Assembly: GCF_001761485.1 (NCBI RefSeq)
Contig: NC_090774.1
Coordinates: 1,674,001 to 1,738,000 of the forward strand
DNA: 64,000 bases
From: Yarrowia lipolytica
Lineage: Eukaryota > Ascomycota > Dipodascomycetes > Dipodascales
Direction: 5' to 3'
Positions within the stretch are counted from its first letter, which is position 1. Each line of letters opens with the position of its first letter. Positions 1 to 64,000 of this stretch are shown here, in pieces. The position numbers and the translations under genes were made by a program. The notes under the pieces are model-generated. The model worked only from the letters and a program-made list of their open reading frames with translations. It was not told where the DNA came from and did no database searches.

Positions 1-1642
<1,642 letters not shown>

Positions 1643-2069
1643 ACACGGACACGCATTATAGACATCAACTAATATACACACATTTACATCTACAGCACGA
1701 ATATGTACCAATGTATGTACATACATGAATGAGAAGCATCTACAAGTACAAGTACCCGTGCTCATACAAGCACATACCTGAGTCTTGTCTACAATTTCTG
1801 TTACAAATAGTCATACATACCCTCACTTTATTACTGCGAATTATCCCTCCAATTCCTTACCTTTGTGTGTCATTGTGCAACTCGAGCCCTGCTCTCTCTC
1901 GCACACAAGGAACCCGTAGATCCGTGGTGCAAACTGTCCATCGTGCTAAAATGTACAAGTGCAAACGTTTGATTTTTTGAAGTCTCTGGTTGATTTTTTG
2001 CCCCGTTTGATTTGTAGATATAAAAAATGCCGTTCGATAACTCAGAACAAGAGCGACAGACGCTGCGCG
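1643..2069. other. Convergent intergenic region, TAD2 / RCK kinase
   Basis: Shared 3' flank of two converging genes. It is AT-rich and holds CTACAAGTACAAGTAC at 1740-1755, an example of the word repeated across intergenic DNA in this window. No RNA gene or credible reading frame is seen. Confidence 0.6.
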
Positions 2070-3502
2070 CTATGCAACACCGGCAGCGGCTCTCTTTCGC
2101 TTCTCAAGCAACGTGGCGCCGTCAAGTTTGAGCTCAAACACGCCTGATCGGTTCTTTTGCTTCTGGCGCTTGTGGGCGTGAGGGTTCTCGGCCACCGACA
2201 CTCGAGACATGCTTCCCTCCAGAGTGTCGTCTTCCTCGTCCTCTTCGTCGGTGATGATTTCGGTCAACATGCCGAGATTCTTGGAGCCGCCCATTCGGCG
2301 ACGTCGCGCATTCTCCTCCTCCATTCGATGCACTGCGTTGGACACGTCAAACACCTCCTTGAGGGTGACAGTGGCCGGCGACCGATACGTTGCTTGAGGA
2401 TCCTCAAACGACGACGTGGAGGCGCCCTCGGCAGGGTGCTCGACATGCAGAGTTGATGCAGAGTCGTGGGGTTGAGGATCTTCGGCCTCGACGTTCTCTC
2501 GCGAAATGGCAGTCGTGGCGGGAGTGTGGCCCTTTCGCTGGTCCAAAATGGACGCCATGGGAGAATCCAAAGCAGGATGGGTGGGCTCGTTGCTCTGGGT
2601 GATCCAGGGATGAGCCAGAAAGTCCTCAATTGTGTACCGACGCTCGGGATCGACCGTCAGCAGATGTGAAACGAGATCCTTGGCTCCCTTGGAGATTTCA
2701 TCCCACCAGGGAGACAGGAAAGTGTATTGTCCTCGAGCGACCTTCTCGGTCAGAACATCGATACTGTCGTCGTAGAAGGGAGGGAAGCCACACAGAATAG
2801 TGTACAGAACGCACCCCAGAGCCCACATGTCGACAGATTTCGAATACCGCTCATCCTTGACAATCTCAGGAGCGGTGTATCCAACAGTACCACAAGGAGT
2901 CATGGTTTTGCTGTCCCAGACCACCTTGGAAAGTCCGAAATCAGCCAGCTTAATAACCCCAATGCCTCCGGCTCCCACGCCGGGAATGTACTTACCCTCG
3001 TCTTCCTTGCTCTCGTCCTCACCCTTTCTCAACACAATCTTCTTGCTGGGGGTGAAGGGAGCAGGGTAGAAGAGCAGGTTTTCGGGCTTGATGTCTCGAT
3101 GCACCACTCCTACCTCCTCATGCAAGTATTGTACTGCTTCTGCGACCTGGACAATCACGTGTCGGGCCAGGTCTTCGGAAAAGTACGTCAGACGCACAAT
3201 CTGGTGGAACAGCTCTCCTCCAGGAAGAAGCTCCAAAACAATGAAGTAGTGGTTTTCACTTTCGCTAAAATCAATGAGCTGCACCACATTTTTGTGCCGT
3301 AATTGACGCATGATTGCCACCTCCTTGAGGATACTCGAACGCTGAGTTAGTATTTTGCGACTGCGGGTATAACCACCTCAATCCCTGATCCTTCATTAAC
3401 CCACCTGTGTTGCCTTTTGTTCATGCTTAGCCTTGTTTCCTAAATGTCGCGACTTGTGTCAGTGGTGTCTTTCTTTCCTGAGTGTAGGCACAAGCATTCG
3501 TT

Positions 3503-3546
<44 letters not shown>

Positions 3547-4537
3547 CTCTCACTCTCTCACTCTCTCACTCCTCTCTCCTCACAAGACTCACCTGATTGG
3601 CGTTTAGTTCAAATTTCCGAATGACCTTGACGGCCACCTCCTCCTTGGTCTGGAGATCCACTGCCTTGTAGACAATGGAAAATGCGCCACTATGTTAGCA
3701 TGTTGAGATAATGTACTAACCGCACACTTATGCGGGTTTAGCGCGGGTGGTATTTAGAGCCCATTGGCGCGTGAAGCACGGAACAGCGCTACAAGTACAC
3801 TGGGTATCAGTTCTTCTTGCGTCGTCACGTGTCTCAAACGCCTCCACCTGTTTTGCAGGCCATTATGCTTATTACCAACATGGTTGGAAATTCGCGCTAG
3901 TGACATGTGACTTGTGTCAAGTGGTGTAGTCAGGTCCGAGTGTGTGGATGTAGTAGCTGGACATGGCCAGACACTATGTCCTCACCGTCCATAGTGAACA
4001 TGATGTAAGCGAGCGTGTCACAAAATAATTAACAAGTTTGAGCACACACTTTAACCATACTCCCATCATCACACCATGACCCAAGGAAATTGAACGACAG
4101 ACATCCAGAATGGCCATATATATGGCCGTCGTAAGCATCCGCCTGTCACCATACACAACCCCATGTTTCCCTCCCGTTTCTCATACTCACTCTCCCATCT
4201 TTTCAATCAGCCTGTATCTCTCGAGTCCCGGGTAGTTGGGAATTTTGCTCTGTTGCAGCTTCTCCTCCTCCACAATCTCCTTGATCGCGTCGTTGTACTT
4301 CTCCTTGTCGACTTTTTTGGCGGGAGCAGCGGCTTTGGCGGCCGGTGCGGGCTCCTTGGTCTGAGCTGCGCCCTCGCTGAACATTGTGGTTTTGGTCAGC
4401 GGCTCACTGTTACTGTGGGTGATGGCGGGCGGTTGTTGGCTTCGTCGGCCCGAGTTACGGGACGAGATGGGCTCCAGGCCGTTCTGGGCCTGTTTTCCAT
4501 GCCGAATGAAGTTTTTGAGGTTTTCAAAAACGGGCAT
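2070..4537 (-). CDS. RCK1/RCK2/Srk1-type serine/threonine kinase, three exons
   Basis: The gene has three exons: 4537-4191, 3689-3593 and 3341-2070, giving 571 residues. Both donors are GTGAGT and both acceptors carry CTAAC two bases before AG; intron lengths are 501 and 251 nt. Splicing rebuilds the glycine loop (GDGAF, about 115-119) and the ATP lysine (VAVK, K137), which otherwise lie outside the main exon. The catalytic loop is HRDIKPEN (229-236), DFG is at 282-284 and APE at 305-307. The roughly 35-residue acidic and glycine-rich insert between the catalytic loop and DFG, followed by TPCGTVGYTAPE, is typical of Rck1/Rck2 and S. pombe Srk1. Those are stress kinases activated by the Hog1/Sty1 MAP kinase; that role is inferred here. 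The N-terminal 100 residues and the C-terminal tail are low complexity. Ordinary CaM kinases lack the insert, so the subfamily is fairly secure. Confidence 0.9.
3506..3575. repeat. TC microsatellite in intron 2 of the RCK-type kinase
   Basis: A pure TC run of about 19 units spans 3506-3543 and continues as an imperfect CT-rich tract to about 3575. On the coding (minus) strand it is a GA tract just downstream of the intron 2 donor. Its length probably varies between strains. Confidence 0.9.
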
Positions 4538-6630
4538 TGTGTCTTATCAGAGGCGTGGTGGTGGTGTCGTGAGTAAGTCAGAAACAAGAATTGGTGTCGG
4601 TGGGAGAAAGGAGTGTTTTGACTGCAGGTGCAGGACGTGAATGTTCTGGGGATGCGAAGGTGGTGAACGAGGGGATGGTGGTGGAGTCGTGGGGACGCCG
4701 GTTGTGAGATACAAAGCAGTACAGTATGTCAGCCTACGGTTATCCCTACGTCTCCTCTCAAGGCATACCTTGATCGCTACTTGTACTCCTCCTCCCACTC
4801 ATCGTGGGTCATTGCTACAAGGCTAGTTTTTATCTTTGCCGCATGACGTTGCGTTATTATGGCACACGGCTGTAGTGGGGAAGTTGCTGGCGAGAAGAGT
4901 GGCTGGGGGTCAGGGGGGGGACCGTTCACGATACCAACCGTGTCTCGGGCCTTTGTCCGAAGGTCATGGCCGCCGTTGTGACCAGTCATTTCCGACCGGT
5001 CAAGTCCCTGTTAACCGAACCCCGGGCCTTCCATTGACGTCATCAACACATGCGACACTATGTACCCGTACAGGCTGCTATCTATGCAGGTTGCTGGAAG
5101 TAGCAATGCACACGCGGCATGGTTTGGAGCAAAGAACAATGGAGCAAGGAAACAAAAATATTAAAATATTTAGAGTCTTGTCTTGTATGTGGATACTTTG
5201 GACCCGACCGTCTGCGGCGCTCAAATCCCTGAGTTTTCGGGCGCACATGGCACATATCCGCCGCAATGGGGCTCCTGGGCAACAGAATTTGAGACTCTCC
5301 CCTCTCTCAAACCGACTGTCTAATCAGGCAAGGTACCCGATCGACCGTCCATTTAGTCTCACAAGCAATGAAAAATAAAATAAAGTCGCGGCTTTATAGT
5401 TGGCCCGAAAGCCAGGGTGTGCGTTTTTCGAGACGGTCTTTTGAAGGGCGTAGGAAAACGCTACGAGATTGCCGACAGTTTGTGGGACCGCGATTGACCG
5501 TCGTATTTCGATTCCACAGCTCACCAAAAAGGCATATTCGCTACAAGATCCCAGAGACCCATCCTTCGGTTTGTCCCTTTGTGCTCCATGCATGTCCGAT
5601 GCCCCCCGAGATGGCGTGTCGTCATATGACATGAACCGCACAACAAGGGCGTTTCAGGTCCTCATTTACGCGAGAAGTCTTGGCCAATACCGTGACAAAA
5701 TGGGTCCTCCTAGAAGAATTTATTAGAAGAAAAAAAATACGAAATGGGATCGTCCTAGATGCCCAACAAGACTCCTTGCCTTTGCCACCCTAACGTTTAA
5801 ACGGTGTTTCAACGGCGCAATTCAGTACATGCATACCACCACCGAAATGGGCTACCAGTAGCTAGCCATGATACTGTGCCAACAAGGAGGTGTACATTGG
5901 ATTAATGGAGATAGAGAGATCTGAAATGTCGGACTCTGATGGTCCGTCACTTCCTGAACCCCAGCTCACGTGAAACCCGCCCTAACAAACCTTGACGACG
6001 ATCCTTCGGCTCGGATACGCCCCAATACGATGTAAGGGTTCCAGACTGGTGGGCGAACACTTAGTTTTCCAACAATAAAGAGGGTAGTTTTGTGAGCTGG
6101 CGGTTGGCCCTTGTAGAGGGGCCATGGGACCTGTAAAATCGCACCACAACAACCGCACCTATATGAAAAGGAGAAGATCAGGCTACTTCATACAGTACTT
6201 GTGCGATTGCAATGTTCTGGCATCATAAACCTTCCACTTACTCACGAGTGACTAAGGGTCCTTAACATGAAGGGCTACGCTGTCTTATACCATAATCATA
6301 GTGTGTCTGACAAATAGCAGTTTGCCTGCGTCTTGTACTTTTGACCGATCTTCAAGTATGTTCTGTAAAGTGAATGCAAGTCTGGTGCACTTGTAGCCTT
6401 GGTTGGTTGATTATATCTTTACTTGTACTACTTGTAGTAACTGAAACAGTTGTGAGTAATGAGTAGTACATATACAATAGACCGCCCCACTCGGAGCGTT
6501 CCTCTACAACCCTCTCAGTTCATCTCAAACCCACAGTTGGGTCAATAATAATATATATATTACAATAATTTACCGTGGTCCGAATGACCAAGCTATATTT
6601 TGGAACGGCGTATGGCATTGACACAACAGC
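4538..6630. other. Long intergenic region between NAB2 and the RCK kinase
   Basis: About 2.1 kb holding the promoter of the kinase and the 3' flank of NAB2. Seen: CTACTTGTAC at 4777-4786, ACAGTATGT at 4721-4729, TCACGTGA at 5966-5973, and a double TACTTGTAC/CTACTTGTAG at 6420-6437. Open frames of up to 180 codons occur but look random: mixed composition, no domains, and overlapping frames on both strands. No tRNA, 5S or snRNA signature was found. Confidence 0.55.
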
Positions 6631-8043
6631 CTATTCCATGGTGGTATCGGCGTCAACAGTGGAACCTTCAACATCCTGCTGCTGCTGCTGGCCAGGAATG
6701 AGCTTTTCAGTTCCCTCAGCCTCATTCACAAACTTTCGCTCAGCAGTGCCGTTTCCATGACCCTCGGGATGCGAGAAGATACAATTGTTGTTGGCACAGT
6801 TGACGCCATACTTGCATGGCGTCTCCACGGGATGCATGAAGATGCAGTCCATTCGGGTGCACTCCTTTCCGTTTCGACAAATGGTCTTGGACATGGCATG
6901 TCGGAACCGACATTTGGGGTTGGTGCAGTAGTTGTTGAACTTGCACTGCTCCAGAGTCTGGCCTGAGGGAAGAGACTCATTCTCACGCACCAACGACGAC
7001 GACGGATGGTTCTTGACACACTCAGGATCCGCACAGTGCTCCTTATTGTCGCACCACGCAAAATGGTCGGTGATCTTGGCCTCATTGTTGCATGGAGTAG
7101 GATGGCCATAAGTGCAATGCTGGTTGGCACACCGGTCTGTGAACCGACACTCCATGATGGTCGTTTTCACGGGCACCTGGGGAACCATGACCTGTTGGGG
7201 GCCTTGGGGAGTCATCATGGGCATGAGCATAAAGCCCTTGGGAACTGCAGGCTTGTATCTCTCATAGGGCACCCACTCAAACGGCTTGGGCTGCTCGGGA
7301 AGGTTGGCCAGATCATCGATATCCTGGCCAACATGCACCTTGAGACACGTGCCAGGAGGAGCAGCACACGCTCCACCGTTGGCAAACGCCTCACATGCCT
7401 CTGTGGGATGCACGTACTTGCAGTTATCGTAGTTGCAGTTGGGCCAGTTTCGGCACCGATGGTTGAACCGCTCCTTTGGCGGAAGATCCATCGACAGCGC
7501 TTTCTGCATCGTCGCGAACATGGCCTGCTGTGCGTCCGTCGGAATGCCTCCTACAGAACCCGTAGGAACTCCCCCGGTAGATGTGGGCTTGCTCCTGATG
7601 CTATATTCCCCCTCCTTGCTGAATGCCTTGGACACGCCGTTTCGGCCGACCCGATCCTTGAGCGACTTGCCCACGCCTCCAAACGCACTTCGATCCTGTC
7701 TGCCCTTGAAAACGCTCTCTGTTTTCCGTCGGCCAGGCATAGACCCCACGCTGTATTCATCCTCCATTTCTGTGTCCTCCTGTACCGCACCGCCGTGTTT
7801 TGCCACGCGACCCATTTCGTCCTTGCACCACGCCACAAAGTCGTCGCTGAGCTGCCCCTCGGTCATTTGCTTCACCTCTGACTTGATTGTGTCCTCGGTC
7901 ACGTAGTCGTCTAGCAGCATCATCACAATGTACTGCCCCAGAGTCGGGTCCTGCTCTGAGCCCATAACCTGCGTGGCCCGCTGTAAAATGTTCTTCTCAA
8001 ACTGCTCCTTGAGAGCATCGTCGTTTTTCAAAATGTCTGCCAT
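6631..8043 (-). CDS. NAB2: Nuclear poly(A)-RNA-binding protein Nab2, seven CCCH zinc fingers
   Basis: Single exon of 470 residues. The N terminus (about 1-95) resembles the PWI-like helical domain of Nab2, which contacts the nuclear pore and export factors. A basic, R- and G-containing linker follows. Seven tandem CCCH fingers fill about residues 190-440; typical ones start CRNWPNCNYDNC, CRFTDRC, CKFNNYC and CKYGVNC, and most end in a HP or HA pair. Seven is the number in S. cerevisiae Nab2. In that family the fingers bind poly(A) and control tail length, mRNA protection and export. A short glutamine run lies near the C terminus. ATG 8043 is the natural start, and TCACGTGA sits 90 bp upstream. 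Length and finger count match the family with no damage. Confidence 0.92.
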   Translation of the reverse strand: MADILKNDDALKEQFEKNILQRATQVMGSEQDPTLGQYIVMMLLDDYVTEDTIKSEVKQMTEGQLSDDFVAWCKDEMGRVAKHGGAVQEDTEMEDEYSVGSMPGRRKTESVFKGRQDRSAFGGVGKSLKDRVGRNGVSKAFSKEGEYSIRSKPTSTGGVPTGSVGGIPTDAQQAMFATMQKALSMDLPPKERFNHRCRNWPNCNYDNCKYVHPTEACEAFANGGACAAPPGTCLKVHVGQDIDDLANLPEQPKPFEWVPYERYKPAVPKGFMLMPMMTPQGPQQVMVPQVPVKTTIMECRFTDRCANQHCTYGHPTPCNNEAKITDHFAWCDNKEHCADPECVKNHPSSSLVRENESLPSGQTLEQCKFNNYCTNPKCRFRHAMSKTICRNGKECTRMDCIFMHPVETPCKYGVNCANNNCIFSHPEGHGNGTAERKFVNEAEGTEKLIPGQQQQQDVEGSTVDADTTME

Positions 8044-8324
8044 TTGAAAAGTTGTGTGTATGGTGGTGTGTATGGTGTGCGGAGGTGCTTTCTAGAACCA
8101 CATGAGAATCTCACTTTTTCAACCAAACTTCGTCACGTGAGTTACCCTGCAGGTTGGTAAATGTCTTGATGGAGGCTGAATTAACAGTAAAATAAGGTTC
8201 CAGAGAACTTTACCTAATATATCGATATGAGGTATCACATGATCTAAGAAAATATCGCTCTTTTTCGCTCATAACCTGTACCCCGCCACGGTGTTGCGGT
8301 GGCCATTGTGTCCGAAAAAGAAAT
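8044..8324. other. NAB2 promoter up to the LTR element
   Basis: About 280 bp between the NAB2 start and the 5' LTR. It contains the palindrome TCACGTGA at 8133-8140, 90 bp upstream of the ATG, and an AT-rich stretch after it. Nothing else is recognised. Confidence 0.6.
8133..8140. promoter_or_regulatory. TCACGTGA palindrome upstream of NAB2
   Basis: Perfect palindromic CACGTG core site 90 bp from the NAB2 start codon. Such sites are bound by bHLH factors such as Cbf1 in other yeasts; the binder here is not known. Confidence 0.4.
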
Positions 8325-8625
8325 TGTTAGGGATCAGCGGCTAAGAAATAGCCGCCTGATTAGTCTCTCGTGAACCGCTAGCGGAGACTACGACGAGGGG
8401 CCACCACGTGGGCCCTCAGTGGGATTACGCTATCATTAATATCGATATGCCAAGCCTGCTATCACGGACAAAGGGTTGCGCCGCAACCCTGGATAACATA
8501 TAAACCCCTGTATTCCATGTATTCTAATACACCTTTCTTGAGAGTGACGGCAGTGACCATACCTTCGGTATGGCCACCCCGGCTGAGTCATCAGTCGGCT
8601 TAGTCACGGGGCCTGGGGTCTAACA
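8325..8625. repeat. 5' LTR of the element
   Basis: About 301 bp with TGTTAG at the left end and CTAACA at the right end. It contains a TATAAA-like box (in ATATAAACCCC). It aligns along its whole length with 10747-11059; orientation is judged from the primer-binding-like site inside and the polypurine tract at the far end. Confidence 0.85.
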
Positions 8626-10746
8626 TCTGGTAAGGCCGATGCACTTGTTGTGCAATGCGATTCTGGGGCGAGAACCAGGGCCAGGGGAAGTCGGTCAGGT
8701 TTAAACGACACAAACACCTACACCGCTACGGTCCTTCGAAATTCCGCAAGTCACATACCGTTGCTGCTGCCTCAGTTCAGGTCATCGTTCCAAAAACCCC
8801 GGAAATTTTTTTAGGGGTGGCTGGGTTACAAGTAGAGGCGAGTGGGACCAGGCCTCTCTAGTTGTCGGCGTCTTTTTTAGAGGGGTAAAAGATGGTGGCA
8901 CCCTGGAGTCCCGCAGTATCGAACAGGCCTCTGTGGGAGGAGGGGAGAGTGAAGTATGCACGAGTGGTAGGGAGAGTTGGCATGATCATGACTAACTTTC
9001 CAAGGATGAGAGGTGGAGAAGAAATGCCGATGGCTTTTATCGAAATGTATTTGGTGTCATATCGTCTAGCAGTCTCATCCTGTCGTCGTGGGAGTCACGC
9101 TCCGGCTGTCGAGGAGCTGGCTCAGTGAGTGATGGTATCGCTGGCTGATGTCTGTGGATGATGTATCCCAGAGTGACGATGTCGGTGATGGAGCTCACGG
9201 CAGTGCGACATCAGACGTGGCGTCTGCACTGAGAGTAGCGAAGGTGCTGCGGTTCTGCCAGCTTTCCATACCTTCCTACTGCCATAAGGTGGACAGTCAA
9301 GTTCACAGGAGTGACGTCTTCTCCCCAAGGAGGCGCGCTCGACAAGAGGACGTATCTTGCACTCGTTGTAGCATGGTTGCTCCGAGTGAATAGCCGACGG
9401 TCTTTGGTTCGGCTGCGCTTCATAGGAACGGTTCGAGAGTCGTTTCAGCTGCGGTGGAGGGCATCCCCATGAAGGATTCCGTTCAGCGTTGTCGTCATAC
9501 TCGGTTACGACGCATCGAGGCCACTATGTTTCCGGGAACTGGCGTGTGGTCTTGATTGCTTAAAGGAGGCTTCATGAGACGGACTGATCCTAGGTCGATG
9601 GAAGTTGCAATGTACAGTAACATGTTGGTGAGCGAAGATTAGGCTCCCTGCTGGGTGTCTTCCGGTTCTTGATTGCTGCCAAGGTGTGCATTATCTGCCA
9701 CCATTAAGGTTTGTGTTGGGCTGTGTCCAGCTGCATAAACACATGCGAACTCTGACGACTATTGTCTCGTCGTCTTCAAGAGCGTCCGGGGGGACGTCAT
9801 TATGGACTCGTGAGAAAAGAGTTTAGCAATTCAAGAGTGGTCTTCGAATGACACGGTGGCGTACCAACGATTGAGATTCTCTCTAAACTCAGTCACCGGT
9901 ATTGGTCAGCTCAAGTTCCCTGCGACCTGCTGGTTAGTGTCGCTGGAGACAAGAACTTGTCGCGGCATACCCGTTATCACTGAACTTGGTCATGGCTCGT
10001 TCGTGATGTTTCCCCCTGTTTTGTAAGTCTGTTGTGTGGACTTTACAAGTAGTCGCTTCCACTGCCAAAGCCTCCGCTACGTTCGACTAGGTTGTCGTCC
10101 TGAGGTGAGTAATGACGTGTTGTTATCGTCATGTTGCTGTTCTAAGGGTTTAGACCAGACTTTTCTTTCTGTCTGTGTCGGTAGATCCCTTGGAGTGTGT
10201 TAAGTCGCATTGAAGATGATGCTATCATCTTGAGGTGGGGTGAGAAAGGAACGAAACGGTTTCTGATGTTTCTATTTCTCGTATGTCGGTTTGTTCATTT
10301 CGGTGTGGATTGGGATGAACGGCTCAGTGTTATTGCTGAGGTTACGTTGGTACACTACAGCCATCTCTGGTCTGTTTAGAGATGTGAGAGTCTGCTCCTC
10401 CGAGGCGAGTTTCTCGGAACTGTTTGAAGCCTAGTCGACGTGGTTGTCGGTTTGTTGATCCGTCAACTGCGAAGTTGGGCTGTGTTTTGCCTTGTTATTC
10501 TCAGACATTGACCCCGCGGGTTGATGTCGGTCGGCTGTGATTGTCTCTGGTCATGAGGAGTTTCAACGTGCCTCGTGTAAGTTCTCGCGTCGCTGAGGGC
10601 TGCACCTTATTGTATGGATAGTCTGATCCATAAGATTGTTTCACGGGGAATGTTTGTCTTGGACATCTCGACGTCGAATCATGGTTGCTTTTTATCGTGT
10701 TAAGATGGAAGTCGCTTCCACGACTTCATCTTAGGGGGGGGGATGA

Positions 10747-11059
10747 TGTTAGGGATCAGCGGCTAAGAAATAGCCGCCCTGGATTAGTCTCTCTGAACCG
10801 CTGCGGGGAGACTACGACCGAGGGGCGCCACCACGTGGGCCCCTCAGTGGGATTACCGCTATCATTAATATCGATATGCCAAGCCTTGCTATCACGGACA
10901 AAGGTTGCGCCGCCCAACCCTGGATAACATATAAACCCCTATTCCATGTATTTCTAATACACCTTTCTTGAGAGTGACGGCAGTGACCATACCTTGGGTT
11001 ATGGCCACCCCGGCTGAGTCATCCAGTCGGCTTAGTCACGGGGGCCTGGGTTTTTAACA
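10747..11059. repeat. 3' LTR of the element
   Basis: About 313 bp, aligning end to end with the 5' LTR at roughly 94 percent identity by eye. Around twenty small differences separate the two, most of them one-base length changes rather than substitutions, which is unusual for ageing LTRs. Confidence 0.85.
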
Positions 11060-11070
11060 AAGAAAAAATC

Positions 11071-11165
11071 GGGGATTTAGCCTCAGTTGGGGAGAGCGCC
11101 AGACTGAAAGTCATTCTTCGGTCAGAGTAATCTGGGGTCCTGTGTTCGATCCCACAGAATTCGCA
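11071..11165 (+). tRNA. tRNA-Phe (GAA) with intron; irregular copy
   Basis: The sequence follows eukaryotic tRNA-Phe: anticodon arm CCAGACTGAA with GAA at 11106-11108, a 20-nt intron (about 11110-11129) that contains TTC able to pair with the anticodon, and a T arm with TTCGATC. The acceptor 3' strand AATTCGC plus discriminator A ends at 11165. Compared with canonical yeast tRNA-Phe there are extra bases in the D stem (GCCTC), the D loop (one more G) and the T arm (one more C), a shortened variable loop, and a poor 5' acceptor strand. It is therefore a degenerate copy or a stretch of inaccurate sequence. A T7 terminator follows. Confidence 0.8.
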
Positions 11166-11166
11166 A

Positions 11167-11173
11167 TTTTTTT
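11167..11173 (+). terminator. RNA polymerase III terminator of tRNA-Phe
   Basis: Seven T residues begin two bases after the tRNA 3' end. Confidence 0.8.
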
Positions 11174-11332
11174 GGAGATGTTTCAGACAACACACACATT
11201 CTCGTTTTTGTCAGTCCGACTGTAAATTCAAGCGGTTGCGGGCTTTTGATAGTACTCCAATTTGTTTTTCAACTTCCTCTGTGTCTCCACACTTCTAGTC
11301 TCTACTCCCCTCCTAATCTCAATACAACCCTA

Positions 11333-11348
11333 CTACTTGTACTTGTAG
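11333..11348. promoter_or_regulatory. Overlapping pair of TACTTGTA words upstream of the aspartic protease
   Basis: CTACTTGTACTTGTAG contains two overlapping copies of the word found throughout the intergenic DNA of this window. It lies about 110 bp before the protease start codon. A regulatory role is only a possibility. Confidence 0.3.
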
Positions 11349-11455
11349 GTGGATACGGTTTGTCAGATGGTGGATAAAGTGCAAACGGCATCAACTCTAC
11401 CATCTATTACATTCCATATAAGAGATCTGTAAGCGTGGTTGTAGTTGTGGAGATA

Positions 11456-12592
11456 ATGTTCTTTTCGTTCCCTGCTCTTCTGGCTCTTCTGGCTCTCTCA
11501 GCTCTTTCAGTAGCTGCACCCTCCAACCCCAAGGTGGTGTCTATGGATGTCTCTAAAAAGACATACCTAGGGTCGGTCAAGGGAAGACCTGGGGTCTATA
11601 TTTCCACATACATCGGTGTGGGCACTCCTCCTCAGTCATTCGAAGTCAGCTTTGATACAGGATCTTCTGATCTATGGATACCAGCCGTGGGTGATGACCA
11701 AACTGGAGGTCCAGGGCTCTTCAACCCCCAGGCTTCCTCCACGTTCAAATCTTTAGGAACCAGTTTCAACGCGGCATACGTCGGAGGAACAGCCCAGGGA
11801 TACTGGGTGACCGATAATGTCAACGCAGCAGGCCTGTCTCTGTCCAATCTGCAACTTGGAGCTGTTTCTAACATGCAAGACCAGAAGCAAGGAATCTTGG
11901 GTGTGTCTTTCAAGCAAGTAGAAATGTCGGTACGAAATGGACAACCCCAGTACTACAACTTTCCGTTTTCCGCCAAAGAACAGGGCTTTATTGACCATGT
12001 GCTCTACTCTCTCCATTTTGACGGTCCCCATTCTCCTGACGGAACCTTTCTACTGGGAGGTATTGACCACGCCAAATACTCTGGAGATCTCCATTACTAC
12101 AACGTCGCCAACCCCAGTGCAGGTCCCCAGATTAATTTCAAGAGCCTCGTACTTGGCGGACACGAACTCGACTTCAATCTGCCGGTCACACTGGACTCAG
12201 GGTCGCTAGCTATTGCCTTTCCAGACACCCAGTTCAGAGCTATAGGAAGCGGGCTTAACCTGACCAACTACAACAAAGATATGGGTCTGTATTATATCGA
12301 CTGTCAAGCGGAGATCTCCGTGGACTTCAAATTCGACGGACTCACAATCTCAGCCAACTCTTCGTCTTTGGTACTGCCCATGGGATTCTTCTCAGGGGAC
12401 ACCACAGACCCTTCATGTGTACTGGGAGTGCAAAACTCTGCCCTTTATGAATCTCCGAATGATGCTGTTCTCGGAGAACCTTTCCTTAAGAACGCCTACG
12501 TCGTCTACGATTTGGAGGACTACAGCATTGGACTAGCTCCTGCTGTCTACACCGACAAGTCTGATGTTCAAGCTGTCTCCCGCACATTGTAA
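11456..12592 (+). CDS. Secreted pepsin-type aspartic protease (family A1)
   Basis: 378 residues from ATG 11456; the open frame extends 21 bp upstream but without an ATG. The N terminus MFFSFPALLALLALSALSVA is a classical signal peptide. Both catalytic motifs are intact: DTGSSDLW with D67 and the second lobe DSGS with D247. The sequence between them has the fungal pepsin pattern, including a tyrosine about 40 residues after the first motif that could be the flap residue. The pro-segment is short, perhaps 20-25 residues with a KK pair. There is no GPI-attachment signal or serine/threonine-rich stalk, so it is probably released rather than a wall-bound yapsin. Y. lipolytica has a large set of such acid proteases, and the exact paralog cannot be named. 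It faces the BRE4-like gene tail to tail only 51 bp away. Confidence 0.9.
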   Translation: MFFSFPALLALLALSALSVAAPSNPKVVSMDVSKKTYLGSVKGRPGVYISTYIGVGTPPQSFEVSFDTGSSDLWIPAVGDDQTGGPGLFNPQASSTFKSLGTSFNAAYVGGTAQGYWVTDNVNAAGLSLSNLQLGAVSNMQDQKQGILGVSFKQVEMSVRNGQPQYYNFPFSAKEQGFIDHVLYSLHFDGPHSPDGTFLLGGIDHAKYSGDLHYYNVANPSAGPQINFKSLVLGGHELDFNLPVTLDSGSLAIAFPDTQFRAIGSGLNLTNYNKDMGLYYIDCQAEISVDFKFDGLTISANSSSLVLPMGFFSGDTTDPSCVLGVQNSALYESPNDAVLGEPFLKNAYVVYDLEDYSIGLAPAVYTDKSDVQAVSRTL

Positions 12593-12643
12593 ACAGTTTA
12601 CAACCTCTTTCTTACGTCAATTAAAACAATGCAATTAACACTC

Positions 12644-15600
12644 CTAACTGTAACTAATATCGAACATCTCCTCGTCAATAACACCAAACAGATCCTGCAT
12701 CAGCTTGGCTAGAATCTCCAGCTCGGAGGTGATGGTCACACAGACCAGAATGTAGATGTACAGGAGCGCAAAGTCGTTATCTGTGATTTCCGAACCAGCT
12801 GCCATGACGTTGTTTTGCTCATACTCTTCAGGTTGACTGCCTCGATAGATATTCAGTTTGACCATCATACGGTCTCGAGAATGCTTGGTGGAGGGCAAAT
12901 TGTCTGGGAAGGGGAAACCAAGCTTCATGGCAGAGGCCAGCATGTAGAACCGCAGGAAAATTCGATGACTGAGCTCAGTACGTTCAGCCAGCGTGCTTTT
13001 GAGCAGAACAGCTTCATGAGGAGTCGTGGTGGGGTCCTTTTCAATGACCAGTCGCAGGTTCTGGAACGCATCAAGGATCTTCTGTGTTGATTTGAGAATG
13101 TTGTCGTACGTGTTCTTAGGGAAACGGCCCTTGAGACGAAACTCGTTGGGGGCATGTTTGAGCAGACCGTCCAGCTGGATCAATGTGTTCTGCAACTGGG
13201 GCTGCTCAGCAAGCCCAACCAACCTATACCCTCCAGTAGCAGGATCAAATTGGGACGCCAGCGGGTCTTTCCACGTAAGACCCATTCGCAACCAGAGTGA
13301 ACACAGACCATGCTTGAGATTGACTCGGGCCTTGTTGGGGAGCAATAGAACAGTAACCAGGAACGCCCACATAACTCCAGCACACACAGAAACGAACCGA
13401 TGGAAAGCAATAGTACCTACCAGAGGCCTTAGACCTCCTTCATCGTCGTCATTGTCGTTGTCTCCAAGGTACAACGAGTACGAATACACAGCTGTAATGT
13501 TAAAGGTGAGCAGAACGAATCGGCCAAACGCATTGTTATCCTTCCACGTAACAATGATGCGGAAACAAGGATAAGAAATGGCAGCTCCAATCAATGCCAA
13601 CATGTATTCGTTCTCTGGGAACAAAACCCAAGACACATAGGCACACATAGCACCCAAAAACGTACCGATAATTCGTTTCCAGGCAGTCCAAGTAGTGCCT
13701 CCTACTGACTTGGACATGATGACCACGTAGGAAATCAACCCCCACTCGCCCCTCCATGTATAGAAAATTGGCTGAAGACTGGGCATATAAGCGGGGGTAG
13801 CAAACATAGCTGCTCCAATACCTACCCTAATTCCAAATTGGACATCTCGTCTTCTAAAAACACGCAGGCGTTTCCACAGACGGAACGACATAGACGGTTT
13901 TTCGAGCTCTCCGTGCTTTGCCTTCTTAGTCAGAGCACTATTGAGATCATCATGCATTCGCCCAGCAAACCCCTCCTCCAGAAGATCAGATTGTCGAGTC
14001 ATGAACGCCATGGTCTTACGTCCACTGATGATCTTGTTGACTGCACTCCTCTGGGAAGTTTCTGCCTCCTCTGCTGCCGTCGGTTCTCTATGCTTGCCTC
14101 CCCACAGCCATCGGTAGCTTCTCTCGTCGTTTTCACGGATGGTGAGGTATCCCTCTATGCTTCCCAGCAACTTTTGCACCTCAGAAGCCATTTCTTCAAG
14201 CAGCAGCGAGAAGTTACCACACGAAGCCGCCACCTGCTCCCAATCAGTGATGAACTCGTCATTGTGCCTTCGCTTAAACAGCCCCAAGCCGTAGACTTCA
14301 GCCAGAGCCTTCTTTCTGGCTTCACAGAATAGCTCCTCAGCAAGACCAAGTGATCTCTGGTACTGAGCAACATCCGCCTCGGCATCGCATTTGTCGAGCT
14401 CCGAACCGTGCAAGATCCGCTTCATGGTCAGAGAAAAAGACTTCATGGGTGGACCCAAGTGGTATAAGAAGACATCAAACAGATTTTCAGGCGTGATTGT
14501 AGGCTCATTGGGTTTTGTAGATGCAAAATTCGGGGAAGGAAGAGAACTTCCAGGGGTAGAAAGAGTTCTCTTCAATGAGTGTCGTTTTCTGATGGGGCTG
14601 TCCTTAAACAGCTGGGACAGCTTCTTTCGCGTCAATGTAGAATGCTCCGTTTCAACACCTGAAGTAAGAGCGTTAAGATGCTGATGAATACTGTTCATGT
14701 GATGAACGAGCTTCTCCAGCTGGTGGTATTCATCTTCTCGGCCTGTCAAGTACAGTTCCAGCTTCGCATGACGAATGTTTCTGAAACAACTCAGCTGGGC
14801 ACGCAGCTTGGCCTTGAGCTCAATGTACTCGACGCTGTCCACGTCGACAGCCCGCATAAACTGCCTGGTAAGATACAGAAGCATGTCTCCATATATGTCC
14901 ATGGTGTTTGAAATGGATTGCTTGAGTTCTGTGACTGCAGAAGTTCTCCAGAGCGTTACACAAACCAGAGCAGACACAGTACAACCAGTAATGGCGAGCA
15001 AGAAGATCTGGTTCAGCTGTTCCAAAGAAATTCTGCCCTGCTGCACGTTTCCCTCCTTCGTCAGCACACTAACAAGGCACACACACGCCAGTGAAGTGGC
15101 AGTGTTGAAAGTCGGCAAGTCCATTTTCTGCTTAACAAAGGCCAGAGTGCCCAGTCCCACGGCGCAGAAGATGACTAGGTCGATAATGTACGCCAATAGG
15201 CGCATATGCAAGTCGACCAGAAATGCCGACACTAACATACTCAGAGAACAGACACAAAAGGAGTACAGCAGGGCGATAGATGCAAAAATAAGAGCCTCAA
15301 CCATACTTCCCATGGTTCTTCCTGGGTGGAAATAAATAACTGAAGTGGCAACCATATGTTTGGAGTCACCGTTACCCAATAGTCTTGAGAGACGGTCGTT
15401 GTAGACGAACACGGTTCCTAGAAGGTATCCCACTGAACATTTTAAGACGACCTTTGCTTCTGGATCGATCCATGCTCCAGTGGCGTAATATTTCAGTTTC
15501 CCAAACACTCCTGTGGGCTTTGGTTTGTGTCTGTGGCACATTGTGGGGCTGTCAACTGTCGATACAGCGTAGTTGAAGGACCGTTCGGGGTCCGGTTCTG

Positions 15601-16048
15601 GCGAGTTTGGAGAAGAACTGCTGTTGGGTTCTCCAAATTCGGTGATACTGTTGTAATTTTGGTACGTTGTCTGGAAATTGTTTGCGTTTGCGTTTGCGTT
15701 TGCGTTTGCGTCTGCTAATGCCTCCAGTTCTTCAGGCGTTATCTTGATTGTCTGTGGCACCAGTCGCCCTTCCTCGTTGCTGAAAGTCACTTGTCGTCGT
15801 ACTCGCTGTCCTGTGTTTGGCAGGATCATGGAGGCTTTTCGGAATAGGGGCAGCGTGATGCCGGCCCTCGTGGCCCATCCCACGGGAGACACAGCCAGAC
15901 TGGAGGCTGCTGTGCTGCCCAAAAGTCGCTGAGATGGAGATGAGGGCATGGATGTTTGCTGCGACGAGTCCTCACCAGTCTCGCTGTACCACGAGTTTCC
16001 TCGAATGGCCAGCGGCCTGACGTTAGCCTTGGGGTCGGGCTGGTTCAT
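12644..16048 (-). CDS. BRE4-like multispanning membrane protein (FUSC / DUF2421 family)
   Basis: Single exon of 1134 residues. The N-terminal 150 residues are disordered and include an asparagine-alanine repeat. A first membrane block of about six helices lies at roughly 200-390. A long soluble, partly helical region follows. A second block, with motifs such as FGIRVGIGAAMFATPAY and GTFLGAMCAYVSW, lies at roughly 740-930. The C-terminal domain of about 200 residues resembles DUF2421. This duplicated hydrophobic layout is that of fungal proteins related to S. cerevisiae Bre4 (brefeldin A sensitivity) and the wider fusaric-acid-resistance/aromatic-acid-exporter superfamily. The transported substrate is not known. 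ATG 16048 is clean, and TCACGTGA lies about 200 bp upstream. Confidence 0.8.
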   Translation of the reverse strand: MNQPDPKANVRPLAIRGNSWYSETGEDSSQQTSMPSSPSQRLLGSTAASSLAVSPVGWATRAGITLPLFRKASMILPNTGQRVRRQVTFSNEEGRLVPQTIKITPEELEALADANANANANANNFQTTYQNYNSITEFGEPNSSSSPNSPEPDPERSFNYAVSTVDSPTMCHRHKPKPTGVFGKLKYYATGAWIDPEAKVVLKCSVGYLLGTVFVYNDRLSRLLGNGDSKHMVATSVIYFHPGRTMGSMVEALIFASIALLYSFCVCSLSMLVSAFLVDLHMRLLAYIIDLVIFCAVGLGTLAFVKQKMDLPTFNTATSLACVCLVSVLTKEGNVQQGRISLEQLNQIFLLAITGCTVSALVCVTLWRTSAVTELKQSISNTMDIYGDMLLYLTRQFMRAVDVDSVEYIELKAKLRAQLSCFRNIRHAKLELYLTGREDEYHQLEKLVHHMNSIHQHLNALTSGVETEHSTLTRKKLSQLFKDSPIRKRHSLKRTLSTPGSSLPSPNFASTKPNEPTITPENLFDVFLYHLGPPMKSFSLTMKRILHGSELDKCDAEADVAQYQRSLGLAEELFCEARKKALAEVYGLGLFKRRHNDEFITDWEQVAASCGNFSLLLEEMASEVQKLLGSIEGYLTIRENDERSYRWLWGGKHREPTAAEEAETSQRSAVNKIISGRKTMAFMTRQSDLLEEGFAGRMHDDLNSALTKKAKHGELEKPSMSFRLWKRLRVFRRRDVQFGIRVGIGAAMFATPAYMPSLQPIFYTWRGEWGLISYVVIMSKSVGGTTWTAWKRIIGTFLGAMCAYVSWVLFPENEYMLALIGAAISYPCFRIIVTWKDNNAFGRFVLLTFNITAVYSYSLYLGDNDNDDDEGGLRPLVGTIAFHRFVSVCAGVMWAFLVTVLLLPNKARVNLKHGLCSLWLRMGLTWKDPLASQFDPATGGYRLVGLAEQPQLQNTLIQLDGLLKHAPNEFRLKGRFPKNTYDNILKSTQKILDAFQNLRLVIEKDPTTTPHEAVLLKSTLAERTELSHRIFLRFYMLASAMKLGFPFPDNLPSTKHSRDRMMVKLNIYRGSQPEEYEQNNVMAAGSEITDNDFALLYIYILVCVTITSELEILAKLMQDLFGVIDEEMFDISYS
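15681..15710. repeat. Hexanucleotide repeat coding Asn-Ala in the BRE4-like gene
   Basis: Five perfect TTTGCG units on the plus strand, read on the minus strand as alternating alanine and asparagine codons near residues 115-125. The unit length keeps the frame whatever the copy number. Confidence 0.9.
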
Positions 16049-17892
16049 TATCGGTTCATAGGGATGTGGCCGACGAGCTGAAAAGGGTTGGAGCGTTGGA
16101 GAGCGGTGCTTGAACAGTCAGGGACAATATCCGGATGAAAGTTTGGAACAATAACATGGTCGTGCATCACCCATGCAATTCCTCCGCGAAAGGTGAAGGG
16201 ACCCAGATGGCTCCTAGACCCGAGGGGGGGCAACATCTATTGCGGTCACGTGACAAAAATATATCAACTGTGGATGGCTGATGGAGTTTCTATGTACTCA
16301 ATATATGGCTTCAAGCCACCATCTATCACGTTCTGCTGCCCATCTCTGTCAGCCGTGTGTGTTATGTTATTATTTCGCCGGAAGCCAAAACATGAGCCAA
16401 AATAAAAAGGAATAAGGGCATATAATTTACACACAAGGCGGACGGGGAAGACTGTGCGTGACAATGCGATCCCGTACAACTACTTGTAGTTCGAAAACTC
16501 CGTCAACATGTGATCCGATTGCGACAAGCTAGTCAAATGTCCCTTTCACAAGCACTAAACACTTGAATATACTCAATCGACCCTTGAATATACTCAATCG
16601 ACCCTTGAATATACTCAGTCAACACTTGAATATCCTCATACTGAGTATCGATCCACACTTGAATATACTCAACCAACCCCTGAATCTACAACTGCAGGTG
16701 TCTACAGCATGCATCGTCTGAGGTCATTTTGTACAGTATGTGCGTGTACGAATGCCGGTGCAAGAATCGGAACGAGTAGGACAATTGGAAGCACGAAGAC
16801 GTGGCTTTTGATTGGCCATTCTGGTGGTTTACAGTCTCGGTTCAAGTACTTTCCTTGGGGTATGTACAGTAGCTATTCGTAGAGCCGTTGTGAAGGATGC
16901 CAGAAGTGGTTTAGTAACTACTACTGTAGTTATGAACGAGCACTCGTACCAGAAAGGAAAGACAAGACTTTGAAGTGAGCACCAGGAATAATCTCCAGCA
17001 GAATAGTTCATCATTTTTTACAAGTAGCCACAATGCTAGTACAGGTACATCACCCGCCTGTCGTATCAGGACAGATGGTACTTCCTGCAACTCCCAATTC
17101 CGACCTCGGAGTTCTCCAGGAAACAGATTATGAGCTACTAGACGACATTGGAAGGTTCCTGGGTATGTAACAAACACAATTGGTTTGCTTGAGGACACAC
17201 AACAAGCATTCTTCATCAGGTGGACCCTTCTGACTCATCTCTACTCAGCCTTTAGACGCTATTGAGATGTACAAGTACAGTATGTACATATGCTAGTTAA
17301 GGAGCAGTTCATACACGTATCTGTTGCCCAATCTGGATAAATATTGGACCAATCGAATGGTCTCAACTCATTAGAATCCAGCCATATCTCTGTCTCTTCC
17401 ATATTGACCTCATGTCTCGTTTTTTTTCCTTCTTTTTTCCTTCTTTTTTGGGGGTTAATTTAGGCTAAATACCGTCTGTAGTGTACTTATACTTATTCTA
17501 TAAATGGAGATAGACGAGACGCGAATAGAGTCTTTCTGGAAAACCCATTAAGTGATTCCAAGCAAAAAATCCAACAAAACCCGCCGTACCCCTCTCGACA
17601 TACTATCGTACGCCCGTACGCTCTCCACTGGTGCACTTGCTGCCAACCACTATCAACGTCACGTTACTGAACTCTATCTGGGCTGTGGCAACCCCAGAAA
17701 CCTACAGTCCACCTTCGCTGTGCCTGTTGCAATAGGGAGCCAAACACTTGACGACCTGATAACGACGGTCGACGGAGCGGCACAGACACAGAACAAGACG
17801 ACAAGTCACAAAGAGCCCCACTCCAACAACAGCAACAACTACAACTACAACCACACCCCATCAAACCCCATCACACACTCTCACTGCATACG
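16049..17892. other. Divergent intergenic region, BRE4-like / SNX4
   Basis: About 1.8 kb. Seen: TCACGTGA at 16246-16253, CTACTTGTAG at 16480-16489, a 21-bp tandem repeat at 16562-16686, ACAGTATGT at 16733-16741 and 17277-17285, TACAAGTA at 17019 and 17270, and a pyrimidine-rich tract with runs of T at about 17419-17450 that may be part of the SNX4 promoter. No gene is recognised. Confidence 0.6.
16562..16686. repeat. 21-bp tandem repeat, four regular units plus stragglers
   Basis: Units begin CTTGAATATACTCAATCGACC at 16562, 16583 and 16604 with an exact 21-bp spacing. A diverged unit starts at 16625, another at 16658 after a spacer, and a partial one lies near 16679. Confidence 0.9.
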
Positions 17893-19203
17893 ATGGAATG
17901 GCAAGATGAAGCGGGGCCTTCGAGTGGTCCTTCTAACGGCATAGCGTCATCGTCCAACGGACCCTCGTCGCACTCAGACACAGACCTGTATCGAAGCGAC
18001 TACCATGCGCTCGAAAATGACAAGACTTATATCGACTCTGTGGTGAGCGATCCGGCCAAAGACCTGGATGGAACCCAGAACGCCCACATCACATACCTCG
18101 TGACGACCAAGTCCAACAACACGCAGTTCTCGAACAAGGAGTTCCGAGTCCGACGCCGGTTTTCGGACTTTGTCTTCCTTTACAACTGCCTGAACAACGA
18201 GTTCCAGGCCTGTGTGGTGCCCCCTCTCCCGGACAAGCAGCGTCTCGAGTACATTCGAGGGGACCGGTTTTCGACAGAGTTCACAGTCAAGCGAGCAGCA
18301 TCTCTGACACGGTTTCTCTCACGCATAGCACATCACCCCCTGCTCAAACGGTCCAAATATTACCACGCCTTTCTGGAGTCTGGCGAATGGAACGCATACA
18401 AGAAAAACAACATTGCACGAGGAGGACTGATTGTGGACGGAGGAATTTTGGACGGACTGTCCGACACGCTGGTCAGTGCATTCACTCGACCCCCACAGAC
18501 GGCCCAGGAGTTCCAGGAGGTCAAGGAACGAATCGACCGCCTGGACGTGTGTGTGTCGCACATTGAAAAGGTACTGGCTCGGTCTGTGCGTCGACAGTCA
18601 GATCTGGTCATGGACTACCAGGACCTGTCGCAGCACGTGGGCCAGCTGGAGCATCTGATTCCTTCATTGGAACAAGAGTTTTCCAAGTTTGCTGGAGGCC
18701 TGCAGGCGCTGGCCATCAACACAGCCGTGCTCAAGGAGAAACTTGATACCGACTACGTGTCTTCTCTCAAGGATCTCATGCACTATCTTGTGTCGGTCAG
18801 AGCTTTGCTCAAACAACGAGACCAGAAGCAGGCAGACTACGAGGGCCTGGTGGAGTACAATGAGCGAGCTGTGGCCGAAAGACAGGCGCTGGTGTCTGGT
18901 GGAGGGAACGGTATTCTGCGAAACAAGCTGGAGGACATTCGGGGTATCAACCATGAGTTTTCACGACGGGAACGGCTGCAGAAGCTCGAGGGCCGGATCG
19001 AGAGTCTCACGGGCGAGACGAATCTGGCCAAGACCACGTCCGAGGCCTTTGACGAGCAGACCAAGCGCGAGATTAACACTTTCGACAAGATTCGATCCGG
19101 CGAGATGAAGGAGACTCTCAAGACTCTGACCTCTGGACAGGTGGATTTCTATGCGGCTTTGGTCAAGGATTGGGAGGCTATTTACGATGCTCTTGGAGAG
19201 TGA
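17893..19203 (+). CDS. SNX4: Sorting nexin Snx4/Atg24 (PX-BAR)
   Basis: Single exon of 436 residues. A disordered leader of about 40 residues precedes a PX domain (about 45-165) that contains RRRFSDF (87-93) and the PPLPDK stretch expected of a phosphatidylinositol 3-phosphate pocket. The rest (about 195-430) is a helical BAR domain, as in Snx4/Atg24. Family members act on early endosomes with Snx41 and Snx42 in recycling to the Golgi (for example of the SNARE Snc1) and are needed for selective autophagy. The length is close to that of S. cerevisiae Snx4 (423). The first ATG of the frame is used, and the bases before it are CA-rich as in many yeast leaders. No breaks. Paralogs Snx41/42 carry longer N termini, so Snx4 is preferred. 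Confidence 0.9.
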   Translation: MEWQDEAGPSSGPSNGIASSSNGPSSHSDTDLYRSDYHALENDKTYIDSVVSDPAKDLDGTQNAHITYLVTTKSNNTQFSNKEFRVRRRFSDFVFLYNCLNNEFQACVVPPLPDKQRLEYIRGDRFSTEFTVKRAASLTRFLSRIAHHPLLKRSKYYHAFLESGEWNAYKKNNIARGGLIVDGGILDGLSDTLVSAFTRPPQTAQEFQEVKERIDRLDVCVSHIEKVLARSVRRQSDLVMDYQDLSQHVGQLEHLIPSLEQEFSKFAGGLQALAINTAVLKEKLDTDYVSSLKDLMHYLVSVRALLKQRDQKQADYEGLVEYNERAVAERQALVSGGGNGILRNKLEDIRGINHEFSRRERLQKLEGRIESLTGETNLAKTTSEAFDEQTKREINTFDKIRSGEMKETLKTLTSGQVDFYAALVKDWEAIYDALGE

Positions 19204-19810
19204 CGGTATTCAAGTGCTTACCTAACGATAATAATGATAATGATAATTCGAAGCCATTGTGCACTGGTTTATTTTGATGATGATGAATAACTCCGATAAC
19301 CTATCAATTGACGCCACCCAAAGTTGTGCAACTCCACTACTCGTATTTGTATATATTCAAACAAGTCTGTACAAGAAGATTGATAAAGGAAGTTTTAATA
19401 AGGTTTCATATCAATTGAACCTCATCATTATGGACCCTTCAAAGCAGTGAGATGGAAAGGTCAATTTTTCATGCGTTTTTGTGTGCTCTTAGAGGATGGC
19501 AAGAAGAGTTGATTTTTCGATTTCCAGCTTCGCAGCTGCACTATTGAGTTGTATTTGTCTGAGGTATTATATAGTATGTACACGGAATATACAGTAGATT
19601 GATAACATTCACACGATATATGCACTGTCTAGTGAAGCGAGTGAAGCAAGTGTACAGGAACACCTGTCATAGATCATACTGTTCCTTTTGATCTCTTCAT
19701 TACGGGTGCTCTCCTAATGTCCTTATCGCCAAATACATCTATGCTAATTACTGTACGTACTGCGACACTCTATATAACCTCCTTCCTCATTTCCTCATTT
19801 CCACCTATGC
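19204..19810. other. Convergent intergenic region, SNX4 / AMPK beta
   Basis: About 600 bp of AT-rich 3' flank for two converging genes. Short direct repeats of AGTGAAGCGAG type occur near 19632-19650. No gene or RNA is recognised. Confidence 0.6.
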
Positions 19811-20983
19811 TTATGCCTGAAGAGGCAAAGGAGCGTAGAGAACCTGGGTCACGTACTTACGAGAGTACCGGGAGACCGAGGCCACGGCCAGAACGTTATG
19901 TTTAATGGACGTGGTGGCCAGATGGTTGAGAATGACGTGATTGGGGATGGGCAGCACCGAGTTGTCTTCCTTTTCGGTGGAGTTTGTGTTGAGAATGACC
20001 GAGTCCAGATGGGGAGGCAGTTGGGGAGGCGTGGGCAACTCTTTGGAGATGTACTGCTCCATCACTTCTGTGTCGGTGAACAGAGCCGGGATTTCCGGTG
20101 TGAACTCGTACTCCTCCTTGGGCAGATCTTCTTCAGTGAACCGCTCGTAGCCTCCTCCCAGATCGTCGTTACTGGGGATGATGCCTGCTCGAGAAATGGG
20201 ATGCAGATCCTTCTGGTCGGCCCGTTCCTCGGTGTCCGATAGACCCACCTCCACGTAGTTGAGAAGATTACCCATGGAGTCTGTGGCTGTGGGGAGGTAG
20301 TCTGAGCATCGCAGCTCATTGTCAACGACAAATCGCAGTCTGTGGGTTCCAGGAGGAAGATGAAGGGTGGTAGAGAAGACGCCCTTCTTGTTGGGGTCCG
20401 GGGTCAGAGCCACCATCTTTCTCCAACCAGTGAAGGTTCCAGTAACGTAGACCTTGGAGCCTCCCTGAGTCCATTTGATTTCGAGGGGGATCTTTCCTTC
20501 GGTCACCTGAGGGGAGGTGAGTTCGATCTCTTCGCCGGAGTCCACCCGTGACAGCGGCTTGGGCTCGTTGGATGTGGGATGGGTGATGTTGAGTTTGTCG
20601 AAGGGGATATCGTCGTCGTTCTCTCCCACGGGTTCGTCTTCATCCAGCAGCAAAGTTGACTTTCGTCGCATCTTGGGCCGCTGGGGGTGGCTCTTTGCGG
20701 GCGCCACGGGGACGGGGACGCTTTCCGGAGCAGGCGACTCTTTGTGGTACGAGGCGGGCTCAAATGGGTTGTTGAAGGGTGTTGCGCTGACATGCGACGA
20801 GTTGGCGGACATTTGCTCTGGCGAATGGCTCACATGGTTCTGTGTGTTGTCGGAGCCCTCCTGGGGGATGGGCTGCGGATCGGCGGAGCCCTTGGGGTCG
20901 TGATGGCCGTTGTTGTCCGCTGGACGGTGCTGCCGAGCAGCTCCATTGTTGTTGGCCTCCTCCTGGCTCTGTGCGTTTCCCAT
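19811..20983 (-). CDS. AMPK/SNF1 complex beta subunit (Gal83/Sip2/Sip1-like)
   Basis: 390 residues from ATG 20983. The open frame runs 168 bp further upstream without another ATG, and the chosen start gives MGNAQSQ, a good N-myristoylation signal as expected for AMPK beta. A disordered region is followed by a basic KMRRKST patch (about 104-110). The glycogen-binding/CBM48 domain spans about 165-247 with VYVTGTFTGWRKM and HLPPGTHRLRFVVDN. The C-terminal ASC domain (about 300-390) ends SRKYVTQVLYAPL, the conserved segment that holds the alpha and gamma subunits. In yeasts this subunit sets the location and substrates of Snf1 kinase in glucose-derepression. Which of the S. cerevisiae paralogs it matches cannot be decided; a single gene probably serves here. 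Confidence 0.92.
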   Translation of the reverse strand: MGNAQSQEEANNNGAARQHRPADNNGHHDPKGSADPQPIPQEGSDNTQNHVSHSPEQMSANSSHVSATPFNNPFEPASYHKESPAPESVPVPVAPAKSHPQRPKMRRKSTLLLDEDEPVGENDDDIPFDKLNITHPTSNEPKPLSRVDSGEEIELTSPQVTEGKIPLEIKWTQGGSKVYVTGTFTGWRKMVALTPDPNKKGVFSTTLHLPPGTHRLRFVVDNELRCSDYLPTATDSMGNLLNYVEVGLSDTEERADQKDLHPISRAGIIPSNDDLGGGYERFTEEDLPKEEYEFTPEIPALFTDTEVMEQYISKELPTPPQLPPHLDSVILNTNSTEKEDNSVLPIPNHVILNHLATTSIKHNVLAVASVSRYSRKYVTQVLYAPLPLQA

Positions 20984-23424
20984 GGTTGCTTGGGTGGCGG
21001 GGTTGGGGGGTGATTCGGGTATTGGTGTTGCGGGGGGCCTGTGGCGGGGCGTCGTTACGGGATCCAGCAGTGGTGTTGCTCGAAGAGTACGCTTGGAGAG
21101 AGAGAGGACTAGACAGCGTTTCGCACCCGTAGATATTTTGGATTTGCCCAAAAGTTTAATCTACACGTAACGGCAACGGTCAGATAACGAACATGGTGCG
21201 TCCTTCAACAAGTGGACGGCGGGGCAAGCGACGGGCCAGAGCCGCCATTCTTTTTGCGTTCCCCGGCGCATGTTTTTTGCGGTGGTTATAGGGCTGGTTA
21301 CGGGCGCCGTTTGCGCTGCCGACCGGGTCCGGGATCCGGTGTCTACATCCGCGCCAGCCATTCACACATGTCAAAAATAAACAGTGTGTGTCAGGACGCA
21401 GTGGGGCACACGCTGGAAAATAAAGGTGAGCTGCAACAGTCAGGCTAGGAATAATTATTTGAGCGATTTTCGAGTGGTTTTCTCGCCTATCGGCCCCAAC
21501 GCAGGGCCTTCCCCACCCGGGCGGTGGGTGGTCACGTCCACAGGTCCACCGGGCTGCTCTAGCGGGTATACTTTTGCGTTCCACGTGACCTTCCGTTGCC
21601 TTGCTGCACACATGCGGCGTTTTTCCGAGGCCTAGCAAGGAGAAGATTGAGCGGTTTAGTCGGGACATTGGAAGTTAGTTGGAGTTAGTTGGCGCTCTTG
21701 GTTGAAAGTATCAAAAGTGGCCAGATGATGCAGAAAACAACAGACAAAACAACAGAAAAAAACAACAGAAACCCCGGACTGGGTGGTGTATTATGTATTA
21801 ACAGAGCATGCGTTCCTCAATGGGCATTCGTACCAGTTTCAGGTTTCATATGGGTTCAAGCAACAATGTTTTGAGCCTGAAAAGCATAACCGCTCTCTGC
21901 CGTCCCGCTCAACATCCGCTCTCGAACAGACACCAATTTAGGAGGACGGAAGAAGAAATTTGAAAGGATCAAAGTGTCAGGAATTGACGAGTTTTCATTG
22001 ATGCTCCCGAACCGATTGGAGGACGGAATGACCACGGTTGACCCAACTTCCGAGCAAATCTGAACATTCATACAAGCGCCAATCTAGAGAGAGACCCACA
22101 CAACATTCATGTCTCATATGGACTCGGCCAACAAGCAACGTTAGCAACTCCACCCCATAACATCGTCCGCGAGGATGGAGTAAACGACACACGTCATTCA
22201 TGTGCTTGTCAGACGTATGTTTGAGAAAAATGTTGGGTTGGAATGGAATGAGACTTTGGTCACGTGACGTTATCAATCGGCGGGTAGGGTAGGTTTGCAA
22301 CTCCTGGGCTGATTGTTTTTGGGTGGTGTGAACTTGTAGTAGTATGTACTATAGTAAGTCGGGATGCTTCAGGCTGTCTACCTTGTAACCAACACCACTG
22401 CACTCGAACTCGCACTCGCACTCCGATGTGAGCTATTTACACTTGCGACGTAGACGACGGACGCCCAAGACGATCGCGGTGCCTGAAACAGCTGAAATGA
22501 GCGATTGGCAACTCTGAGGAGGGCTCTTTAGACTCTGGGGCTCGGCCGTGTGCCATGGAGTCTAACCGCAAGAGTGAGGCAGCATGTTGAGAGAAAGACA
22601 AGCAGACGAAGACATGTAGAGTGTACCACTTGTAGGGACTCGAGCCGAGATGCAGCGCTTTAGGGTGCTTTATCGACACGAAAAGCGCGACAGGTGAAAC
22701 AGAAGGTGTCGGCCATCTTGCAGTAGCCCGATGAAGAGACTCTCACTTAGGCACCCCCTATCCGCCTCGATGCAAGATAACCGGACGCAAATGTTGATTT
22801 CATGCACACCTGGTATGGTGACGCCTGCGTTAAACCCAAGGGTAAGGCTGTTAGGAGTCGTGCAAAGGCGTCGGTTCTGGCTCCGTTGACGAGGCAGTCT
22901 GTCTCTGCAGCTCTATCACACATATATATGTGCATGGAGCGTCTATATCATGTAGTAGTAGCGGCACTGGGTGCATTTATATCAGGTCGCCTTGCGGATG
23001 TTCTTTTTTGGCTTGGCTACCTTTTTTTAAAACAATTATTTAATTTTTACTTTTTTGAATTTTTTTTTTTTCTTTTTCATTGTGCTTGTCCCAACCGACA
23101 CTTTTTTACATTTACCCTACCCGCATCTCAGCAACACTCCAGCGACACTCTACTGCTATACAAGTGCGTGTGCGAGAGCGTTAAAGAGGGCAAAAGAGAG
23201 TTGAGAGAGCTTCTGCAGCACCCAAAAACCATTGCAGCAACACAAAGCTTTGCGAGCGTCTTCATCACCACTACCCCCACCTCTCGATACGACAGCTTGC
23301 AACCTCCCCCAAGGCGGTAGTGTCTCTGTTCGCCACACAGCCAAAGTCACATCGACACAAAGACCCCTGCAGCTGCTTCAGTAGCACATTTTCGAAACTA
23401 CTTCCCACCACACTTACCAACATC
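20984..23424. other. Long divergent region, AMPK beta / HSF1
   Basis: About 2.4 kb. Seen: CACGTGAC at about 21581-21588 and TCACGTGA at 22260-22267, degenerate TACTTGTA-like words at about 22332 and 22628, and a T-rich stretch at about 23021-23080 typical of yeast promoters. The HSF1 leader is probably long; its frame is open for 105 bp before the ATG but has no upstream ATG. No separate gene is recognised, although the length would leave room for a non-coding RNA. Confidence 0.5.
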
Positions 23425-25178
23425 ATGTCCAACACTCTGGTCAAAAAGGGCCAGGGCCAGGCGGCATCCAACGCCAAAAAAATCGGCTACAACAAAAAGA
23501 AGGGCGGCGGCCAGACCAAGGGCCGGCCTGCGTTTGTGTTCAAGCTGTGGAACATGGTCAACGACCCTGCCTACGACGAGTACATCCGGTGGATGCCTGA
23601 CGGCAAGTCGTTCCAGATCACGGGCCGAGAGCAGCTGGAGAAAATTGTGCTGCCGCGGTTCTTCAAACATAACAACTTCTCGTCGTTTGTGCGGCAGCTC
23701 AACATGTACGGGTGGCACAAGGTCCAGGACGTGACCAGTGGCAGCATGCAATCCAACGACGAGGTGTGGCAGTTCAAGAGCCCCAACTTCATCCGCGGCC
23801 GCGAAGACCTGCTCGACAACATTGTGCGAAACAAGGGAACCAAGGGCAGCGACGAGGAGGAGGAAATGGACATGACCACACTGATGGACGAGCTGCAGCA
23901 GATCAAGCTCAACCAGCTTAACCTGACCCAGGAGGTCAACAAGCTCCGCACAGACAACCAGCTCCTGTGGCAAGAGAACCTGGGCTTCAAGGACAAGCAC
24001 AAGCAGCATGGCGAGACGCTGGAGCGAATTATGCGCTTCCTGGCCTCTCTGTACGGCAACCAGGGCAAGGTGCTTGGAGAAGCCATCTCTGGCAACAGAA
24101 ACCAGCGTCTGCTTCTGGGCAACACTGATCCCGCCCAGGCTACACATATGATCAATGAGGGGGCCGGCTCCCAGCTGCTGCTGCCGCAGAGAACAGCGGC
24201 AACTTCCCCTTTGAGATGAACGACATGTTCAACAACAACAACAACAACAACAGCAATAACCCCAACGACAGCCCCTCGTTTGCACGAGTCCAGCCGCTGT
24301 CCTCTACCAACTCACCGCAGACGGTAACAGGATCTCCCCGGGAAGAAAACAACAAAACAAACAACACAAACAACACAAGCAACAATTACGACAAGATTAC
24401 GGCATACGACACCGACACGGGATCGGAGCTTCCCGACAACCTGCAGGACCTCACTGACCTGTCGGACTTCACGCCCTCCATGCTGGACCCCCAGACTGTG
24501 CAGCAGTCCATGGAGCCTCCCATGGGTTTCGGAGACCTCAACAAGAATTCCTCGTTGATACTCTCTAACAACTCCAACAACTCCATCAACATGCCCCAGA
24601 CGCCAATGCGAAACAACTCCACTAGCTCCCATAGCTCGCAGAACATGTCGCACCACAACTACAACTACCAGCCCAGTACGCCCGGCGCGTTATTCCCTGA
24701 GCTAGAGGCGTTCCAGGGCGCCAACGACCAGCTGATCCGGTCGGCCGAGCGTCCCCGAAACAACCTCAACATCAACGGCAACGGCAAGGCCGACGATCTG
24801 CAGCGACAGCTTCAGGATCATGGCCGTCACATTGACCAGTTCACTGACCGGCTCAAGAAGCAGCAGGGATACCAGCCGCAGCAGTTGCAGCACCAGCAAC
24901 AACCGCAGCAGCCTCAGCAGCAGCCCACCCCGATGCAGGCACCTGCTCCCACGCCGGCATCCACAATCAGCTCTGCACCTACCCCTGATCCTACTTCTGA
25001 CCTGTTCAACGTGGGCGACCCCAACATTGTGCCCATGCAGGATTTCAACATGGACGACTACATTGATAACGAGGCGGACATGTTTGACCCTGAAGTCAAG
25101 ATTGAGGAAGACATGCCTCTGGTGACAGAGTTGGATTCGCCTGCGCCTCGGCCTAAGAAGCGTAAGGCTGGAGAGTAG
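23425..25178 (+). CDS. HSF1: Heat shock transcription factor Hsf1, with a reading-frame shift at about 24153-24217
   Basis: The first part (23425-24219) encodes a complete HSF DNA-binding domain (residues about 35-137) with FKHNNFSSFVRQLNMYGWHK, followed by a leucine-rich coiled coil (about 150-215) for trimerisation. That frame stops at 24219. The rest of the protein continues in the -1 frame from at least 24154 to 25178: asparagine-rich and glutamine-rich segments, an acidic region, and a basic C-terminal PKKRKAGE that looks like a nuclear signal. No intron fits the switch, as there is no donor and no CTAAC branch site. A run of five G residues (24159-24163) lies in the switch interval; a sixth G, or a -1 slip there, would join the frames. 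Sequence error, real mutation or programmed frameshift remain open. Hsf1 binds nGAAn repeats and drives chaperone genes. Confidence 0.88.
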
Positions 25179-25547
25179 GAGGAGAAAGAAATGCAAGGAA
25201 AGTTGACGAGGAAAGTTGGTGGAATAACTCTGATGAAGAAGAGTCCACAACGAAGAAAACGGTCTCAGCGGAGTATGAGTATCATAGGTAATTTATTGCG
25301 TAATAACCATAGCTATATTGCAGTACATGGTGAGTTGGGGGAGCAAAATTCATAATACAGAGCAATGGTTGTCTATGATGCGATGATCGCAGATCGAAAT
25401 AGAAAAATACATGATCTCAAGCAGAGAAGTCGATGGCTACATCAGTAACCAGATAGTTGTTCGTACAAGCACCATCCAAACATCATTATTCGTAATTCGT
25501 AACTTTTATTTTGATTTTCAAGGATGTTCTTTCGACTGTATTCCAAG
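25179..25547. other. Convergent intergenic region, HSF1 / MINDY
   Basis: About 370 bp of AT-rich 3' flank. Nothing recognised beyond possible polyadenylation sequence. Confidence 0.6.
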
Positions 25548-27446
25548 TCACATCACGACACACTTTTTATCCTTGCCATCTTTGGATTTTTTTCCTTTGG
25601 TCTTATCGGGTCTGCTTTTAGTGGCCTTGCCGCTTCGGGTCTGCTGCTGCTGTCGTCGAGCAGTCGTACCTGCCGTGCTAGTGGTTGTCTGCTGGGGTCG
25701 TCGACGCTGTTGGTCTTCTTCCTGAATCTGTCTGGCGTACTCGGCGTCGTCCTGCTCCTGGATCTGCTTGGCGAGATGGAAGTCGTTGGTGGCCTCGACT
25801 GTTTGGTGGGCTCTTCTTCTCGACTCTTCCTGTTCCTGGTCTGTCATCATTTGTACCAAATCAAAGCCTCCGGTGTAAAAGGTATCGTCTGTTCCCGAAG
25901 TTCCCTCCAGCGAAATCCACACAATTCCGTTCCGTCCACACAGCTCTCTGTCTGTCACGAGACTAAAGAGACGCCCTGAGGTTGGCTGTTTGTACAGAGT
26001 GGCAAAGTGGTTGTTCCTGAAGAAGACACACACAGAACCAGGAACCAGGATCTCCTCAATGTACCGGATACCGTAGGTGGTCAGCTGTGAGGGGTTCTCG
26101 TCCATGAAGTCGAACGTGGCTGCCAGTTGTCGATGCAGTACCTCTCGTTCCCTTTGTTTCATCTTTCCGTCTTCGGTAACCTCGATCTGTAATAGTTGGG
26201 CTGCATCGTATGATCCCACCTCCATTACATCGTCATGGTACGGCTCCTTGGGGTCTGCGATCCATCCATGCACTACATCCACCTCAAAGGCTCTGAAGAG
26301 AGCCAGCTCGGGCCCTTCTTCAAACGTGCCGTCGAACCGAGGGTTGATGTTGAGACCGGAGTATAGTTCTGGCAAAAGTCGTAGACAGGTGTTGAGATCG
26401 TCTGGGTTGATATGAGGTCCGCTTTGGCGGCTGCCGATACTGAGGAGCCACTGTCCGAGATGATCCAGTAGCAGGTTTTTGCTCACCATCTCTTTGTTCT
26501 CCAAAAGAGCAGAAAGTGGTCTTCCGGGGCCTGGAGGGATGGGAGACATGGCCTCGGTGAAAACGAGGGTGTTGACCAGTGCGATGAAGGGACACGGGCC
26601 GTTTTCGTCCTGGAGGATGATGGGTGTTTTGACCAGGTAGTTGGCTGGTGTTCTCCACTTGATGACCTTGACCTGGAACGTGATATTGTCCTTTGGTGGG
26701 TTGAAGGTGAGCGGTGCTGGGATGATATTCTGAGGAGGAGGAGAAGCAGACTTCAGGATAGGCGATCTGACTGGTGACCTGACTGTCAGGGGAGCCAGGG
26801 CACTGTCTGAATTGCCAGCCTCTGGCAGACCCAGCTCCTCCACATGGCCGTCTCCAATATAGCTGGCTCTGTTTGCGGGGTTGGGTTGGAACGATGTGAA
26901 GGAATGGATCGAGTTTCGAATGGAGCTTGTAAAGTCCACGTCGGACGGCGTGTTGCTGGAGCCTCCCTGGACGTCGAGATAGTGCATCTTTTCGGGTTCG
27001 GCGGGGATGTTGACGGCAGACACAGAGGTGGTGGGCACGGTGGCAGGAATGTCGACCTGGCTGCGTTCGACAATGAAGTCCGAGGTCGTGGGCGTGGTTG
27101 TAGTGTGCCCCTGGATCGAGGAGGGCTGTGCTACTTCGCCTGGTTCCTGCATAGCCTCTGTGGTATACACGGCCGGACAAGAGTGTGCCTGGGCGTGGCC
27201 CGCGACCGCTGTGGCGCTCTTGGCATGGTCGTCAGTCTCCTCCGCCGCAATGGTATTTGCGATATCGGAGTTTAGCGTCGAGTCCGCCGGAGGAGAGGGC
27301 ATCAAGTGAGGCTCGGTAGACAGAGACTGGCGAAAGGGGTTGCGACTGGGCTCCGAGCTCGTGTTCAACGCCGCCTTTTCGCCGTCCTCCATGGCCCCGC
27401 TCGCGGTCGTCTCCATGTGCCGTATGCTCGCTTCAGATCCATCCAT
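25548..27446 (-). CDS. MINDY-family deubiquitinase with C-terminal CaaX box
   Basis: Single exon of 632 residues. The first 245 residues are low complexity. The catalytic domain (about 255-520) begins with TFQVKVIKW and carries the nucleophile motif QDENGPCPFIALVN with Cys285. A later VFFRNNHFATLYK supplies the probable catalytic histidine. This is the pattern of MINDY-1/2 (FAM63, DUF544) and S. cerevisiae Miy1, enzymes that trim long K48-linked ubiquitin chains. Near the C terminus, repeated ARQIQEED / AKQIQEQDD-like helices resemble ubiquitin-interacting motifs. The last residues are lysine-rich followed by CVVM, a good farnesylation site, which implies membrane anchoring. ATG 27446 is the start. 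Other CaaX-like ends by chance cannot be excluded, but the polybasic lead-in supports a real signal. Confidence 0.88.
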   Translation of the reverse strand: MDGSEASIRHMETTASGAMEDGEKAALNTSSEPSRNPFRQSLSTEPHLMPSPPADSTLNSDIANTIAAEETDDHAKSATAVAGHAQAHSCPAVYTTEAMQEPGEVAQPSSIQGHTTTTPTTSDFIVERSQVDIPATVPTTSVSAVNIPAEPEKMHYLDVQGGSSNTPSDVDFTSSIRNSIHSFTSFQPNPANRASYIGDGHVEELGLPEAGNSDSALAPLTVRSPVRSPILKSASPPPQNIIPAPLTFNPPKDNITFQVKVIKWRTPANYLVKTPIILQDENGPCPFIALVNTLVFTEAMSPIPPGPGRPLSALLENKEMVSKNLLLDHLGQWLLSIGSRQSGPHINPDDLNTCLRLLPELYSGLNINPRFDGTFEEGPELALFRAFEVDVVHGWIADPKEPYHDDVMEVGSYDAAQLLQIEVTEDGKMKQREREVLHRQLAATFDFMDENPSQLTTYGIRYIEEILVPGSVCVFFRNNHFATLYKQPTSGRLFSLVTDRELCGRNGIVWISLEGTSGTDDTFYTGGFDLVQMMTDQEQEESRRRAHQTVEATNDFHLAKQIQEQDDAEYARQIQEEDQQRRRPQQTTTSTAGTTARRQQQQTRSGKATKSRPDKTKGKKSKDGKDKKCVVM

Positions 27447-28006
27447 AACTATAGCTGTCTGTTTTGATATGGTTGGTTTGTTTTTTCGCTTCCGGTTCCA
27501 ATTTTCAAGTCGGTGTAGTGGGCTTGTTTTCCCCGTGGGAGCATGCTTATATCGGAGCTATCTATGCACGGTGACCGAGTTTAAAGGGGCTGTGCTAGGG
27601 GGGTGTACCACAGCCTACAACAGGAGCATTTCGGAGGACACACAGCATAGAGTGACCGACGGACCAACAGGAAGAGGACACGTGACCTTTAATCTCACCC
27701 GATTGTTGCTTTTTCCACTCTATCAAAACACGGTTTGCACCCTCAACGGCCCCACTGGTCTATGAAGCCGGCCCATTAAGATTGTCATCCATCTACAATT
27801 GTAGGTCACCACCTCCACTTTTATTCATCCACTCATGTGAATGAACAAGGTTACATTGTGCCTATTACAGGTAACACCGATAACAAAGTTTGTGTTATCT
27901 CCAAGGAGATATGACGATGGAAACTACAGTATCTACAACTCCAAGTGCCGATTACAAATACATTAGTTGTCTTCCTTCTCCATATATAATAAATCATCGC
28001 ATCCTA
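27447..28006. other. Intergenic region, VAC8 3' end to MINDY promoter
   Basis: About 560 bp. A CACGTGA core lies near 27679-27685, about 235 bp upstream of the MINDY start. No gene recognised. Confidence 0.6.
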
Positions 28007-29801
28007 CTATTTGAGCAAAGGAGCCACCTTTTTAGCCAACATGACAACCTCGCTCTTGGAATCCCGCATGTCCTCTCCATCGCCGTCAGCCCCATCAGAG
28101 TTCATGCTGGATAGCTGGTGGATGGCATCGACAATCTCATTGGAGTTCTTGAGCAGATCCTTAAGACGCTGGTCCTTGGACTCCAGCAGCTGCAGCACGG
28201 TCCACACGGCAATGTGGCCAAACGTAGAGTCGCCGCTGGTGAGGAACCGGATCAAAAACTCCCGGATTCCTCCGCTGGGCTCGTTCCAGTGGTTGACAAA
28301 CGTGTCGTAGTTGCCCACCTTGGAAGACAGGTTGCCAAGCGCAGCGGCACTGTTGCCCTGCACCTCAATGTTGTCCGACAAGGTGAGGGGAATCAGAACC
28401 TCAGCGATTCCCAGCTCCAGCAATGTACCCTTGAGCTCGTCTCCGAGAGCGAGCACAGCCAAGCATGCAGTCATCTCGCTCTGGACCAGTCGAGGAGCGT
28501 CCAGCACTAGCTCCTTGCACTTCTGCACGGCGCCGGCCTCGACAATCTCCAGCTTGTTCCGCTCAGAGCTGGCAGCGAGATTTCGTAAGGTGGAGATTGT
28601 GTGGCACTGAATCTCCTCGTTGTCGCTAGCGCCCAGCAGCTCCACCAGCGTCTTAAGGAAGCCGGCCTCAATGATGGGGGTCTCGTTGAGAGGGTGGATG
28701 GAGATGTTTCGGATGCAAGCGACGGCCGCAAGAACCAGCGGCGTGTGAGTGGATTGGAATAAGTTAAACAGGTGGGGGAGGCCGTTGGCCTTGACAATCT
28801 CCAGCTGGTAGTCGGAGTCGCTGGCGAGGTTTCGCAGAGCAAGAGCAGCCTGGCACTGGACCCGAGGAGAGCCGGAGTCCATCAGCTTGATGAGATGCTC
28901 CACCAGCCGGGGCTCCGAGCTAGACAGCTTCTTTCGGTTGGACTCGTCCACAGCAATGTTGGAAAGAGCGGTGGTCGAATAGTACTGCACATCGGGGTCT
29001 CGCGACGACAGCAATGACACCAGAATGGGGATGGCGCCGGCGTTGACCAGCTCCTGTCGATTCTGGTCCGAGTGGGTCATGTTGAGAAGGGCACCAGTGG
29101 CGTTTCGCTGGACTCGCATGTCCTTAGACTTGGCGAGCTTGGTGAGTGGCAGCAGAGCGCCGGAGCGAGCAATCTTGGATTTGTTGGCCTCGTGGGTCGC
29201 CAGGTTGGTTATGCATCCCACGGCGTTGCACTGCACCTCCACGTTGGGCGACATCATCTGTCGGATGAGGGGCTCGAAGCCGCCCATCTCGACGATCAGC
29301 ACCTTGTTTTCGTTGTTGACGGCGAGGTTGCCCAGGGCAGCAGAGGCTGCTCGCTGGATGTCGGGGTCGGTGTTTTGCAACAGCAGCAGCACGGGCTCGA
29401 GGCAGTCTCGGTTGACGGGCCGGATGTCCTTCTCTGTAATTTCTGCAAATGCGAGGGCGGCACTTCGCTGCAGGTCAATGTTGTCCGAGTAGACCAGAGT
29501 GCTGAGGGCTCGGAGGGGCCCGTTGGAGAAAAAGTCCACTTCGCCTCGGTTCTCGAGGTATCGCAGCAGGAGAGCCACGGCTTCCCGTTCGTCCTCGGCC
29601 AGCACGGGCGCGTAGTTGCCGTCCTGTTTGTTTCCTGGGTTAGTGACGACTGTGGGGCGGGGGGGAGCTGAACAAGAGAGACCAGACATACGCTGTCGCC
29701 CCATTCTGTCTGCAGCACTTGCTGCCATCTTCGCCCTTGCAAGACCCGCTCTCTGTCTGTGTACCATACTCACCTGAACAGCAGCTCGCACAAACACCCA
29801 T
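28007..29801 (-). CDS. VAC8: Vacuolar armadillo-repeat protein Vac8, two exons
   Basis: A 28-nt first exon (29801-29774) encodes MGVCASCCS and is joined through a 139-nt intron (GTGAGT donor, CTAAC-CC-AG acceptor) to exon 2 (29634-28007), giving 551 residues. The tiny exon carries the glycine-2 myristoylation site and the cysteines for palmitoylation that anchor Vac8 to the vacuole membrane, so without splicing the anchor is lost. The body starts [13 protein letters not shown], close to S. cerevisiae Vac8, and consists of about eleven or twelve armadillo repeats such as [16 protein letters not shown]. Vac8 serves vacuole inheritance (with Vac17), the nucleus-vacuole junction (with Nvj1), homotypic fusion and the Cvt pathway (with Atg13). 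The open frame extends upstream of exon 2 only through intron sequence. No damage. Confidence 0.95.
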
Positions 29802-30836
29802 CTTAGCTATTAGTCGAGGTAATCAGAAGACGTGTGTATATTAATGGCGGTCAAGTATCCAATCTGTCGCTTCACCGGGATATGGACCAACTAGGCTTTC
29901 GAGATGTCGACGTTTGTGGTGGTGTGACGGCGGTCTTGTGTTGCTACAAGAGAGTGTGGTGTGTGTAGTCGTCGAAAGTGCAGTAGACTTTGTGTGGGAG
30001 GGGTGTGTGAGAAGGGTTGCACAGTGCACCTAAATTGAGGTAAAACGGGGGGGAGGAAGGGCGGCGGTGGGAGCTATGATGCACAAGTCCGGTGCAACAA
30101 TACCAATATAGGGGCGACATAATCCACGTAATAGGAGCCTACATAGCAACGTGACAGGTGTGAGACCCTTGCCCCGATCCGGCAGCGACATACCAGCACC
30201 TTTCTCTCTTTCTCTTGACGCTTCCCTCCCGCTCTACCTTTGGCTCTTCTTTTTTTGGCGTGTGTCAGATTGGTAATTTTGCCGGCAATTATACTTTGAG
30301 ATTCTGAGCCTCGCTTCCCAAACGGGGTTTGTTAGTACACGCACCCTCTGAACTAACGAACTAAGGGGCAAATGGTGATAATTGGTCAGACGGTACACTG
30401 GAAGCAAAATAGCCGTCAAGAGAGCCTGGGGTTACATGCAACGCATATACGGCGTTGGAAACACCGAAAACACATGTTTGGAACACCCGCAACCCGCTCC
30501 AAGTCAACTAATCTATGCCTCCTACAGTCACCCTACCGCGTCTCGTATATCGTCGTCTAAGCACGACATACTCTACAGTGCCCAGTGTATACTCTACTGC
30601 AAAAGCCCCGGTGCACCGGTTCACCAGCAGAAATCAAGGCTAGGGAGTCTCTTGGGGCTGCCATCGTTGGGGGAGGAAATCAGATTGCTATTTCAGACTG
30701 CAATCAACGTCGGGCCCTTGTAATTGGACCATGTAAATTAGTTAAATATCGGGCGCAGCAAGCCCGTGGGATTATCAGCGCTTGCTGCTGTAATGCTGCA
30801 TGGTCAACTAGAACCCTGAAGCTTAGTACTTGTAGG
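29802..30836. other. Intergenic region, EXO1 3' end to VAC8 promoter
   Basis: About 1.0 kb. TACTTGTAG lies at 30827-30835, immediately at the EXO1 stop. The rest shows no gene, repeat or RNA signature that I can support. Confidence 0.55.
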
Positions 30837-32477
30837 TTAGTTGGCCTTGTAAGCAAATCTCATGAGATTGCTTTGAGACGAGCCAGGAACACGCTGCACG
30901 GTCAGAGGAGAAATGGCGCTCTTCTTGGGACGCGCTTGCGGTGTGGAACTGGGCGTGATTGTGGGCGTGATTGTGGGCTTTTTGGCAACACCAGAGGAGC
31001 CTGTAGGAGTCACTACTCGACGCTTGGGCGTAGAGGCATTGTATCCAAACTCCTCAAACAGAGTAGACTTCCGCTTGGCACAAGTCACAGGTGTCTGCGG
31101 TAGCGTGGTGTCTTTGTTTGGGGTGCCAAACACGATGCTGCTTTCTTCAATGTCATCGTCGCTTCGGTCAGGCTCTGAACTCAACATGGTATTGAAGTTG
31201 AAGGGCTTGTTCTCCTTCTCAGCCTGATCGGGACTCGAAGGGATGGAGAAAAAGTGACTGGAAGTAAGCGCGGGGGACGTCTTCGTTCGGGTTGGACTCA
31301 ACATGTTCTCCGCAGAAGCTGTTCGCACAGCCAGGTCAACCGGCTTTGCCACCAGAACAACGGGCTTCTTGCGGCGCAGCTGTTCGGGAAGTCGCTTGAC
31401 ATCGCCTGTGTACTCATTTTTGGGCGCAAAGAATCCCCGTAGATCGGTAGGCTTGGCTGTCTTGTTGGCAGGAAAAGTCTTATGAGTTCGAGGGTGCACC
31501 AGTCCAGTGGCTATTGCTCGCGCCAGACCTTGTGGAATCTCGGCGCCAATGTGAAAGTCGACCTTTTCGTCCAGCTCATCTTCAGGCTCATTCAAATGTA
31601 CCAGCCTACGAGCCTCGGGGCAGTAGACTCGTTGGTAGAGAAATGTAAAGTTGGCAGCATGGAATCGTTCTAAAAAGTCGGGTGAGGAGTTGTATCCGTC
31701 CATACGAAGAGCCTTAATGATAGCCTCGGGAGTTTGCCATCGTCGAATGTACCGAGCAGCTCGTTTAGGACCCACGTTCGGCACTCCATCGCAATAGTCA
31801 CAGCCAGATAGAATAGCCATGTATCTCAGGTACTCCAGAGGAACCTCAGAGCCGAGTTCGAGATCTGAGCAGCTGGAGATTCGGGATCCATCAACTGTGA
31901 CGCATCCTCCACTCGGGTCCAGCTTTGTGACCAGCATCTGTGCTCCGTAGACCACAAGATCTGAGTCTTCCGAAATGATGCCTGTGGCGTAACCTGCCTT
32001 CTCCAGGTACACCAGCTGGGCGTCTGCTTCGTAGGGTGCAACCACAAAAGGAATACGTTGACTCTTGAGCAGTTCTGTCAGTTGGTGGACCATTTCCTGT
32101 GTGATTCTGGTGGCTTTTTGGAAAAGGTTGACAGCTTCGGATCTTCGTCCTCGAGACATCAATGCAAGGGCTTCCTTGTGGGCCTGGTCACGTAGTGCGT
32201 GTCGTTTCTCGTCGGTCCCACGCTTGGAAGGCAGTGCTCCTCCATCAAAGACAATTAGCACGTCCACTCCACACCGTTTCAGAAACTCCACTTTGCGCAT
32301 GACCCACTGTTGGGGTCGATCTGTCGGCCTGTTGAGAGCCAGGTCTTCGGCGCTTCCAAACGCGGCCTTGTGTAACCATGCAAACCCGTCCACTGCCAGT
32401 CGCTGGCCCTTGAACTCGGAAATGTGAGCTGCCGCCTGGATCGGCTTGAGCAGGGGTAGTAGTCCAGACACTCCCAT
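30837..32477 (-). CDS. EXO1: Exonuclease 1 (XPG/FEN family)
   Basis: Single exon of 546 residues. The N-terminal nuclease domain begins MGVSGLLPLLKPIQ and includes LAVDGFAWLH with metal ligand D30, VFDGG with D78, the EADAQLVYLEK acidic motif (about 150) and ISEDSDL. The helix-two-turn-helix DNA clamp CDYCDGVPNVGPKRA follows at about 230. Exo1 is the 5'-3' exonuclease of mismatch repair, meiotic recombination and break resection. The C-terminal half is disordered, with many SP/TP sites and possible partner motifs; its end QSNLMRFAYK resembles a PCNA-binding box but lacks the second aromatic at the exact position. It is shorter than S. cerevisiae Exo1 (702), the difference being in the disordered tail. 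Rad27/FEN1 is excluded by the extended N-terminal motif and the long tail. Confidence 0.93.
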   Translation of the reverse strand: MGVSGLLPLLKPIQAAAHISEFKGQRLAVDGFAWLHKAAFGSAEDLALNRPTDRPQQWVMRKVEFLKRCGVDVLIVFDGGALPSKRGTDEKRHALRDQAHKEALALMSRGRRSEAVNLFQKATRITQEMVHQLTELLKSQRIPFVVAPYEADAQLVYLEKAGYATGIISEDSDLVVYGAQMLVTKLDPSGGCVTVDGSRISSCSDLELGSEVPLEYLRYMAILSGCDYCDGVPNVGPKRAARYIRRWQTPEAIIKALRMDGYNSSPDFLERFHAANFTFLYQRVYCPEARRLVHLNEPEDELDEKVDFHIGAEIPQGLARAIATGLVHPRTHKTFPANKTAKPTDLRGFFAPKNEYTGDVKRLPEQLRRKKPVVLVAKPVDLAVRTASAENMLSPTRTKTSPALTSSHFFSIPSSPDQAEKENKPFNFNTMLSSEPDRSDDDIEESSIVFGTPNKDTTLPQTPVTCAKRKSTLFEEFGYNASTPKRRVVTPTGSSGVAKKPTITPTITPSSTPQARPKKSAISPLTVQRVPGSSQSNLMRFAYKAN

Positions 32478-32925
32478 GTCGAGTGTGTGTGTGTGTGGGG
32501 AGGTGCGAAGGAGGGAAGGAGAGAGGTAGGTTGGGGAGGTGGTGTTCGTGTCGGTTGTGTTTCTCCGCTTGTGTCGTTAGTCGTCGGTCGTTAGGTCACC
32601 TCTTGCTCGTTTCTTTTCGTCTTATTTCTTTCCTTTTTGTGGTATCAAGTCGTGTGTAACTTGTTGTGTCTACTGTAATACATTGTAAATCGCGACGCGT
32701 TCAGTAACTGCACATTTATTAGACTCTTTCACTAATAAGCCCTAAAAAAATAAAATATAAAATAAAATAAAACAGAGTCCCAACACCAACACCAACACCA
32801 CTGCGTGCACGACCCACGACTCGAATCTAAGTTAACAGCCAGCACACATGCAAGCGGTGTGAAAGTGTGTTCGTCATCAGCTTGCCTGGGAAAAGAAAAA
32901 AAAAGATAACACACTGCAACACGCC
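32478..32925. other. Divergent promoter region, EXO1 / SEC24
   Basis: About 450 bp shared by two outward genes. It holds a TG run next to the EXO1 start, CACCAACACCAACACC at about 32784-32800, and an A-rich stretch (32894-32909) just before SEC24. No RNA gene. Confidence 0.6.
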
Positions 32926-35646
32926 ATGGCTTCGAAAAAAAGATCGGCCAGAGCCTTCCACGACCTCGGTGCAGACCCCAATGCGCCCAATGGCAACCCC
33001 CTGATGTCGCCGGACCTCTCACAGCCCATGTACGGGGTTCCTCCTGCCGGCCAAGTTGCAGCTGATTCTCCCTACGGAGGAGCCCAGTTCGGTTACGAGG
33101 CCCACAATCCAGCCATTCCTCATGGACAACCTGCCTACGGTCATGCTGCCTCCCCTGCTGTGTCTCATGGAGCCCCTCTGGCCCATTCTTTTGCTCAGAT
33201 GAGCCTGAACGCCTCGGAACAGGAGGGGTTCGGCCACGACGCAGCAAACCCTTCTCTGGAGCGTGGCAACCAAGGAATTCCTTCGCTGGCAGCTCGACGA
33301 AACGATGCGCGAGAATACACCGCTCGAAAACCCGTGTTCAAAACGTTTCAGAACACCCTACCCCCTCCTGCCACCGCCGAATATCTCTGTGAGGATCAGG
33401 GAGTGTCTGCTCCTCCCTTTTGTCGTCTCTCCATGTACAACGTGCCAGTTTCCGATCAGCTGCGGTCTCTGACTAAGCTGCCCCTCGGTATGGTGGTCAA
33501 GCCCTTTGCTGAACGAGACGTTCCCGTGGCCGACTTCTCGCAGATCGAGCCCTTCCGATGTCGACGATGCATGGCCTTCATTAACCCGCAGTTCCTGTTC
33601 TCTAACGGCGGATCTCGAGCCGTCTGTAACATGTGCCAGTTCCCCAATGCAGTTCCCGGAGAGTACTTCCAGCCCACCGACCACAACGGAGCTCGAGTCG
33701 ATGTCGCCGAACGAGCTGAGCTGTTTGCTGGCACCTACGACATGGTCGTTCCCGACTCTTACTACCCCGAGGGAGACTCTCGAGAGCCCGTCAAGCACCT
33801 GTTTGTCATTGATGTGTCGGACGAGGCTATCAAGAAGGAGCTGCCCTCTCTGGCTGCCGAGGCTATCAGAAAAGCCCTTGATGAGGACGATACCCCCAAG
33901 AAGATTGGTATCATCACCTTCGACCACGCTCTGCAGTTCTACAATCTGAATGCGGATCTGGAGAAACCCCATATGGTCGTTTCTAATGATCTAAAGGACC
34001 CCTTTGTGCCCTTTGAGGACGGTCTGTTTGTGGACGCCCAGGAGTCGCGGCATGTGATTGAAGATCTGCTCCCCCGGCTGCAGTCCATGTTTGAGGGCTA
34101 CAAGTACGCCGAGTCTGCCTTTGGAGCAGCTGTTTCCACTGCCCACAAGGTGCTGTCTGCGTTTGGAGGAGGAAAGGCCCATCTGGTTCTCGGATCAACC
34201 CCTACCTGGGGTCCTGGAAGTGTTTTCCCTAACAACCTCGAAAATCGAAAAACTGCGTCCAAGGAGCCCAAGAACTTTGACTGCAAGGACCCTTTCTACA
34301 CCGAGCTGGCGGGCAAGTACGCCAAGGACGGCGTGGGTCTGGATGTGTTTGTCATGCCCAGCAGTGTCACTGATCTGGTCACTCTAGGCTATATTTCTGC
34401 CAAGTCTGGCGGAACCACCAAGCATTACCCAAACTTTGTGCCCATTCGAGACGGCAAGCGGTTCATGGCTGACTTGGCCCACTCCGTGACTTCTCTTCGA
34501 GCTTGTGGAGCCAAGCTCAAGGTCCGATGCTCCACGGGTCTGCAGGTTGCCGCCTATTACGGCAGCTTCCACTCCGACGACTGGCATATTGAGCCCGATG
34601 TGGGATCTGTCGACTCCGACAGCACTTACGGCATTCTGTTTTCGTACGACGGAAAGCTCGACACCAAGCTGGATGCCCACTTTCAGACTTCGCTGCTGTA
34701 TAAGCATCTGGACGGTACTCGACGTCTGCGAGTTATTAACGTGCTTGCTGGAGTCACCGAGCAGTTCAAGCCTGCAATTAACTTTGTCGATGCCGATGCT
34801 TGCTTCTCCATCATGGCCCGAAACCTGTTTTCCAAGGTCACCTCCACCACTCTCAAGGAGGCTCGGTTTGGTCTCAATGAGCGACTGGTGGAAGTGTTTG
34901 CCTCTTACCGAAAGAACACCACCGAGGTTCTCCCTGCTACACAACTGCTCCTACCCACTTCTCTGCGACCTCTGCTGATCCAGTCTCTTGCGCTGCTCAA
35001 GTCTCCTCTTCTGCGAGACACTGTGACTTCTCTGGACAGACGAATCCAGTACCTGCGAGAAGCCAACAACAGCGACGTGGACAAGTTTTCTTACATGCTC
35101 TACCCTTACCTTTTCGCTCTGCATAACATGCGAGAGATTGACGGAAGTGCTATTGAGAACGGCCATTTTGTTCTGCCCGATTCTCTGGCTCCCTCTCTGG
35201 CCTCTCTGGAGGAAGGTGGTGCATACATGCTCTTCAACGGCGAGAAGCTTTATTTATGGCTTCCCAGTACTGTTTCTCCCCAGCTGCTTAACGATCTGTT
35301 TGGTGAGGACAACAACATCACCCGGGACCTGGACCCTTATATGAACTCCATTCCCGAGGTCGACAGCCACATCAACAAGCAGGTTCGAGCTCTAGTGGCC
35401 CACTTTGAGGGTCTTCTGGGCATCAGCCATCTCAACGTTCAGCTGTGTCGACCCAACCTGGATGGTGCTGAGATGGAGTTCCAGTCTCTGCTGGTGGAGG
35501 ACCGAAACATGGGCGAGTACGCCTACACGGACTTCGTGTCTCACATTCACCGACACGTCAAGTTGATGATGGAGAACAGCAGCATGAAGATGACTAGCAA
35601 GACGCTTTTGAATGATGCCATCGGATACAGGGAGGCTGGCTTGTGA
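32926..35646 (+). CDS. SEC24: COPII coat subunit Sec24
   Basis: Single exon of 906 residues. The N-terminal 130 residues are proline- and glutamine-containing disorder. A zinc-finger C-x2-C ... C-x2-C is visible as CRRC and CNMC (about 208-236). The trunk domain follows, with HLFVIDVSDEA at its start, then a beta-sandwich, an all-helical region and a C-terminal gelsolin-like domain (YLWLPSTVSPQLL at about 775). Sec24 forms the inner COPII coat with Sec23 on ER exit sites and selects cargo by its sorting signals. Length is close to S. cerevisiae Sec24 (926). Codon use is strongly biased (many GCC, CTG, CGA), as in highly expressed Yarrowia genes. Paralogs Sfb2 and Sfb3/Lst1 are possible, but overall order and spacing favour SEC24 itself. 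Confidence 0.93.
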   Translation: MASKKRSARAFHDLGADPNAPNGNPLMSPDLSQPMYGVPPAGQVAADSPYGGAQFGYEAHNPAIPHGQPAYGHAASPAVSHGAPLAHSFAQMSLNASEQEGFGHDAANPSLERGNQGIPSLAARRNDAREYTARKPVFKTFQNTLPPPATAEYLCEDQGVSAPPFCRLSMYNVPVSDQLRSLTKLPLGMVVKPFAERDVPVADFSQIEPFRCRRCMAFINPQFLFSNGGSRAVCNMCQFPNAVPGEYFQPTDHNGARVDVAERAELFAGTYDMVVPDSYYPEGDSREPVKHLFVIDVSDEAIKKELPSLAAEAIRKALDEDDTPKKIGIITFDHALQFYNLNADLEKPHMVVSNDLKDPFVPFEDGLFVDAQESRHVIEDLLPRLQSMFEGYKYAESAFGAAVSTAHKVLSAFGGGKAHLVLGSTPTWGPGSVFPNNLENRKTASKEPKNFDCKDPFYTELAGKYAKDGVGLDVFVMPSSVTDLVTLGYISAKSGGTTKHYPNFVPIRDGKRFMADLAHSVTSLRACGAKLKVRCSTGLQVAAYYGSFHSDDWHIEPDVGSVDSDSTYGILFSYDGKLDTKLDAHFQTSLLYKHLDGTRRLRVINVLAGVTEQFKPAINFVDADACFSIMARNLFSKVTSTTLKEARFGLNERLVEVFASYRKNTTEVLPATQLLLPTSLRPLLIQSLALLKSPLLRDTVTSLDRRIQYLREANNSDVDKFSYMLYPYLFALHNMREIDGSAIENGHFVLPDSLAPSLASLEEGGAYMLFNGEKLYLWLPSTVSPQLLNDLFGEDNNITRDLDPYMNSIPEVDSHINKQVRALVAHFEGLLGISHLNVQLCRPNLDGAEMEFQSLLVEDRNMGEYAYTDFVSHIHRHVKLMMENSSMKMTSKTLLNDAIGYREAGL

Positions 35647-36043
35647 TGAAGAGAAGGCAGAAGAAGGTACCGGTACCAGGTGGAGGAGGAAGAAAGAACG
35701 AGGATATAATACTGTTAATAGAGTGAGTTATTAGGAGAGGGCTGTGTATGGAATGGGTGCTGTAGGGGAGGGGTTGTTGACAGGACCCAGTATGATAGCT
35801 AAAGTAGTCATCCATCTTCCACCGTTTCTTTGTCATCCACGATATATCATGATGTTGTCATGCACCTGAACTCTATATGTGTTGATATATGTAATTTGCC
35901 AAACTAAAACTTTTCCATTGAACATTCTTTGATCTCTTGTGAGGAGGTAAGTATGAACGCTACGGCGCGTGAACACGGCTTGGACGGGATTTTTGGACAG
36001 CTACTAACCCAGGCTTGTATTTTTATCCCCCGTTTGTATTATT
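35647..36043. other. Intergenic region with the leader of the GBP2-like gene
   Basis: About 400 bp between SEC24 and the next gene on the same strand. It holds the SEC24 3' end, with a GGTACCGGTACC palindrome at about 35667-35678, and the probable leader intron described separately. Confidence 0.6.
35947..36012 (+). other. Probable 5'-leader intron of the GBP2-like gene
   Basis: A GTAAGT donor at 35947 and CTAAC-CC-AG ending at 36012 bound a 66-nt interval 31 bp upstream of the start codon. Both sites match the consensus of the other introns here. It would also remove an upstream ATG (35953). Confidence 0.5.
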
Positions 36044-38851
36044 ATGAACTACAACAACGACGATTCTGAGGATCGAGTGAGTACCACCACCCCGCGACAC
36101 TACCAGATTCAACGACACAAACCCCCCCTTCAGGGACGACGCGTTTGAGAGATGGACCGAGATGGAGAGAGGAGGAGGATGGACGGACCTGGCCCTTTAC
36201 CGCGTGCTGGATGCTGGATATGGGACCAAGCAAGCGGCGAGACCATCGGCGGTGTGATGATGGGGCGACCGGAATGGGGCGTGCGGAAAACAATCAACAA
36301 GGAGGCAGAAGACGACGGTGATAATACTTGTGGGGATCTACTATTGGGGGCTGGGGATGGATCTACTTATTTTGGCTGATGACTACTACTTCTTGTTCGA
36401 TATGTGATGGCAAGCGAAAAAAACGGCGGGCATGGCATGGCATGGCATGGCAAGGCGCACTCTATCTCTTTTGTGGGAGGCACCCATATTACGGACGAAC
36501 ACACGAACGGCTGGCGGGAAAGATGGACAGCAAAAAAACAAAAGGATAGGCTACAGAGACGCATGTGTGCGTCACATCCTTCTTGTTGTTTTTTTGGTCT
36601 CGTGGGTATCACATGTCCCTGTGACGGACGGGTGCTTTTGAGGCATGTCTCTCCTCTCTATTGTGTGAGCGAGTGTCCTGTCCTCGTGTGTGTGGGTCTT
36701 CTGTGTGTGTCCCGTGATATATAGGACCTCTACGTGACATGTCACATTAGAAGGCTGTTCGATCCCTGCCCTCGTCGTTTTCTGCTGCCATTTTCTGTCG
36801 TCGACCATTTTCTATCGTCGACCCGGCCGGTTGTCTTGCTCCCTTGCTTTCCGTGTTCGGTCACGGTTGCAGCTTGGGCATGCACAAACGCCCTCTCTGT
36901 CTCTCCATGCCTCCTGTCCTCTCAGGGCTGTCGGAACCATAGCTTCTTGGTTCCACACACGTGGACAGAGTTCAAGGAGGGTTACCCTACCCTGAAAGTG
37001 CCTCACATGTAAAGGCAACTCTAAAGTTCCAACCACCACAACCAGTGCGCAACAGCAAAGTCATTCGTCACAGACACACCACACCACACCACCCATCGGC
37101 GACAACTTGTTACTTTTCTGAGCTACACGTGCAGAGCTACAGTTCATCGAATTGGAAGAAGGGCCGTGATATTGAGAGCGAGAGAGAGCATTGCGCTAGG
37201 CATCAAGACGAAAATATTCAGAGTGATAATTGTGGATTATTAGCACCAGTTTTTTGGCAGAAAAATAATCACGGAAACGCATATTGATTGAATTGGCTGT
37301 GTTTGGACTTTAGGGTATGTCTGGCAATGAGAACGATGGCTGAGAACATGTGACGTTCTTTCAGGAGAAGGGAAACAGGCAAGAATGGGAATCGACACAT
37401 GGAAGGAAGTGCATCAACAGCAACTACTACAACACATGGCATATGAGGATGGGGTTGTCCAACTCGACTTTGGCAACTGCCACGCCCACGGCATCGATGG
37501 CGCAATGCCTTTGTGGCATCAATTGGTTGATTGATGTGCTCATGTGCTTCCGACCATGCTACCTACACCTACCCCTGTTTCTGTGCAAAACTACTTTTTT
37601 TTTTCTATCCCAACAACTTAACTAACTCAGTATTTCCGATCACCCTATAGAAACAGATCCCGATCACCAGATCAGAGAAACAGATACTATCGAGACCACT
37701 CCAGATCTCGATCCAGAAGTAAGTCGCCCCGAAGAGACTTCAACCCCCAGTTCCGAGACAGAGCTGGAAGCGGATCGTACCGACGAAACCGATCCCCACC
37801 AAGAAGAAATAGCGGACCCCCACAGATGCTTCAGCAAGTGAAGGATTCCTCCCAACAAGACCGACGAGTCTACGTTGGAAACTTGGCCTACGAGGTCAAG
37901 TGGCACCATCTCAAGGATTTCATGCGACAGGCCGGAAACGTGCTGTTTGCCGACGTCCTGCTCATGCCCAACGGCCGGTCCAAGGGCTGCGGTATTGTCG
38001 AGTACTCCACTCGAGAAGAGGCTGAGAACGCCGTCAACACCCTCACCAACCAGGAGCTCATGGGCCGGGTTGTCTACGTTCGAGAGGACCGAGAGAGCGA
38101 GCCCAAGTTCTCTCAGCCCAACCTGGGTCCCCCCGGAGCCCGAGACGGTGGCCGAAGCGAGCGAGGCGGAGACTTTGGCGGCTCCCGACAGAGCGGCGGT
38201 GGTGCTCCCGGCACCCAGCTGTTCGTTGGTAACCTGCCATACTCCACCGGATGGCAGGATCTCAAGGACCTGTTCCGAGAGGCTGGTCAGATTGTCCGAG
38301 CCGACATTATGACCTCTCACGATGGTCGATCCAAGGGCTCGGGTATTGTGCTGTTTGAGACCGCCGAGGACGCCCACCGGGCTATCGAGCGGTTCAACGG
38401 CCACCAGATGGGCGGACGAGCCATTGAAGTTCGAGAGGACCGATTTGCTGGTCCTCCTCGAGGCGGACCCCCTGCCCGAGTGGCACGAACCCCCTTTGCT
38501 CCCGCACCACAGAACCCTCCCCGGGTTCCCTCCGAGTTCTCGGATGGAGCCATTGGTGGCGGCGACCCCTCCGACACCATTTTTGTGGGCAACCTGCCCT
38601 GGTCCACCGCCGACCAGGATCTCTACGACCTGTTTGAGACCGTCGGCAAGGTGACCAAGGCCGAGATTCAGTTCCTGCCCGATGGAAAGAAGGCAGGTAG
38701 CGGAGTTGTTCAGTTTGAGACTCCTGCTAGCGCCGAGATCTCCATCGCCAAGTTTTCTGGCTACAACTACGGCCGACGAGATCTGGAGCTTTCTTACGTT
38801 CGACGAACAGAGCCCCAGATCCCCAACGCCCCTGCCGCTTTCCACGAATAA
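36044..38851 (+). CDS. GBP2/HRB1-like RNA-binding protein, three RRMs and an RS-rich start; 1.55-kb intron
   Basis: Exon 1 (36044-36076) encodes only 11 residues, MNYNNDDSEDR. It is followed by a GTGAGT donor and a 1554-nt intron ending CTAAC-TC-AG at 37630, and exon 2 runs 37631-38851 in frame: 417 residues in all. Exon 2 opens with a basic stretch rich in RS, SR and SPRR (about 12-75) that would be missed if the first ATG of exon 2 were taken as the start. Three RRMs follow, each with an RNP2-like start: VYVGNLAY, LFVGNLPY and IFVGNLPW. An RG-rich linker lies between RRM1 and RRM2. This matches S. cerevisiae Gbp2/Hrb1, SR-like shuttling proteins loaded on mRNA through THO/TREX. Codon bias suggests high expression. 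The intron is far longer than others in the window and may serve control. Confidence 0.88.
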
Positions 38852-39289
38852 GCACAAGGAACTGTTTTTATGTAATGAGTTATTATAGGAAGAGTGGAGC
38901 CTCCGTGAGTGGAGCGCAAGTGAAAATGAGTTGTTATTACAGAGTAGGAGAGACTAGGTCATGTTGCATGCAGGCTGAGATAAATTGAATATGATGCTGT
39001 GATCAGCGCCAGTAGATGTGTATCGGTAGTTGACTGAGAAAAAAATATCTTAATAAAATGTAAGACTGTGATTAGACTGTGATTAGAGGGAGGCACTTGT
39101 CTATTACTTCATCTCATGGTACAAGTACAGTAATACTGTTACCACGTTGACATGGAGCAGAATAGAAGAAGATGGCTTCTGAGAGACCCTTCTTCTGGGT
39201 ACAAGTAAGATACACAACTCCGGTTTGCTCTACTCTCACACATATAGCCTCCCTAATATACATTAAATACGTTAATCATTTTGTTCCCG
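38852..39289. other. Convergent intergenic region, GBP2-like / SGF29
   Basis: About 440 bp of AT-rich 3' flank. TACAAGTA occurs twice, at 39121-39128 and 39200-39207. A direct repeat of ACTGTGATTAG lies at about 39065-39086. No gene. Confidence 0.6.
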
Positions 39290-40099
39290 TTACTTGGGAA
39301 TGTTCAACACCAGACCTCGACTGACTTCGGTTTCCTTATCGGCGTCATCTTCCCCTTCGAACTTGAGCCGGTATTTGTCTCGTCGAGTCCCTGTTACCTC
39401 TGCCCGGTAAAAAGTGGTGGTTTCGGGGTACCGTGCCAGAACCTGGGAACCAGCAGTGAACTGGGGCATGTTTCGCAGCTCCTCGTCTGTGGGCAGAGGA
39501 ATAATGTCTCTGATGGACGTCTTGTAGCTCTGTCCGGGGTTTCCGTTCTCATCGGGCTCGGGGTCCTTGACCTCGAATCTCTGGCCATCCGAGTACACTC
39601 GGGTCACCTGGCACTGGATCCACTCCTCTTCTTCGTCTCCTCGCTGTTTTCGGAGTCGGAATGCAACCTGTGAGCCCACCCGTGGAATGGGGCGTCTGTA
39701 AGAAGTTGATGGTTTGTCCTCCTCGACCTTTCTTCGCTTGATCTTGGAGTCTTCTGGGTAGTCTGTTCGGACCGCAATCAGCACCTGGAGATACTCAAGA
39801 GCTCCATCCAGGCACTTGAGACGCTCCGAAAGAACCTCGGATCCAGTTGTCAGCACCTCCTGCAGGTGATCCAAGCTGGACTCGGAGGGAGAGGCCTCTC
39901 TGACCATGCGCAACATCTCGCCCAGGCTGGTTTGATCGCTCAGTCCGTTGGTGTCGATCAGCTTTCGCTGCAACCGCGAAATGTCGGGGTCCGTCTCCTG
40001 CAGGGAGGTTATCGACGTGACGATGTTTCGCCACGTGGCTGCTTCGTCTCCCTCGGGCATCGGAGTGGTGTTTGATCGAGACCTGGAGTGACTGGGCAT
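39290..40099 (-). CDS. SGF29: SAGA-associated factor 29 (tandem Tudor reader)
   Basis: Single exon of 269 residues. The N-terminal half is helical and includes acidic and serine-rich pieces. The C-terminal SGF29 domain (about 125-269) has VGSQVAFRLRKQRGDEEEEW at the start of the first Tudor-like barrel and AGSQVLARYPETTTFYRAEV in the second. The aromatic residues of ARYPETTTFYRAEV are those that hold histone H3 K4 di- and trimethyl marks in the family. Sgf29 is the H3K4me reader of the HAT module of SAGA (with Gcn5, Ada2, Ada3). Length agrees with S. cerevisiae Sgf29 (259). Start at ATG 40099. No anomalies. Confidence 0.92.
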   Translation of the reverse strand: MPSHSRSRSNTTPMPEGDEAATWRNIVTSITSLQETDPDISRLQRKLIDTNGLSDQTSLGEMLRMVREASPSESSLDHLQEVLTTGSEVLSERLKCLDGALEYLQVLIAVRTDYPEDSKIKRRKVEEDKPSTSYRRPIPRVGSQVAFRLRKQRGDEEEEWIQCQVTRVYSDGQRFEVKDPEPDENGNPGQSYKTSIRDIIPLPTDEELRNMPQFTAGSQVLARYPETTTFYRAEVTGTRRDKYRLKFEGEDDADKETEVSRGLVLNIPK

Positions 40100-40574
40100 G
40101 GTTTAGCTAGTCTGCATACTAGACTGAGTTATGAGTGCTTGAGCTTGTTCACATCCTCCATCGTGAGACAATGCATTTGTCATGTACCACCCTGGTGCGT
40201 TTGTAAAGCCGGTGGTTGTGAACCTGATAGATTTGAATACACGCCTGAGTGTGGGAATATTACGCCTTTTTTCTACAAAGAACTCAGCCATCTGTTTTAT
40301 TAGATCAAAAACCCTCACTGTGCTTTTTTGCACACAAGCTTCGGCAAGGGATGAGCAATGAAACGATGATCTTGACAGAGACAAATGGTGTGCAATACTT
40401 GTAGAGGTGGTGATAGAGAGAATATAAGGCAAAAGGTCACACTACTGTGCTTCTTGTCCAAAGGCAGATGGTTTCCTCCAACGGTGATGCTCTGCTACTT
40501 CTCCATGCCTGTACTTGCACTGAAGACGGTCTCATGAGTTATGTCTAGTTCGTTCTATACTATTTACATTCACA
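40100..40574. other. Intergenic region, PGS1 3' end to SGF29 promoter
   Basis: About 475 bp on the upstream side of SGF29. TACTTGTAG occurs at 40396-40404. Nothing else recognised. Confidence 0.6.
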
Positions 40575-42272
40575 TTACAACTTATCGCCAATGAAGTAAG
40601 CCACGACCTTGACCCAGGTCTTGACCTGTCTGTCCTCCTGGTCATAGTCAGTAATGCTCTTTTTGGTGGTGTATCGTTCGATGTGGTCAATCTCCTGCTG
40701 AAGCTGTCGCTTAAGCTCCTCGTCTGTGGTGACAATCAGAGCGTTAGTCTCGAGATCCTTGGAATAGCCTCGTCTAGTGTAGTTAGAAGAGCCCACAACA
40801 GTGATTGATGGCAACTTGTCTCCAGGACCATTGATCCAGATACCCTTGGCGTGGTAAGACCATCCACCGGGGGTGTTGACGACACCTCGCTGCCACTCCA
40901 GCAGCTCAATCTCCTTCTGTCTATGGGCCTTGTTGACGTCAAGAATGAACTGGCGCGCCAGCAGGGTGTAGCAGTCGGGCAAGTACTGCGAGATACCGTG
41001 ACTCTTGTAAAAACCGTTGGCTTGAGGAGAGGCAGTGATGACGGTTCCCTTATCGGGGACACTGCCGAGCAGCTTGGCCTTGAATTCGGGGTGCATGTTG
41101 AAGTAGCCAGCGGTGAAGGTCCATGAAGATCGCTGCATGGACAGCATGGAGAGAAGACGTCCCAGAGTAGGGAACTCGGTGGAGGAATCGGGTTTAAGAA
41201 GGGGAGTGAATTGCGAGATGGGGAATACGAGAGTCTGGGGCTCGGTGGACTCTGACTCGTTCTTAGCCTCCTCGAGTTCAGTTTCTCTTTGGGCTAGAGA
41301 CTTGACCTTTCGTCGGCCGCTCTCGACAGGTTTACTGGTGATGAGAGGAGCAATAGAGGCGGTAGCCTGACGCTGGAACTCGGCAAGAGACACATTGGGG
41401 CTTTGCAGAGTGTTGTTGTTGGGCCATTCCAGCACAAAGCCGGGGTCCTTGACCGGTTCGGGTTCGGGAAGAATCTTCTTGGCAATAGAAGCAGCCTGCT
41501 TTTTGAAGAAGACAGCCATTTTTCCGGGCTCGGGGGCCTTCTCGGCGGGTTTGGGGAGGGCCACTCTCCAGCTGAGTCTGCACACAGCGTTGTGGATGGC
41601 GTGGTAGTAGTCGACAATAGGCCGAGACTTGAACACAAAGTATCGATCCTGTCGGTTGGTAAAGTAGTCTCTGGACAGGTTGGCTCCCGACAGAATGATA
41701 TCGTCGTCGCAACCATACAATTTCATGTGTTGTAGGCCCCAGCCTTCGTTGAATCGCTTGGGGATCAGCTGTTTCTTGAGTCCAAACAGGTGTGGGGTGA
41801 TGTAGCATCTGATATCGACCCGATCTCCGTGTTTGTGGAGCAGGGAGGCCAGAAGAGAGGCCGAGCACGTTTCGGGCTCCTCGCGGGTTCCTCTCAGGCC
41901 GTCAATGAGCACGGAGACCTTGAGACCGGGGTTTTTCGTCAGAGCCTCGTCCAAGCAGCTAACTAGTTCCGTCTCCTCCTTGCCAACGTAAAGAGTGGAG
42001 AGGAACACACGCTCCTTCGCCGCCAGGATTTTCTGCTTGAGCTGGTCGTAGAACTCTTCGGGATCGTACAGAACCTGGATCTGGCCCTTGTCCACGGCAA
42101 ACTTGGGCACTGTGGCTTCAATCTGCTTGAGAGTGATGTTGACGTTACTGTGGAGACCAGAGAGTCCTCGGGATCCGCCGGTGAGTCGCATGGCTCGCGA
42201 AGTTCGGGCACTCACCACGCCTGCTCGTCGAGCTGAGCATACCAATCCAGCCAATCGGGCGTTTCGAAACAT
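40575..42272 (-). CDS. PGS1: Phosphatidylglycerophosphate synthase Pgs1 (mitochondrial)
   Basis: 565 residues from ATG 42272; the open frame extends 18 bp further without an ATG. The N terminus MFRNARLAGLVCSARRAG is basic, amphipathic and without acidic residues, a good mitochondrial presequence. The enzyme belongs to the phospholipase D superfamily and has two HxK motifs: HMKLYGCDDDIILSGANLS (H182, K184, D189) and a second one, HAKGIWINGPGDK followed by GSSNYTRRGYSKD, near residue 460. It joins CDP-diacylglycerol and glycerol 3-phosphate to form phosphatidylglycerophosphate, the first committed step of cardiolipin synthesis in the inner membrane. A charged linker lies between the halves. Length is close to S. 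cerevisiae Pgs1 (521). No breaks. Confidence 0.94.
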   Translation of the reverse strand: MFRNARLAGLVCSARRAGVVSARTSRAMRLTGGSRGLSGLHSNVNITLKQIEATVPKFAVDKGQIQVLYDPEEFYDQLKQKILAAKERVFLSTLYVGKEETELVSCLDEALTKNPGLKVSVLIDGLRGTREEPETCSASLLASLLHKHGDRVDIRCYITPHLFGLKKQLIPKRFNEGWGLQHMKLYGCDDDIILSGANLSRDYFTNRQDRYFVFKSRPIVDYYHAIHNAVCRLSWRVALPKPAEKAPEPGKMAVFFKKQAASIAKKILPEPEPVKDPGFVLEWPNNNTLQSPNVSLAEFQRQATASIAPLITSKPVESGRRKVKSLAQRETELEEAKNESESTEPQTLVFPISQFTPLLKPDSSTEFPTLGRLLSMLSMQRSSWTFTAGYFNMHPEFKAKLLGSVPDKGTVITASPQANGFYKSHGISQYLPDCYTLLARQFILDVNKAHRQKEIELLEWQRGVVNTPGGWSYHAKGIWINGPGDKLPSITVVGSSNYTRRGYSKDLETNALIVTTDEELKRQLQQEIDHIERYTTKKSITDYDQEDRQVKTWVKVVAYFIGDKL

Positions 42273-42615
42273 GTGTTCTGCTGTTTTCACAAGTACGATA
42301 CTGTTGGTCGGGGTCGTTAGTCGGGATATTTCAAAACTGCTGAAGTTTATCCATACATGCGGAGATTAGTATGGGGTAGGAGGAGTGTAGCTGATATTGA
42401 AGGCAAAAGACATTTTGACCGAGCAATCAAGTGACTATGCACTTGAGATCAGATTGTTCAAAAAAGCAATACTGTGCGGTCATTGTTGGCCATTGTTTGT
42501 TCGTCATACTTGCCTTATTGTATCCGAGCGTTGCGGCTCATCAACATACCAGTACAGGCTACAGCATCGCTCAAACACCAACTATGAATACTATTCCTAT
42601 GTACAATGCACCCGT
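42273..42615. other. Intergenic region, uS11m 3' end to PGS1 promoter
   Basis: About 340 bp. A CAACATACCAGTACAGGCTAC stretch and AT-rich sequence are seen, but nothing that can be named. Confidence 0.55.
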
Positions 42616-43312
42616 TTAGACTCGTCGTCGTCCAGGAGGTCGGGTACCTCCCTGGTTGAGCTTGGTTCGGTCAGACAGACGGTCGACCTTGGAGGCCACC
42701 TTCTCTCCCTCAGGGGCAGTGAGAGCGGCAAAGAAACCCTCTCGGCCTCGTCCAAAGCCTCGGACAACAACCTCGACGGGTCGGGTCAGCATGCCCTTCT
42801 TCTCGAGCAGCTCAAAGGCTCGGACACTGGTCTGGAAGGCTCCGTCGTACTCTCCTCGCTCCTTCTTCTTAATGCCGAGATGTCCGCAAGAAATGTGGAA
42901 TCGCACCTCCTGGGGGGCTCGCACCTTCTGCAGCAGCTTCTCGTCAATGCTCTCGGGAATGAAGGACTTGTCAACAAACTCGTCGGTAGCGCAGATGTGC
43001 AAGTTGTTCTTGGTAGCGGTCACATGGACGTAGTGTCGCACCACCTCCTTACCCTTGGCGCTCTGGTCGATCTGTCTCTGGGTCTCTCGGGCCTTGTTCA
43101 GCTCCTCGGCGTCCGTCTTAGGGATCTTGCTGATTTCCTTTTGCACTGTGTTAGTACGATCCGGAGTCGTTCCATCTTGGTCAGATCCTCAAATCAGCCT
43201 GCTCGCAAGCGCTCAACTCACGGTTCATGAAACTGGCGAGGCCAGAATTGTGTCGAACACCTCCGATGGCGCCCGTGGCGACTCGGGTCCGCAGCATCTG
43301 AAACCCTTGCAT
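42616..43312 (-). CDS. Mitochondrial small-subunit ribosomal protein uS11m (Mrps18), two exons
   Basis: Exon 1 (43312-43222) starts MQGFQMLRTRVATGAIGGVR, a mitochondrial presequence, and is joined by a 76-nt intron (GTGAGT donor, CTAAC-AC-AG acceptor) to exon 2 (43145-42616): 206 residues. The C-terminal two thirds follow bacterial uS11: YVHVTATKNNLHICATD, the GIKKKERGEYDGAFQ helix, VVVRGFGRGREGF, and the basic end NQGGTRPPGRRRV, which corresponds to the conserved C-terminal GCRPPKRRRV of uS11. The protein is part of the platform of the mitochondrial small subunit and binds its rRNA. The start codon of exon 1 gives the presequence; beginning in exon 2 would remove it. The promoter contains CACGTGA at 43381, about 70 bp upstream. 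Confidence 0.9.
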
Positions 43313-44458
43313 TTTTGTGTTAGTGATGACGCTGTGGTGGTGGATATGCGTAACCTTGACAAATTTGATTTTCCACCCGGCACGTGATGCACTTAGTCAG
43401 TGGGAGGAGTGTGCGGTGATAAAACCAAAACAAATTGGATAAAACCGCCATAAATATATAGAAAATTAAAAGAAAGAAAAAAGCCATTCTAATTGACTGT
43501 GTATTAAAGAGGGGAACCATTTATTTTGCAATCGCCTATCCACACAAATCAGCTAAATCAACTAAATTAACTAATCAAAGTCTCTCATACATACTGAAGA
43601 CCACAGTTCAAGCTTGAAATGGTGACGAGACGCTGAACACTTGAAAAAAGTACATACTGAAAAAGGGTTGGAGTAAAGTAAGTAAAGGCAACCCTCGACT
43701 GTTCCCTCGACTGTTCCCCTCGACTGTTCCCCTCGACTGTTCCCTCGACTGTTCCCTCTCTGGCTCCTCTCTCTGTTGGTGTTCCATCTCATCTAACCCA
43801 TAGTTTCAGCTCACGATATGACCTCAGTTGTACTGGTACAGTATGTACATACATATACGTACTTGTAGAGAATGTACATGCTCATCATACTCTGATACGT
43901 TTGAAACTCCATACCTATATAACCAACGTCAATTCGCTACTTGTACGGAGTGGTAAATGAACTACTTGCTCCTTGTTCCTGCTTCACTTATGTGGCTGTC
44001 ATACCATACCATTCTCACAAAAAACTTCCAGCAAAAAAGTCGTACTTGTGCTTACTGGACTCTGCTGTTGGAAACAATCGTTGGAGGTTAATTATATTTT
44101 CACACGAAGACTAATATTGCTGACGAGCAACGTCCCCTCGTAATAGCTACAGTGTTGGCCAAAAGCCAAATGGATAGAGTATATGGGGATCCGAGGGGCC
44201 CAGGGAACCGCCTTAGTTGTCACCGGGTGGCCTCTGCACCGCAATTAGCCGCCAGTCGCGTGGCTCGCCTAAAAAAGATGTATTTAGACCGGGATCCAGC
44301 GATGGAGTTAGACGCACCCACGTGGATTGCGTACGCTTATCGCTATGCAAGGGAGCAACAGAGAAAGAGTGTGGCCTACTTTGGAGGAGAGCGTGTGAAA
44401 AATTGACACACACGACACAAAGTACAGTCACTCTGCACATTGCCATTCAGCCCGAATC
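43313..44458. other. Divergent intergenic region, uS11m / AIG1-like
   Basis: About 1.1 kb. Seen: CACGTGA at 43381-43387, a 12-13-bp tandem repeat at 43694-43755, ACAGTATGT at 43838-43846, and TACTTGTA at 43860 and 43938. An open frame of 84 codons at 44152-44406 ends just before the AIG1-like gene but has no family features and is not called. Confidence 0.6.
43694..43755. repeat. 12-13-bp tandem repeat, five units
   Basis: Units of CTCGACTGTTCC(C) start at 43694, 43706, 43719, 43732 and 43744; spacing alternates between 12 and 13 because of the C run length. Confidence 0.9.
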
Positions 44459-45217
44459 ATGACGCAACAGGAACGAGAAGCCACCCGAGCCATCCGCACC
44501 ACCAAGGCGCCCTACAAGCCGTGGATTAGCTCGCCCAACGTGGGTCTGTCTTTTGCCTACCACCTGATTGGCTTCATCTCATTCGCCTCGTCGTTCCACT
44601 TTCTGGAACAGTACCCCAACCCGCTCAATGCCTCGTACGGAGGAAAGTACCAGTACCTGACCATTCTGGGTCTGTGCGGCAGCTACCTAGCGTTCTTGCT
44701 TGCTCTGCTGGCCGACGCAGCCTCGCTCTACTCCAAGGACTTCAGCAATCTGCTTTACCAGCTCAAAAACTCCGTGTCGGTGGCTGTGACGCCCCTCGAG
44801 TGCGTCATCACCGTGCTCTACTGGTCCCTCAAGCTCTACGACCCCAAGCTGCTCAAACACCCCGCCGTCAAGGAACAGATTCCGTTGTGGCTCGACATGT
44901 CCATCCACCTGGTCCCTGCCGTCGCCCTTTTCCTGGACGTGGTACTCATGGGCCAGCCCTGGAACCTGACCACCGTCCAGGCCGTAGTTGCCAACTTTGG
45001 TCTGTCGGCAGCATACTGGTTCTGGGTCCACAAGACCGCCTCCGTCAACAACTTCTTCCCCTACCCCTTCCTCGGCCTCGTGAGCACCGAGGTCCGAGTT
45101 GGCGTCTTCATTGGAGCCGGGGTTATTGGCTACATTAGCTATATCATCATCCGGGGTCTGCAGTCGACTTTTGCCCGATCTCCCCTCGACCAGCTCAAGG
45201 GCAAAAAGAGCATCTAA
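44459..45217 (+). CDS. AIG1/ADTRP (FAR-17a) family membrane protein
   Basis: Single exon of 252 residues with about six hydrophobic segments. The family signature is visible: LKNSVSVAVTPLECVITVLYWSL with the threonine used as nucleophile in AIG1/ADTRP, and LDMSIHLVPAVALFLDVVL with the partner histidine. In animals these proteins are threonine hydrolases of fatty-acid esters of hydroxy fatty acids; the yeast substrate is not known. The C-terminal GKKKSI-type end (KGKKSI) could serve as an ER-retrieval-like lysine signal, but the position is not ideal. ATG 44459 is the start, preceded by CACACGACACAAAG-type leader sequence. It converges on the next gene with only 161 bp between stops. Confidence 0.82.
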   Translation: MTQQEREATRAIRTTKAPYKPWISSPNVGLSFAYHLIGFISFASSFHFLEQYPNPLNASYGGKYQYLTILGLCGSYLAFLLALLADAASLYSKDFSNLLYQLKNSVSVAVTPLECVITVLYWSLKLYDPKLLKHPAVKEQIPLWLDMSIHLVPAVALFLDVVLMGQPWNLTTVQAVVANFGLSAAYWFWVHKTASVNNFFPYPFLGLVSTEVRVGVFIGAGVIGYISYIIIRGLQSTFARSPLDQLKGKKSI

Positions 45218-45378
45218 TCAGTCTTAGTGCTTGTAAATAGAATATAGAAACGAAGAGTATCAAACCAAGAGGGGTAGGGGCTACGAGTAGCCAATTAGTA
45301 CAGTATAACAAAATACTCGTACAAATACAATTCAATGCGATTAAGAGTTATGTAAGTATGCAATAAATAGTGGGGTGG

Positions 45379-46089
45379 TCAACGTTCCGACCAAATGTAC
45401 TCGACAAAGGCCATGACATCTTCACACCGAAGACTCACCTGAGCAGTGCTGTTTCCAAGACTCAGAGGCGCAAAATAGATCTTGTTGGTGGCCCGATCAA
45501 TCATGGCAATGGCATCAAGCAACATGCGTCCTCCTCCCATGGGATGAAGTGCCCGAAAAGCTCGCGCAAGGGCAACTGTATGGTCACAGATGAGGGGAAT
45601 AGAATAGTCGTTCTGTGTAGCATGGGCGTCGGTAGTCACGGCAACTACAGTAGCACCTAGCTGTGTTTGTAGAACCGCCCAACACTTTTCCAGCTGCTGT
45701 CGGATATTGGGCTCCATCTGGTCGTCCAGGAAGAACAGAAAGCCGAGCTCACTGGAAATGTCCCGTAGCTTGAGTATTGTCGTATCGCTGTCCATCACAT
45801 CGCTATGTGGACCAAAATACCCTACTTCGCATTCAAATGTAAGAGGAACCTGTCGAATGCTGTATACCGACCCTTGACTGATATACCGAGGGATCTGGGT
45901 GATGCAAGCATGGGTCCGTCGCTGGCTGTGGCCCTTCAGACGCTTTGTGATCTCCTTGACGTTTTCTCCCGAGAGAACAACCTCATCCTCCTCAACTTCG
46001 TCTCGAACTCGTCGTCGTGGAGTCGGTGTGGCGGTCCCGCTACAGCTCTTGCGAGTAGGTGTGCGAGGCTGTCTTGGTATGATGTTCAT
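45379..46089 (-). CDS. Peroxiredoxin-like (AhpC/TSA fold) protein without the peroxidatic cysteine, function unknown
   Basis: Single exon of 236 residues. The first 60 residues are basic and probably disordered (RKSCSGTATPTPRRRVRDE). From about 85 on, the order of elements recalls the thioredoxin-like AhpC/TSA fold: an extended strand with GYFGP, a LRDISSE turn, strand LGFLFFLDDQ, an amphipathic helix, strand GATVVAVTTDAHATQNDY, IPLICDHTVALARAFRAL, and a final MIDRATNKIYFAPL strand with a helix after it. Where active peroxiredoxins have their PxxxT/SxxC cysteine motif, this protein reads DDQMEPNIRQQLEKC, so the motif is missing, although a cysteine occurs ten residues later. A regulatory or structural role is more likely than peroxidase activity. 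The fold assignment is by eye and uncertain; it should be read as a hypothetical protein. Confidence 0.45.
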   Translation of the reverse strand: MNIIPRQPRTPTRKSCSGTATPTPRRRVRDEVEEDEVVLSGENVKEITKRLKGHSQRRTHACITQIPRYISQGSVYSIRQVPLTFECEVGYFGPHSDVMDSDTTILKLRDISSELGFLFFLDDQMEPNIRQQLEKCWAVLQTQLGATVVAVTTDAHATQNDYSIPLICDHTVALARAFRALHPMGGGRMLLDAIAMIDRATNKIYFAPLSLGNSTAQVSLRCEDVMAFVEYIWSER

Positions 46090-46618
46090 GTTGTTGGATG
46101 TGTGTGTGTGTCTGAGTCTGTGTGTGTGGATGCAGAGTATTTAAATGATTGCTTTGTGCACGTCTTGTTCTTCTTTTTTCTCTCCCGACTCTTTGTGTTT
46201 GACCCCTCACTGTTTGTTTTAGTCACCGGTGATCCAGGGTCCAGACTAGTTCTCACCTCCCCTCCCAGGATCACCTTGGTACTTAAGCATGCAACCTCGA
46301 GGATGTCTATTCTTTGTTTGTGAATTGCCCGTTTCGGTAATTTCAAAACAACCCTAACCCTGTCCCCACAGTCCATCAAGGGATAGCCATGCATCGAACG
46401 CAGCCCCGACGACATGAAAGTTGGGCAAGACAATGGCGTCACCAAGACATGTGGGTCACGTCATACCCCGCCGCAGTAATCATTAATGCACGAGCGCTAT
46501 TGGTGTGGCCAGCTTACTAATATTACATCTACAACAGGTACACTCTCTGTTTATCGCAAATACGTTTAAATAGCTATATACTTAGCCGACTGGACTCTAT
46601 CATTTCAAAGGCAAAGTT
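46090..46618. other. Intergenic region, MDH2 3' end to promoter of the peroxiredoxin-like gene
   Basis: About 530 bp. A TG-rich stretch (46098-46130) lies directly upstream of the peroxiredoxin-like start, followed by ATTTAAAT-like sequence. No gene recognised. Confidence 0.6.
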
Positions 46619-48054
46619 TTAGATCCTAGCTAGAATGGTTAGTGATCGTGTAGTTCAAATGGGGGAAAGATCAGTAGGAAGGCACTTTGTGCGCTTCCCT
46701 GATGCGTGATGTATACTTACTTGGCAGGAGGAGGGTTAACAATGAACTCCTCGCCCTTGGCAATGTTGCCGTAAAGACCGTCGATGGAGACCTTGAGAAG
46801 CTTCTTCTCGTAGTCGTTGGCCTCGGGAAGGATGTTGTAAGCCTTAGCGGCACCCTCAGGGCCGAACTCGACAGGGACAGAGAAGAAGGCGACACCGACC
46901 TCTCGCTTGATGTCGGAGGTGCCATCAATACCGTCAAGGTAGATGTAGGCGGGCTCGATGATGCCCTTCTCACCAGCGGCACCCTTGAGGACAGCCTCGG
47001 CAAATCGGAAACCAGCCTGGGCCATGGAGAGGGTAGCGGATCCAAGACCGTCCTTAGCCTGGACAACCTCGTCACCACCAAACTGGATTCGCTTGACGAG
47101 GTCGTCGAGCTTGTCGGCGGGGATCTCGACCTTAGGCTTGGTCAGAGACAGGAGAGGGACAATGGTGTCTCCGGAGTGGCCACCAACGACGGGGATGTTG
47201 AGCTTGGTGGGGTCAGACTCGCCAACAACAGCGGCGGTGAAGGTCTGGGCTCGGACAACGTCAAGGGTGGTGACACCGAAGAGCTTCTTAGGGTTGAAGA
47301 CGTTGTGCTTCTTGAGGACCTCGGCAGCAATAGGGACGGTAGAGTTGACGGGGTTGGAGATGATGAGCACAAAGGCATCAGGGGCGTACTGGGCGACACC
47401 GGTGACGAGATCTCGGACGATACCAGCGTTGATCTTGAACAGATCGTCTCGGGTCATACCGGGCTTTCGGGGGATACCGGCGGGGATAACGACAATGTTG
47501 GCGCCGGTCAGAGCGTTCTTGAGACCGTCATCCTTGGGAAGGTAGCCAGTGACCTTAGCCTTGGTGGAGATGTGGGAGAGGTCAGCGGCAACACCGGGGG
47601 AGTTGACGACATCGTAGAGAGCAAGCTCGGTCACGTAAGGAGAGAGTTTGAGGAGAAGAGAAAGGGGCTGGCCAATACCACCAGCGGCTCCGGCAACGAC
47701 AGCTTTAACCACTGAGTTAGTTTCGAGAGTTCATGATACAAAGACATCGCCGGTTGTGCGGAAGCGGGGAACAAGGTAGGGATAATAATCCGCAGCGGCA
47801 TTGGCGATGGCGACAGCGATGGCAACAGCGATGGCAATGCGCGCAAAGAGATCTTGCATTGTGTCGGGTTTTTCAATTGACGATTGCACAACATCCAGCT
47901 GTGTTTCGTGAGGTAATTGACCCTTTTGATAGCAACGCCTCAGAACCACGATCCATGTGCAGCGACTGCAGTCTGCCTTCACTGGCCTTGTGCATGCCAT
48001 TGTTGCCTGTTCAACTCCGCGAGCAATCAATTGACTCCCACCATGATACTCACT
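46619..48054 (-). CDS. MDH2: Malate dehydrogenase Mdh2, cytosolic and peroxisomal by alternative splicing
   Basis: Exon 1 contributes only the A of the start codon (48054). A 342-nt intron (GTGAGT donor; CTAAC-TC-AG) is removed, and exon 2 (47711-46721) begins with TG, so ATG GTT AAA arises only by splicing. The protein starts [20 protein letters not shown] with the NAD-binding glycine motif. The catalytic VVGGHSGDT histidine and the substrate arginines ([12 protein letters not shown]) are present. A second intron (GTAAGT donor at 46720) has two acceptors: AG at 46630 gives an end PPPAN (331 aa), and AG at 46626 gives PPPAKI (332 aa), whose AKI is a peroxisomal targeting signal. An unspliced transcript would stop after PPPAK. 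Such dual targeting is known for Y. lipolytica MDH2. The reaction is malate/oxaloacetate with NAD, used in the malate shuttle and glyoxylate cycle. Confidence 0.95.
46622..46631 (-). promoter_or_regulatory. Tandem alternative 3' splice sites of MDH2 intron 2
   Basis: On the coding strand CTAACCATTCTAGCTAG has AG ends at 46630 and 46626, 4 nt apart. The proximal one leads to an immediate TAG after one codon; the distal one adds lysine-isoleucine and then TAA, which creates the AKI peroxisomal signal. Confidence 0.9.
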
Positions 48055-49937
48055 TTTGAATTTGTTAGTGTTTTGATATGTGAAGAACGGTGCGAAGGAA
48101 CACGTCTGTCTATATATACTGCACCCTGTGTTGGGATGATGCGTGTGCTGAGGTCCCACACACATAATAACCATATAACCTTGTCTCTAGCCCCGGGTTC
48201 TGAGAGACGGGGCCGCGGAAGAAGGCATCGATACAAGAGTCTTGTGGTGGGTCTTGGTCTGCTCAATTGCTCTCGAATTGTCTATAAATACCCCCCAGGA
48301 CGCCCTGTTTTCTCGCCCTCACACTACACGCCTTGTCCACGTCTCTCCTCAACTACCCAGCAAATTGCTCGGCTCTTCGGTCAGTGCTGGCTAAACCCAA
48401 ATTTCCAAGCTCTGTGCGGGGTGCACATGATAATGGCGTGCTATTGGCTGAGGCAGGTGGAGAAAGCCAAGGTCTGACGGCTGCCCCAAACCGCTGGTCC
48501 GTGTTTTTCCGCCGCTTGAGCCGCCTCAACACATGCTACAAGACGCTACTACAACCCCCCCCACCGCCGACGCTCGGCACCCACTTGCTTCGGGCAAATC
48601 ACACTCTCGGAACAGTCCGGAATATGCACGTAGCTGCCACGATAATGTTTCCGGCTAGCCATGGAACGGGGTAGAAATGTGGAGAGATGTGGTTGAGCCC
48701 TGGCCACGGATCGTGCTGGTACTCGTGCTCGTACGCGTCTTGGTTGTCTTTTCCGGGCCGCAAGACCAATTGTTGTACACCATTCCGCTTGCATTCAGCC
48801 GCACGGCTTGTCTATATAAGTCCTCCCGCCTGCTAGCATCAATTGGTCTTGTCCTGTATATGCTATTGCGCCATGATCGACAAATCTGGGGAGTCTTGCA
48901 ACTGGCAACAGAAGGGAAGGCTGCCCCAACCGTATGACGTGGGCCGAATCGTAAATCATCTTGGGCTACTGTACATTCAGTACCTTATCCGTTGTCTCAC
49001 TCGGATTGCGTCATAGTATTGGAGTGCGGTACTTGTACGAGTACTGTACCCGTACGAGTACTCGTGATATCGATCGCTCGTGGTATCGTAAGGTAACAGT
49101 TTGCAAGAGACGGAATTGGTCAATATGATGCATTGTTGCTTATACTACGCTGGTGCTACAAGTACCGTTCATTGTACACCGTATCATAGGATTCTCATGG
49201 TCATAACCTGTATACCCCCTTCAATCACCTTCAATCGATGTTACAGACTTCCAAGACGCGAATATTCCTTTTTCTTGGTGTTACATTAGGCACCTCTGAT
49301 CACTTTGCGTGCACCTTTCCTGGCGTCTGACTCCTCTCAAATCACCATTATTATTCAACAGTGACTTCAAGTCAACGGTTTAGGTTGAGATAATGCAGGG
49401 CCGGAGTTGTTGACGGGAAATCAATGGAAAATGGAGCAAGGGTGCACGTGCTTTGGTTTTGCTATTAATCAGTACTTGTAGTCGAGACCATGATATGACA
49501 CGATTGGCCGTTGTTTGATTATTAAGCATCTCGACACTTCTTCAGCGTTGAGTGTTCAGGTAAGAGCCCCCCAAGAACGAACTCGTAGAATCACACACGT
49601 GACTTGGATGTCCTTTTGATCGTCTACTTGGATGCCCATTCAATATCCCGGGGTGAGGCTATGAAGCATCGGTGTACAATGTGCTCTTAGATTGTCTGTC
49701 GGTAAAATGAAGAGTGTCTACAGTATGTATATACTCACGCTCTCAATCTGTTATCGTTAAATATAGCAGTCACTTTCCCAGCTCATTCAACCTCTCTCAG
49801 TGTCAGCATTTCTGTCTACTCGTCATCTTCCCCATGTCGTGTCTACTCTAGTTGCTACACATCTCAGGCAGTGCAATATCAGTGAATGCCTCACTCCAAT
49901 ACATTATTTTTTTACCATACTTCAACTAGGTGATAAT
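48055..49937. other. Long intergenic region, eL28 3' end to MDH2 promoter
   Basis: About 1.9 kb. A TATATATA box lies at 48111-48118, about 60 bp from the first exon of MDH2. Further away are a paired GTACGAGTAC at 49035-49044 and 49052-49061, TACTTGTA at 49030, TACAAGTA at 49157, TACTTGTA at 49473 and ACAGTATGT at 49720-49728. No gene recognised. Confidence 0.6.
48111..48118 (-). promoter_or_regulatory. TATA box of MDH2
   Basis: TATATATA on a minus-strand promoter, about 57 bp upstream of the splice-created start codon position, fitting a very short untranslated first exon. Confidence 0.55.
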
Positions 49938-50357
49938 TTAGGCACGGTTTCGGGCAGCAAACTGCTTCTTGGAAACAGTGGCGGCTCGCTTGATGGCAGA
50001 AGCTCGGACAATGGCGTCGTAGATCTGCTCGTCCTTGTAGCCCTGGACGGTCTTGGAGACGGCCTTGGCGATAGCTCGAGAAGACTTGGTGGGCTTGAAC
50101 TCAACAATGTGTCGGGACTTGGCGGGCTTGTTGGCGTTCTTGACCACCTTGGTGATGACGCAGATCTTGCCGGAGGGCTTGCAGTAGTGCACACCGACAG
50201 CCTTGTCGTGAGAGAGACCGGACTCGTAGTGAGTGGACAGGTTGTTGAGAGCGTAGGGGTCTCGAGACAGAGTGGTGTCGATGCCCTTTCGCTTAACGAG
50301 GTAAGCGTTGGTGCTCTTGGTGCACTCCCAGATGAAATCGTTAGAGACGTTGGTCAT
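49938..50357 (-). CDS. 60S ribosomal protein eL28
   Basis: Single exon of 139 residues, matching the family in length and layout: MTNVSNDFIWECTKSTNAYL at the start, a STHYESGLSHDKAVGVH region in the middle, and a basic alanine-rich C terminus (AIKRAATVSKKQFAARNRA). eL28 is present in animals, plants and many fungi but missing from S. cerevisiae. Codon use is strongly biased toward a few codons (GCC, AAG, CGA), as expected for a ribosomal protein. No intron is visible, unlike many ribosomal protein genes of this yeast. The start ATG 50357 is preceded by a T-rich and GA-containing leader. Confidence 0.92.
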   Translation of the reverse strand: MTNVSNDFIWECTKSTNAYLVKRKGIDTTLSRDPYALNNLSTHYESGLSHDKAVGVHYCKPSGKICVITKVVKNANKPAKSRHIVEFKPTKSSRAIAKAVSKTVQGYKDEQIYDAIVRASAIKRAATVSKKQFAARNRA

Positions 50358-51812
50358 TTTTGAGCTGTGGTGTGATGCGACTACAAAGTAGGGTGCGAAG
50401 ATTTGGGTGATTGAAAATGTCGAGAGTCTGTGCGCGAGGTGTGCGCCCCGATTGGGAAGGAGGACCTGGAGCTGCGGCCGGGAGGAAGTTTACTCCCGGG
50501 TAAGTCATGTGACGTGCGTGGGAAGATTTTTCGGCTTTGTGGGTTCGATTCCGACAAAACACCTCTAAATCTAAATTAATTCGATTCGATACTTTTTCTT
50601 CATCTGGATGGATCTGCGTCCGACAAATCTGTGCGCTGCCGAAAGAGGCATATTGAAAAATTGATTTGAAGGAAGCACAAGTGGAAGGACGGACATTTTC
50701 CAGCGTGAGTGAAATAACGGCTCATACATCCTGGTATATGCACTCCTTCATACTCTTCTTGTACTAGCTCGTGTTATACCTCCCCCTTCCCCTAATAATA
50801 GCCGCCTATCCAGATATACCGGGGGCCTGTCAGCACCCACCAATAAGAGATCGGTTGACTCCATGTCGGAGACCATTCCCGTGGTGTTTTTTTTCCGGCT
50901 GCTTTTGCATCAATGGCGCGTCAGGGAGGTCCATCTCGTGAGTTTGTGGCTGGCGGATTCCGATAAGATGAAAAATTGACGGTGGTTTTTTTTTTTTTTT
51001 TTTTTCTTCCTCATTCACCAGTGCTGCGCTACAAGTAGCAGTAAGTTGGTGTGTTTGTGTGAGTTGGTGTGACTGAAAAGATCGCCGTGGACATAATGTG
51101 AGTCACGATTGCTCACCCGTGTCATGACTCTGTCGCTCTCTCGTCTGTCTCACTCATGTATGGATGACCATTCATCATTACGGCGCTTGTCAACACCTCC
51201 TATAAGGGACAGGTTAGAGATAACTGAAAGCTAAAAAGCTAAAGTGCCATTAATTTCGCTTTTGCCATCTTCCCACAAGCCTTGTCTGGCAGACGACCGA
51301 GGTGCGAAACGGGGTCAATGTTAGACGAATGGAGGTGGGAAAAAGCCGAGAAGAAGACGAAAATCACACAAACAGTGTGGACACAAGACGCTCCTGTTAA
51401 CGGAATTGCTATACATCCCCGCCCTCGCTTGTTTGCTGCATCATGGGTGCGAACTAGTGCGTGTTTAATAGACTCATTCTTTGCAATGCGCACGGCACTG
51501 CATTGTATGCAGCCCCACCCCCCCGAGCGAGTGGTGTTTGGTAGATAGACACACTGTGTATAAAATGTGGGGGTTTCGCAGGTGACAGCTTTTCCACATT
51601 CGCGCCTCTCGTCAACCCGCTGCTCGAACAAGTTGTGTTGTGCTGAGACATCAGTCTTAAGTGCCAGAGTTCCTTGTCCTTAAAAAGATACCGTATTTAC
51701 TACACGTTCCTTTATCAGCGTTTAATTTTCGCACCAACCTTTTGGTTTCTAACTTTTTCAACTTCACCACCATCGCTCCTCTCCACCAACAGTCCACCCA
51801 CCAACATCATCC
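50358..51812. other. Long divergent region, eL28 / ABC transporter
   Basis: About 1.5 kb. A run of 20 T lies at 50986-51005 and CTACAAGTAG at 51029-51038. A GGGTTCGATTCC word near 50541 looks like a tRNA B box but has no A box or cloverleaf. Nothing else recognised. Confidence 0.55.
50986..51005. repeat. Homopolymer of 20 T
   Basis: Uninterrupted T tract in the divergent promoter region; copy number is probably unstable. Confidence 0.9.
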
Positions 51813-54800
51813 ATGTCATTGAGCTGCGAAAGTCCCCTGTGGGATGGCAGCGATGTGCCCCGGTGTAGTCGCCAAATGTGAGTATTGTGCGGGATCACTA
51901 CACAAATATGAATATGAACCAATCCCCAATACTTGTACACACCACTAACACCAGATACTTCTTCTTCTATCCCTATGTCATCACCATCGCCATCTCGGTG
52001 CTCCTACTGGTCACCCGAACGATCCCCGCCTCGATAAAATACCTCGCACGACAGTCCCGAAAACGAGACCCCTCGGCTAAACCCCTTCTCGCCTCCGAAA
52101 CCTTTGTGGACTCCGATACCGACGATAGTGATAACCTACAGCCCGTGGCGTCGGAAACGTATGGAGCCGTGCTTGTTAACACCCAGCAGCGTCGATTTTC
52201 TGTGCGAGCAGACCGAGCCCGACTCTACGGAGGCCAGAACCCTTCCTCCAAGGATGACACCTCCTACACTGTGTGCCACCGAGGAGTGTTTGGAAACCTG
52301 ACTTTCGCGCTGGAGGGCGTCTGTGTCATTGCCCAGCTGGTTCTGGCTACCCTTCCCTTCACCATTCGAGAGCTCTACCCCGTTTACGAGGGCTACCCTT
52401 ACAACGTGCTTGTCAACATGGCCTTCTGGCTTCTGGCCGTGTCTCTGTACGCCGCTCGAGTCTGTGCCAACTGGTCCAAGTTTCTGGGAGCTCAAAAGTT
52501 GTGGCTGCACTCCACTCTGCTATACACCGTGGCCGTCATCAGCTCGGCCGTTTTCTTCCGATCCGCCATTGTCGACCCCCAGACCCCAATGTCCAAGAAC
52601 TTCTTTGTGGCCCAATTTGCCTTCTGCTCTGTACTTTTCCTCATTTCCATCACAGCAACCTACGCTGATAAGCCTATCGTTCTGACTGCCGTCAAGGGTT
52701 TGCAGCCCTCTCCCGAGGCCATTGCCAGCATTTTGTCCCGATCCACCTTCGGATGGCTTGATCCCATGGTGTACGCCGGATACAAGCGAACCCTTGATCT
52801 CAAGGATGTCTGGGACCTGCGATCTGACGACCATGCTGTGGCCATTCTCAAGGACTTCCGAAAGCTCAAGCGAACGGCTGGACTCATCTGGAGATTCACC
52901 TTCTTCTTCAAGGGCTATCTGTGGGCCTCTTCTATGTGGGCAATTTTCTACTCGCTGGTCACCTTCATCCCCACTGTGCTGCTCAAATCGCTCCTGTCGT
53001 ATGTGGATGATCCCTCAGGCACCCCCAAGAACGTGGCTTGGCTGTACGTCATTGGCATGCTGTTGGCCTCCATTCTCAACAACGTTGGCCAGGGCCAGTG
53101 TCTTTTCATTGGCCGACGAATCTGCGTGCGAATGCGATCCGTCATCATTGGAGAAATCTACTCCAAGGCCATGCGACGAAAGGTCTCTGCTGCCGAGACT
53201 AAGGAGAAGCCCGATGAGCCAATCTCTGGTGAAGCCGAGGTTGACGCGCTCGCAGAAGAAAACAACGGAGAGGGACCACAGCAGGCCAACCTGGGAGCCA
53301 TTATCAACCTGATGGCCGTTGACGCGTTCAAGGTCTCCGAGGTTTGTGCCTACCTGCACTTCTTTGTTGCCTCCATTGTACTCTTTGCCGTGTCCATCTG
53401 GCTGCTGTTTGTGCTTATTGGCTGGTCTGCTCTTGCCGGCTCGCTCGTCATGTTGCTCTTCATGCCTGCCAACTACCTCTTCTCTGCTCAATTCTCTGCT
53501 GTCCAGAAAGATCTCATGGGTGTCACCGATATCCGAATCGAGAAGACCAACGAACTGCTGCAGTCGATTCGAATCATCAAGTTCTTTGCCTGGGAAGACA
53601 AGTTCATTGACGGTGTCAATGAGGTTCGAGAGAAGGAGCTCAAGCTGCTGCGACGACGAGCCATCACCTGGGCTGGTGCCGGTCTCTTCTGGTACATGGC
53701 CCCCTCCCTGGTCACCGTTGCCTCCTTTGGTGTCTACACCTCTGTGCTAGGCCACAAGCTGACCTCTCCTATCGCCTTCACGGCCCTGTCTCTGTTCAAC
53801 ATCATGCGAATCCCCATGGCCCAGTTCACCGAGATGCTTGCTGCCGTTTTGCAGTCCAAGGTGTCCATTGACCGAGTCGAGAAGTTCCTGTCCGAAGACG
53901 AGACCTCCAAGTACGTGCAGCTATGCAACCCCGTTCGAGGTCCCAACTCCCCCTACATTGGTTTCGAGAACGCTACCGTTTCTTGGGGCAAGAAGGAGTC
54001 CGACTTCAAGCTGCGAGACCTCAACCTGTCCTTCAAGGTCGGCCAGCTCAACCTCGTTATTGGTCCCACCGGCTCTGGAAAGACCTCTCTTCTGCTTGGA
54101 CTGCTCGGAGAGATGGAGCTTGAGCAGGGCCAGGTCTTCCTGCCTGGTGCTGAGCCTCGAGAACAGCTCGCCATCGATCCTTCCACTGGCTTCACCGAGT
54201 CTGTCGCCTACTGCCCCCAGCAGGCTTGGTTGCTCAACGACACTGTCCGAAACAACATTCTCTTCTCTTCTGAGTACGAGCCCACCCGATACCAGGCGGT
54301 AGTCAAGGCATGTGGTCTGGAGCGAGACTTCGAGATTTTGGAGGCTGGAGATTCCACCGAGGTCGGAGAGAAGGGTATCACTCTGTCTGGAGGCCAGAAG
54401 CAGCGTATCTCGCTGGCTCGAGCTCTCTACACCCGTGCTCGACACGTGATTCTCGATGACTGTCTTTCTGCTGTTGACTCCCACACTGCTGCCTGGATCT
54501 ACGAGCACTGCATCACTGGTGAGTACATGGCCAACCGAACCTGTATTCTTGTCTCCCATAACGTTGCTCTGACCATCACCAACGCCGACAAGGTGATCAT
54601 CATTGAAAATGGACGAATCAAGGGCGCTGGAACTCCGCAGGAGATGGCCGACCAGGGTCTTCTTGGAGACGACAAGCACATTCTGTCCTCAGCATCTGTC
54701 TCCGCTTCTAAGAACGCTTCCCACGTGAACCTTCCCGATGCTGCTGAGGCTGCTGCCGCTGATGCCGAATCTGATCTGCTGACCAAGGTTGCCTCTCGAA

Positions 54801-56821
54801 TCGCCGAAGAGACTCCTTCTGGAGCTGGAAAGCTCACCCAGGAGGAGGCCCGATCCGAGGGAACCGTGCCCTGGTCCGTCTACGAGGGATACATGGCCAA
54901 CATGGGTGGTCTCATTTTCTGGGGTGGTCTGACCATTGCCTTTGTGGCCTCTCAATCAGCTGAAATGTACCAGTCTTTCTGGATCCGACAGTGGGCAATT
55001 GGTGTTGGTACCCCCGACGACGGTGTGGAGCCCGGAACTCTTCTTTCTGTCGCCAAGGTTGTCCAGTCTTCTCCCGTTCTGCAGTCTCTCTCTGTCTTCT
55101 ACCACAATGTTACCTCCAACTTTGTCAATGTTGAGGACGAGACCCACGCCGCTCACTCGGCTGGCTACTACCTGACCATCTACTTTATTCTGGCTGTTGT
55201 CTTTGTTTTCCTGTCTGTTTCCAAGGAGCTGTACATTTTCTTTGGAGGTTTGCGGGCTTCTCGAAAGCTGTTTAACGAGCTCATGCAGAAGGTTGTCTAT
55301 GCCAAGCTGCGATTCTTTGACTCCACTCCAATTGGCCGAATCATGAACCGATTCTCCAAGGACGTGGAGGCTCTGGATCAGGAAACTGCCATGGCCGCAG
55401 GAATGATGGTCCAGAACTTTTTGGCTTGCCTGGCCACTGTGGTTCTTATCACCATGATCACACCTTCCTTCCTGTTCTTTGGTATCATCATTGCCGGCAT
55501 CTACCTGGCCATTGGTATCTTCTACCTGACCACATCTCGAGAGCTCAAGCGCCTGGACTCCACCACAAAGTCTCCTATCTACCAGCACTTTGGAGAGACT
55601 TTGGTTGGTGTGACTACCATCCGAGCCTACGGAGATGAGCCACGATTTGTACGAGATAATCTGGAGAAGGTCGACACCAACAACCGACCTTTCTTCTACC
55701 TGTGGGTTGCCAACCGATGGCTGTCTTTCCGAGTTGATCTTGCTGGTGCTCTCGTCACCTTCTTCGCTGGTGCTTCCATACTCATGGCCATTGGCAAGAT
55801 TGATTCTGGCCTCGCAGGTGTGTCTCTCACCTACGCCATCCTCTTCTCTGAGAATGTGCTGTGGGCTGTGCGACTCTATGCCGTCAACGAGATGAACATG
55901 AACTCTGTCGAGCGAATCCAGGAGTACCTTGATCTGGACCAGGAGCCCCCGGCCGTCATTGAGGACTCTCGACCTCCTGCCAACTGGCCCTCAAAGGGAG
56001 AGATTGAAGTCAACAACCTGTCCCTCAAATACGCTCCTGAGTTGCCTGATGTCATCAAGGACGTTACTTTCCACGTCCAGCCGCAGTCCAAGGTCGGTAT
56101 TGTCGGCCGAACCGGAGCCGGTAAGTCCACCATCATCACCGCCTTCTTCCGACTCATTGAGGCCCACCAGGGTAGCATTAAGATTGACGGCGTGGACATT
56201 GGCAAGATTGGTCTCAAGGACCTGCGACGAGGCCTGGCCATTATCCCCCAGGACCCCACTCTCTTCACGGGAACCATCCGAACCAACCTGGACCCCTTTG
56301 ACCAGTACACAGACGAACAGGTATTTGAGGCGCTTCGACGGGTGCATTTGATCGAGGACTCCTCCAGCTCCGAGTCTGACGGTAGCAGCTCTTCTGCTGT
56401 CGCTACTAACGAAAACAAGAACCAGTTCAAGGACTTGTCTTCTGCTGTCACTGAGTCTGGATCCAACCTGTCTCAGGGTCAGCGACAGCTCATGTGTCTA
56501 GCTCGATCGCTTCTCAAGAGCCCCAAGGTTATTCTTCTGGACGAGGCTACTGCATCCATCGACTACGAGACGGACGCCAAGATCCAGAAGACCATCCGAT
56601 CGGAGCTCAACGACACCACCATTCTCACCATTGCCCACCGTCTCCGATCCATTATCGACTATGATCAGATTCTGGTTCTGGACGCTGGCGAGGTCCGAGA
56701 ATATGCTCCTCCCCACGAGCTTTTGCAGGACAAGGACGGAGTCTTCTACTCTCTGTGTGCCGACTCTGGCGAGTTTGAGGCTCTCATTGACTTGGCTAAG
56801 GAAGCCTACGAAAAAGCATAG
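51813..56821 (+). CDS. Full-length ABCC (MRP-type) vacuolar transporter, Ybt1/Ycf1 group
   Basis: A 65-nt exon 1 (51813-51877; MSLSCESPLWDGSDVPRCSR) is joined by a 77-nt intron (GTGAGT donor, CTAAC-ACC-AG) to exon 2 (51955-56821): 1643 residues. The layout is TMD0, TMD1, NBD1, TMD2, NBD2. NBD1 has GPTGSGKTS, LSGGQKQR and HVILDDCLSAVD, where aspartate replaces the catalytic glutamate as usual in ABCC proteins; NBD2 has GRTGAGKST, LSQGQRQL and VILLDEATASID. The FGWLDPMVYAGYKR stretch and the EEN-rich loop before TMD1 helices recall Ybt1/Vmr1/Nft1 more than Ycf1. Family members carry glutathione conjugates, bile acids or phospholipid breakdown products into the vacuole. A start inside the intron would lose the N-terminal tail; the spliced one is preferred. 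Confidence 0.92.
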
Positions 56822-57041
56822 CATGATAATCAGCAGACCTGATTTAGTTTATTAGATTTTTAACATTGAAAGAGATTGTATTGTAGTGGCGTATTTCTGG
56901 GGCAATACGTACAACTACAGTAGTCATTCAAATTTGATCCAGACGGTGTGATTTCTAGGATTGAAATGTGTGAAAAATCTAACTGGGTTTATTAGGTAGC
57001 AAAAACGCTCCCTACCGCCTTGAGATTGAAAAAAAGAAATT

Positions 57042-57163
57042 GCAGCACCTAGGATTCTCGTATGGTCTCCCACTACAATACTAACTAGGCCTCTCTGGGT
57101 GTTTTTGACTATGGCTTGATCGGACGGGGAAAGCCGTATTTTCACCAGGATATGGCCGCAACT
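57042..57163 (-). rRNA. 5S rRNA gene, stand-alone
   Basis: The minus strand reads AGTTGCGGCCATATCC near its start and TAGTATTGTAGTGGGAGACC then CCTAGGTGCTGCAAT at its end, matching the ends and the internal control region of yeast 5S rRNA over about 122 nt. A T-rich terminator follows at about 57036 downward. In Y. lipolytica 5S genes are dispersed rather than in the rDNA, and some are cotranscribed behind a tRNA; the 140 bases upstream here contain no tRNA, so this is a single unit. The middle part differs more from S. cerevisiae 5S than the ends do, so the exact copy may be divergent. Confidence 0.88.
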
Positions 57164-57541
57164 GATTTCATAAACGTAATATGGATCATACCGAATCATT
57201 AGAATAAAAAAAAGGCTTAGCGTGAGGAGAGGTACGCTGGCGGGCCCAAGTTTGGTTTCTTGTGGGCTTCGTCATTTGCAGGATCATTAGACGACGGAGG
57301 ATGACAAGCGGGTTGTCTTCCAAGATCCTCTCGTCAGGGGCACTTCTTCGTGGCTGGAGATTTGGACAAGTTGAGATATTCTCTAGAGACCAAGCTCGTT
57401 TTCACAATGGACTAAAGTCCTTTGGAGATACGTGCCACATAATTGAAACACCGTACATTCTGTACGCTAGGGGATATGAGCTTCTAATATATCTTGCAAA
57501 TTCTAGTAGTCAATTGCTTATAAGTTAAACAGCTAAAGTGC
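57164..57541. other. Intergenic region, 5S rRNA upstream side / FDH 3' end
   Basis: About 380 bp. An A-rich run at about 57207-57213 lies just upstream of the 5S gene. No tRNA and no coding signal. Confidence 0.6.
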
Positions 57542-58648
57542 TTATTTGGAAACGTGGGCCTTGTGCTCCTTGTCGTCACCGTAAGCCTTAGTGCCGTAGT
57601 GGCCGTTGATACAGATGACATCCTGAGGTCGGTAGTTCTGCTTTCCGGAGAAGTAGACCTCGAGAATGTTCTTGGTACCCTCGGAGTATCGGCCCTGGGC
57701 ATCGATGGAGGTACCGGAGATATGGGGGGTCATGGCGTTTCCACCGCCCCACTTGTTTCGCATGTATCTCCAGGGGTGGTCCTTGGGGGCAGGCTGGGGG
57801 TTCCAGACATCACCACCGTAGCCTCGGATCTTACCGGACTTGAGGGCCTCAACAATGTCGTCAGTGACACAGATGGCACCTCGGGCGGTGTTGACGAGCC
57901 AAGCACCATCCTTCATGTGGGAGATGAGTTCCTTGTTGAACATACCCTTGGTAGAGTCGTGGAGAGGACAGTTGATGGTAACAATGTCACAGACAGAGAG
58001 CATCTCCTTAAGATCAGGGACGTGCCGGCAGCCAATCTCCTTCTCCACGTCCTTGGGCATGGGCTGGTAGTCGTAGTAGAGGAGCTCCATGGGGTTGAAG
58101 GGTGCAAGTCGCTTCAGGACTCGCTGACCAATTCGGCCACCGCCGACAGTACCAATGACCTTACCCTCAATGTCGTAAGAGTCCTTGGCGACAGCAGCGA
58201 CATTCCAGCCACCCTCGATGATCTGCTCGTGGGCGGGGACGAAGTTTCGGACCAGAACCAGCATGGTCATGACAACGTGCTCAGCGACGGACTGGACGTT
58301 AGATCCGGTAACCTCGAGGACGGCAATGTCTCGGGCGTTGGCGGCATCAAGGTCGACATGGTCGGAACCAACACCGGCAGTGATACAGATCTTGAGCTTC
58401 TTGGCCTTGTCAATTCGCTCCTTGGTGATGTAAGCGGGGTGGAAGGGGGTGGTGATAACAATCTCAGCATCCACAATCTCCTTGTCGACGGTTGAGTTCT
58501 CACCGTCCTTGTCGGAGGTGGTCACCAAGGTGTGTCCCTGGGACTCGATCCAGTCACGGAGACCAAGCTCGTTCTCGGTACATCCGAGAAGTCGAGGCTC
58601 ATCCTTGGCGTGGGAACCGGCGTCGTAGAGAACAAGAAGGATCTTCAT
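57542..58648 (-). CDS. FDH1: NAD-dependent formate dehydrogenase
   Basis: Single exon of 368 residues of the D-2-hydroxyacid dehydrogenase family. Motifs: [17 protein letters not shown], the NAD-binding [16 protein letters not shown] (GxGxxG variant typical of formate dehydrogenases), the substrate arginine in [10 protein letters not shown], and the catalytic histidine in [13 protein letters not shown]. The family has a length of 360-380. It oxidises formate to CO2 with NAD in the cytosol. Y. lipolytica carries several near-identical copies, so the number 1 in the symbol is only a label. Codon bias is extreme (few codons per residue), which indicates strong expression, and a TATA box lies about 60 bp upstream. 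Confidence 0.95.
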
Positions 58649-58706
58649 ATTGTAGTTGTTTGTTGTTTGTTGTTTGGTAAAGAGCGATAGGGGGACATGG
58701 CCACCC

Positions 58707-58716
58707 CTTTATATAT
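58707..58716 (-). promoter_or_regulatory. TATA box of formate dehydrogenase
   Basis: TTTATATATC on the plus strand, read as GATATATAAA on the coding strand, 59 bp upstream of the ATG. Confidence 0.6.
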
Positions 58717-60264
58717 CTTCTGAGCTCACACGGTTACCACCTCAACCCTTATACCCCATCCGCCCGCACAACCTTGAGGCTCAGTGTGTAACTGCCTTGT
58801 CTGAAGCTTCGGTGGCTGATCGAGCAACTGGGGCAGCTGGCTATTGGGGGAGAGTTGTGGCCCTCAGAGATTGGGTTGGGGCTGACAGGCGGAATGTTCT
58901 GTGCCTCGCTAAGGTAAGGAAGCTGCTTAAGCGAATATGGGGTGTCTCATGGACAGCAATTCAATGGCGTCCAGAAATCTCCAAAAAGACGGCATCAATT
59001 GACCTAGTAGTTGATTGGGAACCACACCAATTCCCCGAAGGCTTCACCATCCACGTTTTTCCATATCCAACTCTCCCCTCAAACACAAACCCAGAGCTAC
59101 AAGTAGCCATTTCCGAGCCGCAAAAGCCGACTTGCACCGGATACACAAAGATAATGGAGCCAAATCCAAATATCTCGCCGCACCGCACGGTCCGGCTTCT
59201 GTTTGTCCTTTCAGCGGGGTATTGGAACATGGGGTATGATCCGGTGGCTCCAGCGAGGCGGCTTCTTGGGCGTGGATCCTATACATACGGTGGCAGACCG
59301 GCTTCAGAATACAGCTCAAACTACACTATCTCACGCCGTCTGCATGGCACGATTACGTCGATATACGTGTGTGGTACGCACTGGAAGCCCTTTCCTCGAT
59401 CACGCCCCCTCCCCAAGGTTTAGTTGCTGCTACGAGCGCCTGCCATTGGAGAGGAGGGTGTACAGCCCTGATGAGTGCCTGGGTTATGCGCGGTATTATT
59501 GACGATAATTATATGAGAAAGAGGTACATCCGATGCTCGGAAGCACAGCTCTCAACAAGTGAATCTGTCGCTACAGTACCAGTAGATATGCCAAGAGTGC
59601 GTAGGTTTCATACACATTGGTGTATCGTTTGGCTCTTGTCAAACAAGTCTCGTATCCAACTACCAGCAATAGGTGTTATTTATGATTTGTCCGTGGACCA
59701 CCTAGCACCCCTGCTCCATACACCCTTCCATAGCACCCCCCAATCAACACCCATAGTGTACATCTTCCAGCAATGTAACCGCTGCTGCACTTGGCAAACC
59801 TTGCACACACATCGTCGGGGACGCAAAAGAGCACAAGCCGGAAGTTTGAGCGAATATCGACTTCTTCGGATGTACAATTGACCCTTCGGATTCGGCTCCT
59901 GCAACTTTCCTCGCCCTAATCAGGCGCTTATAGCTATTTCATCTGTGTTACCAACAATCACCAACCTCCAAGGCAGCTACTCTATCCCCCCCAAAGTTCC
60001 ATCTTCTGTGAGGAAGTTAGAAGGTTATCGTCTCGGCCAACTCATAGGTGGTGCCTTGACTCCAAAGCCTGGTTATGGAAGGCCATGGATGTCTCATTGG
60101 ATTCCCACAACCTGCAGAGTTTGATCAACGGCGTTGCCTCTGCTGGAAATTGGCGCCAAAACGTTTCCCCCCGGCGCCTGATCCGGGAGACTCACTCTCG
60201 CTAGGAGATGTCTTAACACAATCAAGATTCAGAACAAAAAATTTCATTTCGTGCATAATTGTGC

Positions 60265-60271
60265 AAAAAAA
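60265..60271 (-). terminator. RNA polymerase III terminator of tRNA-Ser
   Basis: Seven A on the plus strand, two bases after the tRNA 3' end on the minus strand. Confidence 0.85.
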
Positions 60272-60272
60272 T

Positions 60273-60364
60273 CGACAACTGCAGGATTCGAACCTGCGCG
60301 GGCAAAGCCCAACAGATAGTACGTTAATTCGAATCTGTCCCGTTAACCACTCCGGCAAGTTGCC
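60273..60364 (-). tRNA. tRNA-Ser (CGA) with a 10-nt intron
   Basis: Read on the minus strand: acceptor GGCAACT pairs with AGTTGTC (one G-U), discriminator G as in yeast tRNA-Ser, D arm with GAGTGGTTAA, anticodon stem ACAGA/TCTGT, and anticodon CGA at 60331-60329. The 10-nt intron (about 60327-60318) starts one base after the anticodon. The long variable arm TGGGCTTTGCCCG is type II, and the T arm has GGTTCGAATCC. A T7 terminator follows. Confidence 0.93.
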
Positions 60365-60700
60365 ACTGGGCCACGAATCGCGGCGTTGAGTCTTGAGACT
60401 CTAGAGCATACTAGAGCCCCAAAATAGCGAAATTTACCACGAAATTTTGGGCGTTTAGGGCTATTCTAAAAGCTCGTGGGAAGAACCAAATTAGCAAACT
60501 TGTAAATACAGGTGGAAATTTATATTCGAGGTAGAAACAACTTGAATTGGTGTACCATTTAGTATATGCTGACTAAGCGTTGTTATGTAGGGAGTGTGTC
60601 TCTTTTGAGGTTCATGAGGTACTGCCAGTGGGTTATTGCTGAGCTTGTATAATAATCACTTGTGTGTATAAATGTCATCATCATTATATAATTAATACTC
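60365..60700. other. Intergenic region, tRNA-Ser upstream / SDR 3' end
   Basis: About 340 bp of AT-rich sequence. TAGAGCATACTAGAGCCCC near 60400 is a short imperfect direct repeat. Nothing else seen. Confidence 0.5.
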
Positions 60701-61567
60701 CTATAGCTTCGGGGGCTTGTTGCCCTGCACAATGACAGTCTCCGGGTAAGTAGTTCGGGCAGAAGTGTGCCATGCTGCTCCGTCAATGACAAGAGTGGTA
60801 CCTGAGATGTATGAGGCCGCATCAGAGAATAGAAACACGGTTCCGTTGGCAATGTCCTCTGTGGTTCCAAATCTCTGCACGGGCACAAGCTGCAGAGATC
60901 GCTTCCGAGCATCCGAAGGAAGCAGACGTCCGAGACCTTCGGTGCCGTCAATAGGACCAGGAGCCAGACAATTGACAGCGATGCCGAGAGGCCCTAGCTC
61001 CACGGCTAGAGCCTGTGAAAGTGCGTCGATACCTGCCTTTGCCGCTGACACGTGTGACTGCAGCGAGACTCCTCTGTAGTGCAGCGTAGCAGACACGAAT
61101 AGCACCTTACCCTTGTTCTTTCTCAGCTCGGGGAAACATGCCTTGACGGTATTGTAGGAGCCCAACAGATCGATTGAGATGACGGACTTGAAGGCGTTGG
61201 CAGACAGGTGATTGAAGTCAGCCAGGAAGTTGCCTGCGGCTCCTGCAATTACGTAGTCAATTCGACCCAGCTCCTGCACAGCCTTCTCGGCCGCCGCCAC
61301 CAGCGACTTGACTTCTCGCACGTCACAGTTGCCAATTCCAATTACCTTGGCACCAGGACGCAGCTGCTGCATCTCCTCCGCGGCCTTTTGTGTCACTTCT
61401 GGTCGTCGTCCGATCACGGCAGCGTTGGCACCCAGCAGAATGAGAGCTTCGGTTTGCACTCGACAAATGGTGCCTGCTCCTCCGGTCACAAACACAACCT
61501 TGCCATCAAACAGGCCGGGGTTGTAGACGCAGGTCTTGAGCCATTCGGGAGTAAGAGTGTTGGGCAT
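60701..61567 (-). CDS. Peroxisomal 2,4-dienoyl-CoA reductase-like SDR (Sps19/DECR2 type)
   Basis: 288 residues from ATG 61567; the open frame runs 36 bp further without an ATG. A short-chain dehydrogenase: VTGGAGTICRVQTEALILLG is the TGxxxGxx nucleotide loop, and CDVREV and AGAAGNFLADFNHLS follow as in dienoyl-CoA reductases. These use a lysine without the usual tyrosine; the ATLHYRGVSLQSHVSAAKAG segment is consistent with that. The C terminus PKL is a variant peroxisomal targeting signal. The enzyme reduces 2,4-dienoyl-CoA with NADPH in beta-oxidation of unsaturated fatty acids, a central pathway in this oil-using yeast. A TATAT box lies about 50 bp upstream. Confidence 0.87.
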   Translation of the reverse strand: MPNTLTPEWLKTCVYNPGLFDGKVVFVTGGAGTICRVQTEALILLGANAAVIGRRPEVTQKAAEEMQQLRPGAKVIGIGNCDVREVKSLVAAAEKAVQELGRIDYVIAGAAGNFLADFNHLSANAFKSVISIDLLGSYNTVKACFPELRKNKGKVLFVSATLHYRGVSLQSHVSAAKAGIDALSQALAVELGPLGIAVNCLAPGPIDGTEGLGRLLPSDARKRSLQLVPVQRFGTTEDIANGTVFLFSDAASYISGTTLVIDGAAWHTSARTTYPETVIVQGNKPPKL

Positions 61568-62152
61568 GTTGAAATTTGACACGCAATAAGTTGACAGCGT
61601 CAAGTCAAGGACTGCTCCTTATATTTGTACTGTCTCAGCAACAAGGTTCAAGTGGGGTCGAAGTTAGGTGGGGGGTTGCAATACTTGTACATAGAACGAT
61701 ATATGGGAATATGTCTGGTACCTCGGTAGAATGAGACCGTTTGGGGGGGTTCCCTAGGGGTGTGTTCTAGGGTAAGACATTCTAATTATGCGCTTAGGTA
61801 ATACATACCCATCCAATTGCGCGAGATATATCTATGTATATACACCTGACTTAGCTCTCTTACAGGAGATGTTTCACATTCCCTTGCAACCCGGAAATAC
61901 AGTGCCTGTATCACGGATTCAGCCACACACATACAAAAAACCACACACACCTACCATCTACAATGCCAATTGCACACACACCGATTCTCTACTCATCTTT
62001 GTACAGTAATCTCACCCTACCCACCCCACCTCGGACCCGACCATGCATCACACTGCAGCTTACACGCACACCCGCTGCCGGCTATACCGCTAACTGCGCC
62101 AACTGGGTCCAAATGTCATAATCATAACGAAATAAATAATACCTACAATACA
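61568..62152. other. Intergenic region, VPS38-like 3' end to SDR promoter
   Basis: About 585 bp. TATATTTG at 61620-61627 suits the SDR promoter; TACTTGTA is at 61682-61689; the rest is AC-rich. No gene. Confidence 0.6.
61618..61625 (-). promoter_or_regulatory. Probable TATA box of the SDR gene
   Basis: CTTATATT on the plus strand, giving AATATAAG on the coding strand, about 50 bp upstream of the ATG. Confidence 0.45.
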
Positions 62153-63772
62153 CTACATGTTGACGGCCAAAAGAATGGCCAACATACCCAAAGTCTCCCG
62201 TCCATCTGCAATGGGTATTTTAAGCAGCTCCAAAATCATCTGGATGTCCTTGTTGAGCAGCAACACGGCATACTCGAAACGATACTGTAACGACGAGGGG
62301 AACAGAGGGAACGCACGCGATCCGGTGATCACGCTCACCGGGTCAAAGATGGCATGATGAGCGCCCACACGTGTGATGGGATACTTCAGCGGAATCTCAA
62401 ACAACCCAGAAAGGAGCATCAGAAGCTCGCAAGTAAGAGAATATGCAAATGTCTGCTCGTGTTCGTCGGGGGAGGTTAGTGATAGGCCGGCAATTGCGTA
62501 CGAGCCATTCCTATGAGTGATAGGAAAGATTTCACAAAGTTGTTGAAGAGCCTGTTTCCTGATATCGAAAAGAGCTCGCTTTTCGTCCTGAACTTGCTTG
62601 TGCAGATCCGTAGGTACATCCTGTAGCGCCTCCCTAGCCTTATCTTGCAGCATTTCCCCGCTCCTCAAGTACGCACGCCTCGTTTCTATGTCCTGCACGA
62701 GCTTTGCCCTTTTTTGGTCCAACTTGAACTTCGTGGTGGCCAATTCTGCCTGGGCTTCCTTTATCCGGGCTATTTCAGCAGTGGTGTAGTTCTGACTACG
62801 TTCAGCCATGGTCATCAGCTCCCGATTCCGCGTCAGAGTTTCTACCTCCTTCGAGATTGTCTGTCGGGTGTGTTCGGCGTCCTTCACAAGATGTTCCATA
62901 TTGAGCACCTTGAGCATCTGGTCAAATGACGTGGCATTCAAGGGCTCTGCGGGTGTGCGTAACCCAGACGAAGAAGACACCTGGTGTAGAAAGGCCGAGG
63001 GAGTTCCTGGAGTGAAACAACCGTCGTCAAGGGACAGGACTAGTTGGCTCTGCCGACGGGCTGTTGATTCATCCTGGCCAATGTATCGTAAAGACGACAA
63101 ATCGACTCGATATACCGAGGGCCGGAACAGCTCTGCGTCGTCGCTGTCCTCGAGCCACAGAACCACCACGATCTCCTTTAAATCTCTGTAGTTTTTGTCA
63201 AAGTCCAGGTCCGCGCCAAAGTTCGACTCGTGCACAAACAAGGACGATACGTAGATGGGCTCGTCTTTATGTTCTGGGTCGTGGATTGAGAAGAATGCGG
63301 TGGGTGGGTGGTATTCCATGAGTTCGTCGTTCAGTGAGTCTGTGCTGGGTCCCCGAGAAATCTCGACTTCGGGAGTTGGCGCGGGACACTCCGTGACGCT
63401 GGTGATAGTTGGGGCCGGCATGAGTTCTTTGCCGTTCGTTTTAGGCTCCGTAGTCTCGTCATGAACTCCGTTTTCGGGCTCTGACTCGCCCTTGGTTGTG
63501 ATGGAAACATTGGTCGACGTGGCCTTTTTGGCAGTCACAAACGGCAAAAAGCCTTTTTGAGAAACGCGGAATTGAGAGTCGTGGTTAGTGATGAAGGGCG
63601 ACGCTGGCCGGGTCGGAGGGGTGTCCAGGGGCGTGGCGAGCGCCGAAGAGATGCTTTTGAGGTCGTTTTTGCCGCGCACACAAACCACATTGGCGAAGGA
63701 AAGGCGATGGACGTGGCGAAGCCGGCGCTTGGACGACGCTAGAGTCAGTTTGTGTCTGTCTCTATGTCCCAT
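62153..63772 (-). CDS. Vps38/UVRAG-like subunit of PI3-kinase complex II
   Basis: 539 residues from ATG 63772; the frame is open for 15 bp more without an ATG. A basic start (RHKLTLASSKRRLRHVHRL) precedes a disordered stretch, a C2-like beta region (about 165-250, YVSSLFVHESNFGADLDF and VVVLWLEDSDDAELF), a coiled coil (about 320-420), and a C-terminal BARA-type domain with IPLKYPITR, FPLFPSSLQYRFEYAVLLLNKDIQMILELL. The last motif is the conserved signature of UVRAG/Vps38. The complex (Vps34, Vps15, Vps30, Vps38) makes PI3P on endosomes for vacuolar sorting. Atg14 differs in having cysteine repeats at the N terminus, which are absent here. Distance to other fungal Vps38 is large. Confidence 0.78.
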   Translation of the reverse strand: MGHRDRHKLTLASSKRRLRHVHRLSFANVVCVRGKNDLKSISSALATPLDTPPTRPASPFITNHDSQFRVSQKGFLPFVTAKKATSTNVSITTKGESEPENGVHDETTEPKTNGKELMPAPTITSVTECPAPTPEVEISRGPSTDSLNDELMEYHPPTAFFSIHDPEHKDEPIYVSSLFVHESNFGADLDFDKNYRDLKEIVVVLWLEDSDDAELFRPSVYRVDLSSLRYIGQDESTARRQSQLVLSLDDGCFTPGTPSAFLHQVSSSSGLRTPAEPLNATSFDQMLKVLNMEHLVKDAEHTRQTISKEVETLTRNRELMTMAERSQNYTTAEIARIKEAQAELATTKFKLDQKRAKLVQDIETRRAYLRSGEMLQDKAREALQDVPTDLHKQVQDEKRALFDIRKQALQQLCEIFPITHRNGSYAIAGLSLTSPDEHEQTFAYSLTCELLMLLSGLFEIPLKYPITRVGAHHAIFDPVSVITGSRAFPLFPSSLQYRFEYAVLLLNKDIQMILELLKIPIADGRETLGMLAILLAVNM

Positions 63773-64000
63773 CGCTGTGGTTTTCAAAATCGACGTTGGG
63801 GTGATGACAGTACGAGTTTACCCTCACCATGCATACGACGATTTAGCTGCGTTTGTGATGAATGCGACAACCTAAGTAAAGTGCCTTAGAGTTAGTTAAG
63901 GCTAGATAAGTAAATGTGAATCAAGGGGGATGCAAATTATAGCGTCAATACGAACGACATACGGCTGAAAGTTGGAAAAATTGAAATTCCCTAGTGACGA
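63773..64000. other. Promoter side of the VPS38-like gene, end of window
   Basis: About 230 bp of upstream sequence. No further gene start is seen before the window ends. Confidence 0.6.

What the first reader, a model, noticed from the sequence alone, without database searches (positions are those of the whole stretch)
46619..46720. Two splice acceptors 4 nt apart switch MDH2 between cytosol and peroxisome
The last intron of MDH2 has AG at 46630 and again at 46626. The first joins to a stop after PPPAN; the second gives PPPAKI, a peroxisomal targeting signal. Retention of the intron would end at PPPAK. The peroxisomal tag is thus added by a 4-nt choice. I recall that dual targeting of Y. lipolytica malate dehydrogenase by alternative splicing is already published, so the interest lies in how the acceptor is chosen.
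Basis: partly seen in the sequence, partly recalled or inferred. Interest (0 to 1): 0.75.

Follow-up and report, generated by a model that had tools for sequence, protein, structure and literature searches.

The report
Malate dehydrogenase tail chosen by splicing
In the yeast Yarrowia lipolytica, two splice acceptors four letters apart decide whether malate dehydrogenase carries a peroxisome address at its end; the case is real but has been in print since 2012, and how the acceptor is chosen is the part that still deserves a test.

Summary
MDH2 (minus strand; its AG1 product is identical to YALI0E14190p) has a last intron starting at 46720 with acceptors at 46630 (AG1) and 46626 (AG2). AG1 gives PPPAN-stop, AG2 PPPAKI-stop (PTS1 type), retention PPPAK-stop. 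Added here: both acceptors end in CTAG, in tandem; they lie 5 and 9 nt behind the branch motif ACTAAC, whereas 72.5% of Y. lipolytica introns have 1 nt; the stop codons of the PPPAK and PPPAN forms lie inside splice signals; 86 of 120 listed relatives end in K, as the unspliced form would. I propose that the loose spacing makes the choice leaky; this is inference. Conservation could not be tested, for lack of relatives' DNA. A tandem AG alone is at chance level. Already known; modest interest.

The parts
46721..47711 (-). MDH2 main coding exon (from TG of the start codon to AA of the last shared codon)
   Evidence: translation; Ldh_1_N and Ldh_1_C domains; identical to YALI0E14190p
48054..48054 (-). 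Only coding base of exon 1: the A of the start codon ATG, which intron 1 splits
47712..48053 (-). Intron 1 (342 nt), GTGAGT ... ACTAAC-T-CAG, spacing 1 nt: the usual form
   Evidence: consensus in PMC13309789 section 27
46630..46720 (-). Intron 2, short form (91 nt, AG1): product ends PPPAN
46626..46720 (-). Intron 2, long form (95 nt, AG2): product ends PPPAKI
46718..46722 (-). Overlap of donor AA|GTA with codons AAG TAA: the stop of the retained form (PPPAK) lies in the donor (the TAA is 46719-46717)
   Evidence: sequence, translation
46638..46643 (-). Branch motif ACTAAC; 5 nt before the first TAG, 9 nt before the second
   Evidence: sequence; motif scan
46626..46633 (-). Tandem CTAG-CTAG holding both acceptors; the second TAG (46628-46626) is also the stop codon of the PPPAN form
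46619..46625 (-). End of the PPPAKI form: G completing Lys, ATC, TAA

Best explanation
MDH2 of Y. lipolytica makes a cytosolic (PPPAN) and a peroxisomal (PPPAKI, PTS1) enzyme from one pre-mRNA by choice between two TAG acceptors 4 nt apart. The isoforms, the functional PTS1 and a medium-dependent ratio are in print (seen second-hand). Inferred here: the choice is leaky because the first acceptor sits at the outer edge (5 nt) of the branch-to-acceptor spacing that this spliceosome handles well, and a second acceptor with the same last four letters lies at 9 nt, so spacing rather than acceptor letters sets the ratio; changes in the speed of the second splicing step would shift it.
For: Exact isoforms and P0001 identity; published event. 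PMC13309789 section 27: 72.5% of introns have 1 nt between branch motif and acceptor, 94.4% at most 10; mean efficiencies above 0.41 (mostly above 0.52) at 0-5 nt, 0.23 beyond 5 nt. In 258 kb only the 1-nt class exceeds a Markov control (27 against 6.75). Intron 1 of the same gene has the usual 1 nt. Intron 2 also has minority motifs GTAAGT (5.9%) and TAG (11.1%). Folds of 181 and 81 nt are no better than shuffles, which leaves little for a structural selector.
Against: No junction counts were available, so the ratio and its control were not measured here. The published efficiency figures compare different introns, not two acceptors of one intron. TAG acceptors are nearly as efficient on average as CAG (0.60 against 0.65). 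The base behind the cut differs (C after AG1, G after AG2), as do the letters before the shared CTAG, so acceptor context is not equal in all respects. A weak local hairpin exists.
Confidence: 0.6

Rival explanations
1. A trans-acting factor or kinase that responds to carbon source picks the acceptor, so that the ratio is regulated for the glyoxylate cycle rather than set by spacing.
For: The ratio is said to depend on the medium (PMC8124512 passages). Overall splicing efficiency differs by carbon source: glycerol highest, then oleic acid, then glucose (PMC13309789 section 24).
Against: No factor or binding motif was found or looked for here; the general carbon-source effect on splicing could shift the ratio without a dedicated factor.
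Confidence: 0.25
2. A small hairpin (GAUC-A-CUA pairing with UAG-GAUC, AG1 in the loop, AG2 and the branch motif in the stem) selects the acceptor.
For: Predicted as the best fold of a 35-nt piece, -4.1 kcal/mol, z -1.95, 12 of 200 shuffles as good; also present in the 181-nt fold.
Against: Absent from the best fold of 81 nt (z 0.49); the 181-nt region folds like its shuffles (z -0.64, 45 of 200); the stem would also hide the branch motif.
Confidence: 0.08
3. The peroxisomal form arises by stop-codon readthrough, as for animal MDH1, rather than by splicing.
For: Readthrough makes peroxisomal MDH1 in human cells (PMC4207609 passages).
Against: Extensions behind the three stops end in LCL, LSI and HDH, none a PTS1, and none of the stops is UGA (sequence).
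Confidence: 0.01
4. The second acceptor is splicing noise and the AKI tail is accidental.
For: A second AG 4 nt on is at chance level.
Against: K-[LMI]-stop in 248 of 1,000,000 random tails; published functional PTS1.
Confidence: 0.06

Closest known systems
Y. lipolytica YlMDH2 alternative 3' splice sites (Kabran et al. 2012)
   Same: Same gene product (YALI0E14190p), same 4-nt difference, same two locations, as told by PMC3798809
   Different: Nothing found; the paper itself is not held
Cryptic PTS1 of fungal GAPDH and PGK by alternative splicing or readthrough (Freitag et al. 2012)
   Same: A central-metabolism enzyme gets a hidden PTS1 in a minor transcript or reading (passages of PMC12316961, and PMC3798809; original not read)
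   Different: Other enzymes and species; whether the acceptor is the varying site there was not checked
Readthrough form of animal MDH1 (MDH1x)
   Same: Same enzyme, same pair of locations, PTS1 in a C-terminal variant (PMC4207609 passages)
   Different: Made at translation, at UGA-CU; here by splicing, and no extension has a PTS1
Candida albicans GND1 (6-phosphogluconate dehydrogenase)
   Same: Alternative splicing gives cytosolic and peroxisomal forms in a yeast (PMC3798809 passages)
   Different: N-terminal PTS2, not C-terminal PTS1
NAGNAG-type tandem acceptors (splice-junction wobble)
   Same: Two nearby AGs compete in one intron (PMC2875228, seen only in a search listing)
   Different: The step of 4 nt changes the frame and the tail; a 3-nt step adds or drops one residue

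Membership tests
YlMDH2 alternative 3' splice-site event | Same gene and protein | tested here: met
   AG1 product identical to P0001, YALI0E14190p
YlMDH2 alternative 3' splice-site event | Two introns forms differing by 4 nt, one product with PTS1 | tested here: met
   91 and 95 nt; PPPAN and PPPAKI; the published description is
YlMDH2 alternative 3' splice-site event | Both transcripts present, two locations | not testable with these tools
   No RNA or imaging data; second-hand
Usual Y. lipolytica intron | GT-AG ends with CTAAC branch motif | tested here: met
   GTAAGT ... ACTAAC ... TAG
Usual Y. lipolytica intron | One nucleotide between branch motif and acceptor (72.5% of introns) | tested here: not met
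   5 and 9 nt in intron 2; intron 1 of the same gene has 1 nt
Readthrough-type cryptic PTS1 | UGA-CU stop context and PTS1 in the extension | tested here: not met
   Stops are TAG, TAA, TAA; extensions end LCL, LSI, HDH

The most novel reading that the evidence does not exclude
The splice donor that overlaps the Lys-stop end of fungal cytosolic MDH is old: in many fungi the last letters AAG TAA G may be read either as Lys-stop or as a donor AA|GTAAG, so that a hidden PTS1 lies one splicing choice away, and the 4-nt acceptor pair of Yarrowia is one local solution on an ancestral switch. Hints: 86 of 120 listed relatives end in K (0.08 of residues in their bodies), 8 of 120 end in [KRH][LMI], and the Blastobotrys gene model has the splice-made Asn at the same place. 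No DNA of a relative was seen, and the 120 are related and mostly gene models.
Probability: 0.15. Interest if true: 0.55.

Novelty: already known. Interest (0 to 1): 0.25.

Why it matters
It is a compact example of one gene serving two compartments in a yeast with few introns: stop codons and splice signals share letters, so acceptor choice is also the choice of the last residues. How the ratio is set was not found in the papers searched (Kabran et al. not read). Because the two acceptors share their last four letters and differ mainly in distance from the branch motif, this intron is a good test case for distance-based 3' splice-site choice in a spliceosome used to a 1-nt spacing.

Tried and rejected
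Readthrough as the source of the PTS1: rejected, no PTS1 in any extension. RNA structure as the selector: folds of 181 and 81 nt are no better than shuffles; a 35-nt hairpin is weak. Uniqueness of ACTAAC-N5-TAG-N-TAG: one site in the genome, but the reversed control pattern has three, so it proves nothing. Conservation in Yarrowia relatives: not testable, since the genome has no relatives in the genome search and the listed 120 proteins hold one Y. lipolytica entry. RNA-seq junction data: the main text of PMC13309789 has no hit for malate, MDH2 or Kabran, and supplementary look-ups are capped at zero. Literature searches that listed relevant papers. One search (3 papers) gave nothing on MDH; one search listed 8 of 267 papers, none of the 8 with the name Blastobotrys adeninivorans. 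The MDH paralogue on C4 ends QNP, no PTS1. One more weak point: by the Markov control about 25 of the 36 intron-like 3' ends with 0-2 nt could be chance, so the 0 of 36 is a rough control only.

Full report
What is there. The window lies in a 20.5-Mb genome of six contigs (G000:C5:1674001-1738000). The gene on the minus strand, coding from 48054 to 46619, encodes a malate dehydrogenase with Ldh_1_N and Ldh_1_C domains; its AG1 product is letter for letter P0001, YALI0E14190p of Yarrowia lipolytica CLIB122. One other match to the protein is found in the genome, on C4 (57% identical); its longest frame ends in QNP, without a PTS1.

Splicing in a script gives a first coding exon of one base (A of ATG, 48054), intron 1 at 48053-47712, the main exon at 47711-46721, and intron 2 from 46720 to 46630 (AG1) or 46626 (AG2). 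AG1: 331 aa ending NPPPAN. AG2: 332 aa ending NPPPAKI. Retained: 331 aa ending NPPPAK.

Anatomy seen directly (positions from its ruler). The TAA that would end the unspliced form is inside the donor (AA|GTAAGT); the TAG that ends the AG1 form (46628-46626) is itself the second acceptor. So the stop codons of these two forms are also splice signals. Both acceptors end in CTAG, in a tandem CTAGCTAG; they differ in the base behind the cut (C after AG1, G after AG2), in the letters before the shared CTAG, and in distance from the branch motif ACTAAC (46643-46638): 5 and 9 nt. CTAGCTAG occurs once in the window where 0.40 are expected, which is not unusual.

Chance. An AG four bases behind an acceptor is expected in one of 16 cases. 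In 258 kb of this chromosome 3 of 64 intron-like 3' ends have one, MDH2 included, and 0 of the 36 with a spacing of 0-2 nt (one of 65 rows dropped as an indexing artefact; these are motif matches, and by the Markov control many are chance). A tandem that also yields K-[LMI]-stop for this exon end came up in 248 of 1,000,000 random tails. The tandem alone is ordinary; the PTS1 is less so, though the test is post hoc.

Known. PMC3798809 (passages): the Y. lipolytica cytoplasmic and peroxisomal MDH come from transcripts that differ in intron size by four nucleotides, and only one carries a functional PTS1. PMC8124512 (passages): YlMDH2 gives a varying ratio of the isoforms depending on the media. 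Both cite Kabran et al. 2012, which is not held; its own words were not seen. The finding is the published event. A 2026 survey of 2421 introns (PMC13309789: abstract, sections 24 and 27, and passages) has no hit for malate or MDH2 in its main text.

How the acceptor may be chosen (inference). In that survey 72.5% of introns have one nucleotide between branch motif and acceptor, 94.4% have at most ten, and mean efficiency, above 0.41 at 0-5 nt, is 0.23 beyond five. My motif count agrees in that only the 1-nt class stands above a Markov control (27 against a mean of 6.75 in 4 replicates). AG1 at 5 nt is at the edge of the efficient range and AG2 at 9 nt beyond it. GTAAGT (5.9% of canonical introns) and TAG (11.1%) are minority motifs, though TAG is nearly as efficient as CAG on average (0.60 and 0.65). 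With the last four letters equal, the likeliest reason for mixed use is a slow commitment to AG1 because of the loose spacing. Against a structural selector: folds of 181 and 81 nt are no better than shuffles (z -0.64 and 0.49). For it: a 35-nt piece forms a hairpin with AG1 in the loop and AG2 in the stem (-4.1 kcal/mol, z -1.95, 12 of 200 shuffles as good), also present in the 181-nt fold. The published part is firm; the spacing step is untested. A carbon-source-dependent factor is the main rival.

Relatives. Of the 120 listed proteins (of 7997 scored), 86 end in K (39 in [SAC]K) and 8 in [KRH][LMI]; K makes up 8% of the bodies. By the stricter test [SAC][KRH][LMIF] 4 of 120 end in a PTS1. 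These are related sequences, many of them gene models, not weighted for kinship. The commonest fungal end in this list is thus the end that Yarrowia would make by keeping intron 2. P0002 of Blastobotrys adeninivorans matches the AG1 form through PPPAN (80% identity over 331) and then runs on into a homologue of the Yarrowia gene next door (45379-46089 minus; 26% identity over 138 positions, E 4e-11 for the single comparison). That looks like a fused gene model, but it suggests conserved gene order and a predicted splice at the same place. Without DNA this is a hint only.

Verdict. Real, correctly read, already published. Modest interest for the question of acceptor choice.

Noticed in passing
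48054 / 47712-48053: Intron 1 of MDH2 splits the start codon after its A. PMC2911113 section 6 says that 47 Y. lipolytica genes have a first coding exon of that one base, so this is a known habit of the species.
   Followed up: partly
45379-46089 (minus) and P0002: The gene behind MDH2 has no Pfam match but is similar to the C-terminal part of a 492-aa Blastobotrys adeninivorans MDH entry (P0002), which looks like a fusion of two neighbouring genes in a gene model.
   Followed up: partly
relatives P0001-P0120: 86 of 120 listed fungal MDH relatives end in K, one residue short of an [SA]K[LI]-like end in 39 cases ending [SAC]K; reason unknown.
   Followed up: partly
40575-42290 (minus), 44459-45217 (plus), 51878-56821 (plus): Neighbours: a protein with phospholipase D motifs, a FAR-17a/AIG1-like protein whose frame ends in KKSI, and a 1647-aa ABC transporter frame.
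   Followed up: no
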